Shown here: positions 1 to 64,000 of the stretch, in pieces
How positions within the stretch are numbered: position 1 is the stretch's first letter
How the letters are laid out: each line of letters begins with the position of its first letter
From: Bacteroidales bacterium
Lineage (GTDB): Bacteria > Bacteroidota > Bacteroidia > Bacteroidales > F082
Assembly (NCBI GenBank): GCA_017461665.1
Contig: JAFTXI010000030.1
Span: 142,781-206,780 of the forward strand
Direction: 5' to 3'
Length of the DNA stretch: 64,000 bases
The notes under the pieces: generated by a model
The model's input: the letters and a program-made list of their open reading frames with translations, nothing else
What the model was told of the DNA's origin: nothing
Database searches by the model: none
Program-made: the position numbers and the translations under genes

Positions 1-1748
1 ATAGGACCTTTCTTGAAGTTGACTTGTCCGTAGAGTTTCGTTGTCAAGGTGCTCGACACGTCGAAGCTGAAGACGTTCCTGAATTGGTTTATGGTGTCGG
101 TTCTGAGATAGCCTCCATTAGGCATAGTGCTGTCGTTGATCCATTCTTTCTCGAAGTATCTGAAATACATCCTGTCTAAGATGGTTGCCGATGTTGTCCA
201 GGTGATATGTTTAAACAGTTTCACCGGCATGCTGATAGGTATTCTATGTTGTATTCCGTTTTGGAGATTGTCTAACCAGTTAGGTTTGAAATAAAGACTA
301 TCAGCCATGCTCATATAGTTTTTTGCGTTGGCGGTATAACTTATGTAAAGGTCTTTATACCATCTTTTCTTAGCAGGATTACCGACATTCTTCAAAGGAT
401 AGATGCGGTTCATGCTGAGTGTGAGTTCGGGTAACGTCACCGTCATGATATGAGTGAGCGTGTTTTGACTATGACTCGCGTTGGCGGTGAAGTTGAACAG
501 ATTCCCGAAGCTCGTCTGATATGCGATACTCGACTGGAAAGTGTTGCTGAGATATTCGTTCGACGAGATGGCGTTGTATTTGTTATAGTTGGAACTTACG
601 ATATAGACGTCGGCGGAGAATGACGACTTCGGTCTTGCCTTTGGGTCTTGCTTGTGAACCCAACGTACCTTGAAGTCGGTACTCTCGTTATAGTCGGCGG
701 AGCCTTTTGTGCCTATCTTATTCACTGCGTAACTTCCTGAGAAGGAGCCGTTGTAGGCGTAACGCTTATTATAACGCAAGGTAGGCTTGACAGCCCAGCT
801 GCCGCGTGTGTAGATGTCACCGACGAGTTGTAAATCGACGTGTTCGTTGATGCCCCAATAGAAACCTCCGTTCTCGAGATAGAATCCTCTGTTGGCTGAC
901 TCGCCCCACGAAGGTACCAAGATACCGTTACGTTGTCCCTTAGAGTTCGGGAAGATGCCGAAAGGAACGCCAATAGGCAGAGGCGTCTCTTCTAACTTGA
1001 AATATGCCGGACCGGTAACAATCTTATCATCAGGAATGACTTTAGCCTTACCAAAATGAAACTCGTAATGAGGATGTTCAGGATTACTGCAAGTGGTATA
1101 GGAACCCGATTTTATATTGATGGTGTTGTCGTCCATCTTTTTGATTCTCGAGCCGTGGATGTAACCCATCGCATCTTCGGTAAACACCTTGGTGATGATA
1201 CCTTTCTTGGTGTCGAAGTTGAATGTCATCGACTCGGAATGATATTTTTGGTCGCCTTCCAAAAAGATAGGTGTGCCATAAAGTCTTCCTGTAGAATCTA
1301 AGAGACCCTTGGCGAAGACGGTGCGTTTGTCGAAGTCGAACTCGATAAAGGCTGCCTCAATGGTGATGTCTTCATAAACGACTTTGGCATCACCGTAATA
1401 ATAAATCTTGTTGTTCTTAAAATCTTGTACGGTAGAATCGTTGCAGGAACGTTCAATCTTATCGTCGATGAAAGATTCATTAGCAGGTTCTTTCTTTGGT
1501 GTTACGTTTTTTGCGACAGAATCAACGGCTGAAGTATCGATGATTTGAACTGACGAGGAATCAGGATTTGTTTTTACACTATCGATAATTATTTCGGGGA
1601 GAGAATCGTTGACGAGACTGTCGATAGTAGAGACATTATCCTGATTTTCTTCAACCTCATTGATATGCTTAACAGTCTTACAACCTGATAATATCAAGGA
1701 AGTTATAAAGAAAAAAACAAGAAAATATTTATATGTCTTACTCCTCAA
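1..1748 (-). CDS. lptD: LPS-assembly outer membrane protein LptD, partial (3' end beyond window)
   Basis: The minus-strand frame is open from about 1751 to the left edge and reads as an OstA/LptD-type protein: an N-terminal beta-jellyroll part (short strands such as KIYYYGDAKVVYEDITIEA) followed by barrel sequence rich in aromatic and Asn/Thr residues. In Gram-negatives LptD inserts lipopolysaccharide into the outer leaflet. The N-terminus reads LRSKTYKYFLVFFFITSL then ILSGC, a hydrophobic signal ending in a lipobox-like LSGC. No ATG exists before about residue 130, and an in-frame TAA lies four codons upstream, so the start must be one of two adjacent TTG codons (1751 or 1748). It is divergent from the amidase gene with a promoter-like TATATTTG at 1782-1789. 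The family call is good; lipidation and the start codon are inference. Confidence 0.85.
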   Translation of the reverse strand, partial: MRSKTYKYFLVFFFITSLILSGCKTVKHINEVEENQDNVSTIDSLVNDSLPEIIIDSVKTNPDSSSVQIIDTSAVDSVAKNVTPKKEPANESFIDDKIERSCNDSTVQDFKNNKIYYYGDAKVVYEDITIEAAFIEFDFDKRTVFAKGLLDSTGRLYGTPIFLEGDQKYHSESMTFNFDTKKGIITKVFTEDAMGYIHGSRIKKMDDNTINIKSGSYTTCSNPEHPHYEFHFGKAKVIPDDKIVTGPAYFKLEETPLPIGVPFGIFPNSKGQRNGILVPSWGESANRGFYLENGGFYWGINEHVDLQLVGDIYTRGSWAVKPTLRYNKRYAYNGSFSGSYAVNKIGTKGSADYNESTDFKVRWVHKQDPKARPKSSFSADVYIVSSNYNKYNAISSNEYLSNTFQSSIAYQTSFGNLFNFTANASHSQNTLTHIMTVTLPELTLSMNRIYPLKNVGNPAKKRWYKDLYISYTANAKNYMSMADSLYFKPNWLDNLQNGIQHRIPISMPVKLFKHITWTTSATILDRMYFRYFEKEWINDSTMPNGGYLRTDTINQFRNVFSFDVSSTLTTKLYGQVNFKKGP

Positions 1749-1760
1749 CAATTTATTTTA

Positions 1761-1768
1761 TATTTTTG
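1761..1768 (+). promoter_or_regulatory. Bacteroidota -7 element for the amidase/MCE/OstA run
   Basis: TATTTTTG fits TAnnTTTG, the known Bacteroidota sigma-ABfr -7 consensus, 30 nt before the ATG at 1798. It supports that ATG over the one at 1660, which lies upstream of the promoter and inside lptD. Confidence 0.6.
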
Positions 1769-1781
1769 TAGAAAATTTATG

Positions 1782-1789
1782 CAAATATA
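1782..1789 (-). promoter_or_regulatory. Bacteroidota -7 element for lptD
   Basis: On the minus strand this reads TATATTTG, a match to TAnnTTTG, about 30 nt before the TTG start of lptD. It interleaves with the plus-strand element at 1761-1768, so the two envelope transcripts diverge from a ~50-bp region. Confidence 0.55.
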
Positions 1790-1797
1790 CGTTTCTT

Positions 1798-2889
1798 ATG
1801 CTTAACTTTCGACGAATTTCTGAAAAACGATTGATTTTATTTTTTCTTGTCTTGATAATCAATTTTATTTTTTGTTTCAAGATTGAAGCACAGACGGGAA
1901 AGAAAATCACTACTGTCGTTATTGATGCAGGTCATGGTGGTAAAGATCCGGGTGCGGTAGGTAGAAAGACCAAGGAAAAAGACGTCACTTTGAAGGTGGC
2001 GAAGATGACTGGCGATTATATAAAACAGTATTGTCCTGATGTGAAAGTCGTTTACACCCGTAGCAGCGATGTCTTTCTTACACTCCAAAAAAGAGCGCAG
2101 ATAGCCAATGATAATAATGCGGATTTGTTTATATCGATACATTGTAATGCCACAAAATCTACTAATGTACAAGGCGTTGAGACTTTCGTGATGGGTGAGC
2201 ATAAAAACGCTTCTAACTTGGAAGTCGCTAAGTTGGAAAACGCAGCTATCTTGTATGAAGACGACGCTGCAAACTCTTACGACGGATTCGATGTTAATAG
2301 TACAGAGGCTTACATCATGCTGAGTTTTTTTCAAAGTGAGTTTAAAAACTCTTCATTAGAATTTGCAGAACATGTTCAAAATCAGTTGGTACAAAGAGTA
2401 GGACGTAAAGACAGAGGCGTGCAACAAGCAGGGTTCTTAGTCCTTCATAAAACCGCTATGCCTTCAGTCTTGGTTGAGATAGGATTCCTCTCAAATCCGG
2501 CTGAAGAGAATTTCCTTAACTCCAAAGATGGTCAGACTTATATAGCCTCGGCTTTGTTCAGAGCCTTCCGCGACTATAAGAAAGAATACGAGAAAGATAA
2601 TGCCATAGAAGGCGATGCCTACGAAAAAATCGATAAGCCCCAAATCATTGACGCCAATAAGATTGTTTATAAGGTACAGATTGAGAGCAGAAGTAGGAAG
2701 TTGGATAATGCTTCTCAACAATATAAAGGTTTGGAAAATATTGACTTTTATGAACATAATGGACAATATAAATACACGGCTGGAGTTTTCTATACCAAGA
2801 AAGAAGCCGACGAATACTGTAAGAAGGTGAGAGCTAAAGGTTATAGCAGCGCCTTTGTCGTGTCGTTTAAAAATGGAATAAGACAATAA
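1798..2889 (+). CDS. N-acetylmuramoyl-L-alanine amidase (Amidase_3, AmiC type)
   Basis: This zinc amidase cleaves the amide bond between muramic acid and the stem peptide of peptidoglycan. A hydrophobic N-terminal segment (LILFFLVLIINFIFCF, ending near EAQT) acts as signal peptide. The catalytic core begins VVIDAGHGGKDPGAVG (first zinc His in GHGG), continues with KEKDVTLKVAK (second zinc ligand Glu), FISIHCNA (zinc His) and ends with SVLVEIGFLSN (catalytic Glu). The last ~90 residues (KIVYKVQIESRSRKL to SSAFVV) look like a SPOR-type glycan-binding domain. The start at 1798 is chosen because the frame extends to 1660 only through lptD and past the promoter. It is followed after 11 nt by the MCE gene. 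Confidence 0.9.
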   Translation: MLNFRRISEKRLILFFLVLIINFIFCFKIEAQTGKKITTVVIDAGHGGKDPGAVGRKTKEKDVTLKVAKMTGDYIKQYCPDVKVVYTRSSDVFLTLQKRAQIANDNNADLFISIHCNATKSTNVQGVETFVMGEHKNASNLEVAKLENAAILYEDDAANSYDGFDVNSTEAYIMLSFFQSEFKNSSLEFAEHVQNQLVQRVGRKDRGVQQAGFLVLHKTAMPSVLVEIGFLSNPAEENFLNSKDGQTYIASALFRAFRDYKKEYEKDNAIEGDAYEKIDKPQIIDANKIVYKVQIESRSRKLDNASQQYKGLENIDFYEHNGQYKYTAGVFYTKKEADEYCKKVRAKGYSSAFVVSFKNGIRQ

Positions 2890-2900
2890 AAAATAACAAA

Positions 2901-3803
2901 ATGAAAGAGAGAACAAAGTCTATATTGGTAGCGTTGTCGTTCATAGCTGCCTTGCTGTTGTTTATATGGGGATTTAACTTCTTGAAAGGTAAATCGATAC
3001 TTCGTAACCAATATAATTTTTATGCAGTTTATGAAAACACAAAAGGTCTGCTGCCCGGCGACCTTGTCACCATCAACGGGATGCAGGTGGGAACAGTGAG
3101 TTCGCTGAAATTCCATCCAAGTCAGGACGGCTCCATAGTGGTGGCTTTCGTTATGAACAAAGATTTGGATGTCCCGAGAAACACCGTCGTCAATCTTGCA
3201 TCGAGTCTCACAGGCTCGGTGAGTCTGGAACTCGTGTTAGGCGACTCTCCGCTACTCGCAGAAAACGACGACACTCTTACCTCTGCTTACGACAACGGAA
3301 CAATGGGAATGATAACAGAGACTTTGGTGCCTCTTAAAAACAGCCTGCAGACTCTGCTTAACTCTCTCAACGACTTGACAGCAAACCTCAACGACTTGCT
3401 GAATCAGAATCTTAAAAACGATATTAACAAAGGCGTAAGCAGTTTCGCTTCCTCAATGGAAAATATAAATGCAATTTCCAACGACCTGCAATATCTCACA
3501 GATAAGGAAAACGGAAAACTCACTGTGGTTGTCAACAACTTGGAGACAATAACAAACGACTTCTCCGCAGTTAGCGATTCTTTGAAGGAAATAGATTACA
3601 CACATTTGGTCAACTCTTTGGAGAACACCATCGCCGAGTTCAATATCTTGCTTGAAGGTATCAACAATGGCGAAGGCAGCGTCGGCAGATTAGTGAAAGA
3701 AGACTCGTTGTATAACAACATCAATACCACTGTTGAGACACTTCAGTCTCTTTTGGAAGAGATAAAGGCTAATCCCAAAAAGATAAAACTAAGTGTTTTT
3801 TGA
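2901..3803 (+). CDS. MCE/MlaD family lipid-transport protein
   Basis: A single N-terminal membrane anchor (ILVALSFIAALLLFIWGFNF, about residues 8-27) is followed by one MlaD/MCE domain (YAVYENTKGLLPGDLVTING through VSLELVLGD, about residues 42-115) and a long helical C-terminal region. MCE proteins form periplasmic rings or tubes that move phospholipids between membranes, usually with an MlaE permease and MlaF ATPase; those partners are not in this window. Its place between a cell-wall amidase and an OstA-like protein supports an envelope role. Length (300 aa) is normal for single-MCE proteins of Bacteroidota. Confidence 0.85.
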   Translation: MKERTKSILVALSFIAALLLFIWGFNFLKGKSILRNQYNFYAVYENTKGLLPGDLVTINGMQVGTVSSLKFHPSQDGSIVVAFVMNKDLDVPRNTVVNLASSLTGSVSLELVLGDSPLLAENDDTLTSAYDNGTMGMITETLVPLKNSLQTLLNSLNDLTANLNDLLNQNLKNDINKGVSSFASSMENINAISNDLQYLTDKENGKLTVVVNNLETITNDFSAVSDSLKEIDYTHLVNSLENTIAEFNILLEGINNGEGSVGRLVKEDSLYNNINTTVETLQSLLEEIKANPKKIKLSVF

Positions 3804-3840
3804 TTAATTAGGAATTAGGAATTAGGAATGAGGAATGATT

Positions 3841-3884
3841 GTAGAGACGCGTCAACAACACCATGGAAAATGTTGACACGTCTC
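3841..3884 (+). repeat. GAGACG stem-loop element, short-loop variant
   Basis: GTAGAGACGCGTCAACA and TGTTGACACGTCTC form inverted arms around a short loop starting with ACC. It directly follows a run of TTAGGAA-type units (3808-3838) after the MCE stop codon and is oriented with transcription. Confidence 0.75.
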
Positions 3885-3903
3885 AAAAATAATAGAAGTA
3901 AAC

Positions 3904-3959
3904 GTAGAGACGTATCAACGATACCAATGACAATTAACAATATATCGTTGCTGCGTCTC
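3904..3959 (+). repeat. GAGACG stem-loop element, full-length
   Basis: The left end GTAGAGACGTATCAACGATA pairs with TATCGTTGCTGCGTCTC; the inner arms CAACGATA/TATCGTTG are perfectly complementary, while TAT/CTG forms an internal mismatch shared by other copies. The loop carries ACC and a TTAACAAT segment. It lies between the MCE and OstA-like genes, sense to both. Confidence 0.8.
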
Positions 3960-3977
3960 AATAATTGACAATTAAAA

Positions 3978-5474
3978 ATGAAAAATTTTATCTCAATAAT
4001 ATTATTGATATTTATTTTTGGCAATGTCTCTGCTCAGAATGGAAAGACAACGATTCATATCTTGAACGCCGACAGAGCTGACTACGACGAGCGTCTTGGA
4101 AAAAATGTGCAGCGTCTGATTGGTAACGTGGTGATGCGTCAAGATTCGACTTATTTCTATAGCGACAGTGCGTATTATAATGAAAAGACTAAATTTTTTG
4201 ATGGCTTTGGTAACGTACATATTAAAGTCAATGATAGTACTGATATTTATAGTAAACTGTTGAAATATAATGGAGAGACTAAGTTCGCGGAGCTTTTTCA
4301 CGATGTGATACTCAAAGACGACTCTACGGTCTTAAACACCGAATATATGACTTACGACAGAGTGAAACATCTCGCCACTTATCCTAACAAGGGAACCATC
4401 ACGCGCAACGACAAGAAGTTAGTCAGCAAGAAAGGTTATTATCGCGACGATATTAAGGTGGTTTATTTTAGAAGAGACGTCGTCGGAACTATGCCCGATT
4501 ATAAGATAGTCTCCGACACTTTGGTTTATGACACCGACAACGAGATGATGTATTTCTACGGACCGACGACGATATATAATAAGGAGAATACTTTGTTAGG
4601 AAATTATGGTTGGTACAACACAGAGAGTGAGTTAGCTTATCTGGATAAGAGAGCGACGCTACGTAACAAGGAGCAGCTGATGATTGCCGACACTATGTAT
4701 TACAACAAGAAGACAGGTTATGCTAAAGCCTTGAGCGACGTTATTATAGAAGATACTACCAACAATGCTATGCTGAGAGGCGAGTTTGCAGAGATGTGGA
4801 GAAAACTCGGCATGTGTATGATGACAGATAATCTGAGAGCATATTATTATGAGGAGATAGACACGCTCTTTGCCAAAGCCGATACTGTCTATCTTTACTT
4901 CGATACTGTTACCAACGATGTCCAGCGCATCAAGGCGTTTCATAATGTTAGATTCTTCAGAAACGACATTCAAGGTCGATGCGACTCTCTGTATTATGCC
5001 GTCGCCGATTCGGCAGTATATATGAGAGTTAATCCTATTATCTGGGCAGAAGACACTCAGATGACCGGCGACTCGATAAACATAATAGTCAAAGACCAAG
5101 CCATAGATAGTATGTTGTTGTATCCTAATGCTTTTATCATTCAGCAAGATACGATAAAAGGATTTAACCAGGTGAAGGGAAAACAAGTGACTGTATATTT
5201 CAAAGGCAACGAGATTGACCATCTCTTCAATGAAGGAAACGCAGAGACCGTTTATTGGCTTCGCGACGACGATGGCAGCCTGATAGGTGTAAATTTCTCG
5301 CAGTCGGCAGAGATGGATATAAAGATGAAAAACAAGCAGATCTCCGACATAAAATACTACAAGAATATCAAAGAGACTTTATATCCGGAGAAACAACTGA
5401 AAGAAAATCAGGAATATCTCAAAGGATTTTTCTGGAAAGAAGACGAGAAACCAAAGAGAGATGATTTTAACTAG
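3978..5474 (+). CDS. OstA-like (LptA/OstA beta-jellyroll) exported protein
   Basis: A signal peptide (MKNFISIILLIFIFGNVSAQ) is followed by about 470 residues of short repeated beta-strand units, for example NVVMRQDSTYFYSDSAYYN, FDGFGNVHIK and KTGYAKALSDVIIED, typical of the OstA/LptA family that forms the periplasmic LPS bridge. Bacteroidota commonly have a long OstA-like protein near lptD, so a role in LPS or lipid export is likely. The C-terminus is charged (KEDEKPKRDDFN). The gene is separated from the MCE gene by two stem-loop repeats, and the ATG follows an ACAATTAAAA unit. The exact role relative to canonical LptA is not settled by sequence. Confidence 0.8.
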   Translation: MKNFISIILLIFIFGNVSAQNGKTTIHILNADRADYDERLGKNVQRLIGNVVMRQDSTYFYSDSAYYNEKTKFFDGFGNVHIKVNDSTDIYSKLLKYNGETKFAELFHDVILKDDSTVLNTEYMTYDRVKHLATYPNKGTITRNDKKLVSKKGYYRDDIKVVYFRRDVVGTMPDYKIVSDTLVYDTDNEMMYFYGPTTIYNKENTLLGNYGWYNTESELAYLDKRATLRNKEQLMIADTMYYNKKTGYAKALSDVIIEDTTNNAMLRGEFAEMWRKLGMCMMTDNLRAYYYEEIDTLFAKADTVYLYFDTVTNDVQRIKAFHNVRFFRNDIQGRCDSLYYAVADSAVYMRVNPIIWAEDTQMTGDSINIIVKDQAIDSMLLYPNAFIIQQDTIKGFNQVKGKQVTVYFKGNEIDHLFNEGNAETVYWLRDDDGSLIGVNFSQSAEMDIKMKNKQISDIKYYKNIKETLYPEKQLKENQEYLKGFFWKEDEKPKRDDFN

Positions 5475-5498
5475 GAATTTAGGAGTTAGGAATTGTAA

Positions 5499-5517
5499 GG
5501 ACACATCGCATGTGTCC
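5499..5517 (+). repeat. Short GGACACAT palindrome
   Basis: GGACACAT-CGC-ATGTGTCC is a perfect 8-bp hairpin. It is preceded by TAGGAATT/TTAGGAATTG units just after the OstA-like stop codon and followed directly by the next stem-loop, as also seen in reverse at 41545-41595. Confidence 0.7.
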
Positions 5518-5518
5518 A

Positions 5519-5574
5519 GTAGAGACGTATCAACAGCACCTAAAAGAATAAACAAGAAGTTGTTGCTGCGTCTC
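5519..5574 (+). repeat. GAGACG stem-loop element, full-length
   Basis: GTAGAGACGTATCAACA pairs with TGTTGCTGCGTCTC around a loop with ACC and AATAAACAA. A second right-end copy (CTGCGTCTC) follows at 5582-5590. It lies 3' of the OstA-like gene in sense orientation. Confidence 0.75.
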
Positions 5575-5640
5575 ATATAAACTGCGTCTCATGAATTAAC
5601 GATTTACAATTTATAGACGTATTTTTACGTCCTATTTTAA

Positions 5641-5845
5641 TTTAAGGGGACTTCTATAAATTCCCCGTTTAAATAAATTTAGACAATCATTATAAAAACT
5701 TTTGCGTGCTTTATGTTTCTCTTTGGAATTTTTTTGCCATTCTTTCAATCACATAGCTCGCTATGCTCTTTCAAGAAAAACAAAAATCTTCTCAAAGATA
5801 AATTCATAAATCACTCGCAAAGCAATTTATAGAAATTCCCTTAAA
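5641..5845. mobile_element. MITE-like long imperfect hairpin (~205 bp)
   Basis: The ends are inverted: TTTAAGGGGACTTCTATAA at the left and the complement of TTATAGAAATTCCCTTAAA at the right, with two differences. Inside, TTTGCGTGCTTTATG near the left has a diverged inverted partner near CATAAATCACTCGCAAA at the right, and the centre holds CATAGCTCGCTATG, so the whole unit could fold on itself. There is no coding capacity. It sits in the 454-bp gap between the OstA-like gene and sdaA. MITE status is inference; no transposase or clear target duplication is visible. Confidence 0.5.
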
Positions 5846-5885
5846 ATCGTTGCAATTTTTCCTGTCAAATAACATTTTATTTTCT

Positions 5886-5893
5886 TAAATTTG
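5886..5893 (+). promoter_or_regulatory. -7 element for L-serine dehydratase
   Basis: TAAATTTG matches TAnnTTTG 35 nt before the sdaA ATG. Confidence 0.55.
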
Positions 5894-5928
5894 TAACATA
5901 AAAACAATTAAGAAATAGCGTTACTAAA

Positions 5929-7140
5929 ATGAAGACTATTAAAGAATTATATCGCATCGGTCATGGTCCTTCGAGCAGTCATACCATGGCTCCGCGTTTT
6001 GCTTCTGAACAATTCTTGGCTCGTCATGACGAAGCTGCTCGTTTTGAGGTTGTTTTGTACGGAAGCCTTGCTGCCACAGGGAAAGGTCACTTGACAGACA
6101 AAGCTATTTTAGATGTACTTGAAAAGAAAGCTCCTGTAAAGATAGAGTGGAAACCGGATATTTTCCTACCATATCATCCCAATGGAATGACATTTAAGTC
6201 GTTCGATTCTGATGATAATATGACAGAAGAATGGACGGTATATAGTGTTGGCGGTGGTGCTCTTGAAGAAGAAGGTAAGCCCGCTATGTTGCCCGACATT
6301 TATCCTATCACCAAGATGACAGAGATTCTCAACTGGTGTGAGGATTCCGGTAAGACATATTGGGAATATGTCCAAGACTCGGAGAATGATCCATATCTGA
6401 TGGATTATCTTGAGACTGTATGGGATACTATGCAGGCAGCCGTTGAGCGCGGCATTCAGACAGAGGGTCGTCTTCCAGGGCCGCTCAATCTGCCGCGCAA
6501 AGCAGCTACTTATCATATCAAGGCACATGGTTTTCAATATACATTGAAGAGTCGAGGCTTGGTGTTCTCTTACGCTCTCGCTGTCAGTGAGGAGAATGCT
6601 TCCGGCGGTCTGATAGTGACGGCGCCCACCTGCGGCTCGAGCGGTGTGTTGCCGGCGGTGCTCTATCATGGAGCCAAGGCTTACGAATTTCCGAAGGCAC
6701 GAATACTCAAAGCCTTGGCGACAGCAGCCCTCGTGGGTAACATCGCCAAGACTAACGCCTCTATCTCCGGCGCTGAGGTGGGCTGCCAGGGTGAGGTGGG
6801 CGTCGCCTGTGCTATGGCAGCGGCAGCAGTATGTCAGCTCTTCGGCGGCAGCTGCGCACAGATTGAATACGCAGCAGAGATGGCTCTCGAACATCACCTC
6901 GGAATGACATGCGACCCAGTGTGCGGACTCGTCCAGATTCCTTGCATTGAACGTAATGCCTTCGCAGCAGCACGCGCCATGGACGCTAACATCTTCGCTA
7001 CCTTCACCGACGGAACTCATAGAGTGTCGTACGATAAAGTCGTCGATACGATGAAAAGAACAGGTCACGATATGCCGCTGCTCTACAGAGAGACTTCAAT
7101 AGGCGGACTCGCCAGCGAATACGAACAAATGGATTATTAA
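5929..7140 (+). CDS. sdaA: L-serine ammonia-lyase, iron-sulfur type, single chain
   Basis: The enzyme converts L-serine to pyruvate and ammonia with an oxygen-labile 4Fe-4S cluster. The beta domain opens with [17 protein letters not shown], typical of the family's SSSHT signature. The alpha domain carries [28 protein letters not shown] and [20 protein letters not shown], with the cysteines expected to bind the cluster. Length (403 aa) fits the fused alpha-beta form. It has its own promoter-like element and is followed by a period-8 repeat and the thpR gene. It would feed serine, freed by the peptidases of this region, into fermentation. Confidence 0.95.
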
Positions 7141-7143
7141 TAA

Positions 7144-7199
7144 AGTCTATAAGACAATGAGTCTATAAGTCAATAAATACTCATAGACTCATAGACTCG
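7144..7199. repeat. Period-8 degenerate array (AGTCTATA/AGTCTATG units), partly inverted
   Basis: Units AGTCTATA, AGACAATG, AGTCTATA, AGTCAATA are followed by the inverse CTCATAGA units, so the array can fold into a stem. It fills the space between sdaA and thpR up to 4 nt before the thpR ATG. Confidence 0.7.
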
Positions 7200-7203
7200 T
7201 ACA

Positions 7204-7767
7204 ATGAAAAGATTATTTCTTGCGATACCAATAAAGACTACTGAAAATGGTTTCGTGCCTTTGCTCGATGAATTGAAGCGTCGGCTGGCTCACGAACAGC
7301 ATATCGGTTGGGTGAGACCTAACAATATTCATCTCACCCTGAAATTCATAGGCAGCACCCACTCACATGAGATTCCTAAGATAATTGATGGAGTGGGAGA
7401 GATGCTGAAGAATCATAAGAGCTTCACCATGGATTTCAACAGGACGGGAATATTCGGAAGTCGCTACGCACCTCGTGTCTTATGGCTCGGAATGCAAGAT
7501 ACACCTCAGGAACTCTACGACTTGGAAGAAGATACTCTCACCACATTCGATAAACTCGGTTTCCTCCGCGACCGCCAAAACTTCGTCCCTCATATCACAC
7601 TCGGACGTATCAAAGGTTTGTGCGAGAAACAGTATTTCCAAAAAGTAGTAGCAGGAATAGAACAGAAGTCCTACATACGACAAGAAGTCAAGGAGATAAT
7701 CTTGTTTGAGAGTTTTCTTCGTCCTGAAGGTGCGGTGTATAAGGCTCTTAAAGTATTTAATCTCTAA
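7204..7767 (+). CDS. thpR: RNA 2',3'-cyclic phosphodiesterase (2H family)
   Basis: This 2H phosphoesterase hydrolyses 2',3'-cyclic phosphate ends of RNA and was formerly called 2'-5' RNA ligase. The two HxT motifs are present: HLTLKFIG (H43, T45) and HITLGRIK (H130, T132). It begins MKRLFLAIPI, the usual first strand, and ends in VYKALKVFNL, the usual last strand. Length (187 aa) is normal. The ATG lies 4 nt after a period-8 repeat, so the start region may depend on the repeat for its leader. Confidence 0.9.
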   Translation: MKRLFLAIPIKTTENGFVPLLDELKRRLAHEQHIGWVRPNNIHLTLKFIGSTHSHEIPKIIDGVGEMLKNHKSFTMDFNRTGIFGSRYAPRVLWLGMQDTPQELYDLEEDTLTTFDKLGFLRDRQNFVPHITLGRIKGLCEKQYFQKVVAGIEQKSYIRQEVKEIILFESFLRPEGAVYKALKVFNL

Positions 7768-7784
7768 GAATCTATATTCCCCCA

Positions 7785-7817
7785 AATTATGCATTATGAA
7801 TTATGCATTATGAATTG
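7785..7817. repeat. ATTATGCATTATGAA repeat at the 3' end of the helicase gene
   Basis: Two ATTATGCATTATGAA units overlap the last codons and stop of the minus-strand helicase, which therefore ends AIHNA-stop. A related unit lies at 10272-10293 at the end of the kinase gene. Confidence 0.65.
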
Positions 7818-10239
7818 CTCCCATCACCAATCTTAACTCGAAATAGGAAAACTCTTCTCCCAAGACATCGCGAGCGGATGTGGTTGAAGTGTCGCCGGTC
7901 TCTTCGTAGTATTCTTTTATGATTTCGATGTGTTCCTTGCTGACAAAATCTTCAATATCATAAAAACCATTCTTGACGATCTCGCCAACATGTGTCTCTA
8001 TAGTACTCTTTGCTAAACCTCGTTCTTTAGCAATCTCTTCTATGCTATAGTCTTCATCTAAAAGTTCTAAAGTATGCAACACGCTGCGAGAGAGATTCAT
8101 CTCCTTCAAAGATTCTTCGTCGTCGAACTCCTTCTGACTGAAGCCCTGCGACTCCAACACCATGTTAATAATCTCGGCACCGAAACTCTTGATACGAGTA
8201 GCACCGAGTTTGGAAATATCTTTCAGCTCTTTTATCGTGACAGGCTTCTTCTCCGCAATAGATGTCAACACGTTGTTTGGCAAGATGCGATATTCTTCCA
8301 CTTCCATCTCGAAAGCTTTTTCTTCACGCCACTTCTTCAACTTGTCTAACAGAGGTTTATCTTTCTTATCAACCGTCTTTGTTCTCAACTTGACAGATTT
8401 AAGATTCTCCGACTCAACAGTCTTCTTGTTCTTCATCTCAAGATATTTCTCTGTGTCGAAGCCGTTTTTCGTCAGGTTGAGACAAGCCGTCTTTACGTAA
8501 AGTATTTCTTTTATCAAATCTAAAACAGCCTTGACAGAAGTGTTGACGGCTTTGTTATCAGTCTCGTTGATATTCTCGCTTATAGTCTCCAAGTCGTTGA
8601 GTTTATCAAAGAAATATACTGAAGCCTTTTTAATTCTTTCTTGAAGATAGTTAATGTCGGCATTGGTTTTATTTACGAAGATGGAGTCAATCTGTCGTGC
8701 GAATTTTAGCTCAACATCTATTATCTCTTCTCTGAATTTCTGTCGTCTTGTTCTAATATTTTCTACAGTCTCTTTTGTGAAGATGTTATCATTCTCTCGA
8801 GTTATTTTTGCGAGACGATTTATCTGTATCTCTAAATCCTTGAAAGAGAAAAGGTCGAGAATCATCTCATGGAAAAAGTTCCACTCTTCATCCATAAGCA
8901 TATCTTCATTAGGTTCTAAAGAAGGAATCTTCTCGACATAATTATTTATTGTGTTATCATTAAATAATACATTTCTTGAAATCTTAGTCTGAAGCACAAG
9001 ACCTTCCAAAGAAGTACAACGACTCAAAGCCACATAAACCTGACCATGAGCGAAAGCCATCTCGGCATTAAGAATGACTTTGTTGAACGTAAGTCCCTGA
9101 CTCTTATGAATAGTGATAGCCCAAGCCGTCTTCAGAGGAATTTGTGTGAAGCTACCTATTTCTTTTTCTTCAATCTCGTTAGTTTTTTCGTTGAGTGTAT
9201 ATTCAAAGTTCTGCCATTTCACCGGTATCACGTTGATTATCCCATCGTCGCATTTCACCTTGATGCCATCTTTATCATAATCTACAATCTTTCCTATCTT
9301 TCCGTTGTAATATTCTTTTGCCGACGAAGGATCGTTTTTCACAAACATAACTTGCGCCCCTACTTTTAATTCGAGAGTCTCTTTCGTAGGATAAGCGTTC
9401 TGTGGAAATGTCCCTTCAATCTTAGCTTCGAAGGTAAGAATCTTCGATTCTATATCATTCAGTCTCTTCTCGTTTATCTCATCAGTCTGGTTGTTATGTG
9501 TCGTCAATGTGATATAACCTTCGTCCTCATCGGGATTGAAGTTGGGAATATATCTTGAGTTAAGCAGATCTAAGTTTTTGTTATCTAATCTGTTGTTTCT
9601 AACCTGATTTAGTAACTCAATGAAAGTGTTGTCATTTTGACGATAAATGTGTTCTAACTCCACGCAGATGTAGGGATTCTTCTGAAGCACGTGACTGTCG
9701 AAGAAGAACACCGACTTATAGAAAGGTTGCAGCAGTTCCCATTCGTTAGGGCGCGCCACCGGAGCAAGTTGCTGTATGTCGCCTATCATGAGGAGTTGCA
9801 CTCCGCCGAAGACCTTGTCGCTGCGGCGTACCTTTCTGAGGACGCTATCGACGGCGTCTAAGAGGTCGGCACGCACCATACTTATCTCATCGATGACGAG
9901 GAGGTCTAAGCTACGTATTATCTTTAGTTTCGTTTTGTTGATTTTCTGAGCGTTCAAACCTGTTGTCGGTAACGACCTTCCTACAGTAGCAGTGCCAGGC
10001 ACTATAGGTCCGAAGGGAAGCTGGAAGAATGAATGAATAGTGACGCCGCCAGCATTGATAGCAGCGACACCCGTAGGCGCCACGATGACCATCCTCTTGT
10101 ATGTGTTGAGCGCCAAGTTCCGGAGGAAGGTGGTCTTACCCGTACCAGCCTTACCTGTGAGGAAGATGTGGACATCGGTGTTCTGGACGAACCTGCTCAC
10201 CATCTCAAGTTTTTCGTTTTTAAATTCTTTTGGTTTCAT
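7801..10239 (-). CDS. Pif1/RecD-type superfamily 1 DNA helicase with HRDC and C-terminal HTH domains
   Basis: The N-terminal half is a Pif1-like helicase: Walker A GKAGTGKTT (about residues 29-37), motif VAPTGVAAINAGG, Walker B LLVIDEIS (about 113-120), and motif VI region TIHKSQGLTFNKVILN with YVALSRCTSLEGL. After a coiled linker there is an HRDC-like module (LPNNVLTSIAEKKPVTIKEL) and an HTH_40-like module (YSIEEIAKERGLAKSTIETH) as found at the ends of RecQ-type helicases. It probably unwinds DNA in repair or at G-rich structures. The start at 10239 (MKPKEFKNEK) is preferred over 10272, which only adds MIIKTILNQNI. The C-terminal IHNA comes from a repeat unit. Confidence 0.87.
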   Translation of the reverse strand: MKPKEFKNEKLEMVSRFVQNTDVHIFLTGKAGTGKTTFLRNLALNTYKRMVIVAPTGVAAINAGGVTIHSFFQLPFGPIVPGTATVGRSLPTTGLNAQKINKTKLKIIRSLDLLVIDEISMVRADLLDAVDSVLRKVRRSDKVFGGVQLLMIGDIQQLAPVARPNEWELLQPFYKSVFFFDSHVLQKNPYICVELEHIYRQNDNTFIELLNQVRNNRLDNKNLDLLNSRYIPNFNPDEDEGYITLTTHNNQTDEINEKRLNDIESKILTFEAKIEGTFPQNAYPTKETLELKVGAQVMFVKNDPSSAKEYYNGKIGKIVDYDKDGIKVKCDDGIINVIPVKWQNFEYTLNEKTNEIEEKEIGSFTQIPLKTAWAITIHKSQGLTFNKVILNAEMAFAHGQVYVALSRCTSLEGLVLQTKISRNVLFNDNTINNYVEKIPSLEPNEDMLMDEEWNFFHEMILDLFSFKDLEIQINRLAKITRENDNIFTKETVENIRTRRQKFREEIIDVELKFARQIDSIFVNKTNADINYLQERIKKASVYFFDKLNDLETISENINETDNKAVNTSVKAVLDLIKEILYVKTACLNLTKNGFDTEKYLEMKNKKTVESENLKSVKLRTKTVDKKDKPLLDKLKKWREEKAFEMEVEEYRILPNNVLTSIAEKKPVTIKELKDISKLGATRIKSFGAEIINMVLESQGFSQKEFDDEESLKEMNLSRSVLHTLELLDEDYSIEEIAKERGLAKSTIETHVGEIVKNGFYDIEDFVSKEHIEIIKEYYEETGDTSTTSARDVLGEEFSYFELRLVMGAIHNA

Positions 10240-10271
10240 GATATTTTGGTTTAATATAGTCTTAATAATCA

Positions 10272-10293
10272 CTATGAATTATGCATTATGAAC
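10272..10293. repeat. TATGAATTATGCATTATGAA repeat at the 3' end of the kinase gene
   Basis: The repeat spans the stop codon of the sensor kinase, which ends AVHNA-stop. The adjacent helicase gene ends AIHNA-stop from the same type of unit. Confidence 0.6.
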
Positions 10294-11817
10294 TGCCTTC
10301 TTAAGTGTTATTCTAAACGTCGTTCCTTGTCCAACGACAGATGATTTCACGAAGATTTTTCCCTTATGATAATCTTCGATGATACGTCGGGCGAGCGACA
10401 GACCGAGACCCCAGCCTCTCTTCTTGCTTGTATATCCAGGCTTGAAGATTTCTTTATAAGCCGATCGTTGCATACCTTTTCCGGTGTCGCTGACATCAAT
10501 ATAGACGTTCTCGGCGTCTTCTGTCATCTCTATGGTGAGGTCGCCGTGATCTTCCATCGCGTCTAAGGCGTTCTTGGTGAGATTCTCTAAGACCCAGCTG
10601 AACAAGGCGGCGTCTAAAGGTATGATAATCTCTCTGTTAGGAATCTGTATGTCGAAATTGAATTTGTTGTTCGAGAAACGTCGTTTGAGGTAGTACATGG
10701 TGTCGTTGACGGCTGCCACCACGTCGTGAGCCTCTAAAGTTGGAATGGAACCTATCTTGGAGAAACGCTCGGTGATGGTCTTCATCCTGTCAATGTCTTT
10801 CTCCATCTCCGTCGTCCCGATGAAAGGTGTGTCTTGAAGTTTAAGGAGTTCTATCCATCCCATGAGTGAGGTGAGTGGCGTCCCAATCTGGTGAGCTGTC
10901 TCTTTCGCCATGCCTGCCCACACCTGGTTCTGTTCGGAGCGACGTGCGTAGCTGAACAAGAGATAAGCCACGATGATGAAGAAGGTGAAGACGAAAATCT
11001 GCACTATAGGGAAGTAGCTGACAATGCGTAGGAGGTCGGAGCTGCGGTAATAGATGTAAGCCTTCTCGCCATCTAAGTAATTAACTTCTATGGGCATGTT
11101 TTCCGAACTCATTATTTCTAACTGTCTGTTTACATAATCGCTGTTGTTCATCATGGCAGCGTCAAGGTTACCGTAGCTGAGAATCTCTTTCTGCGACTGG
11201 TCGAGGATGATGACAGGCACGCCTGCTGCGTTGTCAGCGACGTCGTTGATGAAGAAGTTGAACATGTCGTCTAAGACGTTACGGAGTTCGGTGTAGATGA
11301 GCGACTCGTTATAATATAGGAATGACTCTTTTCCGTAGATGTCTATCTTTATTGGAGGATAGATGTTAAAATCTTCTTGCATCTCGTCGTCGAAGAAACG
11401 CTTACCTTGATGTTTCTTGGGGAGGTTGATGGAGAGCGTGATGTTGTTGTTGCTGTCGGTGATGATGACAGGGATGCTGATGTTGCTTTGTATGATGTCT
11501 AAATAGACGCTGGTGTTCTCGTTTGACGAGGCTGCGAGGAAACGACGATATGCCATTGCGAGAAGCTCGACTCTCTTGTTCTCTTGGGCGCTTACCTCGT
11601 TGAAGAACAACTCGGTATAATTCATCAGCTCGGCATGGTTCTGAACAGCTTCAGCCCACATAGTCATCTGACGCTGTTCCTGCTGCCCGAAACGCTTCAC
11701 CAAATTATTTGTATAATACATCGAGAGACAGACAATCACCACGGCAATGATGGAAAGAGCAATTTTCCATCTCTTCTTCCTTACATATAAGTCAATGCTG
11801 ATTTTATTTCCTAACAT
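10279..11817 (-). CDS. Membrane sensor histidine kinase
   Basis: Two membrane segments (about residues 18-35 and 268-291) frame a ~230-residue periplasmic sensor region. The cytoplasmic part has a HisKA H-box (AKETAHQIGTPLTSLMGW, H309 phosphorylated) and a HATPase domain with N box NLTKNALDAM, G1 box DTGKGM and G2 box GWGLGLSLARRIIEDY. It lacks a PAS or receiver domain, and no response regulator is adjacent, so the partner must be elsewhere. A TAAGTTTG element at 11839-11846 on this strand supports the ATG at 11817. The signal it senses cannot be read from sequence. Confidence 0.9.
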   Translation of the reverse strand: MLGNKISIDLYVRKKRWKIALSIIAVVIVCLSMYYTNNLVKRFGQQEQRQMTMWAEAVQNHAELMNYTELFFNEVSAQENKRVELLAMAYRRFLAASSNENTSVYLDIIQSNISIPVIITDSNNNITLSINLPKKHQGKRFFDDEMQEDFNIYPPIKIDIYGKESFLYYNESLIYTELRNVLDDMFNFFINDVADNAAGVPVIILDQSQKEILSYGNLDAAMMNNSDYVNRQLEIMSSENMPIEVNYLDGEKAYIYYRSSDLLRIVSYFPIVQIFVFTFFIIVAYLLFSYARRSEQNQVWAGMAKETAHQIGTPLTSLMGWIELLKLQDTPFIGTTEMEKDIDRMKTITERFSKIGSIPTLEAHDVVAAVNDTMYYLKRRFSNNKFNFDIQIPNREIIIPLDAALFSWVLENLTKNALDAMEDHGDLTIEMTEDAENVYIDVSDTGKGMQRSAYKEIFKPGYTSKKRGWGLGLSLARRIIEDYHKGKIFVKSSVVGQGTTFRITLKKAVHNA

Positions 11818-11838
11818 AAAACTTTAATTTCCTTTTTG

Positions 11839-11846
11839 CAAACTTA
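11839..11846 (-). promoter_or_regulatory. -7 element for the sensor kinase
   Basis: The minus strand reads TAAGTTTG, a TAnnTTTG match, about 21 nt before the kinase ATG. Confidence 0.5.
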
Positions 11847-11930
11847 CGAAAAAATAATTATTTCTGTAATTTATGTATTTAAAAAAAACGTACTTTTACA
11901 AGCTAATATTGTATCATTAAAATTCAAACT

Positions 11931-14234
11931 ATGAAATACGTATTATCTTTATTTTTAAGTATTTGCATGGCAGTATCATTATATGCCAAATCGGAAGAAG
12001 TCGGTCAGAATATCGATGTCAATCATTATGAGATTCATCTCAACGAAATCAATATCGAAGAAAGAACTCTCAATGCTTCAACCACAATAACGCTGACAAG
12101 CTTAACCTCAATAGAATTTCTACAATTAGAGCTCAAATCTTTAAGCGTTACCTCCGTCACTTCCGACGATGTCTCTATAGAAGACTTCTCGCAAGAAGGC
12201 GACATCTTCACCATAAACCTTAGCTCTGCTGTAGAAGAAAATACAACATTGTCTATTACGATAAATTATGGCGGAAGCACCTTCAACGAAAACTGGGGCG
12301 GCATACACTGGAGCAACGACTACGTCTATAACCTCGGCGTCGGTTTCGACAGTCAGCCTCATAACCTTGGTAAGACATGGTTCCCTTGCGTCGATAACTT
12401 CACCGACAAGGCTTCATACGACTTATTTATCACCTATCCCGACAATATGCTCTCGTCATGCGGCGGTCTCCTCAACGCCACAACAAACAACAACGACGGA
12501 ACAAAAACCGACCATTGGGTCGTGAGTCAGGAGATTGCAACTTATCTGATGTCGTTCGCCATAGGCGACTTCATCTTGTGGGAAGATGTATATCATGGCA
12601 TGGAACGCGACATTCCTATCAACGTCTATGCTAAGTCAAATCAGATAGATAAGGTGGAGGCTACTTTCGCCAACACTAAAGCCATAGCTGCTATCTTTGA
12701 AGAGAAATTCGGACCTTATCCTCATAACAGAATCGCTTACGTCAGCACAGGCCTCGGATGTATGGAACACGTCGATAACATAGCGCTCTCGAGTTCTTTG
12801 ATAACGGGAACAACGAACCTCAACAGCGACTACTTCATCTCGCACGAGATGTCGCATTCTTGGTTCGGCAATAAAGTGACTTGCTCCACCGCCGGCGATA
12901 TGTGGCTCAACGAGGGCTTCGCTACCTTCTGTAACTATTACTATTTCACAGAGATGTATGACGAGGCTACTTACTTGGAAGCGATGGATGCCATGATTGA
13001 CGATATCGTCATGTCGTGTCATCAATCGGAAGGTTGGATACCTCTTAACAACATGCCATTGGACTTGACTTACGGAACGACGGTATATGATAAGGGCGCT
13101 ATCACAGTTCATACCATGATGAATTACTTAGGAAGAGAGACTTTCGATGAGGCGATAAGATATTACCTCAATAAGTTTGATTCCAAGTCGGCTTCGTCGG
13201 AAGATTTGAGAGATGCTATAACAGAGTGTACAGGCATCGATATGAGCGATTTCTTCGAGACATGGGTGTTCACTCCGGGAAGCCCTGCTTATAACGTTCA
13301 ATATTTCACTGTTGAACCTAATGGAGATAAGTTCGATGTTCAGATAAATATGAATCAAAAACATAGAGCCTCCGATCATATTGGCAACAGCGTCGTTTAT
13401 GAGATTTCTTTCGTCGATGAAGATTGGAATCTATATAGCGAGAAAGTCAGTTGGGATGGAGAGAGCGCTGTGGTGACAAAGACCTTAGACTTTGAACCGG
13501 TAGCGATTTTCTGCGACTACGATAATAAGTTTGCTGACGCTTCACATGAAGAGACATACGTCATAAACAGCACAGGCTCAAAAGAGTTTTCAAAAGCCAA
13601 GTTTAAAGCTATAGTCGAAGAGATAAGCGACTCCACATTGTTGCGTATCGAACATCGTTGGGTTGGACCTAAGTCGGTGGGCGAGATACCTGAGGGCTTG
13701 ACAATATCCCCCGACCGTTATTGGACAATTCATCGTTTGGACAAAGGCGAAGCGACAATAAAAGGCGAGTTCCAATATCAAGACGCTGCTAATTATGATG
13801 ATAATCTTATCGTCTCACCAAACGACTCTATAGTCTTGTTGTATCGTCCCGACGGCTCTGCAATGTGGCAGTCGTTGGATTATGTATTCCAAGGTATGAG
13901 CAATTACGGAAGAATGACAGTCGATAACATACAAAGCGGCGACTATGTCTTGGGAATGTGGGACGAAGAACACGCAGACGTCAACGAGATTAACAACAAT
14001 TCCAATATCAAGATTTATCCAAATCCTGCTGAAGGAATAATAAATATCGAGTTAGGTAAGGAGATAAAAGGAAAAATTGTCATTACTAATCAGTTGGGAC
14101 AGACCGTCAAGGAAGTAAAGATAAACGATGATAGAATGACGTTAAACATCGATGAACTCACATCAGGAATTTATTTCGTCAATGTGATGAGTAAAAAGAA
14201 TGTGATTTATAGTGAGAAGATAATTATGAATTAG
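11931..14234 (+). CDS. M1 family metallo-aminopeptidase with T9SS type A sorting domain
   Basis: The protein has a signal peptide (MKYVLSLFLSICMAVSLYAK), an M1 N-terminal saddle domain, the substrate-binding motif GCMEH (276-280, in place of GAMEN) and the zinc site HEMSH (305-309) with the third ligand E328 in WLNEGFATF. It should remove N-terminal residues from peptides. The C-terminus (IKIYPNPAEGIINIEL to SGIYFVNVMSKKN and final SEKIIMN) is a type A sorting domain, so the enzyme is exported by T9SS and released or anchored at the surface. A weak TACTTTTA element lies at 11891. Downstream follow a GAGACG stem-loop and a hairpin terminator. Confidence 0.92.
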   Translation: MKYVLSLFLSICMAVSLYAKSEEVGQNIDVNHYEIHLNEINIEERTLNASTTITLTSLTSIEFLQLELKSLSVTSVTSDDVSIEDFSQEGDIFTINLSSAVEENTTLSITINYGGSTFNENWGGIHWSNDYVYNLGVGFDSQPHNLGKTWFPCVDNFTDKASYDLFITYPDNMLSSCGGLLNATTNNNDGTKTDHWVVSQEIATYLMSFAIGDFILWEDVYHGMERDIPINVYAKSNQIDKVEATFANTKAIAAIFEEKFGPYPHNRIAYVSTGLGCMEHVDNIALSSSLITGTTNLNSDYFISHEMSHSWFGNKVTCSTAGDMWLNEGFATFCNYYYFTEMYDEATYLEAMDAMIDDIVMSCHQSEGWIPLNNMPLDLTYGTTVYDKGAITVHTMMNYLGRETFDEAIRYYLNKFDSKSASSEDLRDAITECTGIDMSDFFETWVFTPGSPAYNVQYFTVEPNGDKFDVQINMNQKHRASDHIGNSVVYEISFVDEDWNLYSEKVSWDGESAVVTKTLDFEPVAIFCDYDNKFADASHEETYVINSTGSKEFSKAKFKAIVEEISDSTLLRIEHRWVGPKSVGEIPEGLTISPDRYWTIHRLDKGEATIKGEFQYQDAANYDDNLIVSPNDSIVLLYRPDGSAMWQSLDYVFQGMSNYGRMTVDNIQSGDYVLGMWDEEHADVNEINNNSNIKIYPNPAEGIINIELGKEIKGKIVITNQLGQTVKEVKINDDRMTLNIDELTSGIYFVNVMSKKNVIYSEKIIMN

Positions 14235-14280
14235 TAATGAATGTGAGTTTTATAGCCTCCGCCCGGTCTCAGAATAACAA

Positions 14281-14320
14281 TAGAGACGTATCAAAATTCG
14301 ATAGAATTTTGCTGCGTCTC
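14281..14320 (+). repeat. GAGACG stem-loop element, minimal-loop variant
   Basis: TAGAGACGTATCAAAATTC and GAATTTTGCTGCGTCTC pair with only GATA as loop. The inner arm CAAAATTC differs from every other copy but is perfectly matched by GAATTTTG. Confidence 0.75.
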
Positions 14321-14346
14321 ACGTATTCGATTTATTTGATTTATTT

Positions 14347-14372
14347 CCGTCGGGCATTTAAGAGCCCGACGG
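14347..14372 (+). terminator. GC-rich hairpin downstream of the M1 peptidase
   Basis: CCGTCGGGC and GCCCGACGG form a perfect 9-bp stem around an 8-nt loop in an otherwise AT-rich gap. There is no clean U-tract directly after it, so termination is probable but unproven. It could also belong to a repeat family. Confidence 0.45.
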
Positions 14373-14652
14373 TCGGATAGAAAAAAATAAATCTGGCTAA
14401 GCTGGTCGAAATTTTTTGGAATTAACATAGATAAAACAAAAAATACAACATCATAAGTATTTATAATTAATATAATTTAAATTGAGTAATGGAAGATTCG
14501 TTTAATTTTGTTTCAAATGTTCTAGAAGTTGGAGTAGATGGTTTTTATGATACGTCAATAACAATATTTGAGAATATTCAAAAATCTTCTTCTGGACTTC
14601 AGGGTTTCAAAACATCCCAGAAATCCAGAGATCCAGAAGTCCAGAGATCCAT
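14373..14652. other. Intergenic stretch with a period-8 array; no convincing gene
   Basis: The stretch between the M1 peptidase and the convergent subtilase is AT-rich. It contains a period-8 array at about 14591-14650 with units CCAGAAAT, CCAGAGAT, CCAGAAGT, CCAGAGAT. A 74-codon frame at 14489-14713 starts MEDSFNFVSNVLEVG but runs through the array and into the subtilase gene on the other strand; it may be a relic. Confidence 0.5.
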
Positions 14653-16905
14653 TTATGATTTAACGATTCTTTTAACAATCGTTCCTTTATCCGTTTTAAT
14701 CTTAATGAAATAGATTCCGTTGTTGAGATCGCTTAAATCAATCTTGTTAGAAGTAGAGTCTTTTTCGAGAATCATCACTCCCATGATGTTGTAAATCTCA
14801 ATCTTATTGATGTTTTCTTCTGTCGTTATGTAAAGATAATCGTCAATAGGATTAGGATATAATTCAAATCTATCTTTGTATTCTTTTATGTCTTGATATT
14901 TAATCTCCACGCTTATTTCTTCAGAAAGCTCCGACTCGTTGTTCTCGCAGTTTGTCATGACAGCGAATGTCACAGTCTCTTCAACGTCGGTTCTATAAAT
15001 AAATGAAGGAGCAGTTGTCTCCTCGACAAACTCATTATTGATAAATACAGAATACGACTTAGCATTATCGACAGCGTCCCATGTGAAAGTGACTTTAAAC
15101 TTGAAGTCGAAGTCGGCGAGGTCTTCTTCCACGACGGCATTAATATTAATAGGAGCATCGCAAGGAATTATCAACTCGTTTGTTGTGGCGCAACTTTTTT
15201 CCGAATGGTCCGACTCTCCGTCTTCGCAGACGCTTGTCACTGTGTAACAATATTCCGTGTCTGGGTTTAGGTCAGTGTCAACGAAAGATGTCGATGTTGT
15301 ATTATTGAGCAGCGTCTCGTTTCTATAGATGTTGAAACTTGTTGCGTTATCGACATTGTTCCAAGAGATGCTGATGGAATATTCGTCTATCGTTGAGGCT
15401 GTTACCGAGGTGGGAGGGTTGCAAGGTGTCACTTCTTCGCCATCAATATTTTCTATTGCTGCGATAGCGTCAACGCAACCAGAACCGGTGTAGTTGTCTT
15501 TGTTCTCAGTGAGTTTCACTGCTGTGTTTTCCAAGATGTAACATATCTCTTCCGGAGTAAGTTCTGGATTTTTTTCTAACATAAGACAAATCACACCTGC
15601 CACACAAGGCGCTGCCTGTGATGTTCCATCCATTGTCGTATGACCGTTATTGCTATAAGGGTCGGCAGATACGATGCCAACACCTGGAGCCACTATGTCA
15701 GGACGTATTAGACCTATCTCAGGATCGTAAGGATAATCGTTGTATGTGGTGTTTTCCCATGTATAAGGTCCCACTGACGAGAAAGCTGCTTTTTGATTCT
15801 GAAAATCTACTGCGCCTACAGTGATGCTGCACGATGTTCCTCCTATGTTTATCTCTTGGTCGGGATGAATCCATGGTGGAGGACATCCGCCTGGTACTCT
15901 GAGATTGTTAGGCACGGGGAAAGAGATGTTAAGCGTGCCTTCGTTGCCTGCTGCCACAGCCGCTGCTATTCCAATCTGCAAAGTGTTCTCGCAGGCTAAG
16001 CGAAGCATCTCTTTCACAGAAGCCGAGGCATTAGGTATTCCCAACGACATGCTCAGTACGTCGGCTCCGTGTTCAATGGCGAACTCCATACCGGCGCTGA
16101 TGCTGTTCGCACTTCCATAACCGGCGTTGTCCATCACCTTGACGCATATTATCTTTGCATTAGGAGCTATACCCGTCTGCGTTCCAGAGGAACCGTCGCC
16201 ACAGATGGTGCCGGCACAGTGTGTGCCATGACCGAATCCGTCTTCAACGTTGTGGTTGTTCTCGTAAGTGTTATAACCATGATTTGGATATTCCTCGCCA
16301 CCGTCCCAAAGATTGTTAACCAGGTCAACGTGATTGATGTTGACTCCTGTATCGATGAGACCGACAAGAATGCCTTCTCCTGTGAATCCTAAATCCCAGA
16401 CGTCGTCGGCATTGACATGAGTGATGTTCTGTGTCAATCCTCTATAAGATTCTACTTTCTCCATTTTCTCGTCCCATAAAAGAAACTCATCTTTGTTATA
16501 TGCGATAGCAGCAACGTCCGGATGCGATGAGAGTTTGTATATCACATCGCGACTTGCCTCACAGTTGATGGCGTTGACCAACCAGTGTGTTCTGATATTC
16601 TCAACGCTGCCACTCTTCGTCGCTGCTTGAAGAACATTCATCACATCTTTTTGATTAGACTTTGAGAAACGCTTCAACTCATTGACGACAGCTTCTCTTC
16701 TCGAGTCCTTGTCTTTTGCACTGATAGCAATATTCCTCAAAACATCACAATCAACCTGCGATTTGAAAATGACATTGACACTAATTTTCTCATCGTCTTT
16801 CTTATTCATCACTTCAAGCAACCCCAGCTCTATCACGAAACTATTTTGTGCAAATCCTAAGGTCGCAATAATCAATAATGTAAGTAGTAATAAGTTTTTT
16901 TTCAT
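14653..16905 (-). CDS. S8 subtilisin-like serine protease with Fn3 domains and T9SS sorting domain
   Basis: The protein has a signal peptide (MKKNLLLLTLLIIATLGFAQ), a ~145-residue prodomain and a subtilase domain with the triad D185 (GLIDTGVNINHVDL), H226 (GHGTHCAGTICGDG) and S429 (DGTSQAAPCVAGVICL); the oxyanion Asn is N321 (AAGNEG). Two Fn3-like modules follow (SVTASTIDEYSISISW and a second starting NINAVVEEDL), then a type A sorting domain (FELYPNPIDDYLYITT to GTIVKRIVKS). It should be an extracellular endopeptidase. It is the downstream paralogue of the next gene, 42 bp away with a GGACGTAT palindrome between them. Confidence 0.93.
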   Translation of the reverse strand: MKKNLLLLTLLIIATLGFAQNSFVIELGLLEVMNKKDDEKISVNVIFKSQVDCDVLRNIAISAKDKDSRREAVVNELKRFSKSNQKDVMNVLQAATKSGSVENIRTHWLVNAINCEASRDVIYKLSSHPDVAAIAYNKDEFLLWDEKMEKVESYRGLTQNITHVNADDVWDLGFTGEGILVGLIDTGVNINHVDLVNNLWDGGEEYPNHGYNTYENNHNVEDGFGHGTHCAGTICGDGSSGTQTGIAPNAKIICVKVMDNAGYGSANSISAGMEFAIEHGADVLSMSLGIPNASASVKEMLRLACENTLQIGIAAAVAAGNEGTLNISFPVPNNLRVPGGCPPPWIHPDQEINIGGTSCSITVGAVDFQNQKAAFSSVGPYTWENTTYNDYPYDPEIGLIRPDIVAPGVGIVSADPYSNNGHTTMDGTSQAAPCVAGVICLMLEKNPELTPEEICYILENTAVKLTENKDNYTGSGCVDAIAAIENIDGEEVTPCNPPTSVTASTIDEYSISISWNNVDNATSFNIYRNETLLNNTTSTSFVDTDLNPDTEYCYTVTSVCEDGESDHSEKSCATTNELIIPCDAPININAVVEEDLADFDFKFKVTFTWDAVDNAKSYSVFINNEFVEETTAPSFIYRTDVEETVTFAVMTNCENNESELSEEISVEIKYQDIKEYKDRFELYPNPIDDYLYITTEENINKIEIYNIMGVMILEKDSTSNKIDLSDLNNGIYFIKIKTDKGTIVKRIVKS

Positions 16906-16925
16906 TCTTTTTTTTATTTGAGTAA

Positions 16926-16944
16926 GGACGTATGCGATACGTCC
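16926..16944 (-). repeat. Short GGACGTAT palindrome between the two subtilase genes
   Basis: GGACGTAT-CGC-ATACGTCC on the minus strand is a perfect 8-bp hairpin preceded by GTAG-type sequence, matching the copy at 54618-54636. It is sense to the minus-strand genes. Confidence 0.65.
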
Positions 16945-16947
16945 CTA

Positions 16948-19524
16948 CTATTGTTTGATAATTTTCTTAATGATTTCTCCTTTTTCTGTTTTGATATTAA
17001 TGAAATATATTCCGTTGCTGAGTTTAGAAACATCGACATGATTTTCGTATTCGTTGTTTTCATAAACCATGACGCCGGTGATATTATAAATCTTAATCTG
17101 TTTTATGTTTTCGTCTGTGTCGATGAATATCTTGTCGTTTGCCGGATTAGGATGAATTTCCATAACGATGTTGTTTTCGTCTATGGCATCGTCAATAAGT
17201 GTCACTGTGATGTCATCTGAGAGTCCCGATTCTTGTTCTCCGCATAAAGAAGAGATTGCGAAGTTGTGAGTCGTTTCTTCATCAAAACCTATTACGAAAG
17301 AAGTCTCGTTGATGTTGTCGATTTTTTCGTTGTTAAGATAGATGTTATATGAGTCGGCTTCTTCCACTTCGTTCCATGAGAGTGTCACTTTGAAGAAATG
17401 GTCGAAGTCGTTTGTTTCTTGTTCGACATCGCTTGTGATATTATTTGGTGTCTCGCAAGGAATTGTCGCTTCTATTGTTGTAGCACATTCTTCGGCTGTT
17501 GCCAATGAAGTTCCTATCTCACACACGCTTCTCACTGTGTAACAATATTCTGTTCCAGGATTTAATCCTGTGTCGATGTAAGAAGGTTCGTTGACGTTGG
17601 CTATCAATTCCTCATCTCTGAAGACTTTGTAACTTACTGCTGTATAAGAGTCGTTCCATGTAAGTTCGATGGAGTTTTCGTCTAAGGCTTCAGCGTTTAA
17701 GTTGGTAGGTTTCGAACAGTTGTTGATTACTTTTATTGAGAAGGAATGGTTCCAGGTGTTTCCGCTGTTTGTAGCGGTGATGTTGAAGTTTATCTCTCTA
17801 TTGTGCGGAGTGTTTTCTTCGGCGCGTATAACGAAAGTTCCTGTTGCTGTAGCTCCTACATTCATCACTGGATAAGAAGCGTTGCCATCGATGATGTTCA
17901 TATATTGGTCGTTGCTTGAAAGAGTGACGTTGGTGTTGTCCGTTGTCGCCACGTATCCGTTATTTTGTAGTGTCACTGTTATTGTAACGTCTTCGTTAGC
18001 AGCCATGCTTTCTGTTGAGCAAGAGACGAAGTCGATGATAGGGAATGGAGAGCCTTCGTTGATACTCTCTATTGCTGCGAGTGCGTCGATACATCCCGAA
18101 CCGAACTGGTTGTTCTTTGTCTCAGAGAGGCTTGTACAAGTTGTCTCTAATGCCATGCTTATCTCAGCCGGCGTGAGGTAAGGGTTCTTTTGAAGTAGCA
18201 GACACATCACGCCGGCAACACATGGCGTTGCTTGCGATGTGCCGTCGTAGGAGACGTGTCCGTCGGTAGTGCTGAAGTCGAGGGAGACGATGCCGACACC
18301 CGGTGCCACCACGTCGGGACGTATTAGTCCGATATTTCCAACATAATGATAGTCGTTGAAAGAAGTGCCTTGCCAGGTGGAAGGTCCTATTGAGGAGAAG
18401 TTGGCGTAAGCGTTATTATAATCGACGGCGCCAACAGCCACGACGCACGATAAAGCACCGGCGTTAGATTGTTGGTTAGGGTGAATCCATGGTGGAGGAC
18501 AGCTTCCCGGAGTTCTTACGTTGTTTGGTAAAGGGAAATAATTTAGAGCGTTACCTTCATTACCGACGGCTACTGCTGCTATCACTCCTGCTTCTAAGGC
18601 GTTGACGCATGTCTGACGCATCATGACTTTTTCTGAGATCTGAGCGGCTGCTATGCCTAAGGAGAGACTCATGACATCGGCGTCATGTTCTGTGGCGAAC
18701 TCCATGCCTGAGACGATGTTGTCGGCTGTTCCGTTGCCGTAGTTGTCGAGAATCTTGACAATCATAAGAGTCGCGTCGGGAGCCATACCTGTCGCTGTTC
18801 CTGAAGTGCCATCGCCACAGACAGTGCCGGCGCAGTGCGTTCCGTGCATATAATAATCCATGGTCTCATGGTTGTCGTCGCGACAGTTGTAACCGTGGTT
18901 CGGGAACTCTTCGCCTCCGTCCCATAAATGGTCGGCGAGATCGACGTGGTTATAGTTAACACCAGAATCTAAGACAGCAACGACGACGCCTTCGCCGGTG
19001 TATCCTTCAGCCCATACATCGTCGGCATTGACATGGGTGATGTTCTCCGTAAGTCCTCTCATAGATTCTACCTTCTGAGGATTCTCGCTGCAAACCAATT
19101 TCTTATCTACATCGAGACCAATCATGGCAATGTCTTTATGTTCCGATAAGATATAAACAAGTTCTTTTGAGATAGTACAGTTGATACTGTTTGAAAGCCA
19201 GTGCGACTTTATCTTTGAAGCCGTGCCTTTAGATTCAGCGCTTTTTAAGATAGATATCACGTCGTTTTGAGATTTTTCAGAGAAAGCCTTCAACTCTTTC
19301 ACGACGACATCACGTCTTAAATTCTTGTCGCTGATGTTATCGACGCTGCTTCTTAATTCGTCGACATTCATTTCTTCCTTAAAAATAATGTTCACTCTAA
19401 CAGAAGTGTCACCTTCTTGATTTAAGGCTTCTTGTAGTTCTCGTTCAATGATGTTTACATTTTGAGCATTGCTGATGTTGCAAAATAAAAATACAGTTAG
19501 TAAAAATAGAAATAACTTTTTCAT
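16948..19524 (-). CDS. S8 subtilisin-like serine protease, tandem paralogue, with Fn3 domains and T9SS sorting domain
   Basis: The organisation matches the neighbouring protease: signal peptide (MKKLFLFLLTVFLFCNISNA), prodomain, then catalytic D186 (AVLDSGVNYNHVDL), H227 (MHGTHCAGTVCGDG) and S430 (YDGTSQATPCVAGVMC). Long blocks such as PPPWIHP and GLIRPDVVAPGVGIVS are shared, so this is a tandem duplication. It carries an extra beta-rich module after the catalytic domain (IDFVSCSTESMAANEDVTI to HSFSIKVIN), then two Fn3 modules and a type A sorting domain (MEIHPNPANDKIFIDT to GEIIKKIIKQ). Different accessory modules suggest divergent substrates. Confidence 0.93.
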   Translation of the reverse strand: MKKLFLFLLTVFLFCNISNAQNVNIIERELQEALNQEGDTSVRVNIIFKEEMNVDELRSSVDNISDKNLRRDVVVKELKAFSEKSQNDVISILKSAESKGTASKIKSHWLSNSINCTISKELVYILSEHKDIAMIGLDVDKKLVCSENPQKVESMRGLTENITHVNADDVWAEGYTGEGVVVAVLDSGVNYNHVDLADHLWDGGEEFPNHGYNCRDDNHETMDYYMHGTHCAGTVCGDGTSGTATGMAPDATLMIVKILDNYGNGTADNIVSGMEFATEHDADVMSLSLGIAAAQISEKVMMRQTCVNALEAGVIAAVAVGNEGNALNYFPLPNNVRTPGSCPPPWIHPNQQSNAGALSCVVAVGAVDYNNAYANFSSIGPSTWQGTSFNDYHYVGNIGLIRPDVVAPGVGIVSLDFSTTDGHVSYDGTSQATPCVAGVMCLLLQKNPYLTPAEISMALETTCTSLSETKNNQFGSGCIDALAAIESINEGSPFPIIDFVSCSTESMAANEDVTITVTLQNNGYVATTDNTNVTLSSNDQYMNIIDGNASYPVMNVGATATGTFVIRAEENTPHNREINFNITATNSGNTWNHSFSIKVINNCSKPTNLNAEALDENSIELTWNDSYTAVSYKVFRDEELIANVNEPSYIDTGLNPGTEYCYTVRSVCEIGTSLATAEECATTIEATIPCETPNNITSDVEQETNDFDHFFKVTLSWNEVEEADSYNIYLNNEKIDNINETSFVIGFDEETTHNFAISSLCGEQESGLSDDITVTLIDDAIDENNIVMEIHPNPANDKIFIDTDENIKQIKIYNITGVMVYENNEYENHVDVSKLSNGIYFINIKTEKGEIIKKIIKQ

Positions 19525-19638
19525 TGTACCAGATTAATTAGTATAAAATAAAGACATAATAATATTACCTCGCGAATTTACGTATTTTTTTAGTATGATT
19601 GATAGGTAGATTTAATTTTTTATGTTTGTGTTTAAGGA

Positions 19639-19660
19639 AGACGCACGTCTGTGCGCCTCT
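19639..19660. repeat. GACGCAC palindrome, variant of the short hairpin family
   Basis: AAGACGCAC-GTCT-GTGCGCCTCT forms a near-perfect hairpin in the gap between the subtilase start and the next gene's 3' end. It resembles the GAGACG and GGACGTAT families but is isolated. Confidence 0.45.
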
Positions 19661-19683
19661 ACGGGAGAGTAAAAGAATAAAAA

Positions 19684-19721
19684 AACAAAAAGGACAGAGG
19701 AAAACCTTTGTCCCTCTGTCC
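19684..19721 (-). terminator. Rho-independent terminator of the T9SS propeller protein gene
   Basis: On the minus strand GGACAGAGG and CCTCTGTCC form a perfect 9-bp stem followed by TTTTTGTTTTT, about 25 nt after the stop codon at 19746. Confidence 0.8.
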
Positions 19722-19745
19722 CTTTAATTACCTTAATGTCTTTAT

Positions 19746-22676
19746 TTATCTAACGCTGACTTTTCTTACAACGATGAGGTCGTTTTGTTGAATCATGAAG
19801 AAGTATAAGCCATGTGATAATTCTTCAACGTTAACTGTTGCATTTTGAACGTCTGAGATGTTGACGCGTTTTACCAAGCGTCCTGTCATGTCAACGATGC
19901 TTACCATAGCTTCGCCGTTCATCTCTGTTTGGAAACGAACTTCTGATGAAGCTGGGTTAGGATAGATGCTGAAGTTGACAGCTGCTATCTCAACAACGTT
20001 GATGTTACCAACGTGGAATGTCAATGTCTCTGAGTTTTCCGATTCGTTACCGTTGTTATCTACTGTTGTAACATATACTGAATAGTCAGTGTTGCTTTCA
20101 ACATCGATTGTTACTTCGTTGCCAAGTACGCTGTGTGTCACTTCATTAGAATTGACATAGACATTGAAATGGCTGAAGTCGTTCATCTCTGGCATATCCC
20201 ATCTTACAGGAACGTAGTTACGCCATCCCAAGATGTCTTCATCGACGTGGAGGTTCTGAGGAGCTTCCGGTGTTTCATCGTCAACGAAATACTTAAATGT
20301 GTCGTAAGCTATAGGACTGAAAGTATCGACATTGTTGTATGGCCAGTAGGCGTGATATTCAGAACCGCTTGATCTGTAGAACAAATAAACGCTACTTTCA
20401 TCATTGTCGCTTGGAGTGATTTGATAATCTTCGTCCCCGAATTCGAGAACGAACTCAGCTGTTACGTGACCTGCTGCGTCTGAGAAAGCTACTTCAGCGC
20501 CATCAACAGTGATGACATCGCCAACGCTACCTGTGACATAGATAGGACGATATTGGAGGATACCTGTGCCGCCGCTATATTTGAACCAATAGTTACCTTC
20601 TGAGTCGTCGGTGTCAGCTGGATATACGTGGTCGTTGTTGTCGTCGAAGTATAATGCCAAGCAGTCATTTTCTGAGAGTTCTGTGTCAGCGAAGTCTTCT
20701 AAACCGATGTACATCTTGTTGCCGTCTGTCTTGAAATAGAGATACACAGTACCAGCAGGGTCGATACCTTCTGAGATGCCAGAGAAGTCAGAAACGTCAA
20801 CTTTGAAAGCGTCTGCCCATTCGCCGTCTGACAAAGTGCCGTCGATGGTAGGAGCAGCGCCGTTATAAACTTCGATAACTTCTGTGATGAATGCTGTTGA
20901 AGCGTAACCTTCTTCGATATTTGAATATGGTGTCTCAGCTTCTTCAGAGATGACGGCTGTCACTGCATAGTAATATGTTTTTGTAGGCATTGCAGTCTCG
21001 TCTTCGAATGAAGTTGCGTCTGTTCCTACAGAAGCGAGAACTTCTGTGAAAGCTGCGTTGAGGTTTTCTTTGCGGTATATGTTGTAACCTTCAAATGAAT
21101 CTTCGAAAGCGTCCCAACGGAGTTCAACAACGTTGGTAGAACCTTTTGAGGCGTAGAGGTTTTTGATAGGTGAGCCTATAGGTTCCAATGTTGCTTCGAT
21201 GTTCGCTGTTTCGCCAGCGACAATCTCAACAGATATTGTTTGTGCTGAGAAACCTGTCTTAGTGATATTGACGTTGTAAGTTCCTTCTGGTATATATTTG
21301 ATTGTGAACTGACCTTCAGCGTCTGTGTATTCATAATAAGAATCGAGGCCTTCGATGGTGACAACAGCGTCGCTGTAGTCTGCTACTTCAGCCAAAGTGA
21401 TTGTTCCGCTGAGCATACCTGCTGTTGTAGGTGTTGAGTGAATCATGTACGCAACACCGCCCCAACCCATTTCGTATGAGTGAACGCCTTTACCAGTACC
21501 GACACAGTAAGCACCGTCGTCGCTGATGTCAACAGCGTTGATTGAACCTGGTGAACTGACACCTAAGAACACTTCGCTACTTTGACGACGATAGACTAAC
21601 ATATCGTGTGTGCTGTGATCCATTGGACCATCGCTACCTACAGCAATGAGGGAACCATCAGCTGTGATGTCGATGAAGTTGACTGGACCGCCTGTTTGTG
21701 CTGACCATAAAGGAGTGCTTGAGTAGTTGTTGAATGCGAAGACGTAACCGTCATAACCGTTGCTGACGAAGCCTAAAGTACCCAATGCTATTGTAGAACC
21801 GTCTGCTGATACAGCGCAACCATAACCCCAGCAGCTACTTTGACCTGGCATTGAAAGATTTGCTTTCCACACTTCTTCGTATTTCTCGCCGTTCCATTTG
21901 TAGAGGTAACCGCTTCCGTTGAAGTCGCCCCATGCCATATATGTTCCGTCATAGCTTAATGCAGGAGCCTGCTTTGGACTGTTTTGATAATAGTAAATGT
22001 CATCTTGGATGATGTCACCTACCTCGGTGTCCAAAACGTAAAGAGTGTTGTTGCCTGAACATGTGATGATGATTTTTGATTCGTCGTCCGATACGTTGAG
22101 ACCGGTTAAGCCTGAAGGTAATGATGTTACCCATTCTGGTGATGATGAGTTGATATCGTAATAGGCTATGTTGCCGCCATTTGAATCATACATTACATAA
22201 ACACCTGTTCCAGCCTCATTGACTTTAACACGGCATGTGATACCGCTGATGTTAATAGTGTTTAACTCGTTACCTTGAGCATCGAGAAGTATCACTTGGT
22301 TATCTTCCATAATGGCGACGAGTGAACCTGATTTGTTGGCACTCATGCTTGGCCAGTCGGATAATGTTGGGAACTGCCATGCTGTGCTGCCGTCAAATGC
22401 AAATGTCTCAACGCGAGTGTCATTGGTTTCCCATCTGACGTATGCGTTGTTAGATTCTTCTGCTAAGAATGCATCAATGCCGATGCCGTATTCTTCGATC
22501 CTCTGCCAGATAATTTCGGCATTACTTCTTGTTTGATGATTAGATTTAACAGATGTGAAATCTGTTGAGGAAATTTCTTGTACTCCTTCTGGAGTGACTA
22601 CTGTTTGTACGCTTCTCTGAGCGCTTGCGCCGAAAGCCATTGCTAAAAGCGCAATAGAAAATAAAAACCGTTTCAT
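19746..22676 (-). CDS. Large T9SS-exported protein: beta-propeller, carboxypeptidase-like, Fn3 and CBM9-like modules
   Basis: After the signal peptide (MKRFLFSIALLAMAFGASAQ) come about 400 residues of WD/PQQ-like propeller repeats (for example NIAYYDINSSSPEWVTSLP, LIAVGSDGPMDHSTHD). They are followed by a carboxypeptidase-regulatory-like fold (SGTITLAEVADYSDAVVTIE to VEIVAGETANIEATL), an Fn3 module (VELRWDAFEDSFEGYNIYRK), a CBM9/DOMON-like module (APTIDGTLSDGEWADAF), another Fn3-like module and a type A sorting domain (FSIYPNPASSEVRFQT to VVRKVSVR). The start at 22676 is chosen because it begins the signal peptide; the frame opens at 22766 with an unlikely leader. A TAAATTTG element lies at 22798-22805. 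No catalytic site is recognised; it is probably a surface-binding protein. Confidence 0.82.
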   Translation of the reverse strand: MKRFLFSIALLAMAFGASAQRSVQTVVTPEGVQEISSTDFTSVKSNHQTRSNAEIIWQRIEEYGIGIDAFLAEESNNAYVRWETNDTRVETFAFDGSTAWQFPTLSDWPSMSANKSGSLVAIMEDNQVILLDAQGNELNTINISGITCRVKVNEAGTGVYVMYDSNGGNIAYYDINSSSPEWVTSLPSGLTGLNVSDDESKIIITCSGNNTLYVLDTEVGDIIQDDIYYYQNSPKQAPALSYDGTYMAWGDFNGSGYLYKWNGEKYEEVWKANLSMPGQSSCWGYGCAVSADGSTIALGTLGFVSNGYDGYVFAFNNYSSTPLWSAQTGGPVNFIDITADGSLIAVGSDGPMDHSTHDMLVYRRQSSEVFLGVSSPGSINAVDISDDGAYCVGTGKGVHSYEMGWGGVAYMIHSTPTTAGMLSGTITLAEVADYSDAVVTIEGLDSYYEYTDAEGQFTIKYIPEGTYNVNITKTGFSAQTISVEIVAGETANIEATLEPIGSPIKNLYASKGSTNVVELRWDAFEDSFEGYNIYRKENLNAAFTEVLASVGTDATSFEDETAMPTKTYYYAVTAVISEEAETPYSNIEEGYASTAFITEVIEVYNGAAPTIDGTLSDGEWADAFKVDVSDFSGISEGIDPAGTVYLYFKTDGNKMYIGLEDFADTELSENDCLALYFDDNNDHVYPADTDDSEGNYWFKYSGGTGILQYRPIYVTGSVGDVITVDGAEVAFSDAAGHVTAEFVLEFGDEDYQITPSDNDESSVYLFYRSSGSEYHAYWPYNNVDTFSPIAYDTFKYFVDDETPEAPQNLHVDEDILGWRNYVPVRWDMPEMNDFSHFNVYVNSNEVTHSVLGNEVTIDVESNTDYSVYVTTVDNNGNESENSETLTFHVGNINVVEIAAVNFSIYPNPASSEVRFQTEMNGEAMVSIVDMTGRLVKRVNISDVQNATVNVEELSHGLYFFMIQQNDLIVVRKVSVR

Positions 22677-22797
22677 AGAATAAAAATTAGTTAATAAATA
22701 GGATAATAATAACCGATAATTTTTTTCAATAGTAAATAAAATAGCGGGATTCGAGAGAGATCCCATGTTGTTTCATGATTCACATCAGAATGTTCCG

Positions 22798-22805
22798 CAA
22801 ATTTA
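22798..22805 (-). promoter_or_regulatory. -7 element for the propeller protein gene
   Basis: The minus strand reads TAAATTTG, a TAnnTTTG match. The leader to the ATG at 22676 would be about 115 nt and contains a small GGGAT/ATCCC hairpin at 22746-22764. Confidence 0.5.
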
Positions 22806-22871
22806 TGAAATTTGTTTTGAAATAAAACAATTATTTGGAAAATTTTTACAAATATTTTAATCATTTTTAAA

Positions 22872-22907
22872 TAAAAAAAGACAGGAACTCAAAACTGAAT
22901 TCCTGCC
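22872..22907 (-). terminator. Rho-independent terminator of the DPP IV gene
   Basis: On the minus strand GGCAGGAA pairs with TTCCTGTC (one G-U pair) around a 12-nt loop, followed by TTTTTTTATTT, about 30 nt after the stop codon at 22940. Confidence 0.8.
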
Positions 22908-22939
22908 TTTCTATATTACCTTATTATATATTTACAGAA

Positions 22940-25096
22940 TTAGAGATTTGTCTTGAAATATTCGGTAATCTTAGTGACCAAGTGTGCTCTGTCCGGACCA
23001 TAGACGTTGTGGTCGTGTCCTGGATAAACGAAGTAATCTAACTGCTTACCGTTGTGTATGCAGTTCTCAACAAATACCAATGAATGTTGCCAAAGAACGA
23101 CGGGGTCGGTGGTGCAGTGTATAATCATTAACTTACCTTCTAATTTATCGGTTTTATTTTCTAAGCTTGTAAGTTCGTAGCCTTCAGGATTTTCTTCCGG
23201 TGTATCCATGTAACGTTCACCATACATTATCTCGTAATATTTCCAATCCATCACAGGACCGCCGGCTGTAGAGACTTTTACGTCTTCTGGATAATTTATC
23301 TTCATGTTGGTACTCATGAATCCGCCGTAGCTCCATCCGTCTGTTCCTATACGGTCAGCATCAACGTAAGGAAGCGACTTCAAATAATCAATACCGACTT
23401 TTTGGTCGCGCATCTCAGCTTGTCCGCATTGACGGTGAATGACTTGCTCGAAGGCCTCGCCTCTGTCGGCAGATCCTCTGTTGTCTAAACTGAAAACGAT
23501 GAATCCTTCTTGTGAGAGATAATGTAAATAGATACCTGCGCCTGCTGTCCAGTCGTCGGTAATCAATTGAGCGTGAGGTCCGCCATAGACGTAGATGATG
23601 ACAGGATATTTTTTGTTAGGGTCGAAGTTGTAAGGTTTGATAAGACGTGTGTAAAGTGTCTGTCCGTCTTCTGCCTCCAAAGTGCCGAGTTCTATTGTAC
23701 CTATATTATATTCCTTCAATGGGTCGGCAGCTTCGTGCAAACGTTTCATCATTCCGTTGAGATTCATCAAATCGACATTGTTGGCAACGTCAGTGCTTGA
23801 ATATGTGTCGATGAAATATTTTCCTGATGCGCTTGGCTTGACGCTATGTGTTCCGTGTTCTTTGCTAATCTTGACTTTCTTGCCGTTCTTGATGTTATGT
23901 TTGTAGAAATGACGTTCCAACGGACTTACCTCAGTTGAGATGTAATAAACATTGTCGCCTTTTTTGTCGAAGCCTTCAAAAGCTGTGACGACGAAATCGC
24001 CTTTCGTGATTTGCTTGGCTTCCTTAGTCTCTACGTTGTGTTTCCAGATATGATAGAAACCGTCGCGTTGAGCAAGCCATACAAATTCTTTGTTGTTGTT
24101 TGGTAAGAAATGAGCTGGACCGACAGGTTCAACATATTGGTCGTCGTTATCTTCAAAAATTGTCTGAATATAATTACCGTCTATTGCACTATATTCGTTG
24201 AATTGAAGATGATTTTGACCGCGATTCAAGATGCCGATATATATCTTTTCGTTGTCAGGATTCCATGTTATTGATGTAAGATATTGATCTGTAGGTTCGC
24301 CTGTCTTAATGATTAAGTCAGATTCTGAAGTTAAGTCATAGATATGTAATTTTACCTCGTGACTTGTCATGCCTGCCATTGGATATTTTATCGGTTTTGA
24401 TGTGGCTACACGTTCTGTGATGTCAACTAAAGGATAGTCTGTCACCATGTTCTCGTCCATGTTGTAGTAAGCAAGTTTGTTTCCGTCTGGCGACCAGAAG
24501 ATCCCGCCGTTGATGGCGAACTCGTTACGGTGAACCGATTGACCTGCAACGACGTTTTCTGGGTTGTCAGTTACTTGTACGTGATTATCTCCGTTGGCGT
24601 AGTAAAGATTGTTGTCGATGGTGTAAGCGACTTTCAATGAAGGTGTAGTGATTGTATAGTTTTCAGCGTTTGTAGGAAGTGAAGTCACTTTGCTGATGGT
24701 GTTTTCTTTAATATTGAGAAGGTTGAGGTTGATGCAGTTGTTGGTTTTATCGTAGCTGTAGTAATAAGCTTTGTTTGCATCCAACCAAGTGAGATTTGGC
24801 ATACGTTTCACGCTGTCCATTTCAGCTTGATTAAGATAAGAATTCACTTGGTCTAATGTTAACAAGACTGTTGCACTTTTTGCAGTAGCGTCTTGAACCA
24901 TAAGATTGTTTGGATTTTCATTGTCGGCGAAGACAAATTTGTCGGTGTTTGGCAACCATTTAACACTTTTGCCTACTGGATATACACTGCGATTTTGATA
25001 GGCAGCATCCATAGGAGTAAGCATCTTCTTTTCCTGTGCAAAAATCGAGGTGATTGAAATACAGAATAATGTTAATAATAAAAGTGACTTTCTCAT
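22940..25096 (-). CDS. S9B dipeptidyl peptidase IV
   Basis: This serine exopeptidase releases X-Pro or X-Ala dipeptides. It has a signal peptide (MRKSLLLLTLFCISITSIFA), an eight-bladed DPP IV propeller (for example NGGIFWSPDGNKLAYYNMDE) and an alpha/beta-hydrolase domain with the triad S589 (GWSYGGFM), D664 (TTDPVV) and H694 (PGHDHNV). It has no T9SS domain, so it is probably periplasmic or outer-membrane associated. The start at 25096 gives a clean signal peptide; the frame opens at 25153 but the extra 19 residues are basic and unsupported. A GAGACG stem-loop precedes it and a terminator follows. Confidence 0.93.
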   Translation of the reverse strand: MRKSLLLLTLFCISITSIFAQEKKMLTPMDAAYQNRSVYPVGKSVKWLPNTDKFVFADNENPNNLMVQDATAKSATVLLTLDQVNSYLNQAEMDSVKRMPNLTWLDANKAYYYSYDKTNNCINLNLLNIKENTISKVTSLPTNAENYTITTPSLKVAYTIDNNLYYANGDNHVQVTDNPENVVAGQSVHRNEFAINGGIFWSPDGNKLAYYNMDENMVTDYPLVDITERVATSKPIKYPMAGMTSHEVKLHIYDLTSESDLIIKTGEPTDQYLTSITWNPDNEKIYIGILNRGQNHLQFNEYSAIDGNYIQTIFEDNDDQYVEPVGPAHFLPNNNKEFVWLAQRDGFYHIWKHNVETKEAKQITKGDFVVTAFEGFDKKGDNVYYISTEVSPLERHFYKHNIKNGKKVKISKEHGTHSVKPSASGKYFIDTYSSTDVANNVDLMNLNGMMKRLHEAADPLKEYNIGTIELGTLEAEDGQTLYTRLIKPYNFDPNKKYPVIIYVYGGPHAQLITDDWTAGAGIYLHYLSQEGFIVFSLDNRGSADRGEAFEQVIHRQCGQAEMRDQKVGIDYLKSLPYVDADRIGTDGWSYGGFMSTNMKINYPEDVKVSTAGGPVMDWKYYEIMYGERYMDTPEENPEGYELTSLENKTDKLEGKLMIIHCTTDPVVLWQHSLVFVENCIHNGKQLDYFVYPGHDHNVYGPDRAHLVTKITEYFKTNL

Positions 25097-25141
25097 GATT
25101 TTAATATTTGTTAATTGTAATTTTTTTTGATTTCTCTTGTG

Positions 25142-25194
25142 AAGACGCAGCAATTACAAATTGTTTGTTTTCAATGGTGTAATTGCTTCGTCTT
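25142..25194 (-). repeat. GAGACG stem-loop element, minus orientation
   Basis: On the minus strand AAGACGAAGCAATTACA pairs with TGTAATTGCTGCGTCTT around a loop with ACC and AAACAAT. The inner arms CAATTACA/TGTAATTG match perfectly. It lies between the GGGPS and DPP IV genes, sense to both. Confidence 0.8.
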
Positions 25195-25215
25195 TACATT
25201 GTTAACTGTAAATTG

Positions 25216-25953
25216 TTAATTGTCAATTGCGCTATGAATTGCTTCTGCAAATTCTTTTAAATTGTCTGTGTTTTTCTCGAGTGCGTTTCCAATCACCACG
25301 ATGTCGGCTCCGGCTTTGGCGCATTCGGCTGCTTTTTCTGGTGTTCTGATGCCGCCGCCCACTATGAGAGGAACACTGACAGTCTTCTTAACCTTGCTAA
25401 TCATTTCTTTAGATATAGGATTGATAGCGCCGGAACCTGCGTCCATATAGATGATCTTCAGACCTAACATTTCGCCGGCAAGAGCGGTACACATCGCGAT
25501 GTCGTCTTTGTCGTGTGGGATAGGAGTGGTGTTGCTCATATACGAAACCGAGGTCGGGCATCCTCCGTCGATAAGCATATAACCTGTCGGGATAATTTCA
25601 TTGCCGTAGAGTTTTAAATATGGTGCGGCAATGACATGTCTGCCAATCAACATTTCAGAATTACGTCCGGAAATCAACGACAATAACAAAAAACCGTCAC
25701 ACCATTTGCTGATTTGCAAAGAATTGCCAGGAAATATAAGAACCGGAATGTCGCAATGTTTCTTTATCAATTTAATGCAATGATCCAAACTATCTGTGGT
25801 CAAAAGACTGCCTCCAACAAAGAAGAAATCAACTCCGACAACTTTTGACTTTTCAACAATCTCAATAATTTGTTCGTCGCTTGGTTTGTCAGGGTCAATG
25901 AGAATCGCGAATTTCTTTTTTGAAGCGTCTGATAATGTATTATATACACTCAT
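25216..25953 (-). CDS. Geranylgeranylglyceryl/heptaprenylglyceryl phosphate synthase family protein
   Basis: This TIM-barrel prenyltransferase links an isoprenyl chain to sn-glycerol-1-phosphate, the first ether-lipid step in archaea; bacterial members occur widely in Bacteroidota. Visible motifs are AILIDPDKPSDEQ near the N-terminus, FVGGSLLT, IPVLIFPGNS, GYMLIDGGCPTSV, YMDAGSGA and VGGGIRTPEKAAECAKAGAD (phosphate-binding loop), with IGNALEKN near the end. Length (245 aa) is normal for group II. A TATATTTG element at 25977-25984 precedes it. The lipid made by bacterial members is only partly known. Confidence 0.9.
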   Translation of the reverse strand: MSVYNTLSDASKKKFAILIDPDKPSDEQIIEIVEKSKVVGVDFFFVGGSLLTTDSLDHCIKLIKKHCDIPVLIFPGNSLQISKWCDGFLLLSLISGRNSEMLIGRHVIAAPYLKLYGNEIIPTGYMLIDGGCPTSVSYMSNTTPIPHDKDDIAMCTALAGEMLGLKIIYMDAGSGAINPISKEMISKVKKTVSVPLIVGGGIRTPEKAAECAKAGADIVVIGNALEKNTDNLKEFAEAIHSAIDN

Positions 25954-25976
25954 GTGTCTGTTTTTTTAAAGAACTA

Positions 25977-25984
25977 CAAATATA
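25977..25984 (-). promoter_or_regulatory. -7 element for the GGGPS gene
   Basis: The minus strand reads TATATTTG, a TAnnTTTG match, about 23 nt before the ATG at 25953. Confidence 0.55.
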
Positions 25985-26051
25985 GGATTTTTTTATTTCA
26001 TAAGGAATACTTCTGAATTATTTTTTGTCTCTTTATAACTATCTTTTTTTA

Positions 26052-26059
26052 TACTTTTG
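26052..26059 (+). promoter_or_regulatory. -7 element immediately before hemW
   Basis: TACTTTTG matches TAnnTTTG and ends only 4 nt before the ATG at 26064. If used, the transcript would be leaderless or nearly so. Confidence 0.5.
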
Positions 26060-26063
26060 CAGC

Positions 26064-27188
26064 ATGAATGGAATATATATTCACGTGCCTTTTTGCAAGA
26101 GCAAATGTGCCTACTGCAATTTCTTTTCTTTGGCTTCGAAAAGTAAGATAAAAGATTATGTAAAAGCATTGAAAAATGAGATTTCCTTTCGTAGAAATTA
26201 TCTTGATGATGAAGCTATTAGGACGATTTACTTCGGAGGTGGAACGCCGTCTCTTCTTCCGATAAGTTCTATTGAGGAAATTATAAATCTTCTACATCAT
26301 AACTATAATGTTGATTCTAACCCGGAGATAACTCTTGAGATAAATCCCGATACTATTGATAAAGAGAAAATGTTATCTTTAAAAGAGATGGGTGTCAATA
26401 GGATGAGCGTTGGAATTCAGAGTTTCTTCGACGATGACCTAAAATATCTCGGACGACGTCACGATTCTAATCACGCGTTGCAAGTCTTGGAAAACTTAAT
26501 AAATGTTAATTTCGATAAAATAACTCTCGACCTGATTTATGGAATCCCGACTCTGACAGAAGAAAAATGGAATAAGAACTTGGATATTTTCTTCGCGACA
26601 GGATTTTCTCATCTCTCGGCTTACGCCTTGACAGTTGAACCGAAAACTATACTCGGACAAAGAATAAACAAAGGTGATTTACAAGATGTTAGTGAAGAAG
26701 AAACAATAAATCATTATAATATCTTAGTTGAGCGTACAAAAGAACAAGGTTTTGAACATTACGAGATTTCCAACTTTGCCAAACCCGATTGTCGTTCACT
26801 TCATAACAGCATTTATTGGAGTGATGGGAAGTATCTTGGCCTCGGACCTTCGGCTCATTCATACGACGGAAATTCTCGTCAGTGGAATGTCTCCAATCTC
26901 TCTCAATACATAAAACTCGCCGGAAAATCAGACGATTGTTTTGAAAAAGAAATACTTACTTTAGACGATAAATACAACGAATATGTGATGACTTCACTTC
27001 GTACTTCTTGGGGTTGTAATGTTGAAAAGATAAAATTACATTACGGTATAAAATATGCCGATTTTTTCTTAAAAAATGTTAAAAAGTATATCGAGTCAGG
27101 AGTGATGTTAATAAATGACAATAACTATTTTCTCTCTGAAAAGGGCAAATTATTCGCCGACGGAATAGCCTCAGATTTATTTTTATAA
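26064..27188 (+). CDS. hemW: Radical SAM protein HemW (coproporphyrinogen III oxidase-like heme chaperone)
   Basis: The radical SAM cluster motif is CKSKCAYCNF (CxxxCxxC) right after YIHVPF, as in HemW rather than HemN. IYFGGGTPSLLP (SAM glycine motif), EINPDTID and NRMSVGIQSFFDDDLKYLGR are family signatures, and the C-terminal HemN domain includes YEISNFAKP and LGLGPSAHSY. HemW is thought to hold and deliver heme rather than make it. The start at 26064 gives the canonical MNGIYIHVPF beginning; the frame opens 13 codons earlier, upstream of the promoter element. Confidence 0.92.
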   Translation: MNGIYIHVPFCKSKCAYCNFFSLASKSKIKDYVKALKNEISFRRNYLDDEAIRTIYFGGGTPSLLPISSIEEIINLLHHNYNVDSNPEITLEINPDTIDKEKMLSLKEMGVNRMSVGIQSFFDDDLKYLGRRHDSNHALQVLENLINVNFDKITLDLIYGIPTLTEEKWNKNLDIFFATGFSHLSAYALTVEPKTILGQRINKGDLQDVSEEETINHYNILVERTKEQGFEHYEISNFAKPDCRSLHNSIYWSDGKYLGLGPSAHSYDGNSRQWNVSNLSQYIKLAGKSDDCFEKEILTLDDKYNEYVMTSLRTSWGCNVEKIKLHYGIKYADFFLKNVKKYIESGVMLINDNNYFLSEKGKLFADGIASDLFL

Positions 27189-27277
27189 ATTTGAAATAAA
27201 GTGAATTTACTACTATATTTTTTCTTAACTTTACACCCGTAAAAATGTAAAGCTACAAATTATTAAAACTATTAGTT

Positions 27278-27346
27278 ATGAGTAAGTTCCGTAAATTTAT
27301 AACCATCTTTTTGTTGGTTATCGGCATTATTGTGACTAATAACTGA
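27278..27346 (+). CDS. Possible small single-span membrane peptide (22 aa)
   Basis: A short frame reads MSKFRKFITIF followed by LLVIGIIVTNN and TGA. It has a basic start and one hydrophobic span, follows a promoter-like TAACTTTA, and ends 29 nt before the M49-like lipoprotein gene. I do not recognise it. It could be a small membrane protein, a translated leader or a decayed signal sequence. Low confidence because of length. Confidence 0.3.
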   Translation: MSKFRKFITIFLLVIGIIVTNN

Positions 27347-27374
27347 CGGCTGACAATTGACAAAATTAAAAAAT

Positions 27375-29015
27375 ATGAAAATTAAAAACTTAGTAATGAT
27401 TTTAACATTGGCATCAGTGACCATTAGTTGCGCTGATTCAAAAAAAGAAACAAAAACTAACTATTCTGACCTTACAAAACAATATGCTAAGGTTCAATTG
27501 ACTTCCGACATTACTCATTTATCTGACAATGAGAAACAAATGTTGAACTATCTCTATGAAATCGGTAATATCATGGACGATATTTTCTGGACTCAGAATT
27601 ACGGTGGAGATAAGGAGACATTCTTAAATTCTATCGAAGATGCCGACGCTCGTCAGTTTGCAGAAATTAACTATGGTCCTTGGAATCATTTCGACAACCT
27701 CGCTTCTTTCCTTCCTGAATATGGCACAATGCCAGCTGGTGCAGGTTTCTATCCTGCCGACATGACGAAAGAAGAGTTTGAGGCATGGGATAATCCTGAT
27801 AAAACAAGTCAATACACTTTGATTACACGCGACGAAAACGGTCAGCTTCAAGCTGTTTGGTTTCACGATGCTTACGCAGAACAAATCAATAAAGCTGCCG
27901 ACCTTTTAATGAAAGCTGCTGACCTCGCAGGCGATAAAGAGTTTGCAGATTACTTGCGTCTCAGAGCAAAAGCCTTGCTGACCGACGATTACTTTGAAAG
28001 CGACATGGCATGGATGGACGTCCGTAACAACAACGTTGACTTCGTTGTAGGTCCAATCGAAAATTATGTCGATGCTCTCTACGGTTATAAATCAGCTCAT
28101 GAAGCATTTATCTTAATCAAAGACCAAGACTGGAGCAAGAAACTCGCTCATTACGCAGGCTTCCTCCCTGAGTTACAGACGCAACTTCCTGTAGCACCGG
28201 AATATAAACAAGAAAAACCAGGCGCCGACGCCGACCTCGCAGTATATGATGCAGTGTTCTATGGCGGCGACTGTAACATGGCTGGCAAGACTATCGCTAT
28301 CAACTTGCCAAACGACGAAAGAGTACAACTTCAAAAAGGAACTCGTAAGCTTCAACTCAAAAACGCTATGAAAGCTAAGTTCGACAATATCTTGGTTCCA
28401 ATCTCCGACGTTCTTATGACACCTGAGTCACGCCAAAACATCAAATTCGATGCTTTCTTCGCAAACGTCATGTTCCACGAAGTGGCTCACGGCATGGGTA
28501 TCAAAAACACTTTAGATGGTAAAGGTACTGTTCGCCACGCTCTTAAAGAACAATATTCAGCTATCGAAGAAGCTAAAGCCGATATCCTCGGTCTTTATTT
28601 GGTGACAAAACTCTCAGAGATGGGCGAATATACAAACTCAACTTTGGAAGAAAACTACACTACTTTCATGGCAGGTATCTTCCGTTCGGTACGCTTCGGT
28701 GCATCAAGTGCTCACGGTAAAGCTAATATGCTTACCTTCAATTTCTTGGAAAATGAAGGCGCATTCACTCGTAATGAAGAAGGCTTATATGCAATCAACT
28801 TTGAAGCAATGAAAGACGCTGTTGCTAAATTAGGAGGCGAAATCCTTAAAGCTCAAGGCGATGGCGACTACGAATTTGTTAAAGAATGGATTGCTACCGA
28901 CGGCGTTATCAAGCCAACTTTACAAGCCGACTTGGATAAGGTAAACGGAATGGGTATTCCAAAAGACATCTATTATGAAATGTCAGCTGACCTCTTAATA
29001 GACAATAGTAAATAA
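27375..29015 (+). CDS. M49-like (dipeptidyl-peptidase 3 family) zinc peptidase lipoprotein
   Basis: A lipoprotein-type signal (MKIKNLVMILTLASVTISC, Cys at residue 19) precedes a domain resembling the DPP III fold. The zinc site reads FHEVAHGMGI (H368, E369, H372), followed by the likely third ligand in AIEEAKADILGLYL (E398/E399). Canonical M49 enzymes have HEXXGH, so this one belongs to the shorter HEXXH-type relatives common in Bacteroidota. It probably trims peptides on the periplasmic or surface side. The start at 27375 gives the lipoprotein signal; an upstream ATG at 27357 lies in a repeat-like ACAATTGACA segment. Codon use is biased toward C-ending codons, suggesting high expression. Confidence 0.82.
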   Translation: MKIKNLVMILTLASVTISCADSKKETKTNYSDLTKQYAKVQLTSDITHLSDNEKQMLNYLYEIGNIMDDIFWTQNYGGDKETFLNSIEDADARQFAEINYGPWNHFDNLASFLPEYGTMPAGAGFYPADMTKEEFEAWDNPDKTSQYTLITRDENGQLQAVWFHDAYAEQINKAADLLMKAADLAGDKEFADYLRLRAKALLTDDYFESDMAWMDVRNNNVDFVVGPIENYVDALYGYKSAHEAFILIKDQDWSKKLAHYAGFLPELQTQLPVAPEYKQEKPGADADLAVYDAVFYGGDCNMAGKTIAINLPNDERVQLQKGTRKLQLKNAMKAKFDNILVPISDVLMTPESRQNIKFDAFFANVMFHEVAHGMGIKNTLDGKGTVRHALKEQYSAIEEAKADILGLYLVTKLSEMGEYTNSTLEENYTTFMAGIFRSVRFGASSAHGKANMLTFNFLENEGAFTRNEEGLYAINFEAMKDAVAKLGGEILKAQGDGDYEFVKEWIATDGVIKPTLQADLDKVNGMGIPKDIYYEMSADLLIDNSK

Positions 29016-29031
29016 TTGACAATTAACAATA

Positions 29032-29086
29032 GTAGAGACGTATCAATTTCACCAAAGAAATAAACAATATGAAATTGCTGCGTCTC
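29032..29086 (+). repeat. GAGACG stem-loop element, full-length
   Basis: GTAGAGACGTATCAATTTCA pairs with TGAAATTGCTGCGTCTC; the inner arms CAATTTCA/TGAAATTG match perfectly and differ from other copies. The loop carries ACC and AATAAACAAT. It lies between the M49-like and S46 genes in sense orientation. Confidence 0.8.
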
Positions 29087-29132
29087 TAAATGAATTGAAA
29101 TTACATTAACAATCAAATAATTAACATTAAAA

Positions 29133-31388
29133 ATGAAAAAAGTATTCTTATTTGTTGCCCTTGCAGTATTTTCATTAGTGGGCAAAGTACACGCTGACGA
29201 AGGAATGTGGCTTCCTATGTTCGTCGAGCGTTTGAATTATGTTGACATGGAAAAAATGGGTCTTCAACTTACTCCTGAAGAACTCTACAGTATCAACAAC
29301 AGCAGTTTGAAAGACGCTATCGTCGGTTTGTCAAACGGCGATAGACCTCGTGGCTTCTTCTGTACAGGCGAAATCGTTTCTCAAAACAGCCTTATGTTTA
29401 CCAACCACCACTGTGGTTACAGCTCAATCCAAAAACTCAGTACAGTAGAACACGACTATCTCACAGACGGTTTCTGGGCTAAAGATTTCAGCGAAGAACT
29501 TCCTGCTGAAGGTGTTTCTGCTTCTTTCTTAGTTCGTATGGAAGACGTTACAGAACGCATGCTCGGCGCTGTTAACGACACAATGGACTGGACAGAACGC
29601 AACGCTGCCATCGACGCTGCTGCTAAAGAATTGGAAGCTGCTGCCTCAGAAGATGGTAAATATAACCCTGTCGTAAAAGGTTTCTTTGAAGGTAACGAAT
29701 ATTATATGTTCGTATATCAAGTGTTTACGGATGTTCGCCTCGTAGGTACTCCTCCTTCATCAATAGGTAAATTCGGCGGCGACACCGACAACTGGATGTG
29801 GCCTCGTCACACTGGCGACTTCTCTATCTTCCGCGTTTACGCTGACGCCAACGGTAATCCTGCTCCTTATTCTCCTGAAAACAAACCTCTTACTCCAAAA
29901 CATCACCTCCCAGTCTCATTGGACGGCATCCAAAAAGACGACTTCACAATGATTTGGGGTTTCCCAGGAACAACAGAACGTTACATGACTTCTTACGGTA
30001 TCAACTATAATGTTGACATATTCTATCCAATCATTCACGACATCTTCAAACTCCAAACTGATGTCATGGACGAATTCATGCAAAAAGACGCTTCCGTAAA
30101 TATCATGTACGCTGACGACAAAGCTGGTCTCGCTAATACATGGAAGAACTTTGAAGGTCAGATGATTATGCTCCGTAAAAATAAAGTCGCTGAAACAAAG
30201 GCTGAACTCGAAGCTCAATTCGCAGCATGGGTAAATGCTAATCCAAACCGCGTTAAAGAATACGGCGAAGTGTTGCAAACTTTAGCTGACAGCTACGCTC
30301 TCGTTTCTCAAATCAGCTCTTCTATCTATTATCCTAACTACGTCGCAATGACAGGCCCTATCGGTATCTCTGCAGAATTCGGACAATATGCAGCTGACGC
30401 ACAAAGTAAAGATAAAGAAGTAGCTAAGGCTGCAGCAGAAGCTCTTAAAGAAATAGACGCTGAAGCTTTCTTCGCTGAGACATACAAACCATTAGAAGAC
30501 AAGACTTTAGTCGAGATGTTAAAATTATATTACAACACCTTCGACGCTGAAGCAAATCCAGAATTTTACAAGTTAGTCGATAAGAAATATAAAGGTGACG
30601 TTGTTGCTTTGGCAAACGACATCTTGGAAAATTCAATCTTCGCTACTCCGGAGTCTATCAAGGCTTTCATCGAAAAACCTAATGCTAAGAAAGTTGAAAA
30701 AGACATTGCTTATCAAGTTTATAACGCAATGGTAGGTCAAATTGTTAACAGTATCGTTCCTTATCGTTTGGCAATGCAAAGCATCGACGAAAACAATCAC
30801 CTCTTCGTTAAAGGCTTACGCGAGTTTTACGCTGAGGCACAACCAGAAAAATCTTTATATCCAGATGCAAACTCAACATTACGTATGAGCTACGGTTCTG
30901 TTCAAGATTATCAACCAGCTGACGCTATCCACTACGATTACATCTGTACAGCTAACGGTATCCTCGAAAAATATGTCCCAGACGACTATGAATTCGATGT
31001 GCCACAAAGACTCTTGGATCTTATCGAAGCAAGAGACTTCGGTCAATATGCTGACGAAAACGGCGAGTTGGTCGTTTGCTTCCTTTCAACAAACGACATC
31101 ACTGGCGGTAACTCAGGTAGTCCAATCATGAACAGCAGAGGCGAACTCATCGGTCTTGCTTTTGACGGTAACTGGGAAGCTATGAGCGGCGACGTCAATT
31201 TCGAACCTAACTTGCAACGCACAATCAATGTTGACGCACGTTACGTATTGTTCGTCATCGACAAATTCGCTGGTGCAACAAACCTCATCGAAGAATTGAC
31301 AATCGTCAAGACTCCAAAATGTTGCAAAGAAGGAACTCATGAATGCTGCAAAAAAGAAGCAGAAGTTGAGACAACAACAGAGGAATAA
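29133..31388 (+). CDS. S46 family dipeptidyl peptidase, DPP7 type
   Basis: After a signal peptide (MKKVFLFVALAVFSLVGKVH) the mature N-terminus reads DEGMWLPMFVERLN, typical of S46. The catalytic His lies in TNHHCGYSSIQ (residues 90-100), the Asp probably in WPRHTGDFSIFRVYAD, and the Ser is S661 in GGNSGSPIMN. The residue that decides specificity, 18 after the Ser, is Gly (G679, in AFDGNWEAMSGD) as in DPP7, which prefers hydrophobic P1; DPP11 has Arg there. A cysteine-rich acidic tail (KCCKEGTHECCKKEAEVE) is added at the end. It probably works with DPP IV and the M49-like enzyme to make dipeptides. Codon bias suggests high expression. Confidence 0.92.
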   Translation: MKKVFLFVALAVFSLVGKVHADEGMWLPMFVERLNYVDMEKMGLQLTPEELYSINNSSLKDAIVGLSNGDRPRGFFCTGEIVSQNSLMFTNHHCGYSSIQKLSTVEHDYLTDGFWAKDFSEELPAEGVSASFLVRMEDVTERMLGAVNDTMDWTERNAAIDAAAKELEAAASEDGKYNPVVKGFFEGNEYYMFVYQVFTDVRLVGTPPSSIGKFGGDTDNWMWPRHTGDFSIFRVYADANGNPAPYSPENKPLTPKHHLPVSLDGIQKDDFTMIWGFPGTTERYMTSYGINYNVDIFYPIIHDIFKLQTDVMDEFMQKDASVNIMYADDKAGLANTWKNFEGQMIMLRKNKVAETKAELEAQFAAWVNANPNRVKEYGEVLQTLADSYALVSQISSSIYYPNYVAMTGPIGISAEFGQYAADAQSKDKEVAKAAAEALKEIDAEAFFAETYKPLEDKTLVEMLKLYYNTFDAEANPEFYKLVDKKYKGDVVALANDILENSIFATPESIKAFIEKPNAKKVEKDIAYQVYNAMVGQIVNSIVPYRLAMQSIDENNHLFVKGLREFYAEAQPEKSLYPDANSTLRMSYGSVQDYQPADAIHYDYICTANGILEKYVPDDYEFDVPQRLLDLIEARDFGQYADENGELVVCFLSTNDITGGNSGSPIMNSRGELIGLAFDGNWEAMSGDVNFEPNLQRTINVDARYVLFVIDKFAGATNLIEELTIVKTPKCCKEGTHECCKKEAEVETTTEE

Positions 31389-31393
31389 TATTT

Positions 31394-31488
31394 CTGTCCA
31401 CGAATTGGCACTAATTAACAATAATTTCTTTCGTGTTGATTGGTGTTGATTCGTGGTTTTTGATTCTGTCCACGAATTGACGCTAATA
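31394..31488. repeat. CTGTCCACGAATTG repeat pair with inner inverted arm
   Basis: CTGTCCACGAATTGGCACTA at 31394 recurs as CTGTCCACGAATTGACGCTA at 31466. Between them ATTCGTGG (31449-31456) is the inverse of CCACGAAT (31398-31405), so a hairpin can form. It fills most of the S46-to-macroglobulin gap. Confidence 0.6.
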
Positions 31489-31540
31489 TTTTTTTGGGGT
31501 CACAACTCGATTTTTGTTGAAGAATAATACCTTTTCACAA

Positions 31541-31548
31541 TAATTTTG
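31541..31548 (+). promoter_or_regulatory. -7 element for the alpha-2-macroglobulin gene
   Basis: TAATTTTG matches TAnnTTTG 43 nt before the ATG at 31592. Confidence 0.45.
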
Positions 31549-31591
31549 GTCTTTATTTTGTTATTTTTTATGTTCTCAAAATATAACAATA

Positions 31592-34500
31592 ATGAAGACC
31601 AATTTTTTATTAGTAATAATTGCTTTGTCTCTCTTTTTAAATGTCAAAGCACAATCATACAACGATTTATGGAAAAATCTTAATGAAAATTTAGAAAATA
31701 ACCTTCCTAAATCAGCAGCTACTATTTTAGACGAAATAGAACTTAAAGCTGTAAATGAGAACGACCAGAAAGAATTGTTGAAAACCTTCCTCTATCGCTT
31801 CAGGATTTTTTATTTGGAAAACGATGAGGCTGTAGAAGCTTCGATAAAGTTCGCCGAAGAAAATATCTCTCGCCTCCAAGAACCTGAAAGAGCGATATTT
31901 AACATAGCAATCGCATCTATCTATGAAATTCGTCAACAGACAACAGACAACAGACAACAGACTTCGTCCATAGAGCTTTGGGAAAACGCTTTCTCCGATA
32001 TAGAATCCTTACAGAAAAACACAACAGAATCATACAAAGATATTTTAACGATTTACGATAAAATGGCAGATATTGATTTCAATATCGAACCTACACTCTA
32101 CGATTATGTTACTCATAAAATCATTCTCTTTGTAGAGACGTCTTATCAAGGCGATTCAAACTTCAATATTCCAGATTTATACCAGAATCTTATTGATTTC
32201 GATAAGAAAAATAATTACACCGATGCTGCTATTTATAACGAGATTCAAAAATTAAAATGTGAATATAATAACTCAGACGACTTTGAAACTTATTTCAATT
32301 CCTTAGAAAATATTAAGAAAGATAACATCGATAATCCACTTGTGACTTCGGTGATGGCTTTGCAGGCTGAAGCGATTTCTCACGTAGAGACGTACGTCAG
32401 TACGTCTGATATATCCAACAAACAAAAGGTATTGGACATTTGTAATGAAGCAATTGAGTTGTTTCCTGAAAGTAAAGGTGCGAAACAATGTGAATCAATA
32501 CGTTCTGAGATTTTACAAAAAGAATTGTTATTATCGATGCAGAATGTGCAAATTCCGAATAAAGATATTACCGCAGAATTGACTTACAGAAATCTGACAA
32601 ATCCTCATTATAGAATATATAAGGTGTCGCAGAAGGATTTGGAAAAACTTAATAAAAGTTATGATAACAGCGAACTTGTAAAGGAACTTTTTAAGAAAGA
32701 ATTGATAGCTGAAAATCATATAGAGATTTTGGATAAGAAAGATTATCAAGAATATACGCTTAATATAAAATTACCAAAATTAGATTATGGAACTTATTTT
32801 ATTATGTTTTCTAAAGATGATAATTTCTCCATGAAAGAAGACGAACTTCCTGCTATTCATCTTTTTCAAGTAAGTAACTTAAGTTTTGTCACGACGAAGG
32901 AAGATGAAGATTTTGTGATATATGTCCTTGACAGAGACAGTGGTAAACCTTTGGAAAATGTAAATGTTAATATTTATAAACAAACTTACGATTATGATAA
33001 AAGGAAGTACGTAAATACAACATTAGCAGATTTGACTACCGATAAAAATGGAACTGCTAAGATTCCGTACGTAGAGAATAACTCGTTCTATGTCAATCTT
33101 TTTAAAGATGGCGATATGCTTTCTGATAGATATATGTATTTTTATAATTATCCTAATAAGGATGAAAAAAAAGAAAAAACTTTCTTCTTTACCGACAGAG
33201 CGATTTATCGTCCGGGGCAGACAGTTCATTTCAAAGGTGTAATTCTTAATGAAAATTTACAAAAGAAGGAATTGTTTGTAGGAAAAGAAACGACAGTTAT
33301 CTTAAAAGATTCTAATTGGCAAGATGTTGCTTCGCAGACTTTTACGACAAATGAGTTTGGTTCTTTCGATGGAAGTTTCGTAATTCCGAATAATGTTTCT
33401 AATGGATATTTTCAGATTAAGAATGAGAGTGGAAGTATAGGTTTTAAGGTGGAGGAATATAAACGTCCGACTTTTGAAATTACTTTTGAAAATCCAGATA
33501 AGTCGTTTAAACTCAATGATGAAGTTGAACTGTCGGGAAGTGTGAGAGCATACGCAGGATTTGGATTGGATAATGTTAATTATAAATATAAAGTGGTTCG
33601 TCGCACATATTTTCCTTATCGTTATTGGAGGTTTGCGAATTATTATGATAATGAAAAACAGATCGTTTTTGGTGATGGAACAACTGATAAAAAAGGAGAC
33701 TTCAATATCAACTTTAAACTTGTTTTTGACGAGAAAGAAAAAGATAAACTTCCTGTTTATGAATATATTGTGACTATTGATGTGACCAATGCACAAGGCG
33801 AGACGCAGTCAAAAACATACACATTAAAAGCTTCCGACATCGACTTGATTATCGACGTTAATAATAGGAGTGAAATTGTTTTCAGAGATAGTTTAGATTT
33901 ATTGACATTTGATGTTAAAAATCTTAAAGAAAATCCTGTCGAAGCAAAGTTAATAAGGAAGGTTTATAGACTTGATTCGAGCAAGTCAAAGGTCACTGAG
34001 CCTGTTGAAATGACCGGCGTATTGACAAGCTCAACGACCAAGTCAAAATACTTAATTTACAATGACACAATCAATGTCAATGGCAGTTATGCCTTATTCC
34101 CAAATGTTAAAAATCTTGTGAATATTGGCAGACATGTAGTTGAATTGATTTCTGTTGACAACGAAAATGTTAAGACTTCTGTTAGATTGACAATCATTGA
34201 TTTAGAAAGCGATGAGATGCCATGCGATACAATGTGTATTTCTTATTGTGACAAAGAGTCAGCGCAACCGAGTGAAGATGTTAATTTTTATTTAGGAAGT
34301 TCTGCCAAAGATGTCAATGTTTATGTCATGATAAAACATGGTAACGAAATTCGTTATTATAAACGTAAGACCATAAGCGATAAAGTCTTGAAGTTTTCAT
34401 ATAAGATAAAAGAAGAAGATAGAGGAAGAATCTCGTTCCAGGCTTTCTTTGTGAAAAACAATACTATTAATATTGTACAGCAGGATGTTTTGGTCCCTTA

Positions 34501-37426
34501 CGATAATTTGAAGTTAGACATAAGATTAGATGTTGAGAGAGACGATTTGCAGCCAGGTTCGAAAGAGAAGTGGAGTCTCACCATTAGGAATTTTGAGAAT
34601 GAAGGCATTGTGGCAAATCTTTTAGCAGGGATGTATGACGCTTCGTTAGATGTCTTCGCTAAGAATAGCTGGTATTTCCCTACGTCTCCGGATATAACAA
34701 TTTCTACTAAGCCGAGATGCGACAACAGCTTCGATAATTTCTTCTGCGCTGCAAACAATAAAAGCTTTAGAAATTATAGTTTGTTCGCCTATACTCTCAT
34801 GTCGGATATGACATTAACACCTTTTGTTGGTTCTCGTTATTATGGTGTTATTAGTGCGAGACAATTGATGTCGATGTCGGCACGTGAAAGAGATGCAATT
34901 GCGACTTCTGTTGGAGGTGTAGAAATATTTCGCTTGGCGGATTCAGAAGAGAACATTGCTGCTAAAGATAATTATGATTTTCAGGAACAAGAATTATCTA
35001 ATCAAATTATTGAAAACCAAGTTCCTGTGCTGAGGGAGAATTTTGATGAGACTGCATTTTTCTATCCTAATATGATAACGAACGATGATGGAAGTCTGAC
35101 GTTTTCTTTCACAATGCCAGACGCTCTTACGCGTTGGAACCTGATGATGCTGGCTTATACTAAAGGCTTGAAAACCGGCACATTAGAAAAAACATTCACT
35201 ACATCGAAGCCTCTTATGATAATGAGCGACATGCCGCGCTTCTGTTACGAAAACGATACTCTTTGGATTGTGGCGAATGTTGTCAAGTCGCCGAGTCACC
35301 AAGTCGCTAAGTCGCCAAGTGTTGGTAATAAGTCGGTGGCTGAGCATGTCGAAGTCACAATGGCTAAATTGGAGATTTTCGATGCTTTGACAATGGAGCC
35401 TTTAAATTTGATTTTGTCGGAACAAGATGTCAATTTAGAAGAAATTTCAGTAGGGCAGAGCAGAAGCGTTAGATGGAAAGTCGCAATTGGTAAGGGCGCG
35501 ACTTGTCACGTCCAGACAAATCTTTTAGCGCTTCGTTTCAGCGTGAATGCAGAAAACTTCTCCGACTCCGAGCAACATTTACTTCCTATTTTATCGGACG
35601 AAGTCTTTATGACGGAGACGTATCCTATGACTGTAAGAGCTAATTCCGAAGAGAAATTTAATTTCGGTTTTAACAATGAGAATGAGAGAAATCAAGGACT
35701 TACGTTAAATTTCTGTGCCAATCCCAAATGGTACGCGATTCAGTCGTTGCAGTATCTTTCTCAGGAATTTGGCGATAATGTTGATGTAGCGTTTAACATT
35801 TTTTATGCAAATAGTTTAGCTGCTCACATAGCGCATAATATTCCTAATCTGTTAAATTATATTAAGAAATGGCAGATAGAATCGCCAGACGTTTTGATGT
35901 CGCAGCTTCAAAAAGATGAGAATCTTAAAGCCATAATGTTGCAGGAGACACCTTGGGTCTTGGAAGCAAAGAACGATACTGAGCAGAAGTCGCGAATTGC
36001 AAACCTATTCGACATCAATGCGATGAGTTATAAAACCACCGAAGCATTAAATATCATTAAAGAGAAACAGTCAATCAATGGAGGATGGTCGTGGTTACCT
36101 AATATGCCAGAAAGTTCTTTTATAACACAAAACATTCTAAGTGGATTCGGTAAACTTTATAAGATGAATGTTATCAACGATTTAGATGATAATCAAAAAT
36201 CAATTGTTAATTATATCGGTGATAATGCAATAAAGTATCTAACAAATGAAATCATCGAAGCTTATAGCGATGTAAAGGATAAAGGTAAATTTCATTCAAC
36301 ACCTTATATAATTAATGAACTTTATGCTTTGAGTTTCTTCGATTATGAAGGAAATGAGGTAACTGAGCCTGTCGAAGTGAGCGATCGTTTCGACAAACTC
36401 AACGGCCAAGTTAAAGATTTTTTCTTAAATCAGCTTAAGAAAGATTGGCAGAAGTTTGATCTTGAGATGCAGGCTAAGATAGCTCTTGTATTACATAGAA
36501 ACGGAGATGTTGAGACTTCACATTTGATAATGGGGTCGTTGAAAGAAAGAGTACGTCAAAATGAAGACGTCGGAGCTTATTGGAGTTCCGATGTTAAGTC
36601 GCAGACTGCTATCATGGAGGCGCTCAGAGAAATATCTCCCGACCCTCTGCTCCTTGAAGAGGCGACGATATGGCTCTTATGCAACAAACGCTGCAATATG
36701 TGGGAAAACGCTGCCACCACCGTAAACGCAATCTATGAATTGATGATTGGTGAATGTCAACAGTCGTCTGTCAACATTAAGAATAACTCTATCACCGTAG
36801 AATCTCTCGTAGAGACGTACGGACATACGTCTCAAAATTCTTCTGAAAATTCATCAGAAGACATCTTTATTCAAAAATATTGGAATGCCAATGAGATGGG
36901 TGATTTTAAAGAATTTAGCGTAAATAATAAGACAGATAATCTAATCTGGGGCGGATTGTTCCGTCAGTATTTTGTTTCTATCGATGAAGTCAGGAAACAT
37001 GAAAGTCCGTTGAATGTTGAGAGAGAATTGTTTGTAGAAAGAGTTAATGAAAACGGTTCATATCTCGTTCCAATAAAAGAAACAGCGCTCAATGTCGGCG
37101 ACAAAGTCGTTGTAAATCTTACCATTGAAAGTGAACAAGAAATGGAGTTTGTCTTTTTAAAAGATTTGAGAGCAGCATGTCTTGAACCTACGGAACAGAT
37201 GTCGCGATACAATTATTCTGACGGAATGTCTTATTATCAAATCAATAGCGATACCTTTATGGGGTTCTATTTCGACAGACTTCCGAAGGGAAAACATCGA
37301 GTGAGTTATTCGATGTTTGTTACGAAAGAGGGAAGTTTTAGCAATGGATATTCTTTCATACAATGTATGTATGCGCCTGAGTTTTCGGCATATTCTTCAT
37401 CAAGTAGGATTGTTGTTGAAGAATGA
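31592..37426 (+). CDS. Alpha-2-macroglobulin family protein (1944 aa) with in-frame repeat inserts
   Basis: A signal peptide (MKTNFLLVIIALSLFLNVKAQ) is followed by an N-terminal helical region, MG-type beta domains (VIYVLDRDSGKPLENVNVNI, TDRAIYRPGQTVHFKGVILN), the A2M domain (YPNMITNDDGSLTFSFTMPDALTRWNLM, split here for length: residues about 1155-1182) and a terpenoid-cyclase-like helical domain (NGGWSWLPNMPESSFITQNI). The GCxEQ thioester motif is absent. Bacterial relatives are thought to trap or inhibit proteases in the periplasm, which fits the protease-rich setting. Seven repeat-derived inserts are visible at about residues 115-124 (RQQTTDNRQQ), 181, 265, 801-817, 1231-1245, 1590-1607 and 1740-1748. 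The frame is intact throughout. Confidence 0.88.
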   Translation: MKTNFLLVIIALSLFLNVKAQSYNDLWKNLNENLENNLPKSAATILDEIELKAVNENDQKELLKTFLYRFRIFYLENDEAVEASIKFAEENISRLQEPERAIFNIAIASIYEIRQQTTDNRQQTSSIELWENAFSDIESLQKNTTESYKDILTIYDKMADIDFNIEPTLYDYVTHKIILFVETSYQGDSNFNIPDLYQNLIDFDKKNNYTDAAIYNEIQKLKCEYNNSDDFETYFNSLENIKKDNIDNPLVTSVMALQAEAISHVETYVSTSDISNKQKVLDICNEAIELFPESKGAKQCESIRSEILQKELLLSMQNVQIPNKDITAELTYRNLTNPHYRIYKVSQKDLEKLNKSYDNSELVKELFKKELIAENHIEILDKKDYQEYTLNIKLPKLDYGTYFIMFSKDDNFSMKEDELPAIHLFQVSNLSFVTTKEDEDFVIYVLDRDSGKPLENVNVNIYKQTYDYDKRKYVNTTLADLTTDKNGTAKIPYVENNSFYVNLFKDGDMLSDRYMYFYNYPNKDEKKEKTFFFTDRAIYRPGQTVHFKGVILNENLQKKELFVGKETTVILKDSNWQDVASQTFTTNEFGSFDGSFVIPNNVSNGYFQIKNESGSIGFKVEEYKRPTFEITFENPDKSFKLNDEVELSGSVRAYAGFGLDNVNYKYKVVRRTYFPYRYWRFANYYDNEKQIVFGDGTTDKKGDFNINFKLVFDEKEKDKLPVYEYIVTIDVTNAQGETQSKTYTLKASDIDLIIDVNNRSEIVFRDSLDLLTFDVKNLKENPVEAKLIRKVYRLDSSKSKVTEPVEMTGVLTSSTTKSKYLIYNDTINVNGSYALFPNVKNLVNIGRHVVELISVDNENVKTSVRLTIIDLESDEMPCDTMCISYCDKESAQPSEDVNFYLGSSAKDVNVYVMIKHGNEIRYYKRKTISDKVLKFSYKIKEEDRGRISFQAFFVKNNTINIVQQDVLVPYDNLKLDIRLDVERDDLQPGSKEKWSLTIRNFENEGIVANLLAGMYDASLDVFAKNSWYFPTSPDITISTKPRCDNSFDNFFCAANNKSFRNYSLFAYTLMSDMTLTPFVGSRYYGVISARQLMSMSARERDAIATSVGGVEIFRLADSEENIAAKDNYDFQEQELSNQIIENQVPVLRENFDETAFFYPNMITNDDGSLTFSFTMPDALTRWNLMMLAYTKGLKTGTLEKTFTTSKPLMIMSDMPRFCYENDTLWIVANVVKSPSHQVAKSPSVGNKSVAEHVEVTMAKLEIFDALTMEPLNLILSEQDVNLEEISVGQSRSVRWKVAIGKGATCHVQTNLLALRFSVNAENFSDSEQHLLPILSDEVFMTETYPMTVRANSEEKFNFGFNNENERNQGLTLNFCANPKWYAIQSLQYLSQEFGDNVDVAFNIFYANSLAAHIAHNIPNLLNYIKKWQIESPDVLMSQLQKDENLKAIMLQETPWVLEAKNDTEQKSRIANLFDINAMSYKTTEALNIIKEKQSINGGWSWLPNMPESSFITQNILSGFGKLYKMNVINDLDDNQKSIVNYIGDNAIKYLTNEIIEAYSDVKDKGKFHSTPYIINELYALSFFDYEGNEVTEPVEVSDRFDKLNGQVKDFFLNQLKKDWQKFDLEMQAKIALVLHRNGDVETSHLIMGSLKERVRQNEDVGAYWSSDVKSQTAIMEALREISPDPLLLEEATIWLLCNKRCNMWENAATTVNAIYELMIGECQQSSVNIKNNSITVESLVETYGHTSQNSSENSSEDIFIQKYWNANEMGDFKEFSVNNKTDNLIWGGLFRQYFVSIDEVRKHESPLNVERELFVERVNENGSYLVPIKETALNVGDKVVVNLTIESEQEMEFVFLKDLRAACLEPTEQMSRYNYSDGMSYYQINSDTFMGFYFDRLPKGKHRVSYSMFVTKEGSFSNGYSFIQCMYAPEFSAYSSSSRIVVEE
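31934..31962 (+). repeat. Period-7 array CAACAGA x4 inside the macroglobulin gene
   Basis: Four exact CAACAGA units encode RQQTTDNRQQ. Seven is not a multiple of three, so gain or loss of one unit would shift the frame. Confidence 0.8.
32384..32407 (+). repeat. GTAGAGACGTAC hairpin inside the macroglobulin gene
   Basis: AGACGTAC-GTCA-GTACGTCT is a perfect 8-bp hairpin encoding VETYVSTS. A half copy (GTAGAGACGTCTTATCAAG) lies in the same reading frame at 32132-32150. Confidence 0.75.
33992..34040 (+). repeat. CTGAGCCTGTTGAA palindrome inside the macroglobulin gene
   Basis: CACTGAGCCTGTTGAAATGA is followed by the diverged inverse TTGACAAGCTCAACGACC. It encodes VTEPVEMTG followed by VLTSSTT. 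Confidence 0.7.
35284..35325 (+). repeat. Period-8 array (CAAGTCGC type) inside the macroglobulin gene
   Basis: Units CAAGTCGC, CGAGTCAC, CAAGTCGC, TAAGTCGC, CAAGTGTT encode VKSPSHQVAKSPSV. Confidence 0.7.
36360..36410 (+). repeat. CTGAGCCTGTCGAA palindrome inside the macroglobulin gene
   Basis: ACTGAGCCTGTCGAAGTGAG and TTTCGACAAACTCAACGGCC are inverted arms around a short centre. They encode VTEPVEVSD then RFDKLNGQ. Confidence 0.75.
36809..36833 (+). repeat. GTAGAGACGTAC hairpin inside the macroglobulin gene, second copy
   Basis: GAGACGTA-CGGACA-TACGTCTC is a perfect hairpin encoding VETYGHTSQ, read in the same codon phase as the copy at 32384. Confidence 0.75.
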
Positions 37427-37451
37427 TACTCAAGCGCATAATAATTATATG

Positions 37452-40400
37452 TTATTTACAATAAACGACTTTCTCGGTAATGGTTTCTTCTTTTGTTATT
37501 ATCTCAATGACATAGACTCCGCTTCTGAATCTTCTCATGTCAATCTTGAAAGAGTCGCTACTGACATCTTGGTCGAGGACTTTTGCACCGGTGATGCTAA
37601 ATAGTTTTACGTTGATGATATCGGCGACATTGATGTTAAGATAATCGTTTGTTGGGATAGGGAAAATCATGTCTTTTTCGCCACCTTCAGGAATAGGTTC
37701 GATGCAGATCTCGTCAGAAGCGACGACAAAACAGCTGTCGTAATAAGCTTCGATTTTGTAGCAAGTCTTGCTGTCGATATTTTGATCAATGAATGTCTTT
37801 GAGTTGAGATTAGACGCTACTAACTCATCATCGCGGAATAAATTATAAGTTGTCCTATCATTGTCAAAACTTCCGTCAGTCTTTATTCGCAGCAGCCATG
37901 AATAATCCAAACCAAAAGTAGTGGCAGGACTCCAAACGTTATTGCCTGTTTTTATCAAACAACTGTTGGGTTTACCAATATAATTACCACACGGAATAGG
38001 TTTGCCGTTTACCAAAATAGTCTTTACTACAATCCAGAGGTCTTTGTTGTTGTCGAAACTTACTTTTTCTGATAATGCAAGTTCTACAAAGTCATTAGTG
38101 TTGTTTGTTACGAAAGTCTCTTCGTAGAGAAGAGTGCTGTCGTGGACATATTCTCCATTATGAATGCTGAACTGATAGCGAGCCGAACATGCATCAAATA
38201 TTTCCAAAGCATAAATATCAGAACCTTCATAAAGCTTTAGACTTTCTGATTCAATCTTAATTCCCCATCTGTGGTTGGTAGAACCTTCGTTGGTTACATA
38301 AACACCATCGTCATATCCCAAAGTGTTGTTGCTTTGTTCAGACAAATTCCAACTTAATTCAACATCGCAACCCTTGTATATGCCCTCGAGTGTTAACTCT
38401 CCCGGAACATATTTAATGAAGTTTTCGGTAACGATATTAGAGGGTAACGAAATACAATCGGATGTCATACTTTTTACGCAATAATCGTAAGGTGCAGTTT
38501 CCGGAATGTTTTTGTCAGTGAATGTATAATCTTTGATGTTTTCGGCTATTATCTCGTTGTTGCGTAAGACGGCGAAACTCTCGGCTTCAACCGTTGACTC
38601 CCATGTCAAGACGATGCTGTTGCCTATTATTTTTGAAACGAGGTTCTTAGGGGCGGAGCAGCTGCTTATTCCGTCGGCGGTAAATTCCAATAATAAGCCT
38701 TCTTGTAAATCGCCTGATGTGAAGATGGTCTCGTCGTTGTTCGTTATGGTGAAAGAACATTCGCTATCGTCCCAGCCTTTTAACCAAGAAACACTGACCT
38801 TTGTACCGACAGGAACGATGAAGTTGTTTGTTAATTCATTTCCTGAATAAATGGTGAAATATCTGTCTTCCATATCTTCGTTATCGAAAGATACTTTTAT
38901 CTCGCCGCCTTGCCATCCGTATTCGCCTACAGAGTTCATATTAATAATGTATTCGCAGAAATCGCCAGTGACAACATTTTCGATATTTGAATGAAAAGAT
39001 TCTTCATTACCAAAGACTGATGTTACGTGATAATTATAGTAGTTACTTTGGCTATCATCATAACTGTCGTTGAAATGATTTTCTTTTACATTGGCGACGA
39101 ATTCGTTGTTACGATATACGTTATAAGACTCTGCTGTCTCCACTGTGTCCCAATTTAACTTGACAATATTTTCAAATCCATTGACAGACAAGACGAGATT
39201 GTTAGGAATCATCTCCGTGTCGATAGGACAATAGGTGAATGTCATTTGGTTGCCGGTCTCTGATATATTGCAGATGTTAAAAGTCAAATCTTCTTGGTTT
39301 TTATTCAAGAATGGATAAGGGTCTGTGTTGATGTTGAACTCGGTTCTTCCCGACTCTGCCGAGAAGGCGGCGTTGTTTATGGTACCGTTTCTGTTATATG
39401 TGCCACCGGGTCGGAAGATATACACTTCGTCGAAGGTGCTGCTTCCGTCGAAGTTGTTGCACCCATGGAAACGGGTGTCGATTCTATAAATAAGCAGCCC
39501 GCTACCTGGTAATCCGCTTTCGAAGAAGTTGCTTCGGTTTCTGTATTCAACCAAATAATATTGGTCGGGATGTGATGTGGGTATTTTGTAGCAGTTTCTT
39601 CTTCCACCTTCCCATGAGTTGGCTTCGATGGTGTAGGTTCCGTAACCAATCTCAGGAATCTTGTCAATCCATGTTCCATATTTGTATTTCATGTATGTCG
39701 CTGTATGTTGTGGAGGAGAGGCGTTTCCGCACATCAAGTCCCATGGTCCGGAAGGCGACAGGTTGTCGAATCCCGGGAGATAATGGTATAAGTCGGGGAG
39801 ACCCAAAGAGTGACCCATCTCGTGACATAAAGTCGATACGGTAAAATATGACGATGTCTCCAATTGGAAGTTGAACGTTCCTACTTTCTTGCCGTTGATG
39901 TAAGCATCTTCACCATACATCGACCACATGTGAGGCCATAGCAAGTCGCTCCAATCACCGACATTACCTTTAACGACGAAGATAACGTTGTCGATATAAC
40001 CGTCGTTGTCGCGGTCGATGTTTAATGTGTCGGGAACTAAATCGGCTATATGTTCTATAGCTCTTTTTAATAATGGAAACTCGCGTTCAGCCTGATTGGT
40101 ATAGCCTTCAGGATTGGTCGTCGGGTTATAAGGCTGATAATAGTTTCTCGGATAGATGTCTTCGTATGCAAGTACCTTATCACCTTCAGGAATAGGATAA
40201 TAATAAGAAGCCATAGAGAGTTGATTGTAAGTGGCTTTCTTGTAATAGTTGTTCATAGAGATGTCGTAATAGCCGTCGTTGTTAAACATCTCATTCAGTT
40301 TTGTTGTGGTAGTGCTTAGGTCGTTGTCGCCTTTAAACTTGATGAAGACGACCAAATTGTTATAAACGCCATGGTTGAGGTTCTTGCTGTTTCTCATTTC

Positions 40401-40748
40401 AGGTACCTTCATGGCGTCTCTTTTCTTCTGATAATCTTCTTGAGAAATCATGATGTTTGGTTTGAGACCTAATGCTTTAGGATTAGATTTTCCTGCTATG
40501 TGCTGTGTCGGCATTATCTTTCCGTCAGCGTCGGTGGTGGCATAGACGAAGTAACCGTTTTCTGCTTGTACGATGGTAAATCCGTCGATGTCATGAAGTC
40601 GGTTGTAAAATTCGTCACCGGAAGCGAAACAATACAATTTCGTTCCGTCGGGTTGTGTCAATATCTTTTCGATGTTAAAGAATGGAGCGGCAATGACTGC
40701 ATTGATACATAATAGCAATATTGCTGTCAGTAATGTTTTAATTCTCAT
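37452..40748 (-). CDS. M6 family (immune-inhibitor-A-like) metalloprotease with T9SS sorting domain
   Basis: The protein has a signal peptide (MRIKTLLTAILLLCINAVIA), a propeptide-like region and a catalytic domain with zinc site CHEMGHSLGLPDLYH (H309, E310, H313, D319 as likely third ligand). After the domain come several Fn3-like modules (VKLNWDTVETAESYNVYRNN, IVLTWESTVEAESFAVLRNN) and galactose-binding-like beta segments. A type A sorting domain ends the protein (MIFPIPTNDYLNINV to ITEKVVYCK). It is an extracellular endopeptidase, convergent with the macroglobulin gene, whose stop is only 25 bp away. Confidence 0.92.
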   Translation of the reverse strand: MRIKTLLTAILLLCINAVIAAPFFNIEKILTQPDGTKLYCFASGDEFYNRLHDIDGFTIVQAENGYFVYATTDADGKIMPTQHIAGKSNPKALGLKPNIMISQEDYQKKRDAMKVPEMRNSKNLNHGVYNNLVVFIKFKGDNDLSTTTTKLNEMFNNDGYYDISMNNYYKKATYNQLSMASYYYPIPEGDKVLAYEDIYPRNYYQPYNPTTNPEGYTNQAEREFPLLKRAIEHIADLVPDTLNIDRDNDGYIDNVIFVVKGNVGDWSDLLWPHMWSMYGEDAYINGKKVGTFNFQLETSSYFTVSTLCHEMGHSLGLPDLYHYLPGFDNLSPSGPWDLMCGNASPPQHTATYMKYKYGTWIDKIPEIGYGTYTIEANSWEGGRRNCYKIPTSHPDQYYLVEYRNRSNFFESGLPGSGLLIYRIDTRFHGCNNFDGSSTFDEVYIFRPGGTYNRNGTINNAAFSAESGRTEFNINTDPYPFLNKNQEDLTFNICNISETGNQMTFTYCPIDTEMIPNNLVLSVNGFENIVKLNWDTVETAESYNVYRNNEFVANVKENHFNDSYDDSQSNYYNYHVTSVFGNEESFHSNIENVVTGDFCEYIINMNSVGEYGWQGGEIKVSFDNEDMEDRYFTIYSGNELTNNFIVPVGTKVSVSWLKGWDDSECSFTITNNDETIFTSGDLQEGLLLEFTADGISSCSAPKNLVSKIIGNSIVLTWESTVEAESFAVLRNNEIIAENIKDYTFTDKNIPETAPYDYCVKSMTSDCISLPSNIVTENFIKYVPGELTLEGIYKGCDVELSWNLSEQSNNTLGYDDGVYVTNEGSTNHRWGIKIESESLKLYEGSDIYALEIFDACSARYQFSIHNGEYVHDSTLLYEETFVTNNTNDFVELALSEKVSFDNNKDLWIVVKTILVNGKPIPCGNYIGKPNSCLIKTGNNVWSPATTFGLDYSWLLRIKTDGSFDNDRTTYNLFRDDELVASNLNSKTFIDQNIDSKTCYKIEAYYDSCFVVASDEICIEPIPEGGEKDMIFPIPTNDYLNINVADIINVKLFSITGAKVLDQDVSSDSFKIDMRRFRSGVYVIEIITKEETITEKVVYCK

Positions 40749-40791
40749 ACTCTGTAGTTTATATGGTTTAAATTATTCATTGTTAGTTTAT

Positions 40792-40847
40792 AAGACGCAT
40801 CAATTACAGATTGTTTATTTTTAAAGGTGTCATTGGTACGTCTCTAC
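40792..40847 (-). repeat. GAGACG stem-loop element overlapping the rsmI 3' end
   Basis: On the minus strand GTAGAGACGTACCAATGACA pairs with TGTAATTGATGCGTCTT (one mismatch in the inner arm), with ACC and AATAAACAAT in the loop. It overlaps the last 14 codons and stop of rsmI. Confidence 0.8.
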
Positions 40848-41529
40848 ATAATTGTCGACTGTCAATTCCTTCAAGGACTATCACTATCTCGCCTTTGACT
40901 TCTTTGTTGCTGAAATATTCGGATACTTCGGCGAGCGAGCCTCTGACGTTTTCTTCATAGATTTTTGTTAGCTCGCGAGCGACGGAGACTTTTCTTTCCG
41001 CACCGCATACCTCGATAAGTTGTTGTAAAGTCTTGACTAAGCGAAATGGAGATTCGTAGAGTATTGTGGTGTAACGGTTATTGGCTATTTCGTTTAATTT
41101 TGTCTGACGACCTTTTTTGTGAGGAAGGAACCCTTCGAAGATGAAGTGGTCGGCTGAGAGTCCGGAGTTGACGAGAGCCGGGACGAAAGCTGTAGCGCCT
41201 GGAAGACATTCGACTTCTATGCCGAGTCTGATGCATTCTCTCACCAAGAGGAATCCCGGGTCGGAGATGGCAGGCGTGCCGGCGTCGGTGACTAATGCCA
41301 TCTTCTCGCCACTTAAAATACGTTCTGCATACGAACTGACAACCTTATGCTCGTTGTTTATATGAAACGCCATCATAGGCTTGCTGATATTATAATGTCT
41401 TAAGAGATTGCCGCTCGTGCGAGTGTCTTCTGCTAAAATAACATCGACTTCCTCGCGCAAGATCCTCAATGCGCGCATCGTGATGTCTTCGAGATTACCT
41501 ATCGGCGTCGGTACCAAATATAATTTCAT
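40804..41529 (-). CDS. rsmI: 16S rRNA (cytidine(1402)-2'-O)-methyltransferase RsmI
   Basis: RsmI methylates the ribose of C1402 in the 30S decoding centre using SAM. Signatures are LYLVPTPIGNLEDITMRALR at the start, VDVILAEDTRTSGNLL, ALVTDAGTPAISDPG and CLPGATAFVPALVNSGL. The family body ends near EIVIVLEGI; the following tail (DSRQLCRDVPMTPLKINNL) is encoded by a GACAGTCGACAATT unit plus the GAGACG stem-loop, so it is repeat-derived. The gene lies upstream of the M6 protease on the same strand and downstream of the repeat-rich conserved gene. Confidence 0.95.
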   Translation of the reverse strand: MKLYLVPTPIGNLEDITMRALRILREEVDVILAEDTRTSGNLLRHYNISKPMMAFHINNEHKVVSSYAERILSGEKMALVTDAGTPAISDPGFLLVRECIRLGIEVECLPGATAFVPALVNSGLSADHFIFEGFLPHKKGRQTKLNEIANNRYTTILYESPFRLVKTLQQLIEVCGAERKVSVARELTKIYEENVRGSLAEVSEYFSNKEVKGEIVIVLEGIDSRQLCRDVPMTPLKINNL

Positions 41530-41544
41530 AATTCATAATTATTT

Positions 41545-41595
41545 GAGACGTGTCTCTACAGGATACATTCAATGTGTCCTTACAATTCCTAATTA
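41545..41595 (-). repeat. Composite hairpin: GGACACATT palindrome plus GAGACAC/GTGTCTC
   Basis: On the minus strand TTAGGAATTGTAAGGACACA leads into a hairpin with ATGTATCCT, then GTAGAGAC and GTCTC. The order (TAGGAATT, GGACACAT palindrome, GTAGAGAC) matches that at 5476-5574 on the plus strand. Confidence 0.7.
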
Positions 41596-42360
41596 ACAAC
41601 AAAATCTTCTTTCAATTAAATCACTTAATTTCTTATATGCTTCAGAGTTGCAGTCCCATTGAAACTCAATCTGTAGTTCGCTCATATATGTGCGTGCTCC
41701 TAATAAAGTCGGGAAGTTGTTCAAAGCTCTGATGGATCTGTTGTATTTATCCATACTGCCTCCAAACAATTCGTTGAGAAGTAAAAACTTGTCGTTGATG
41801 CCAATCGCACTCATTAGATCGGATACGGGTTTTCTTTGTAATCGAGCTGCGAGGCTGTTGTCCTCAATAAGTTCAAGAATGTCGCCTATAGTTTGAGGTT
41901 CTTTTTTGTATGCTCTTATACCAGAATCTTCCTCTTTGGGAGTCTCTAAGTCTATGAGTCTATGAGTCTCTGCGTTTTTCTCTTCTTCAAAAATTTCTTC
42001 CTCAAAAGTCTCTGAAGTTTTTAAGTTCTGAAGTTCTGAGTTTTCTTCTTCGAAAGTCACCGAGTCACCGAGTCTCTGAGTCTCTGAGTTTTCATCTTCA
42101 AAATTTTCTGAAGTTCTGAAGTTCTGAAATTCTGAGTTTTCTTCAACGATTTCCATCGGAATGGAATCGATATTCATATTACATTTTACGGAACAAAGGG
42201 TGTTGTACAGCTTACGAGTATTTTCCATCAATAAATCGACATCAAGCTGATTCATGAGTTTATCTTTTCTAATCAAAAAACTAACCTGATTAGACATCTT
42301 GTTTAAAATTTCCTCGACCTGAAAAATTACACTATTTTGGTTATTATTTCTTTGTTCCAT
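41593..42360 (-). CDS. Conserved Bacteroidales hypothetical protein with repeat-derived 16-aa repeats
   Basis: I do not know its function. The N-terminus (about residues 1-70) is helical. The C-terminus (IGDILELIEDNSLAARLQ, SDLMSAIGINDKFLLLNELF, YNRSIRALNNFPTLLGARTY) resembles a small helical domain found in many uncharacterised Bacteroidales proteins. Between them lie acidic 16-residue repeats starting ENSEFQNFRTSE, ENSETQRLGDSV and ENSELQNLKTSE plus a diverged unit KNAETHRLIDLE. The DNA under each unit is a run of period-8 repeats joined by a GAAGAAGAAAACTC-type spacer. A TATCTTTG element lies at 42392-42399. The stop codon sits at the edge of the composite hairpin repeat. Confidence 0.75.
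   Translation of the reverse strand: MEQRNNNQNSVIFQVEEILNKMSNQVSFLIRKDKLMNQLDVDLLMENTRKLYNTLCSVKCNMNIDSIPMEIVEENSEFQNFRTSENFEDENSETQRLGDSVTFEEENSELQNLKTSETFEEEIFEEEKNAETHRLIDLETPKEEDSGIRAYKKEPQTIGDILELIEDNSLAARLQRKPVSDLMSAIGINDKFLLLNELFGGSMDKYNRSIRALNNFPTLLGARTYMSELQIEFQWDCNSEAYKKLSDLIERRFCC
41926..42141 (-). repeat. Period-8 arrays building a 48-nt/16-aa coding repeat
   Basis: On the minus strand, arrays of CAGAACTT, CAGAGACT, CGGTGACT and CATAGACT alternate with an acidic spacer. At least three 48-nt units and one diverged unit are seen; each uses a different octamer type. Confidence 0.75.
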
Positions 42361-42391
42361 TTCAAATATTTTTTACTTTTGCTCAACAGAA

Positions 42392-42399
42392 CAAAGATA
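42392..42399 (-). promoter_or_regulatory. -7 element for the repeat-rich conserved gene
   Basis: The minus strand reads TATCTTTG, a TAnnTTTG match, about 31 nt before the ATG at 42360. Confidence 0.5.
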
Positions 42400-42466
42400 G
42401 ATATTTTTTGTGAATGAGAAGGTATGTTTCTCGAAAAAATACAATAATTAATTAAAACGAAAGGTT

Positions 42467-43906
42467 ATGAAAAAGTTATTTCTAATTTCATTTTTGATGA
42501 TGGGTTTTATCTTGAGTGCTCAAGACACGATTCAGAATAATGATAAAGGAAAGAAAAAGAAGGAGAAAATCTACAATGAGAATGGCGAACTGATAAAGAA
42601 AGGCTGGAACATCGGACCTCTTCCCGTTGTGGGATATAACTCCGACCTTGGTTTTCAATATGGTGCGTGTGTAGATATTTTCAACTATGGCGACGGATCT
42701 CGTTACCCGAAGTTCGACTATAAGATGAATCTCGAGGTTTCGGCTTATACCAAAGGTTCTCTCAACCTGCGTTTCTACGGCGATTATTATAATCTCATTC
42801 CAAAGTCGCGACTCTTCATAGACGCTGCCTACTTCACCGACAAACGCTTCGAGTTCTACGGGTTCAACGGTTATGCATCTCCTTATTATGATGATATTTA
42901 TGTTTTAAGTCAGCAGTCAACGGTCAACGGTCAACAGTCGTTGAATGAGAAATTCGCCCCTGATTTTAAGAGTGTGTTTTATAGAATGAAACGTAACCAG
43001 TTCAGATTTAATTCTTGCTTACGTCGCGAATTCGGTTTCGGCGAACATTTCTTCTATGGCATAGGTCTCAGCTATTTCAATTATGACATGGGAAGAATAG
43101 AAATTCAAAATGAAGAATATGCCTACGACCAACAGATGACGTTGTATGAATTATATCGCACCAGCGGTCTGATAAAAGAAAACGAAGCCGACGGCGGTAA
43201 CGTTACTCAACTTAAACTCGCTTTCATCTACGACTCCAAAAACCACGACAGTGACCCGAGCAAAGGTACATATTTTGAAGCTACTCTCACCGGCGCTCCT
43301 GACTTCATCGACGGCGATGGTTATAGTCATCTAACTTTCAACGCTGTATGGCAACAGTATTTCCCAATAGTAAAAGAAAACCTTACTTTCGCATATCGCT
43401 TGGTGACCCAAAACGTAGTTGCAGGTGAGATTCCATATTACGCAATGTTCAACTCTAATATGTTGTTCTATAAAAAGATGTCAACTGATGCTGTGGGAGG
43501 TAGCAATTCTGTTCGCGGTATCAACAGAAACGGCGTCATCGGTGCAGGCTATGCCTGGCTTAACGCAGAGCTTCGTTGGAAAATATTAGGATTCCAATTC
43601 ATAAATCAAAACTGGAACATCGCTCTTAATCCTTTCTTCGACGCTGGCATGGTGACACAAAGTTTCCGCCTCGCAGAACAAGAAGCTGCATGGAGTAAGA
43701 TTCAGGAAAAATATTATTTGGCACCGGAAGACGCTAAGAACTTAATCTACAGCGGAAGTAAAGAAGGAATCCACACCTCAGCAGGTTGCGGTCTTAAGAT
43801 AATTATGAATAAAAATTTCATCATCTCTGCCGAAGCAGCTAAAGCATTAGATAAAAGAGATGGCGATAAAATGAAAGTTTATATCGGATTTAATTATTTG
43901 TTTTAA
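42467..43906 (+). CDS. Omp85-family outer membrane barrel without POTRA domains
   Basis: After a signal peptide (MKKLFLISFLMMGFILSAQ) and a short basic linker (KGKKKKEKIYNENGE) the protein is a beta-barrel of alternating aromatic strands. The GGSNSVRGINRNG segment near residue 345 matches the VRG motif of the Omp85 barrel family, and the last strand ends MKVYIGFNYLF with a C-terminal Phe. No POTRA repeats are present, so it is not BamA; a patatin-free or TamA-like surface antigen is the best description. A period-7 array at 42910-42944 adds SQQSTVNGQQS, probably in a loop. A GAGACG hairpin follows the stop. Confidence 0.8.
   Translation: MKKLFLISFLMMGFILSAQDTIQNNDKGKKKKEKIYNENGELIKKGWNIGPLPVVGYNSDLGFQYGACVDIFNYGDGSRYPKFDYKMNLEVSAYTKGSLNLRFYGDYYNLIPKSRLFIDAAYFTDKRFEFYGFNGYASPYYDDIYVLSQQSTVNGQQSLNEKFAPDFKSVFYRMKRNQFRFNSCLRREFGFGEHFFYGIGLSYFNYDMGRIEIQNEEYAYDQQMTLYELYRTSGLIKENEADGGNVTQLKLAFIYDSKNHDSDPSKGTYFEATLTGAPDFIDGDGYSHLTFNAVWQQYFPIVKENLTFAYRLVTQNVVAGEIPYYAMFNSNMLFYKKMSTDAVGGSNSVRGINRNGVIGAGYAWLNAELRWKILGFQFINQNWNIALNPFFDAGMVTQSFRLAEQEAAWSKIQEKYYLAPEDAKNLIYSGSKEGIHTSAGCGLKIIMNKNFIISAEAAKALDKRDGDKMKVYIGFNYLF
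42910..42944 (+). repeat. Period-7 array (GTCAACG type) inside the Omp85 gene
   Basis: GTCAGCA, GTCAACG, GTCAACG, GTCAACA, GTCGTTG are in tandem and encode SQQSTVNGQQS. Confidence 0.75.
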
Positions 43907-43910
43907 ATTG

Positions 43911-43982
43911 TAGAGACGCACCAATATTGGTGCCAGAGCCTGTCGAAGGTACACTATGTCACTTCGACAAGCTCAGTGACCA
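43911..43982 (+). repeat. GAGACG half element fused to a CTGAGC palindrome
   Basis: GTAGAGACGCACCAATATTG includes the palindrome CACCAATATTGGTG. It runs straight into GAGCCTGTCGAAGGTACA and the inverse CACTTCGACAAGCTCAGTG. It lies just after the Omp85 stop codon. Confidence 0.75.
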
Positions 43983-44067
43983 AAAATTAAATATTTTGCA
44001 ATTTTTTAAAAAAAAGATTTGAACAAAATTAACGTTAAAATTATTAATATTTAAAATAAGATTTGTT

Positions 44068-45126
44068 ATGAAAACTTTAAGAAGATTGACCCTTATGATG
44101 GTCGCTTTGTTGATGACAGCCACCATCGCTTTCGCACAAAAACCTAACATCCGCATCCTCGCAACAGGCGGAACAATCGCTGGTTCTGGTAGTTCGTCAA
44201 CTGCAACAAACTACACTGCTGGACAAATGGCTATCGCTACTTTATTAGAAGCTGTACCTGAATTACAAAACATCGCTAATTGTGAAGGCGAACAAGTAGT
44301 TCGTATCGGATCACAAGATATGAGCGACGAAGTCTGGTTAATCTTGGCAAAGAGAATCAACGAGTTGTTACAAGATCCTAATGTCGATGGCATCGTCATT
44401 ACTCACGGTACCGACACTATGGAAGAAACAGCCTACTTCTTGAATCTCACTGTCAACAGCGACAAGCCTGTAGTTTTGGTAGGTGCAATGCGTCCTTCGA
44501 CAGCTATCAGCGCCGACGGTCCTCGTAATCTCTACAATGCTGTCGTAACAGCCGCCGCCCCCGAGTCGAAAGGCAAGGGCGTTCTCGTTGTGATGAACGA
44601 CAATATCCTCGGAGCTGAGAGCGTTACAAAAATGAATACCACAAGCGTACAGACATTCCAGGCACCTAATGCAGGTCCTCTCGGTTATGTATTCAATAGC
44701 AAGGTGTTCTACAATCAAGAGCCTCTCAAGAAACATACAACAGAATCAGTATTTGATGTAACAAACTTGAACGAACTTCCAAAAGTTGGTATCGTTTATA
44801 GCCACGCCGGCGTTAATGCCGACATGGTTGAACCAATGTTGAAAAACGACTACCAAGGTATCATCCACGCTGGTGTAGGTAACGGCAACATTCACAAAGA
44901 CGTGTTCCCTGTCTTGGAGAAAGCTCGCAAAAAAGGAATTCAAGTAGTTCGCTCTTCACGCGTTCCAACAGGACCAAGCACATTAGACAACGAAGTTGAT
45001 GACGCTTACTATCAATTCATAGCTTCACAACAACTTAACCCACAAAAAGCTCGTATCTTGTTGATGCTCGCCTTGACAAAAACCAACGACTGGAAACAAA
45101 TACAAGAATATTTTAATGAATATTAA
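44068..45126 (+). CDS. Type II (periplasmic) L-asparaginase
   Basis: The enzyme hydrolyses asparagine to aspartate and ammonia. It has a signal peptide (MKTLRRLTLMMVALLMTATIAFAQ) and both signatures: ILATGGTIAGSG with nucleophile T36, and ITHGTDTMEE with T115 and D116. GAMRPSTAISADGPRNLYNA and VLVVMNDNILGAESVTKMNT closely follow the AnsB family. Length (352 aa) is normal. The next gene, 74 bp away, encodes a porin, so the pair may take in and process amino acids. C-ending codon bias suggests good expression. Confidence 0.95.
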   Translation: MKTLRRLTLMMVALLMTATIAFAQKPNIRILATGGTIAGSGSSSTATNYTAGQMAIATLLEAVPELQNIANCEGEQVVRIGSQDMSDEVWLILAKRINELLQDPNVDGIVITHGTDTMEETAYFLNLTVNSDKPVVLVGAMRPSTAISADGPRNLYNAVVTAAAPESKGKGVLVVMNDNILGAESVTKMNTTSVQTFQAPNAGPLGYVFNSKVFYNQEPLKKHTTESVFDVTNLNELPKVGIVYSHAGVNADMVEPMLKNDYQGIIHAGVGNGNIHKDVFPVLEKARKKGIQVVRSSRVPTGPSTLDNEVDDAYYQFIASQQLNPQKARILLMLALTKTNDWKQIQEYFNEY

Positions 45127-45200
45127 TTCAACTAACAATTAACAATTATTTTAACTGTTAACTGTACATTGTTAATTGTACATTATTAAAAATTACTATT

Positions 45201-46343
45201 ATGAAAAAACTTCTCACATTATTAATCATCGCTTTCTGCGTGATTGGAGCAAATGCTCAAAGTTTGTCAACTACGCAAGGAAAATCTTTGTACGAAGAAC
45301 TTTCAGGCGTGAAGAAAAAGACAGACAAGTTCAACCTTTATATGAACATGAATGGCAGCTTCGACGCTATGTTCAACGACAATGGCTTCGACTATGGTAA
45401 GTTCAATATGCGTCAGCTTCGTATCGAAGCTAAAGGTAATGTCAACGAATGGCTTTCATATCGTTGGCGTCAGCGTTTGAATCGTCCTAACAACGGTGGT
45501 GATAACATCGACAACCTTCCAACTTCAATAGATATCGCTGGTATCGGTGTTAAGTTAGGCGACAAATTCTCGCTCTTCGCTGGTAAACAATGTGCAGCTT
45601 ACGGCGGTTTTGAATTCGATGCAAACCCAATCGAGATTTATGAATACAGCGACATGATTGAATACATGAGCAACTTCATGACAGGTATCAATATCGGTTA
45701 TGACTTCATGCCAGGACAACAACTTAACTTCCAAATCTTGAACAGTTTGAATGGCGATTTTTATAGCATGTACGGCGTTGTTCCTAATGCAACACCTTCA
45801 AAACTTCCTTTGGTTTATACTTTGAACTGGAACGGTAACTTCAGCAATGTTTATAAGACACGTTGGTCTGCATCTATTATGAGCGAAGCAGAAGGTAAAA
45901 ACTTATATTACTTTGCTCTCGGTAATGAGTTGACATTTGGTAAATTTAATATGTATTTAGATTTCATGTATTCAAATGACAACATTGATCGTGGCCGTAT
46001 CTTGACAGATATGTTCGGTGGCGGACCAAGTTTAGAAAACACGGCTTATATGTCAATTGTCACGAAATTGAACTATCGTTTTGCCGACAAATGGAATGTG
46101 TTTGTAAAAGGTATGTATGAGACAGCTTCGTTAACAGAAAAATCATTGTTACTTGAAGAAGGAAAATATCGCACATCATTAGGTTATCTTGGTGGTATAG
46201 AATATTATCCTATGGAAAGCAACTTGCATTTCTTCTTGACATACGTCGGACGTCATTATATGTATGAAGAAATAGCTAACAAACCAGATTACAGCACTAA
46301 TCGTGTTTCTGTAGGTTTCATCTATCAACTTCCGATGTTTTAA
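45201..46343 (+). CDS. Phosphate-selective porin-like outer membrane protein (OprO/OprP type)
   Basis: The protein has a signal peptide (MKKLLTLLIIAFCVIGANAQ) and then a beta-barrel: FNMRQLRIEAKGNVNEWLSY, LGDKFSLFAGKQCAAYGGFE and a final strand VGFIYQLPMF ending in Phe. RQLRIEAKG and the FAGKQ motif resemble the OprO/P porin family. It lies downstream of asparaginase in the same direction, separated by TTAACAATTAACA-type units, so substrate could be amino acids rather than phosphate; that is inference. Confidence 0.75.
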   Translation: MKKLLTLLIIAFCVIGANAQSLSTTQGKSLYEELSGVKKKTDKFNLYMNMNGSFDAMFNDNGFDYGKFNMRQLRIEAKGNVNEWLSYRWRQRLNRPNNGGDNIDNLPTSIDIAGIGVKLGDKFSLFAGKQCAAYGGFEFDANPIEIYEYSDMIEYMSNFMTGINIGYDFMPGQQLNFQILNSLNGDFYSMYGVVPNATPSKLPLVYTLNWNGNFSNVYKTRWSASIMSEAEGKNLYYFALGNELTFGKFNMYLDFMYSNDNIDRGRILTDMFGGGPSLENTAYMSIVTKLNYRFADKWNVFVKGMYETASLTEKSLLLEEGKYRTSLGYLGGIEYYPMESNLHFFLTYVGRHYMYEEIANKPDYSTNRVSVGFIYQLPMF

Positions 46344-46346
46344 ATA

Positions 46347-46411
46347 GAACTTTAGAATTTTAGAACTTCAGAATCTCAGAATTTTTTGAGATTCTGAAGT
46401 TCTGAGTTTCT
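46347..46411. repeat. Period-8 array folding back on itself
   Basis: AGAACTTT, AGAATTTT, AGAACTTC, AGAATCTC units are followed by the inverse TTGAGATT, CTGAAGTT, CTGAGTTT. The array lies between convergent genes and encodes the last residues and the stop of the minus-strand acyltransferase. Confidence 0.75.
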
Positions 46412-47651
46412 TATTAAACATCCATTTTATATCGGATTTCCATCTTCTTAAAAATTCAGTGAAATCGATGAGGTATAGATAGCTGAAATAGTAGAAGATA
46501 CTGCAACCCAATGCTATCTCCCATGGTAAGAGACAGAACGTCAAGACGACGCATAATGTCATCAACAATGGGTGTAAAACGAATTCTGTTCCGAAGCTGA
46601 CGGTGTTTCCCCAAGCCTTGTCTTTGAAACTATTCTTTAAAATCATTGTAACCAACCATATTGGCAATGTCGCGATTGCTGTTGCCGCATATAAAGGAAG
46701 TCCTAAAATCGCGACTAAAGTTTTCCATAAGACTGTTGTTGCTATATTTTCCTTTGCTACGGAAGTGACAGAGATGCCTTTTTTCTTTCTTCTCTTGATG
46801 AACTTATCGACTTTCTCAAAAGTATCTTTGGCTTTCTCCGGTTCTCTTTCTTTCCATTCTAAAATCTCTTTTATCGTTTCTTGATTACGGTCTAAGCGTT
46901 CTTTCAAATTGCCTTTCAATCCAGATTTTATCTTGGTCATTTCCCAAATGGCTTCGTAGTTTTCTTCGTTGTCGGGGATGAAAGAGATTTGTTTTGACAT
47001 GCGTTCTGTCAGCATCTCGCGCAACCCGTTCATGATGACGGCTTCCGTTTCATCTTTGTGTTGGTTAACATATTCCGTCACGTTGATTGGCTCGCCGAAG
47101 TTGACAAGCGCCGTTGATCGATAGCGGAAATAGTCGCCGTATTCTATTCCAGTAGGAACGATATAAACAGGTTTCTCATGGCCGAAATCGTCGTTTGCTT
47201 TTAGGGCGATATGGAAGATACCTTTGCTGAGTTGGCGTAGTGAGTGTTTTGTTCTGTGAGTGGCTTCCGGATAGAGGAAGAGTTTTACCTCGTCGTGGAT
47301 GACGTCGGCAGCCTTGTCGATGATTTCCGCGTTATTGTCTTTCACGCTTTTGAAACCGTCGCGGATACGATAGATAGGAAGAATTCTTAAGAAGTGCATA
47401 ATCTTGGCGATGGTAGGTTTTTTGAACATATCGCCTCTTGCGATGAAGACTTTCTTCTCTCTGCTGACGCGAAGTAAGACCAAGGCGTCCATCAGAGTAT
47501 TAGTATGATTCGCTGCGAAAATGCAGGCGGCGTTTTTTGGAAGCTTATCGAAACCAACGACTTCACAACGGCGGAAAGCCTTTCTTACATGATAATCGAC
47601 GTAAGGTCTTAAGAAAGAATATAATTTGTTGTCTTCTTGAATCTTGCCCAT
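46368..47651 (-). CDS. 1-acyl-glycerol-3-phosphate acyltransferase-like membrane protein
   Basis: PlsC-type motifs are seen: AANHTNTLMDALVLLR (acyl-acceptor His and Asp), FIARGDMFKKPTIAKIM, FLYPEATHR (the EGTR-like motif) and YIVPTGIEYG. The C-terminal third has two or three membrane segments (TLPIWLVTMILKNSF, PLLMTLCVVLTFCLLPWEIA). It probably acylates lysophosphatidate or a related lipid. The last residues (LRTSESQKILRF) are encoded by a period-8 array, so the tail is repeat-derived. Confidence 0.85.
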   Translation of the reverse strand: MGKIQEDNKLYSFLRPYVDYHVRKAFRRCEVVGFDKLPKNAACIFAANHTNTLMDALVLLRVSREKKVFIARGDMFKKPTIAKIMHFLRILPIYRIRDGFKSVKDNNAEIIDKAADVIHDEVKLFLYPEATHRTKHSLRQLSKGIFHIALKANDDFGHEKPVYIVPTGIEYGDYFRYRSTALVNFGEPINVTEYVNQHKDETEAVIMNGLREMLTERMSKQISFIPDNEENYEAIWEMTKIKSGLKGNLKERLDRNQETIKEILEWKEREPEKAKDTFEKVDKFIKRRKKKGISVTSVAKENIATTVLWKTLVAILGLPLYAATAIATLPIWLVTMILKNSFKDKAWGNTVSFGTEFVLHPLLMTLCVVLTFCLLPWEIALGCSIFYYFSYLYLIDFTEFLRRWKSDIKWMFNKKLRTSESQKILRF

Positions 47652-47691
47652 GATATAAATTTTTTGTTGACGCTACAAAGGTAACAAAAAT

Positions 47692-47759
47692 CTCAAAATT
47701 TCAAAACTTCAAAATCTCAGAAATATTGGAGTTCTAAAGTTTTGAAGTTCTGAAGTTTT
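47692..47759. repeat. Period-8 array with inverted halves between two acyltransferase genes
   Basis: AAAATCTC, AAAATTTC, AAAACTTC, AAAATCTC are followed by inverse units ending CTGAAGTTTTC. The right edge coincides with the stop codon of the acyltransferase-3 gene. Confidence 0.7.
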
Positions 47760-48988
47760 CAATTCTTCTTCGAAAGCCATTTTCTCACGGGTTCGTCGTA
47801 TAATTTCAGGCAGGCGTATGCCAAGGCGATGCTTATTGCCATGACGAGAACGACCATTTGCCATGTCTCGCCGAGGGTGTAGAGCTCGTTTTTGATGAGC
47901 CAGGCGTAGAAGACATACATTACGGGATAATGCACTATATATAAAGGATATGAGATGTCGCCGAGAAAGTTGCAGAGTTTTGTGGAGAATGTCGTTGTGG
48001 TGGTTCCGGAAGCACCGAGCCATACCAAGATAGGGAAGACGAAGATGATGCAGGCGAGTTCGTAAATGCCGTTGACGCTGAGAGTTCCTTCTTTTGGAAT
48101 GTAAGGAAAGGAGAAAAGAGCGAAGAGGACAAGAGTAGAAATCCAGAATGCATTACGATAAAGGAATGTTAAAAATCTATTGTTATTTGTCTTCTGCCTT
48201 TTGTTAAACTTTCGTGCTATCAGCATGCCGACGGTGAAAGGAAACAACATTCTGAGGAGTCCACCGAAGAAGTTGGCGTAGTCTAAGGTCCATCCGATAC
48301 CGATCATGTCGTAGCCCGAGATGTCGAAAGCGATGAACCAGACCCATAAGATACCGGTCAGTCCGGCGAGCGCAGCGAGCATCTTATTTGAGAGACGACG
48401 GATGAAAAGAGCGTAGAGTATGTTGCCGATATATTCGAAGAAGAGCGACCATGAAGGACCATTGAGAGGGAACATCTCGCCGTTGCCGCGTATCTCGTAT
48501 GCGGCTCCATGATAAGCAGGGATGAAAAACATCGTCAGGATAAGAGCGATGATACTCCAGTGGATAGGAGTGTGAGTGCCGTCCCACTGCACGCCGCCCT
48601 GAATCATAAACGCAATAAAACCAATGACGGCGCCCATTATCAACATAGGATGCAGACGAATAAGACGACGCTTGAAGAAACTCCAGATGGTAAGAGATTT
48701 CTGACCTTGTCTGTTGTCAGTTGTCAGTTGTCTGTTGACATTGTTTTTCCATCGGTCGTCATAAGCGTAACTGATGACGAAACCTGACAGCATGAAGAAG
48801 AAATCGACGCCGAGATGTCCGTGGTTGAAAGTCTCGATGATGGAGCCTTTGGCGAAAGCGAATCCTTCAAAGACGTGATACCAAAGTACCATGAGAGCTG
48901 CTGCTCCACGAAGTCCGTCTAATAATGCGTAATGAGGTTTGGTGTCGGCAAAAGCTGTTGACGAGGTGATGTTCTTTATCTCTGACAT
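47759..48988 (-). CDS. Acyltransferase-3 (OafA/NodX-like) integral membrane protein
   Basis: This polytopic family transfers acetyl or other acyl groups to surface polysaccharides or lipids. Seen are LDGLRGAAALMVLWYHVFEG (catalytic His in the first membrane segment), DFFFMLSGFVISY, FFKRRLIRLHPM (RRxxRxxP) and about ten membrane spans ending with ISYPLYIVHYPVMYV. A period-7 array at 48711-48740 inserts NRQLTTDNRQ into the cytoplasmic loop before RRLIRLHP. The start at 48988 is chosen because a TATTTTTG element at 49011-49018 lies between it and the upstream in-frame ATG. Confidence 0.88.
   Translation of the reverse strand: MSEIKNITSSTAFADTKPHYALLDGLRGAAALMVLWYHVFEGFAFAKGSIIETFNHGHLGVDFFFMLSGFVISYAYDDRWKNNVNRQLTTDNRQGQKSLTIWSFFKRRLIRLHPMLIMGAVIGFIAFMIQGGVQWDGTHTPIHWSIIALILTMFFIPAYHGAAYEIRGNGEMFPLNGPSWSLFFEYIGNILYALFIRRLSNKMLAALAGLTGILWVWFIAFDISGYDMIGIGWTLDYANFFGGLLRMLFPFTVGMLIARKFNKRQKTNNNRFLTFLYRNAFWISTLVLFALFSFPYIPKEGTLSVNGIYELACIIFVFPILVWLGASGTTTTTFSTKLCNFLGDISYPLYIVHYPVMYVFYAWLIKNELYTLGETWQMVVLVMAISIALAYACLKLYDEPVRKWLSKKN
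48711..48740 (-). repeat. Period-7 array (TGTTGTCA type) inside the acyltransferase-3 gene
   Basis: On the plus strand GTTGTCA, GTTGTCA, GTTGTCT, GTTGACA are in tandem; the sense strand encodes NRQLTTDNRQ. Confidence 0.75.
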
Positions 48989-49010
48989 TTTGATATCGTT
49001 TTCGTTTCCG

Positions 49011-49018
49011 CAAAAATA
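49011..49018 (-). promoter_or_regulatory. -7 element for the acyltransferase-3 gene
   Basis: The minus strand reads TATTTTTG, a TAnnTTTG match, 22 nt before the ATG at 48988. Confidence 0.55.
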
Positions 49019-49153
49019 CAATAAAATGTGAGATAAATAATTGCTTTAAAGCAAAAAAATACTGAGATATTTCTCCCACAAATAACACTGATTCTCACGA
49101 GTTATTATCTGTGCCCATCTGTGAAATCTGTGGCTATCTCGATAAAAATGTAA

Positions 49154-50665
49154 TTAGATTACACTTTTATCAAGATAAAGTTTAAAACTAACTCCCATAA
49201 TTATCAAGACTGCTATTCCGAAGATGAAGGTGTAGCCGTAAAGTTCCGTCAGGGTTGAGCACATCGCCTCGCTGCCAATCTGACTCAGTCTGTTCGTTGA
49301 AGTGAGAAGGCTGAGGTTGACGTTACTTCCTATCGCAGTGAGATGTTTTCCCATCAAGCCGTTGATGCCATGCTGGTAGATACAGTCTCCTATCGGCGAT
49401 GCCAAGCCTGTCCTGATGAATCCCAAGATGCAGAGTATCTGGAAGTAATTTCTGAATGGCGCTGTCGCCTGGATGAAAGCCGTCAGTGAGATGAAGATAC
49501 AGAGATGCCCGAAGTTACATATCATCAATGGAAGATATAACTTCTCGATATTAGTGTCGGGTGTGATGAGGAAATACATCATTCCGACGTAAGTCACAAC
49601 AGCTGCAAATCCTATGAGGGCTACTCTTCTGTGCTTCCATTGCAACTTTATTATGGCGTAGAACGAGAAGGCTGCTCCCAAGGCGGCGCCGGTGAACTCC
49701 AACCATTTTAACTTTCCCGTGTTGAGTGCGTCGAAGTGCAGGACTGCGTTGGTGAAGGTGTTCTGCAAGACATTCTTCGAGGCTAATAATATCCCGAGAA
49801 ACAAAAACGCCAATAACAACTCAGGGAGTCTCCTGACTTTGAACGCTGCTAACTCAATGAACGGATGTCTTAATCTCTTCATCCTGATAAAATTGATAGC
49901 TAACGAGATACTCGCTACTCCAAGAGCGATTCTGATGTATGGCGAATGAAGCCATTCCAACTGATAGGCATACTGCGCGACGAAGATTAAAGATAAAATG
50001 AAGACGCTCCATAGAATCATGCCTAACCAGTCCATGGCGTAAAGTGGTTTCTTCGGCATGGTCCTAAAGTCACTCATCAAGATTTTTGCTAACATTATCA
50101 CCATCAACAATAAGGCTATGGCGAGACGATGAAGATGCTGCCAATCATAAAGATATATAAGTTGTATGCTGATGGCGTCGAAGACGTGAATCACGCCTAA
50201 GACGACGAAAAACACAAACGATAGAAAAATCCCGTAGTTGTATGTCGGGGTGATCTTCGGGATGATGTTAGAAAAACATTCGAATGTCCCGTAAAGACGG
50301 AAGAACCCGGCGATGAAACCGATGATGACCAACACAAAAGGCGTGTCGATGTAAGGAACGACGAGGTTACATAATGCCAACCCGCTCGCTGCTATGATGA
50401 GATTCGTCCTGTTGGGAAAACGCGACTTCATCCTGAACGCTACCGGGAAATACATCGTCAGCCCTATCAAGACGGCGTGACTCATCATCTTGACGTCGTT
50501 CATAGTGATGGAAAACGATCCTTGCATCTGACTCATCGCGGTGAAATACATCCCGTTGGAAAACTGAAACGCGATGAGAAACAAGATGTATATCCAGAAA
50601 CGTATCTTGTCTGGAACCCATTCCTTGAATGTCATGAAACGAAAAGGTCCTTGTTGCCAAGCCAT
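49154..50665 (-). CDS. MFS-type drug efflux permease (EmrB-like)
   Basis: About 14 membrane spans are visible (for example FWIYILFLIAFQFSNGMYF, LVIIGFIAGFFRLYGTF, IFGIAVLIIMGVSF). There is no strong EmrB signature, but the gene ends an operon with an EmrA-like adaptor and a TolC-like channel and starts 1 nt after the adaptor stop codon, so it should be the inner-membrane pump. The final codons and stop lie in an AT-rich inverted repeat (49141-49171) that may terminate transcription. Confidence 0.82.
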   Translation of the reverse strand: MAWQQGPFRFMTFKEWVPDKIRFWIYILFLIAFQFSNGMYFTAMSQMQGSFSITMNDVKMMSHAVLIGLTMYFPVAFRMKSRFPNRTNLIIAASGLALCNLVVPYIDTPFVLVIIGFIAGFFRLYGTFECFSNIIPKITPTYNYGIFLSFVFFVVLGVIHVFDAISIQLIYLYDWQHLHRLAIALLLMVIMLAKILMSDFRTMPKKPLYAMDWLGMILWSVFILSLIFVAQYAYQLEWLHSPYIRIALGVASISLAINFIRMKRLRHPFIELAAFKVRRLPELLLAFLFLGILLASKNVLQNTFTNAVLHFDALNTGKLKWLEFTGAALGAAFSFYAIIKLQWKHRRVALIGFAAVVTYVGMMYFLITPDTNIEKLYLPLMICNFGHLCIFISLTAFIQATAPFRNYFQILCILGFIRTGLASPIGDCIYQHGINGLMGKHLTAIGSNVNLSLLTSTNRLSQIGSEAMCSTLTELYGYTFIFGIAVLIIMGVSFKLYLDKSVI

Positions 50666-50666
50666 A

Positions 50667-51695
50667 TCAGTTCAATATTTTACATTCTACATTCATTCCA
50701 GAGCTGAGTCGTTCGATGATTTTCACGTCGTTGTTTTCGGTGAAGACGATTTTAACAGGGATACGCTGCTCTACTTTCACGAAGTTGCCCGTTGAGTTGT
50801 CGGGCGATGCGATGGAATATTGTGAGCCGGTGGCATTGGAAATGGCAGCGACTTTTCCTTCCAAGACAACATCAGGGAAAGCATCGACTTTTATCTCAAC
50901 GATGTCGTCGAGCTCGATGTCGCCTCTTTGTGTCTCACGGTAGTTGGCGATAATCCATTTGTCGTTGTTGTCGATGACGGAGAAAAGAGGCTTGCCCGGC
51001 ATCATAAGCTCGCCTTCTTGAATCGTCTTGCGCGACATCGTTCCGTCGCATGGTGCTAAGACGACTGTGTAAGAGAGATTTAACTCTGCTAAGTCTAAAG
51101 CGGCTTTGGCGACTTCAATACGAAGGTCGTTCTGCTCTAAGCGTTGTGTCTGTTCATTTTTAACCAAATTGGTACTTTGTTTCTGGCGTTTCATCGTTTC
51201 CAACTTGGCTTTCAACGATTCGTATTTAGTCTCAACGCCATCGAACTGTTGTTGCGTGACGGCTTCGTTTTCGAGTAAGATTTTGTAACGGTTATAATCG
51301 GCTTCAGCGTTTTTTAACAGAATTTCGACTTCCTTGATGCTCGCGTCTGTCACGGCAATGTTGTTCTCTGTTGTCTCGATGCTTGTCCCCATCACGCTTT
51401 TTCCGACTAAGGCGTTTTGGTAGTCGGCACGTGCCTGTGCAAGACGCAGCTTATATTCGCTGTCTTCAATCAAAACCAAAGTGTCGCCTTTCTTCACTTC
51501 TTGAAATTCCTCGAAACGAATTTCTTTGATAAAGCCTTGAACGCGAGCCGCGACAGGAACGATGTCTTGTCTGACTTGAGCGTTGTTGGTGTGCTCGCCG
51601 CCGAAGTGAATAAATGATGAGGCAATCCAAGCGATGCCACCTAATAATAAAATAACGATTACTATGTCTAAGATTATTTTTTTTGTCTTGTCCAT
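50667..51695 (-). CDS. HlyD/EmrA family periplasmic adaptor
   Basis: One membrane anchor (IILDIVIVILLLGGIAWIAS) is followed by a lipoyl-like half (VPVAARVQGFIKEIRFEEFQ), a long coiled coil (about residues 100-195, LLKNAEADYNRYKILLENEA), the second half (VLAPCDGTMSRKTIQEGELM) and a beta-barrel (FSVIDNNDKWIIANYRETQ). It bridges the inner-membrane pump and the TolC channel. It lies 11 nt after the TolC gene and 1 nt before the permease. Confidence 0.92.
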   Translation of the reverse strand: MDKTKKIILDIVIVILLLGGIAWIASSFIHFGGEHTNNAQVRQDIVPVAARVQGFIKEIRFEEFQEVKKGDTLVLIEDSEYKLRLAQARADYQNALVGKSVMGTSIETTENNIAVTDASIKEVEILLKNAEADYNRYKILLENEAVTQQQFDGVETKYESLKAKLETMKRQKQSTNLVKNEQTQRLEQNDLRIEVAKAALDLAELNLSYTVVLAPCDGTMSRKTIQEGELMMPGKPLFSVIDNNDKWIIANYRETQRGDIELDDIVEIKVDAFPDVVLEGKVAAISNATGSQYSIASPDNSTGNFVKVEQRIPVKIVFTENNDVKIIERLSSGMNVECKILN

Positions 51696-51706
51696 GATGT
51701 TAAAAA

Positions 51707-53023
51707 TTAAAGAGTTCCTGAAATATAATGTAGTTTATAATAATTGTATAAAATGTTGATTCGTGCGTTGACAGCTTGAAGCTCGGCTTCCAACTTCTGT
51801 GATGAAGCGTCAAGAAGTTCCGTTATCAGAGCCAAGTCGTTGTCGTAACGATAGTTGACAATCTCGTAATTCTGATTTGCGAGTTCCATACTTTTTTCTT
51901 TTGTCTCTAAAAGCGTATAAGCCTCCTGATATTTTATATGAGCTGCTTGCATGGCAAGGAATATCTGTTCTTTAATGACTTCCATCTCTTCGTTGGCTTT
52001 CTGCACTCCGAGTCGGTCGGCGCGTATGTTTTTGTTCGATTTATAAAGTCGGGCGAAGTTATATGAAATACCGACGCCGATTCCCCAATAGTTGAAGTTT
52101 TTGTCGATAGCAGGAATCTCTATCGTGACGGGGCCGTTGAGGTTGTCGAAGGCGAACAAAGCAATCTTTGGCAGACGTTCGGAATTAGAAAGTTTTACCT
52201 TATGTTCGCTCATCTCTATCGCCTTCGCCGCCATCTGTATTGGAAGCGCCGACGACTGAGCCTCGTCTTGCCAATTGTCTAACTCGCGTTCTGTCAGATG
52301 TTCTATGCCGACGCTGTCAGGAACTATTATCGTGTTTTGAGGAAGTCCGAGCGCAACGTTGAGCTGGTTGTTGATGATTTGTTTTGCGTTGAGAATCTGA
52401 GTCCTGTTATATTCGAGATTCTGCATCTTTAATTCGTAACGCGTGATGTCGTTATGAAGCGCCGTCCCTTGCTGATGTCTGATCTTCATATCATCGAGAA
52501 CTTTCTGTGTCTGCTCGATATGAATGTCGAAGACCTGAAGTTGGTTGTTCAATTTGCAGAGTTCCAAATAATTTCCGATGATTAGGAATCTCACTTCTTG
52601 TTTGTTTTTGTCGGCGTTGAGGGAAGCTAACTGAGCCTGAAGCTCCGACATCTTGACGCTGTTACTGATGGCGCCGCCAGCATAAATCACCTGCGATACT
52701 TCCAAGGCGAAGTTGTTGCCGAAACTCGGGATCTCTGCCTTGAAAGAGTTGCCGAAGTTTCGGTCCAAAATCAAACCGTCGCCGTTGTAAGATAATGAGA
52801 GCGAGGCTTCTATAGAAGGAAGATAAGCGTTTTCTGCAACTCTGACGTTTTCCTGCGCTTCCCTCACCGCAGTGATGCTGACCTTGATGCGGCTGTTGTT
52901 CTGCTCAGCCAAGTCGAACATCTCTTCGATGCTGAGACTCTGAACAGTAGCGTCTTGTGCATACATGAAATTAAAACATAATGTCAAACATAATGACATT
53001 ACAAGAGAACATAGTTTTCTCAT
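51707..53023 (-). CDS. TolC family outer membrane efflux protein
   Basis: A signal peptide (MRKLCSLVMSLCLTLCFNFMYAQ) is followed by two OEP repeats with long helices (LSIEEMFDLAEQNNSRIKVS, VRVAENAYLPSIEASLSLSY; second half AAKAIEMSEHKVKLSNSERL). Short beta strands such as EVSQVIYAGGAISNSVKMSE form the barrel portion. It is the first gene of the TolC-EmrA-EmrB-type operon. A TACTTTTG element at 53210-53217 gives a leader of about 185 nt. Confidence 0.92.
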   Translation of the reverse strand: MRKLCSLVMSLCLTLCFNFMYAQDATVQSLSIEEMFDLAEQNNSRIKVSITAVREAQENVRVAENAYLPSIEASLSLSYNGDGLILDRNFGNSFKAEIPSFGNNFALEVSQVIYAGGAISNSVKMSELQAQLASLNADKNKQEVRFLIIGNYLELCKLNNQLQVFDIHIEQTQKVLDDMKIRHQQGTALHNDITRYELKMQNLEYNRTQILNAKQIINNQLNVALGLPQNTIIVPDSVGIEHLTERELDNWQDEAQSSALPIQMAAKAIEMSEHKVKLSNSERLPKIALFAFDNLNGPVTIEIPAIDKNFNYWGIGVGISYNFARLYKSNKNIRADRLGVQKANEEMEVIKEQIFLAMQAAHIKYQEAYTLLETKEKSMELANQNYEIVNYRYDNDLALITELLDASSQKLEAELQAVNARINILYNYYKLHYISGTL

Positions 53024-53097
53024 AAGTAAAATAAAAATTGAAATAAATGAATGAATTAATTATCGAGATGTGATGACGAGACGAACTCGTGATAAAT

Positions 53098-53190
53098 CTA
53101 AATGATTTGATTGAATGGATGAACGCTGCCCCAAAGGAAAGCCTTAGGAGATGAAAGATGGACTCTGTATGTACAAATCGCTGCGTTCAT
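53098..53190 (-). CDS. Possible leader peptide upstream of tolC (30 aa)
   Basis: The frame reads MNAAICTYRVHLSSPKAF then LWGSVHPFNQII and TAG. It starts about 15-20 nt after the expected transcription start and lies wholly in the leader. It could be a translated attenuator-type leader or chance. Not recognised. Confidence 0.25.
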   Translation of the reverse strand: MNAAICTYRVHLSSPKAFLWGSVHPFNQII

Positions 53191-53209
53191 TTTGTCTGAA
53201 AAATCTCTG

Positions 53210-53217
53210 CAAAAGTA
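53210..53217 (-). promoter_or_regulatory. -7 element for the efflux operon
   Basis: The minus strand reads TACTTTTG, a TAnnTTTG match. Confidence 0.55.
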
Positions 53218-53298
53218 CGAAAAAAATAGAAACTTTTGATGACGAATTTTAGCATAAATTTTAAATAAATAACAAATATTTTTTTGTGTAAAAATACA

Positions 53299-53306
53299 TA
53301 TCTTTG
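53299..53306 (+). promoter_or_regulatory. -7 element for the FMN-binding protein gene
   Basis: TATCTTTG matches TAnnTTTG 27 nt before the ATG at 53334. Confidence 0.55.
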
Positions 53307-53333
53307 TTACGTAAAAATCAATGTTAAATAATT

Positions 53334-54581
53334 ATGAAAACTATAGATAAAATATTAAGCGTCGCTATTATTCTTGTTTTATTCTATATGATAGGAAGAG
53401 GATTAACTGATGGACAACAGACTACAGACAATAGTCAACAGTTGGAACCGAAATACAATCTGACATTGTCGCTTGAAGATGTTAGAAGTTATTATCCTGA
53501 ATCCGACAGCATTGCTTTGGAAGATGTGAATATGTATGGTGTTTTTAAGAATGGAAATAAGATTGGAAGAGTCGTTAATACTTCTCCATTCAGCGATGAG
53601 ATTTTTGGATATAATGGAAGGACACCTTTAAATATTTTCTTAGATTCGGAAGATAGAATCTTTGAGGTTGAGATTTGCGAAAACAAGGAAAGTAGAGGTT
53701 ATCTCAATAAGGTTCTAAACAGTGGCTACTTTGATTTGTGGGACGGCTTGACCGCTAAAGAAGCTGCTAATCATAATGTCGATGCTGTGAGCGGTTGTAC
53801 CTACACCTCCGTCGCTGTCGCTCAGTCGCTGCAACTGAGGATGCAAAACCTTGCTAAAGAAAAAGGAATCCGTTCTTTGGATTGGAAACTTCTCGCACGA
53901 CAACTTTCTGTTCTGATAGTAACGATAATGTCTTTGATATGTTTCTTTAATCCCAAGAAAACAAAGAAATTACGCATCGCGACATTGTTACTCTCAATCG
54001 CGGTTCTCGGATTCTGGACCAATAGCCTTCTCTCCTTAGCCCTATTTTACAATTGGATTACAAACGGCATCTCTTTATCTTTGCAGATATCTATGTTAAT
54101 CATAGCAGCTTTGGCGATGTTACTTCCTTTATTTACAAAGAAATCTTTCTACTGCCAATACTTATGTCCTTTCGGTGCTGCACAGGAATTTGTCGGGATG
54201 ATACCGATTAAAAGACGACGGACAACGGACAACAGACAACAGACGTCGTCCATGAAATCTAATGGTTTGGACGTTGAGCTTGTCGAGACGACTGGTCACT
54301 TCGACAGGCTCAGTGACTATATAACAGCGAATGTATTTAAAATATTCTCTATACTAAGAAAAGTTATCTTACTGGCATTATTGATTATAGTTGCATTGGG
54401 TGTAGGATTAGATTTGTCGCTTGTCGAACCATTCCCGATTTTTAATTATCAGTCGATAGGATATGGCATAGCTGTCTTTGCCGGAGTGATTATCGTCGCT
54501 TCAGTCTTCATTAAGAAACCTTGGTGTAATTATTTATGCCCGACAGGAACTTTGTTGGAGATTTTTAGGAAGAGACTATAA
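53334..54581 (+). CDS. FMN-binding, 4Fe-4S membrane protein (NosR/RnfG-like) with repeat inserts
   Basis: An N-terminal span (KILSVAIILVLFYMIGRGL) leads to an FMN-binding domain with AVSGCTYTSVAVAQSLQLRM (the covalent-flavin-type SGxT region), then about five membrane spans and two cysteine motifs, CQYLCPFGAAQEF and CNYLCPTGTLLEIF, typical of NapH/NosR polyferredoxins. It probably passes electrons across the inner membrane. A period-7 array inserts DGQQTTDNSQQ at residues 27-37. A second array plus a CTGAGC-type palindrome (54216-54317) inserts about 34 residues between the two cysteine motifs. The frame is intact. The partner redox enzyme is not nearby. Confidence 0.78.
   Translation: MKTIDKILSVAIILVLFYMIGRGLTDGQQTTDNSQQLEPKYNLTLSLEDVRSYYPESDSIALEDVNMYGVFKNGNKIGRVVNTSPFSDEIFGYNGRTPLNIFLDSEDRIFEVEICENKESRGYLNKVLNSGYFDLWDGLTAKEAANHNVDAVSGCTYTSVAVAQSLQLRMQNLAKEKGIRSLDWKLLARQLSVLIVTIMSLICFFNPKKTKKLRIATLLLSIAVLGFWTNSLLSLALFYNWITNGISLSLQISMLIIAALAMLLPLFTKKSFYCQYLCPFGAAQEFVGMIPIKRRRTTDNRQQTSSMKSNGLDVELVETTGHFDRLSDYITANVFKIFSILRKVILLALLIIVALGVGLDLSLVEPFPIFNYQSIGYGIAVFAGVIIVASVFIKKPWCNYLCPTGTLLEIFRKRL
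53413..53442 (+). repeat. Period-7 array near the start of the FMN-binding gene
   Basis: CAACAGA, CTACAGA, CAATAGT, CAACAGT in tandem, encoding QQTTDNSQQ. Confidence 0.7.
54216..54317 (+). repeat. Period-7 array plus CTGTCGA palindrome inside the FMN-binding gene
   Basis: CGGACAA, CGGACAA, CAGACAA, CAGACG are followed after ~25 nt by GTTGAGCTTGTCGAGACGAC and the inverse CACTTCGACAGGCTCAGTGA. They encode RRTTDNRQQTSS and VELVETTGHFDRLSD. Confidence 0.75.
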
Positions 54582-54615
54582 GTCTATGAGTCAATAAGTC
54601 TATGAGTCCATAAGT
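54575..54615 (+). repeat. Period-8 array at the 3' end of the FMN-binding gene
   Basis: AGTCTATG, AGTCAATA, AGTCTATG, AGTCCATA begin at the stop codon (CTATAA). Confidence 0.7.
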
Positions 54616-54617
54616 AG

Positions 54618-54636
54618 GGACGTATCGTATACGTCC
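54618..54636 (+). repeat. Short GGACGTAT palindrome
   Basis: GGACGTAT-CGT-ATACGTCC is a perfect hairpin right after the period-8 array, and a half copy (TACGTCC) follows at 54651. Confidence 0.65.
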
Positions 54637-54690
54637 AAAAAGCATGATAATACGTCCGAAAAAAGTTTTTGTATTGTAGAAAAAAAAGAT

Positions 54691-54698
54691 TATTTTTG
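54691..54698 (+). promoter_or_regulatory. -7 element for the methylmalonyl-CoA operon
   Basis: TATTTTTG matches TAnnTTTG 38 nt before the epimerase ATG. Confidence 0.6.
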
Positions 54699-54736
54699 TA
54701 CCCAAATTTTAACGTTAAATTAAAAAAATAGTTATT

Positions 54737-55153
54737 ATGAATCCAACTCATATTGAACACATTGGAATAGCAGTCACAAGTTTAGAAGAATCTATTCCAT
54801 TTTTTGAACAACTTCTTGGAACAAAATGTTACAACATTGAAGAAGTAGTAGATCAAAAAGTTAAGACCGCATTCTTTAAGATAGGTCAAACCAAGATTGA
54901 ATTGTTGGAACCAACCTCACCAGAAAGTACAATCGCTTCATTCATTGAAAAGAACGGTGGTAAAGGCGGCATGCACCATATCGCTTTTGCAGTTGAAAAC
55001 ATTGAAGGACAATTGGCAGAAGCTGAAGCAGCAGGTATCCGTCTCATCGACAAGGCACCTCGCGGAGGAGCAGAAGGTCTCAGCATTGCTTTCTTACACC
55101 CAAAATCAACATGTGGTGTTTTGACAGAACTTTGTGAAGATAAAAATAAATAA
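54737..55153 (+). CDS. mce: Methylmalonyl-CoA epimerase
   Basis: This VOC-fold enzyme interconverts the (R) and (S) forms of methylmalonyl-CoA between the mutase and the decarboxylase. The metal ligands are seen as H8 (THIEHIGIAV), the GGMHHIAFAV histidines (80/81) and E131 (GVLTELCE), with KIELLEPTSPES in between. Length (138 aa) is normal. It heads an operon with the carboxyltransferase and biotin carrier and is the first gene after a clear promoter element. Codon bias suggests strong expression. Confidence 0.95.
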   Translation: MNPTHIEHIGIAVTSLEESIPFFEQLLGTKCYNIEEVVDQKVKTAFFKIGQTKIELLEPTSPESTIASFIEKNGGKGGMHHIAFAVENIEGQLAEAEAAGIRLIDKAPRGGAEGLSIAFLHPKSTCGVLTELCEDKNK

Positions 55154-55186
55154 TCATAAATAAGTAAACAATTAAATTCCAATATT

Positions 55187-56746
55187 ATGGTAATTGAACA
55201 AAAAATTCAAGAATTGTTAGATAAACGCGCTCAGGCTCGTCTCGGTGGCGGTCAGAAGCGTATCGATTCACAACATGCCAAAGGAAAATACACAGCTCGC
55301 GAACGAATCAATATGTTGCTCGACGAAGGTAGCTTCGAAGAATTTGACATGTTCTTGACACATCGTACAACAGACTTCGGTCTTGAGAAACAACAATATC
55401 TCGGCGACGGCGTTGTTACAGGTTACGGAACAATCGAAGGTAGAGTGGTTTATGTCTATGCACAAGATTTCACAGTATTCGGTGGTTCGTTGTCAGAGAC
55501 AATGTCGAAGAAGATTTGTAAGGTCATGGACCAAGCTATGAAAGTAGGTGCTCCTGTTATCGGTATCTGCGACTCAGGTGGCGCTCGTATCCAAGAAGGT
55601 TCAAGAAGTCTCGCAGGTTATGCAGAAATCTTCCAACGTAATATCGACGCTTCAGGTGTTATCCCTCAAATCTCAGCTATCTTCGGACCTTGCGCCGGTG
55701 GTGCTGTTTACTCACCTGCATTGACCGACTTCATCTTGATGACAGAACAAAACAGCTACATGTTCTTGACAGGACCAAAAGTTGTTAAGACTGTTACAGG
55801 CGAAGACGTCAGCACTGAAGACTTGGGCGGTGCTTTAGTTCATAACCAAAAATCAGGCGTTAGCCAATTCATGGCTCCAACAGAAGAAGAAGCTTTGGAA
55901 TTAATTAGAGACCTCGTTTCTTACCTCCCACAAAATAATTTGGAAGAACCACCATATAAACCAACAGATGACCCAATTGATCGTAAGGACGATTCATTGA
56001 ACGAGATTATCCCTGATAATCCAAACAAACCTTATGACATGCAACATATCATCCATTCAATCGTCGACGATGGTAAGTTCTTAGAAGTACACAAAGACTT
56101 CGCAAGAAACTTAATCGTTGGCTTCGCTCACTTCGATGGTATGCCAGTAGGTATCGTAGCTAATAACCCAGCATTCTTCGCCGGCGTTCTCGACATCAAC
56201 GCTTCACGTAAAGGCGCTCGTTTCGTACGTTTCTGCGACGCTTTCAATATTCCAATCGTTACTTTAGTTGACGTTCCTGGCTTCTTACCTGGTACAGTCC
56301 AAGAGTACGGCGGTATCATCTCTCACGGCGCTAAGATGTTGTTCGCTTACGGTGAAGCAACAGTGCCAAAGATCACTGTCACAGTACGTAAATCATACGG
56401 TGGCTCACACTTGGTTATGGGTTGCAAACAACTCAGAGCAGACATCAACTACGCATGGCCATCAGCAGAAATCGCTGTTATGGGTCCTTCAGGCGCTGTT
56501 GAAGTCCTCGACGGTAAAGAAATCGCAGCTATCAGCGACCCTGTCGAACGCGCTGAACTCGTCGCTAAGAAAGAACAAGACTATCGCGACAAATTCGCTA
56601 ACCCATACGATGCAGCTAAATTCGGTTACATCGACGACGTTATCGAACCACGCAATACTCGTTTCCGCGTAATCAGAGCTTTGCACGCTTTAGAAACTAA
56701 GAAAGATACAAATCCTCCTAAGAAACATTGTAATATCCCGCTCTAA
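55187..56746 (+). CDS. mmdA: Methylmalonyl-CoA decarboxylase/acyl-CoA carboxylase carboxyltransferase subunit
   Basis: This subunit moves the carboxyl group between methylmalonyl-CoA and biotin, giving propionyl-CoA. It has the two crotonase-like halves: GICDSGGARIQEGSRSLAGY and FGPCAGGAVYSPALTDF in the N half, VDVPGFLPGTVQEYGGIISH and GGSHLVMGCKQLRADINYAW in the C half. Length (519 aa) is typical. It lies 33 nt after the epimerase and 11 nt before the OadG-like gene. With no biotin carboxylase gene nearby, the decarboxylase or transcarboxylase role is more likely than an ATP-dependent carboxylase. Confidence 0.93.
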   Translation: MVIEQKIQELLDKRAQARLGGGQKRIDSQHAKGKYTARERINMLLDEGSFEEFDMFLTHRTTDFGLEKQQYLGDGVVTGYGTIEGRVVYVYAQDFTVFGGSLSETMSKKICKVMDQAMKVGAPVIGICDSGGARIQEGSRSLAGYAEIFQRNIDASGVIPQISAIFGPCAGGAVYSPALTDFILMTEQNSYMFLTGPKVVKTVTGEDVSTEDLGGALVHNQKSGVSQFMAPTEEEALELIRDLVSYLPQNNLEEPPYKPTDDPIDRKDDSLNEIIPDNPNKPYDMQHIIHSIVDDGKFLEVHKDFARNLIVGFAHFDGMPVGIVANNPAFFAGVLDINASRKGARFVRFCDAFNIPIVTLVDVPGFLPGTVQEYGGIISHGAKMLFAYGEATVPKITVTVRKSYGGSHLVMGCKQLRADINYAWPSAEIAVMGPSGAVEVLDGKEIAAISDPVERAELVAKKEQDYRDKFANPYDAAKFGYIDDVIEPRNTRFRVIRALHALETKKDTNPPKKHCNIPL

Positions 56747-56757
56747 AAAAATAAGAC

Positions 56758-56943
56758 ATGAGTACATCTGAAAAAAATAAAGCTATTCAAGATGATGTCA
56801 TCGTCGCAATAGGCTTGGCATTATCAATGTCGATGGAAGTCCATGACGAAGAATCAGGCAAGTTAACTATCAAAAGAACTCAATGCCGTTATTCTCCATG
56901 GAGCTCTAAAGTTTTTGGAATGAATAATTTAAACAGATATTAA
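56758..56943 (+). CDS. Short OadG-like (decarboxylase gamma) protein without membrane anchor
   Basis: The 61 residues include VIVAIGLALSMSMEVHDEES and CRYSPWSSKVFGMNNLNRY, resembling the cytoplasmic C-terminal part of Bacteroidota OadG/gamma subunits. The N-terminal membrane helix normal for gamma subunits is missing. It lies exactly between the carboxyltransferase and the biotin carrier (1 nt gap), where gamma genes usually are. It may link the two subunits without anchoring to the membrane. Confidence 0.65.
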   Translation: MSTSEKNKAIQDDVIVAIGLALSMSMEVHDEESGKLTIKRTQCRYSPWSSKVFGMNNLNRY

Positions 56944-56944
56944 T

Positions 56945-57370
56945 ATGAAGAAATTTAAGTTCACAATTGGTGAAAAGAAATATGAAGTAGAAGTTCAAAG
57001 CTTCGAAGGCGATAAAGCTCAAGTCGTTGTCAATGGCGAACAATACGAAGTTGAAGTAGAACGCGAAAAAGAAGAGGTAGTAAAACCTGTTATCGCTCCA
57101 CGTCCTGCAGCAGCTCCTAAAGCCGACGCTCCTCAAGCAGCATCCGGCAACGTCGACGGACATAAATCAGTAGCTCCACTTCCAGGTACTATCATGCAAA
57201 TCTTTGTCAATGTCGGCGACCAAGTGAAACGCGGCGACAAGATTTTGATGTACGAAGCAATGAAGATGGAAAACAACTTCACAGCAGAAGTAGATGGCGA
57301 AATCAAAGACATTAGAGTTAAAGTCGGCGATAACGTCCTCCAAGGCGCTGTCTTAGTAATCATAGGATAA
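56945..57370 (+). CDS. Biotin carboxyl carrier protein of the methylmalonyl-CoA complex
   Basis: The C-terminal biotinyl domain has the biotinylation motif MYEAMKMENNF (K107). An Ala/Pro-rich linker (APRPAAAPKADAPQAASG) separates it from an N-terminal beta-rich domain (FKFTIGEKKYEVEVQSFEGD). It shuttles the carboxyl group to its acceptor. It ends the operon: a strong terminator follows 20 nt downstream, so the sodium-pump beta subunit that often comes next is absent here. Confidence 0.93.
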   Translation: MKKFKFTIGEKKYEVEVQSFEGDKAQVVVNGEQYEVEVEREKEEVVKPVIAPRPAAAPKADAPQAASGNVDGHKSVAPLPGTIMQIFVNVGDQVKRGDKILMYEAMKMENNFTAEVDGEIKDIRVKVGDNVLQGAVLVIIG

Positions 57371-57382
57371 CATATCCATAAA

Positions 57383-57427
57383 CAAAAAAAAGACGTGCTC
57401 AGTCGAATGATTGGCACGTCTTTTTTA
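57383..57427 (+). terminator. Bidirectional rho-independent terminator
   Basis: AAAGACGTGC and GCACGTCTTT form an extended stem flanked by an A-tract on the left and TTTTTT on the right. It ends the methylmalonyl-CoA operon and, on the other strand, the convergent hypothetical gene. Confidence 0.85.
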
Positions 57428-57440
57428 TATCCCGTAGTCG

Positions 57441-57941
57441 TTATTTTGAAATAAGATATTCTTTCTTTAATCCACCGTCTTTATCAAGCCATTCCGGAAG
57501 ACAATAAGCAAAACCACGACCTCCATATCTTACCTTTGCTAAGTCGTTGCGTCTGTTGGTTAACTTCACAAGACATTGATTTATCTTGGCACTGCTCTTC
57601 TCATCATCGATGAAAATTCCCATCTCTTTCGACTTGGCAAAAGCCTTCTCATAAATATCCTTGCTTAACTGAGCCTTGCCGGCTTCGTTGACGATGTCTA
57701 AAATGATACGATCCCAGTCGGAGAGAGGATAAGGCTTACGGTTGGTTCTCATTTTCTTCGTGACAGTAAGTTGTTTCGGTAAATCACTGTTCGCAACAGG
57801 ATTGTTATTGTTCAACATATCCTCCAATTCATAAATTCTGTTTTCACAAAATGAAATCTTCGCAGATAACTTCCTGATCTCAGATTTGTAGTCTGAAATG
57901 AGATCCATAATGTCTGATGTTGTGAGCGTATTTTTTGTCAT
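57441..57941 (-). CDS. Conserved hypothetical protein with coiled coil and winged-helix-like C-terminus
   Basis: I do not recognise a named family. An N-terminal coiled coil (DLISDYKSEIRKLSAKISFC to YELEDMLNNN) is followed by a linker and a compact C-terminal domain (YPLSDWDRIILDIVNEAGKA, AKINQCLVKLTNRRNDLAKV, YGGRGFAYCLPEWLD) that resembles the HARE-HTH/winged-helix fold. It could bind DNA or a protein partner. A TATTTTTG element at 57977-57984 supports the ATG at 57941. Confidence 0.7.
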   Translation of the reverse strand: MTKNTLTTSDIMDLISDYKSEIRKLSAKISFCENRIYELEDMLNNNNPVANSDLPKQLTVTKKMRTNRKPYPLSDWDRIILDIVNEAGKAQLSKDIYEKAFAKSKEMGIFIDDEKSSAKINQCLVKLTNRRNDLAKVRYGGRGFAYCLPEWLDKDGGLKKEYLISK

Positions 57942-57976
57942 TTTTTAAATCTTTATTTAACTATTATTGGCAACTG

Positions 57977-57984
57977 CAAAAATA
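57977..57984 (-). promoter_or_regulatory. -7 element for the hypothetical coiled-coil gene
   Basis: The minus strand reads TATTTTTG, a TAnnTTTG match, about 35 nt before the ATG. Confidence 0.55.
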
Positions 57985-58056
57985 CAATAATATTGTTATG
58001 AATGCCTAATTTTATTATATTTTCAACGACTTTGTCATATATTTATATAAAACTAT

Positions 58057-58064
58057 TATTTTTG
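58057..58064 (+). promoter_or_regulatory. -7 element for the YfcC-like carrier gene
   Basis: TATTTTTG matches TAnnTTTG 14 nt before the ATG at 58079, implying a very short leader. Confidence 0.55.
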
Positions 58065-58078
58065 CAAAAAAAGAAATT

Positions 58079-59701
58079 ATGGCTCAAAGAAAAGTACCGC
58101 ACACATTTGTAATAGTTTTCTTCATAATAATAGTAGCAGCTGTGATGACATGGTTCGTTAAGCCTGGGTTCTATATAAAAGAAAACATAGTCGAAAATGG
58201 AATAGAAAAAACAGTGATGAATTTCCATTATCAAGACGAACTTCCGCAAAAATATGTAAATGAATATAATTCCGAGCCACAGACATGGCAGATTTTCTCA
58301 GCTCTCTTCAAAGGATTCGAGAAACAGAGTTCGATAATAGTTTTCATCCTTATCATCGGCGGAGCGTTCTGGATAATGAATAAAAGCCACGCCATCGACA
58401 TGGGAATATTTTCCTTCTTGAAGTTTACAAAGAAATTAGAGAATTATAAGTTTTTTAAAATACTTGGAGTTGATAATATTATCATAGTCCTGATAATGCT
58501 GCTGTTCAGCCTGTTCGGTGCGATATTCGGGATGAGCGAAGAATGTATTGCATTTATTATTATTGTAATTCCTTTGGCGATATCGATGGGCTACGATTCT
58601 ATTGTCGGAGTCTGCATGGTTTATGTCGCGGCGCATGTTGGATTTGCTGGAGCTATCTTGAATCCTTTTACGATAGGCATCGCTCAAGGAATAGCAGAGG
58701 TTCCTCTCTTCTCAGGAATAGGCTACAGAATTTTCTGCTGGATAGTGCTCAATATTGTGATGATAACTTTCGTCTTATTATATGCCAAGAAAGTGAAGAA
58801 GAATCCGATGTCATCTATGATGTATGAAGAAGATTCTTACTGGAGAACGCATAATGTTGAAGGACAGCAAGAATATGAGTTGTTCAAGACAAGACAATCG
58901 TGGTGGGTTTATGCAGCACTGCTTCTCGCGATGATGATATTCTCGTTCTCTTATCCGTCAACGACATTGAGTGTCGGCAACGCCTCTTTCACAGCACCGA
59001 TAATACCAATACTTACAGTTTTATTTGCTATACTTGGACCTTTATCTTTAAGGAAGACAGTACACAACTTCATACTCGTGATACTTCTTTATACCATTCT
59101 CTATCTTATTGTCGGTGTTATGGGTTACGGTTGGTACGTTATGGAAATCGCGACATTGTTCCTTGTGATGGGAATTGCGAGCGGTTTGGCGATAGGTAAG
59201 ACAGCCAACGACATAGCGAAACTTTTTATTGAAGGAATGAGCGACATCTTGTCGGCTGCAGTCGTTGTTGGTCTTGCCGGAGGTATCGTGATAATACTTC
59301 AAGAAGGCGGCATTATCGACACCTTACTTTACGGTTTGTCGAAGTCGATGACCGATTTGGGTAAGGTGGCTTCTGTTGAGATAATGTATATGATACAGAC
59401 AGTCATAAATATTGTGATACCGTCAGGTTCGGCGAAGGCAGCCATTACGATGCCTATCATGGCGCCGTTCAGCGATTTGATAGGAGTGTGTCGTCAGGCG
59501 ACAGTGATGGCGTTCCAGTTTGGCGACGGTTTTACCAATATGATAACGCCGACATCAGGAGTTCTCATCGCGGCACTTGGCGTGGCAAGGATACCATACC
59601 AGAAGTGGTTCAAATGGGTGTGGAGGTTTATCCTGCTACTCATCATCATAGGAGCGATATTGTTGATACCAACAGTGACGATGAACCTTGAAGGATTTTG
59701 A
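58079..59701 (+). CDS. YfcC/DcuC-type (C4-dicarboxylate or amino-acid) membrane carrier
   Basis: About 12 membrane spans are present, starting with TFVIVFFIIIVAAVMTWFV. Family-type segments include FALFGMSEE-like FGAIFGMSEECIAFIIIVIP, GFAGAILNPFTIGIAQGIAE, VGLAGGIVIILQEGGIIDTL, IPSGSAKAAITMPIMAPFSD and FGDGFTNMITPTSGVLIAAL. These match the YfcC branch of the DcuC/ArcD superfamily, whose members move dicarboxylates, basic amino acids or short peptides. The substrate cannot be fixed from sequence. It has its own promoter and no operon partner. Confidence 0.88.
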   Translation: MAQRKVPHTFVIVFFIIIVAAVMTWFVKPGFYIKENIVENGIEKTVMNFHYQDELPQKYVNEYNSEPQTWQIFSALFKGFEKQSSIIVFILIIGGAFWIMNKSHAIDMGIFSFLKFTKKLENYKFFKILGVDNIIIVLIMLLFSLFGAIFGMSEECIAFIIIVIPLAISMGYDSIVGVCMVYVAAHVGFAGAILNPFTIGIAQGIAEVPLFSGIGYRIFCWIVLNIVMITFVLLYAKKVKKNPMSSMMYEEDSYWRTHNVEGQQEYELFKTRQSWWVYAALLLAMMIFSFSYPSTTLSVGNASFTAPIIPILTVLFAILGPLSLRKTVHNFILVILLYTILYLIVGVMGYGWYVMEIATLFLVMGIASGLAIGKTANDIAKLFIEGMSDILSAAVVVGLAGGIVIILQEGGIIDTLLYGLSKSMTDLGKVASVEIMYMIQTVINIVIPSGSAKAAITMPIMAPFSDLIGVCRQATVMAFQFGDGFTNMITPTSGVLIAALGVARIPYQKWFKWVWRFILLLIIIGAILLIPTVTMNLEGF

Positions 59702-59706
59702 ATTTT

Positions 59707-59748
59707 AAACTCCACAACTCCACAACTTCAAAACTCCACAACTCTATA
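59707..59748 (+). repeat. Period-8 array (AACTCCAC type) after the carrier gene
   Basis: AACTCCAC, AACTCCAC, AACTTCAA, AACTCCAC, AACTCTAT begin 6 nt after the stop codon. Confidence 0.7.
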
Positions 59749-59787
59749 GTTTTTTCAAATCATCTGAAAAACGATTGAAAAAAAACG

Positions 59788-59795
59788 TATATTTG
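59788..59795 (+). promoter_or_regulatory. -7 element for the large secreted protein gene
   Basis: TATATTTG matches TAnnTTTG 63 nt before the ATG at 59859. Confidence 0.55.
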
Positions 59796-59858
59796 TGACC
59801 TATTTTTTTTATTTAGTTTGATTAGACATTAAAATTAGATATTTAACTTAAATTGCTT

Positions 59859-62800
59859 ATGAAGAAAAAATTTATTCTTTTAATGATGCTCCTAACTATA
59901 GTCGGGGGGTGAATTTTAATGTGCTTAATGCACAAGAAGTAGAAATTGGTGAGGATCAGAATACTTCAACTGTTGCAACAAGCCTTCCGTATCATAATAC
60001 AACAGCTCAGTCAGTTACACAGCAGATTTATTTGGAGTCGGATTTTGATGGCTATACTGGCGCTATCAATAGCGAAATACCTAAAACTCGTAATATCGTT
60101 TTTACATTGAAAGATGGTCATGGTGATGGATGGAACGGAGGTTATTTAATAGTTGCTGCTGATGATGGAACAAACCAAATGTTAGATCTTGAAGATGGTG
60201 AAACAGCTACTTATACTTTAGAGATTGCTCAAGGTGCTACTGTGACTGTAACATATACAGCAGGTTATTGGAGCGAAGAAAATTCATATTGCATTGCCTA
60301 CGAAGGTGAAGATGACTTCGTGTGTTCTGAATCTCAAGGTACAATAAATAGCAGTAATATATATACTTTTACAGTAGAAGTACCTGTTCCTACAATTGAA
60401 GTAAGTACAGAGCCAATCGCTTTCGGTGATGTAAGAATGGGTGACTACTGGTCAGAAAAAGATCCAAAATTAGTTCAACTTGATGTCGTCGTTAAACATA
60501 CTACAATCACAGATGTTGCTTGCAATAATACTTTATTCGTTGCTGAATATAACTCAAACGAAAGTGTTATCAATGTTAGCTGCAATAAAAATGCTAATGT
60601 TACAGGCGAACAATCTGGTACAATAACTATCACCTCTGCTGATTGCGATCCAGTTACTGTCGCTGTTACAGCAACAGCTTATACAGCTGTAGAACCAGAT
60701 GCTATTGAGGCTTATATAACAGTTGACTTCGAAGAAGATAATTCCTTCACAAATACTCCTATATTCACAAACTTACACGATGACTATAAACTTCCTAATG
60801 AAGCAACTGATGGCAACGCTCCAGACGCTGTCTATAAATTTACCTTGGAAAACACAGGTCTCGTTACGGTAAACGTAGAAGGTACAAATGGAATGGCTGC
60901 AATTTATAAAGAGTTCGGCGAAGATGAAGGTCCTTCTTCTGATAACAATTACGAAGGATATGTACCGGAAGTTGTAGCCAAATCAAGAAACGCAACTCCT
61001 CAGATAGATGCTGTTCAATATGAGCGTGGTACTTATTACTTGGTTGCCGCTGCTGAAAGCGAATTTACAATGACATTGTCTTTAAGTGAGCTTGTCGCTC
61101 CAGAAGCTGTTATTTACACCGCTCCAGAAGATAATGCAATGAATATGGATGATCCTAAATTAACTTGGACATTCGGTAAATATACAGAAGAATATCAAGT
61201 GTTGTTCGGTACAGATCCAGAAAACTTAACAGTGGTGGTAGATTGGACATCACAACTTGCTACAGAATATCAGACTTCAGATTTGGAAATAGCTACAAAA
61301 TATTATTGGCAAGTCAATGCTAAAAATGAAGTTGGAACAACATACGGTGCGGTTCGTTCTTTCGTATCAGCATTACCTGCTCCAACTAATTTGACTACCG
61401 AATATGAAGATTACATATTTGTAGAAGGCGAAAGCAATATTGTGTTGACATGGGATGCTATTGAAGGTGTAACATACAATGTTTACAAACGTGGCGCATA
61501 TAATAACCAAACCGGATATGAATATGAGTTATTAGGAACTACAGAGAATAATAGCTATGAAATAACATCTGAACATGATATTGAAGGTAGTTATTATGCA
61601 GTCTCAGCTGTATATGAAGAAGTCTATGAGTCTGATAAGACTTTGACAGATTATCGTATTTACGTAACAGGTTATAGTTCTATCAAAGGCGTTATTACAA
61701 ACGGTACAAATCCAATTGCAGGTCTTACATTTGAAATTGTAGGAGAGTCAGTATTAGGTGAAGATATTATTATTATCGAAACAGACGAAAATGGTGCATT
61801 TAATGTGCTTGTCTTAGAAGGTACTTACACTATAACAATTTCTCATTATGATTATGAAGAATATGTTAAGACAGATGTTATTTGTGTATACGATAATGTA
61901 AACGACCGTGGTGAGATTGCCTTGACAGCAAAACCTGCAGCAGAAGACGTTGAAGTAACAGCAGCTATCGTTAGTGGAAATGCTAACATCATCTGGACAG
62001 GCGACTATACAAAATATAATGTGTATAGAAGAAACGTTGACGAACCACAAGAACTTACAATAATTGCAGAAGGACTTACAGAAAAAGAATGTCAAGATAC
62101 AGATTGGACAACATTGGAAGTTGGTTCATATCAATATGGCGTGGAAGCATTGGTGGAACAACAAAGTTCAGAACTTGTCGAGATTATTAATGAAGGATTT
62201 GAAGATAATAAAATACCGGATACATGGCATAGATATAGAGAGGAAATGACCGCTAATCCCGATGCTGAATGGAATGTAGGTCCTACATTGCCGAACTCTA
62301 TTTCTGTTAATGACGATTGTGGTACCTATTTTGCATATTCTGCTGGTAAAGCACGTGATGGCAACAAGTATCATCTTGTAACACCTGAAATAAATGCAAG
62401 TGATTGTGTATTGTCGTTCTATTATGCAGCACCTGCATGGGTTGATGATAAGAGTACTTTGGAAGTTTTATATTCAAGTAATCAAGAAGGTCCTTGGATT
62501 TCTTTGGAATGGTCTGTAGAAGATGTGCCATCATGGAATCATGCAGAAATAGATTTGAGTTCTATTGAAGGAAGTTTTTATATTTCATTCTGTGTAACTG
62601 ATAGATGGGGTTATGGTGTAGCACTTGATAATGTATTCCTTAAAGGTAAAACATTAGTTGTAGAAGAAACTCAACCGGTCTGGTCAAATGTTTTGGAAAA
62701 GAAAGCAGACTTTGTATTTAACAACGCTGCTGGAGACAACGATTGGCATAACGAAGCTAACTGGGCTGTTGGCGAACTCCCAGGAAGCGGCGATAATGTC

Positions 62801-64000
62801 GTCCTCAATGCTAAGGCTGTTATCACAACTGATGTAGAAGTCAATAATTTGTCAACTGGTACGAATCAATTGGTTGTTAACAGTGGAACTCTCACAGTTA
62901 ATGGACAGTTAAATGTAAACCAAAATGATCAATACGACGGATATTATCTCGTTATCAACGACGGTGCTCAGTTGCTCCAAAATAATGATGGCGTTCCTGC
63001 TACATTCAAGATGAATATCACAAAACCAGAAACATGGAACGAAGGCAGCGATGGATGGCAATTTATCTCAACACCTTTCACTGATGCAAATGTAAATATG
63101 TTTGCAAGTACTCAGTATTATAACGAAGAGATAGGAAATTATGAAGAAACAGACTACGCTCTCTTCAAGTATGATGGCGAGGCTGAAAAAGAATGGGATA
63201 ACATAAAGGAAAATCCAAACTCATTCGAAATACAATTCGTCTTAGGTCGTGCTTATTTGGCTTCACAAGAGCATAAGGATGTCGTTACATTGGAAGGTAC
63301 TCTCAATTCTGCCAAAACACATGAATGGACAGTCTCTCATAACGGCGAAAAAGAACTCGCTAACTATCACCTCCTCGGCAACCCATTCTCATTCAATATG
63401 GATTGGAGCAATATTACAGTAGAAGGCGTTTATAATGGCTTCGCAACAGTAAACTCAGCTGACGGTTCATACGATTACTCTACAACTGGAACAGTCAATG
63501 TCGGTGATGGTTTCTTCGTAAGAGCAACCGCTGAAAATCCAACAATTTCTTACGGTGCTTCAAAGGGACAAAGGGATAAAGGTGAAAAGGTTGAGAGTAT
63601 CAATCTTATCGCTACAGGTGCAAATGGCGATGACAACGCTATCATCAACTTTGCTGACGCAGATGAAGAAGGATTCCTTAAGTTGGATAACTTCAACAGC
63701 GCAATAGCTGAGATTTACGTCGCTAACAACGGCAGACGTTACGCTATCTCCAACTTCGACAGAGAAACAACAGAAATCGCTGTCAGCTTCGACGCTAAAC
63801 AAATGGGTAACTACACAATAGCAGCCCAGCCACAAGGCAAGTTCCAAAGCGTTATCTTAGTTGACCGCTTCACTGGCGTTGAGACAGACCTCTTAACAGA
63901 TTCTTATACATTCACAGCAACAGGCAGCGAAAACCACGACAGATTTATCGTGAAATTGGCTAACAGCCAAGAGCCAACAGCCAATAGCAACTTTGCATAC
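59859..64000 (+). CDS. Large modular secreted protein, frameshifted in the signal peptide, partial at right edge
   Basis: The ATG at 59859 opens MKKKFILLMMLLTIVGG and then hits TGA at 59910 after six Gs (59904-59909). One more G gives VGGVNFNVLNAQEVEIGED, a complete signal peptide, and that frame stays open to the window end (about 1,360 codons). Modules seen: LKDGHGDGWNGGYLIVAADD, Fn3-like segments (IVLTWDAIEGVTYNVYKRGA), a carboxypeptidase-regulatory fold (SSIKGVITNGTNPIAGLTFE), a cleaved-adhesin/MAM-like domain (about 62185-62650, DNVFLKG at its end) and a later beta-rich region. The type of architecture fits a T9SS surface protein, but the C-terminus lies outside. The last visible codons are a period-7 array. 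Confidence 0.75.
59904..59909 (+). other. G6 homopolymer at the frameshift site
   Basis: Six consecutive Gs lie in codons 16-17 of the signal peptide. A seventh G would restore the frame. This is a candidate slippage site or an assembly error. Confidence 0.6.
63962..63992 (+). repeat. Period-7 array (AACAGCC type) inside the large secreted protein
   Basis: AACAGCC, AAGAGCC, AACAGCC, AATAGCA in tandem encode NSQEPTANSN. Confidence 0.65.

Follow-up and report, generated by a model that had tools for sequence, protein, structure and literature searches.

The window analysed here is a 64 kb stretch of the genome GCA_017461665.1 (2.49 Mb, 60 contigs, 94% complete; hereafter the source genome). 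It contains hairpins of a stem-loop family for which the initial annotation had listed eight sites. A covariance model made from 40 source-genome copies was run over the window with filters off at E≤1 and returned 19 matches, including the sites at 3841, 3904, 5519, 14280, 25142 (minus strand), 29032 and 40792 (minus strand), but not the one at 43911. The stem-loop family is real, and seven of the eight listed sites are copies. The copy at 3841..3884 (+) is a short-loop form of subtype CGT/ACA (41.0 bits). It is followed at 3904..3959 (+) by a copy of subtype TAT/CTG with inner arms CAACGATA/TATCGTTG (75.5 bits); the same subtype recurs at 5519..5574 (+), with inner arms CAACAGCA/AGTTGTTG that are incompletely complementary (71.2 bits). 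Between convergent neighbours, the copy at 14280..14320 (+) carries the tag ATAG, a very short loop and the arms CAAAATTC/GAATTTTG (34.4 bits). Two copies lie on the minus strand: 25142..25197, with the tag GTAA and inner arms CAATTACA/TGTAATTG (63.9 bits), and 40792..40847, of subtype TAC/ATG with T as the final base (72.5 bits). The copy at 29032..29086 (+) has the inner arms CAATTTCA/TGAAATTG (73.2 bits). The eighth site, 43910..43933 (+), is a truncated look-alike, GTAGAGACGCACCAATATTGGTGC, a short palindrome lacking the CGTCTC end. The 12 further matches in the window comprise the opposite strands of the seven sites at lower scores, palindromes at 36809 and 32384, and three weak short ones. 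Common left and right ends had been claimed for all eight sites. Exact GTAGAGACGTATCAA occurs at three of them (3904, 5519 and 29032) and exact TTGCTGCGTCTC at four (the 3904, 5519, 14280 and 29032 copies), yet both ends are enriched over shuffles: the left end with up to 3 mismatches matches the window 15 times against 2.17 expected, and the right end with up to 2 mismatches 20 times against 4.73, with 0 of 100 shuffles as high in either case.

Several other repeats are present in the same DNA. Between 43910 and 43990 the truncated hairpin continues into a second palindrome with TTCGACAAGCTCAGTGACC, which is a different repeat; the peptides TEPVEM and TEPVEV in a 1944-aa ORF may be in-frame relics of this TTCGACAAGCTCAGTGACC repeat. 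That ORF (31592-37426) encodes a bacterial alpha-2-macroglobulin (bMG10, MG2 and A2M above Pfam cut-offs). It also holds the short GTAGAGACG...CGTCT palindromes at 32384-32407 and 36809-36832, both read in frame (VETYVSTS, VETYGHTS) and resembling REPs inserted in genes. Short hairpins at 54614 (+) and 16948 (−), GTAGGGACGTATCGTATACGTCC and GTAGGGACGTATCGCATACGTCC, represent another GTAG-tagged repeat, and hairpins related to them come immediately before several long-family copies of the source genome. Intergenic flanks in the source genome, for instance positions 3800-3840 of the window, carry other simple repeats (AATTAGGAATTAGGAATGA, ACAATTAACAATTGACA, AGTCACCGAGTCTATGAGT).

The copy number in the 2.49 Mb source genome is at least about 150. 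The exact pattern GTAGAGACG-N16..46-CGTCTC matched 93 times genome-wide and the reversed control pattern 0 times; three of the 93 are non-family hairpins and were left out, giving 90 family members. With the covariance model we obtained at least 150 matches, or 147 after the three lowest-scoring were left out; ten of the exact matches, three of them non-family, are missing from the 150. Pair, tag, placement and same-site counts were made with a separate scanner, tolerating two mismatches in GTAGAGACG and one in CGTCTC, on selected stretches that comprise 150 copies of the source genome and 133 of G060. The latter is the MAG RGIG4154; over the 18 rows compared, its flanks align to those of the source genome with 77-95% identity. 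Pair-by-pair counts omit copies shorter than 48 nt, so that 148 of the 150 and 128 of the 133 remain. Of 99 genomes of the genus, 11 carry the exact form, with between 19 and 112 copies apiece, and 88 lack it altogether. When the GTDB collection was scanned for the exact TATCAA/TTGCTG ends, the 53 stretches returned all came from five ruminant-hindgut MAGs of Bacteroidales (RGIG4154, RGIG7675, RGIG313, RGIG9490 and RGIG7249, with 146, 94, 109, 110 and 59 model matches, respectively). The looser GTAGAGACG-N16..46-CGTCTC pattern, which also admits short palindromes, matches 28 of 60 relatives. No Rfam family matched the window at gathering scores, and no account of this GTAG hairpin family appeared among the papers listed by literature searches, one of them by sequence; for these two reasons we take it as undescribed.

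Each copy has a GTAG tag, unpaired and at the hairpin foot, a 5-bp lower stem AGACG/CGTCT, an upper stem formed by pairs 10-16 or 17 (10-14 only in one short subtype), and an A-rich loop; complementary subtypes interchange in the upper stem. The two arms are equal in length, and pairs were therefore numbered from both ends, independently of any alignment. The tag is conserved among copies that were found with a tag-containing pattern allowing two mismatches: G1, T2, A3 and G4 are present in 146, 146, 148 and 144 of 150 source-genome copies and in 130, 132, 133 and 131 of 133 G060 copies. The base facing G4 is C in 110 of 150 and 79 of 133 copies, respectively. Since G4 is near-invariant while the base opposite drifts, it behaves as part of an unpaired tag and not of the stem. 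Pairs 2-6 are Watson-Crick in 139-147 of the 148 source-genome copies and pairs 10-16 in 138-147 each. Pairs 15 and 16 are looser in G060 (115 and 109 of 128), and in many copies of G067 and G068 pairing ends after pair 14.

Pair 7 is a wobble in nearly all copies. It is T.G in 86, C.A in 55, Watson-Crick in 6 and otherwise in 1 of the 148 source-genome copies, and T.G in 79, C.A in 43 and Watson-Crick in 6 of the 128 from G060. Shuffling the partners gave mean Watson-Crick counts of 70 and 59 (~47%) against the six observed in each genome. T.G or C.A accounts for 95% of copies in these two genomes and for 81-88% in three further genomes, where Watson-Crick pairs occur in 4 of 32, 4 of 34 and 6 of 31 distinct copies versus 15.2, 15.6 and 12.5 after shuffling. 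The three-genome sample is limited to distinct sequences from the first listed sites of three of the 11 element-bearing genomes, found with a pattern that prescribed pyrimidine/purine at pair 7, a pyrimidine at left base 9, and the letters of pairs 10-12. Watson-Crick pairs are more frequent in G069 (the 6 of 31), all of them T-A. T.G and C.A can adopt the same wobble shape. The adjacent pair 8 covaries in the ordinary way, with Watson-Crick partners present in 146 of 148 source-genome copies (A-T 88, G-C 41, T-A 17) and in 119 of 128 from G060. Pair 9 is often mismatched in the source genome (C.A 74, T-A 35, T.C 32, few others; n=148), whereas in G067 it is an ordinary T-A in 31 of 32 copies; the family-wide irregularity is thus the pair-7 wobble and not the pair-9 mismatch. 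The wobble was found in every middle-stem subtype with at least three copies (8 of 8 in the source genome, 7 of 7 in G060). The two sides of the stem covary to preserve the wobble at pair 7, not to remove it.

The observation that started this work, namely that the inner arms differ and each is matched by its own complement, was confirmed by a covariation test on a MAFFT alignment of 40 copies, with pairs 7 and 9 excluded from the structure and 500 shuffles. Four measures were above every shuffle (0/500 as high): paired cells (98.1% vs 90.9%), two-sided pairs (6 vs 3.1), two-sided cells (40 vs 8.1) and the covariation score (0.219 vs 0.077). Further pair types were unexceptional in these 40 copies, 95 of 500 shuffles being as high. 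The six outermost pairs are invariant in the alignment because the copies were selected by those letters. At pairs 10-16, two-sided Watson-Crick variants outnumber one-sided departures by 102 to 30 in the source genome and by 104 to 38 in G060; for pairs 13 to 16 of the source genome the counts are 25 vs 3, 51 vs 7, 11 vs 3 and 14 vs 5. Among single departures at pairs 10-16, G.T is commoner than A.C (15 vs 6 and 17 vs 11), but 19 of the 32 G.T are at pair 11.

Comparison of the source genome with G060 gave 37 shared site pairs among the selected stretches. Matched flanks without a detected copy in the partner were found for 13 source-genome and 11 G060 copies, counts that yield no conserved-site fraction, the G060 stretches having been selected for holding copies. 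Twenty pairs are well flanked (on one side, 8 or more of the 10 adjoining bases agree), and in 15 of them the core is the same (no more than 3 differences over the 14 inner positions). Differences in these 15 affect 6 of 180 outer-stem, 2 of 210 inner-stem and 56 of 324 loop positions and 392 of 1300 positions of the 40-nt flanks; these pairs were chosen for like cores, and the copies were found by family resemblance, so that decayed copies are under-counted. The other five of the 20 pairs carry a core of different subtype, one of them (L139:1601 / L212:1733) with retention of the unusual right end CGTCTA. At two sites (L165/L256 and L175/L218) pair 9 is altered on both sides, from C.A to T.C, and the mismatch is kept. 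The site at 29032 of the window reads CAATTACA/TGTAATTG in L024 (RGIG7675), where a single Watson-Crick pair is altered on both sides and the loop is similar; in G060 it is occupied by another subtype. The slot corresponding to L177:7643 holds a different REP, GTAGGGACGTATCGAATACGTCC, in G060. Inspection by eye of 18 of the 24 apparently absent sites revealed decayed or interrupted copies at four; no clean empty site was seen among the sites inspected, and the flanks carry other repeats. The stems look constrained, in line with one of the two alternatives of the initial annotation, that structure is under selection. After insertion they remain constrained at their sites, perhaps through host-protein binding or continued turnover; conserved stems can also reflect turnover.

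The placement of the copies was determined with a simple longest-ORF caller, one copy per cluster being taken for cluster counts. The 150 source-genome copies divide into 64 sense, 28 antisense, 30 convergent, 9 divergent, 7 within ORFs and 12 with a single neighbour, and the 133 of G060 into 62, 17, 23, 10, 12 and 9, respectively. Of the seven ORFs that hold source-genome copies, three exceed 120 aa. Counted per cluster between co-directional genes, 59 are sense and 22 antisense in the source genome (p about 5e-5), and 57 and 17 in G060 (p about 3e-6); convergent and divergent clusters number 27 and 7, and 20 and 10. Sense copies lie at a median of 37 nt (source genome) and 23 nt (G060) from the upstream stop. 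Every asymmetric copy had been described as sense to its flanking genes; this holds in the window by ORF reading, the copy at 14280 lying between convergent genes, but not genome-wide, where about a quarter are antisense. Sense orientation is a significant bias in both genomes and not a rule. Copies at most 300 bp apart are arranged directly in 12 cases in the source genome and 8 in G060, with tags outside in 7 and 1, and never with tags inside. Direct arrays of four copies (L184, C58:20030-20356) and three copies (L172, C50:189-397) have a spacing of about 75-91 bp. A slippage-like tandem is present in L139 at 13692-13850, where a copy is followed by two incomplete repetitions of its right part, spaced by 51 bp. 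Orientation by replication strand was disfavoured, as adjacent copies lie on the same absolute strand in 29 of 56 cases in the source genome and 32 of 54 in G060. The flanks of the copies revealed no strong target consensus.

A role of the hairpins as RNA at transcript 3′ ends, as stabiliser or terminator, would let selection on the RNA yield the covariation. The sense bias, the poverty of divergent regions and the short distances to upstream stops all speak for such a role, as do the stems constrained at orthologous sites; neighbouring copies whose flanking genes run in opposite directions follow their genes in 8 of 9 cases in the source genome, but in only 2 of 6 in G060. We nevertheless regard this explanation as unlikely. 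Antisense copies are no less well paired than sense copies (12.57 vs 12.39 and 12.65 vs 12.31 of 13 pairs; p 0.32 and 0.11), only 44 of 150 source-genome copies have the tag strand as the more stable of the two RNA strands, and the window matched nothing in Rfam at gathering scores. TTTT occurs within 9 nt downstream of 27 of 131 source-genome and 8 of 112 G060 two-neighbour copies, as a raw frequency; T runs are uncommon after the hairpins, and an intrinsic terminator was rejected on this ground. Equal antisense pairing, strand stability and rare T runs argue against selected RNA stability, not against all RNA roles.

Covariation of the arms could also arise by copying of one arm onto the other, an alternative raised in the initial annotation and here taken as template switching, or by conversion among dispersed copies. 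The roughly threefold excess of two-sided over one-sided variants would fit this origin, and so would the switch of subtype at five of 20 well-flanked shared sites, with the CGTCTA end kept in one. Arm-templated correction, however, predicts a Watson-Crick pair 7, which 142 of 148 and 122 of 128 copies lack. General conversion is opposed by the loops, which vary within each genome and differ between like-stemmed orthologues, opposite to the effect of conversion. Together these counts make arm copying or conversion quite improbable. That the hairpins are some other recombination substrate folded from single-stranded DNA, for example a site resembling integron attC, appears scarcely credible. 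Folded single strands with irregular stems are common to such systems, and a parallel with integron integrases and relaxases is drawn in the sections of PMC8266576 consulted. The present copies are, however, dispersed singly or in small groups and do not form cassette arrays. The attC core GTTRRRY/RYYYAAC is not found at their ends, which are GTAGAGACG/CGTCTC as fixed by the search pattern.

We then come to the enzyme. The Y1 transposase profile PF01797 (Y1_Tnp) found no match in the source genome, 94% complete, and neither did the RAYT protein of a relative used as query at E≤1. The profile was unmatched in five of the 11 element-bearing genomes and matched in 46 of 60 relatives. Thirty RAYT loci of relatives, none of them from the 11 element-bearing genomes, showed no GTAGAGACG hairpin. 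The direct test of linkage is confined to the eight RAYT loci present in six element-bearing genomes: one degraded copy lies within 1.5 kb of them, against about 1.2 expected by chance (calculated from per-genome copy counts, with that of G069 assumed). Five of the eight (L268-L272) adjoin AGTCCCGTAGGGACGACAG-like or AGCGCTGTAGGCGCGACAG-like hairpins of different build, apparently these RAYTs' own repeats. GTAGGGACG beside three RAYTs was rejected as a link, belonging to a different hairpin, AGTCCC-GTA-GGGAC, and a copy 2.3 kb from the RAYT of G009 was not accepted as linkage. One scanned RAYT stayed below the cut-offs of both NF033573 (44.1 bits against 55) and NF047646 (25.3 against 80). As far as tested, RAYT transposases fail to explain the GTAG hairpin family, which is an orphan at present, with no RAYT linked. 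A REPtron, that is a RAYT flanked by the same repeat, was rejected: the source genome has no RAYT match and copies at the eight loci are at the chance level. According to the consulted part of PMC3733652, REPtrons may be absent from species with GTAG repeats; the missing RAYT therefore excludes the label REPtron, not REP.

The hairpins probably constitute a GTAG-tagged REP family that has undergone amplification in certain species of one genus of Bacteroidales. The GTAG hairpin family is new and clade-limited, yet it is a known kind of repeat. The copies are numerous and mostly intergenic (7 of 150 and 12 of 133 inside called ORFs), by the simple gene caller they are placed close to 3′ ends, where the neighbouring genes are uni-directional or convergent, a conserved unpaired GTAG stands at the hairpin foot, and the subfamilies have alternative complementary stem residues. 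An unpaired GTAG combined with an irregular stem is how GTAG REPs are built. In the reading as a REP family, the tag strand, once single-stranded, would fold into the hairpin. A HUH/Y1 nuclease resembling TnpA_REP may recognise it through the tag and the stem irregularity, and such a nuclease, as suggested by the E. coli system, could have copied the hairpin around the genome. The subtypes would spread as entire hairpins, which is why left and right arms would change together, and the pair-7 wobble in all listed subtypes is as expected if the wobble is required for spread. For E. coli REPs, the portions of PMC8266576 used here report that GTAG is essential and that mutations regularising the stem abolish or severely reduce TnpA_REP activity; they also report that the bulge positions were only moderately selected by TnpA_REP in SELEX.

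A more specific possibility, which we put forward tentatively, is that this orphan REP owes its maintenance and spread to an enzyme that is not a RAYT, and that the mid-stem wobble is read as geometry and not as sequence, with T.G and C.A swapped by double changes and Watson-Crick pairs avoided. If this were true, the covariation among the copies would be the natural record left by a protein reading a wobble in folded single-stranded DNA. GTAG REPs are usually explained as RAYT substrates; here two genomes each have about 150 copies with REP anatomy, one of these genomes is without detectable RAYT, and the family is confined to 11 of 99 genomes of the genus. The wobble-preserving covariation is a testable statement on hairpin recognition, and the sharp contrast between genomes offers a gene-content route to the missing enzyme.

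The initial annotation did not recognise the family; its anatomy is that of the GTAG-tagged REP repeats, as far as these are covered by the parts of PMC3733652 and PMC8266576 consulted. With the GTAG REP superfamily (Di Nocera et al. 2013, PMC3733652, in the sections used) it shares the terminal unpaired GTAG, the short palindrome, the high copy number, the location close to 3′ ends, for the most part between genes that are uni-directional or convergent, the subfamilies with alternative complementary stem residues and the occurrence as single units and dimers; some GTAG REP families described there also have non-complementary residues within the stem. It differs from the superfamily by its greater length (about 50-56 nt) and long A-rich loop. 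Bacteroidetes are absent from the list of GTAG-repeat phyla in the consulted part of that work and present in its list for CGTC repeats. Like the E. coli group 2 REPs, as described in the consulted sections of PMC8266576, the present hairpins comprise GTAG, a lower stem, conserved mid-stem mismatches, an upper stem and a loop. The mismatch of group 2 is AA-GC, whereas that of the present family is a single covarying wobble, T.G/C.A; and unlike group 2 REPs with their TnpA_REP, the family has no linked enzyme. Among the TnpA_REP subclasses treated in the part of PMC6006769 consulted, 2.4 and 2.6 both include Bacteroidetes. Subclass 2.4 accompanies long GT[AG]G repeats, which are also inserted in genes without breaking the frame, and the hairpins of other build at five of the eight RAYT loci are reminiscent of the atypical repeats of subclass 2.6.
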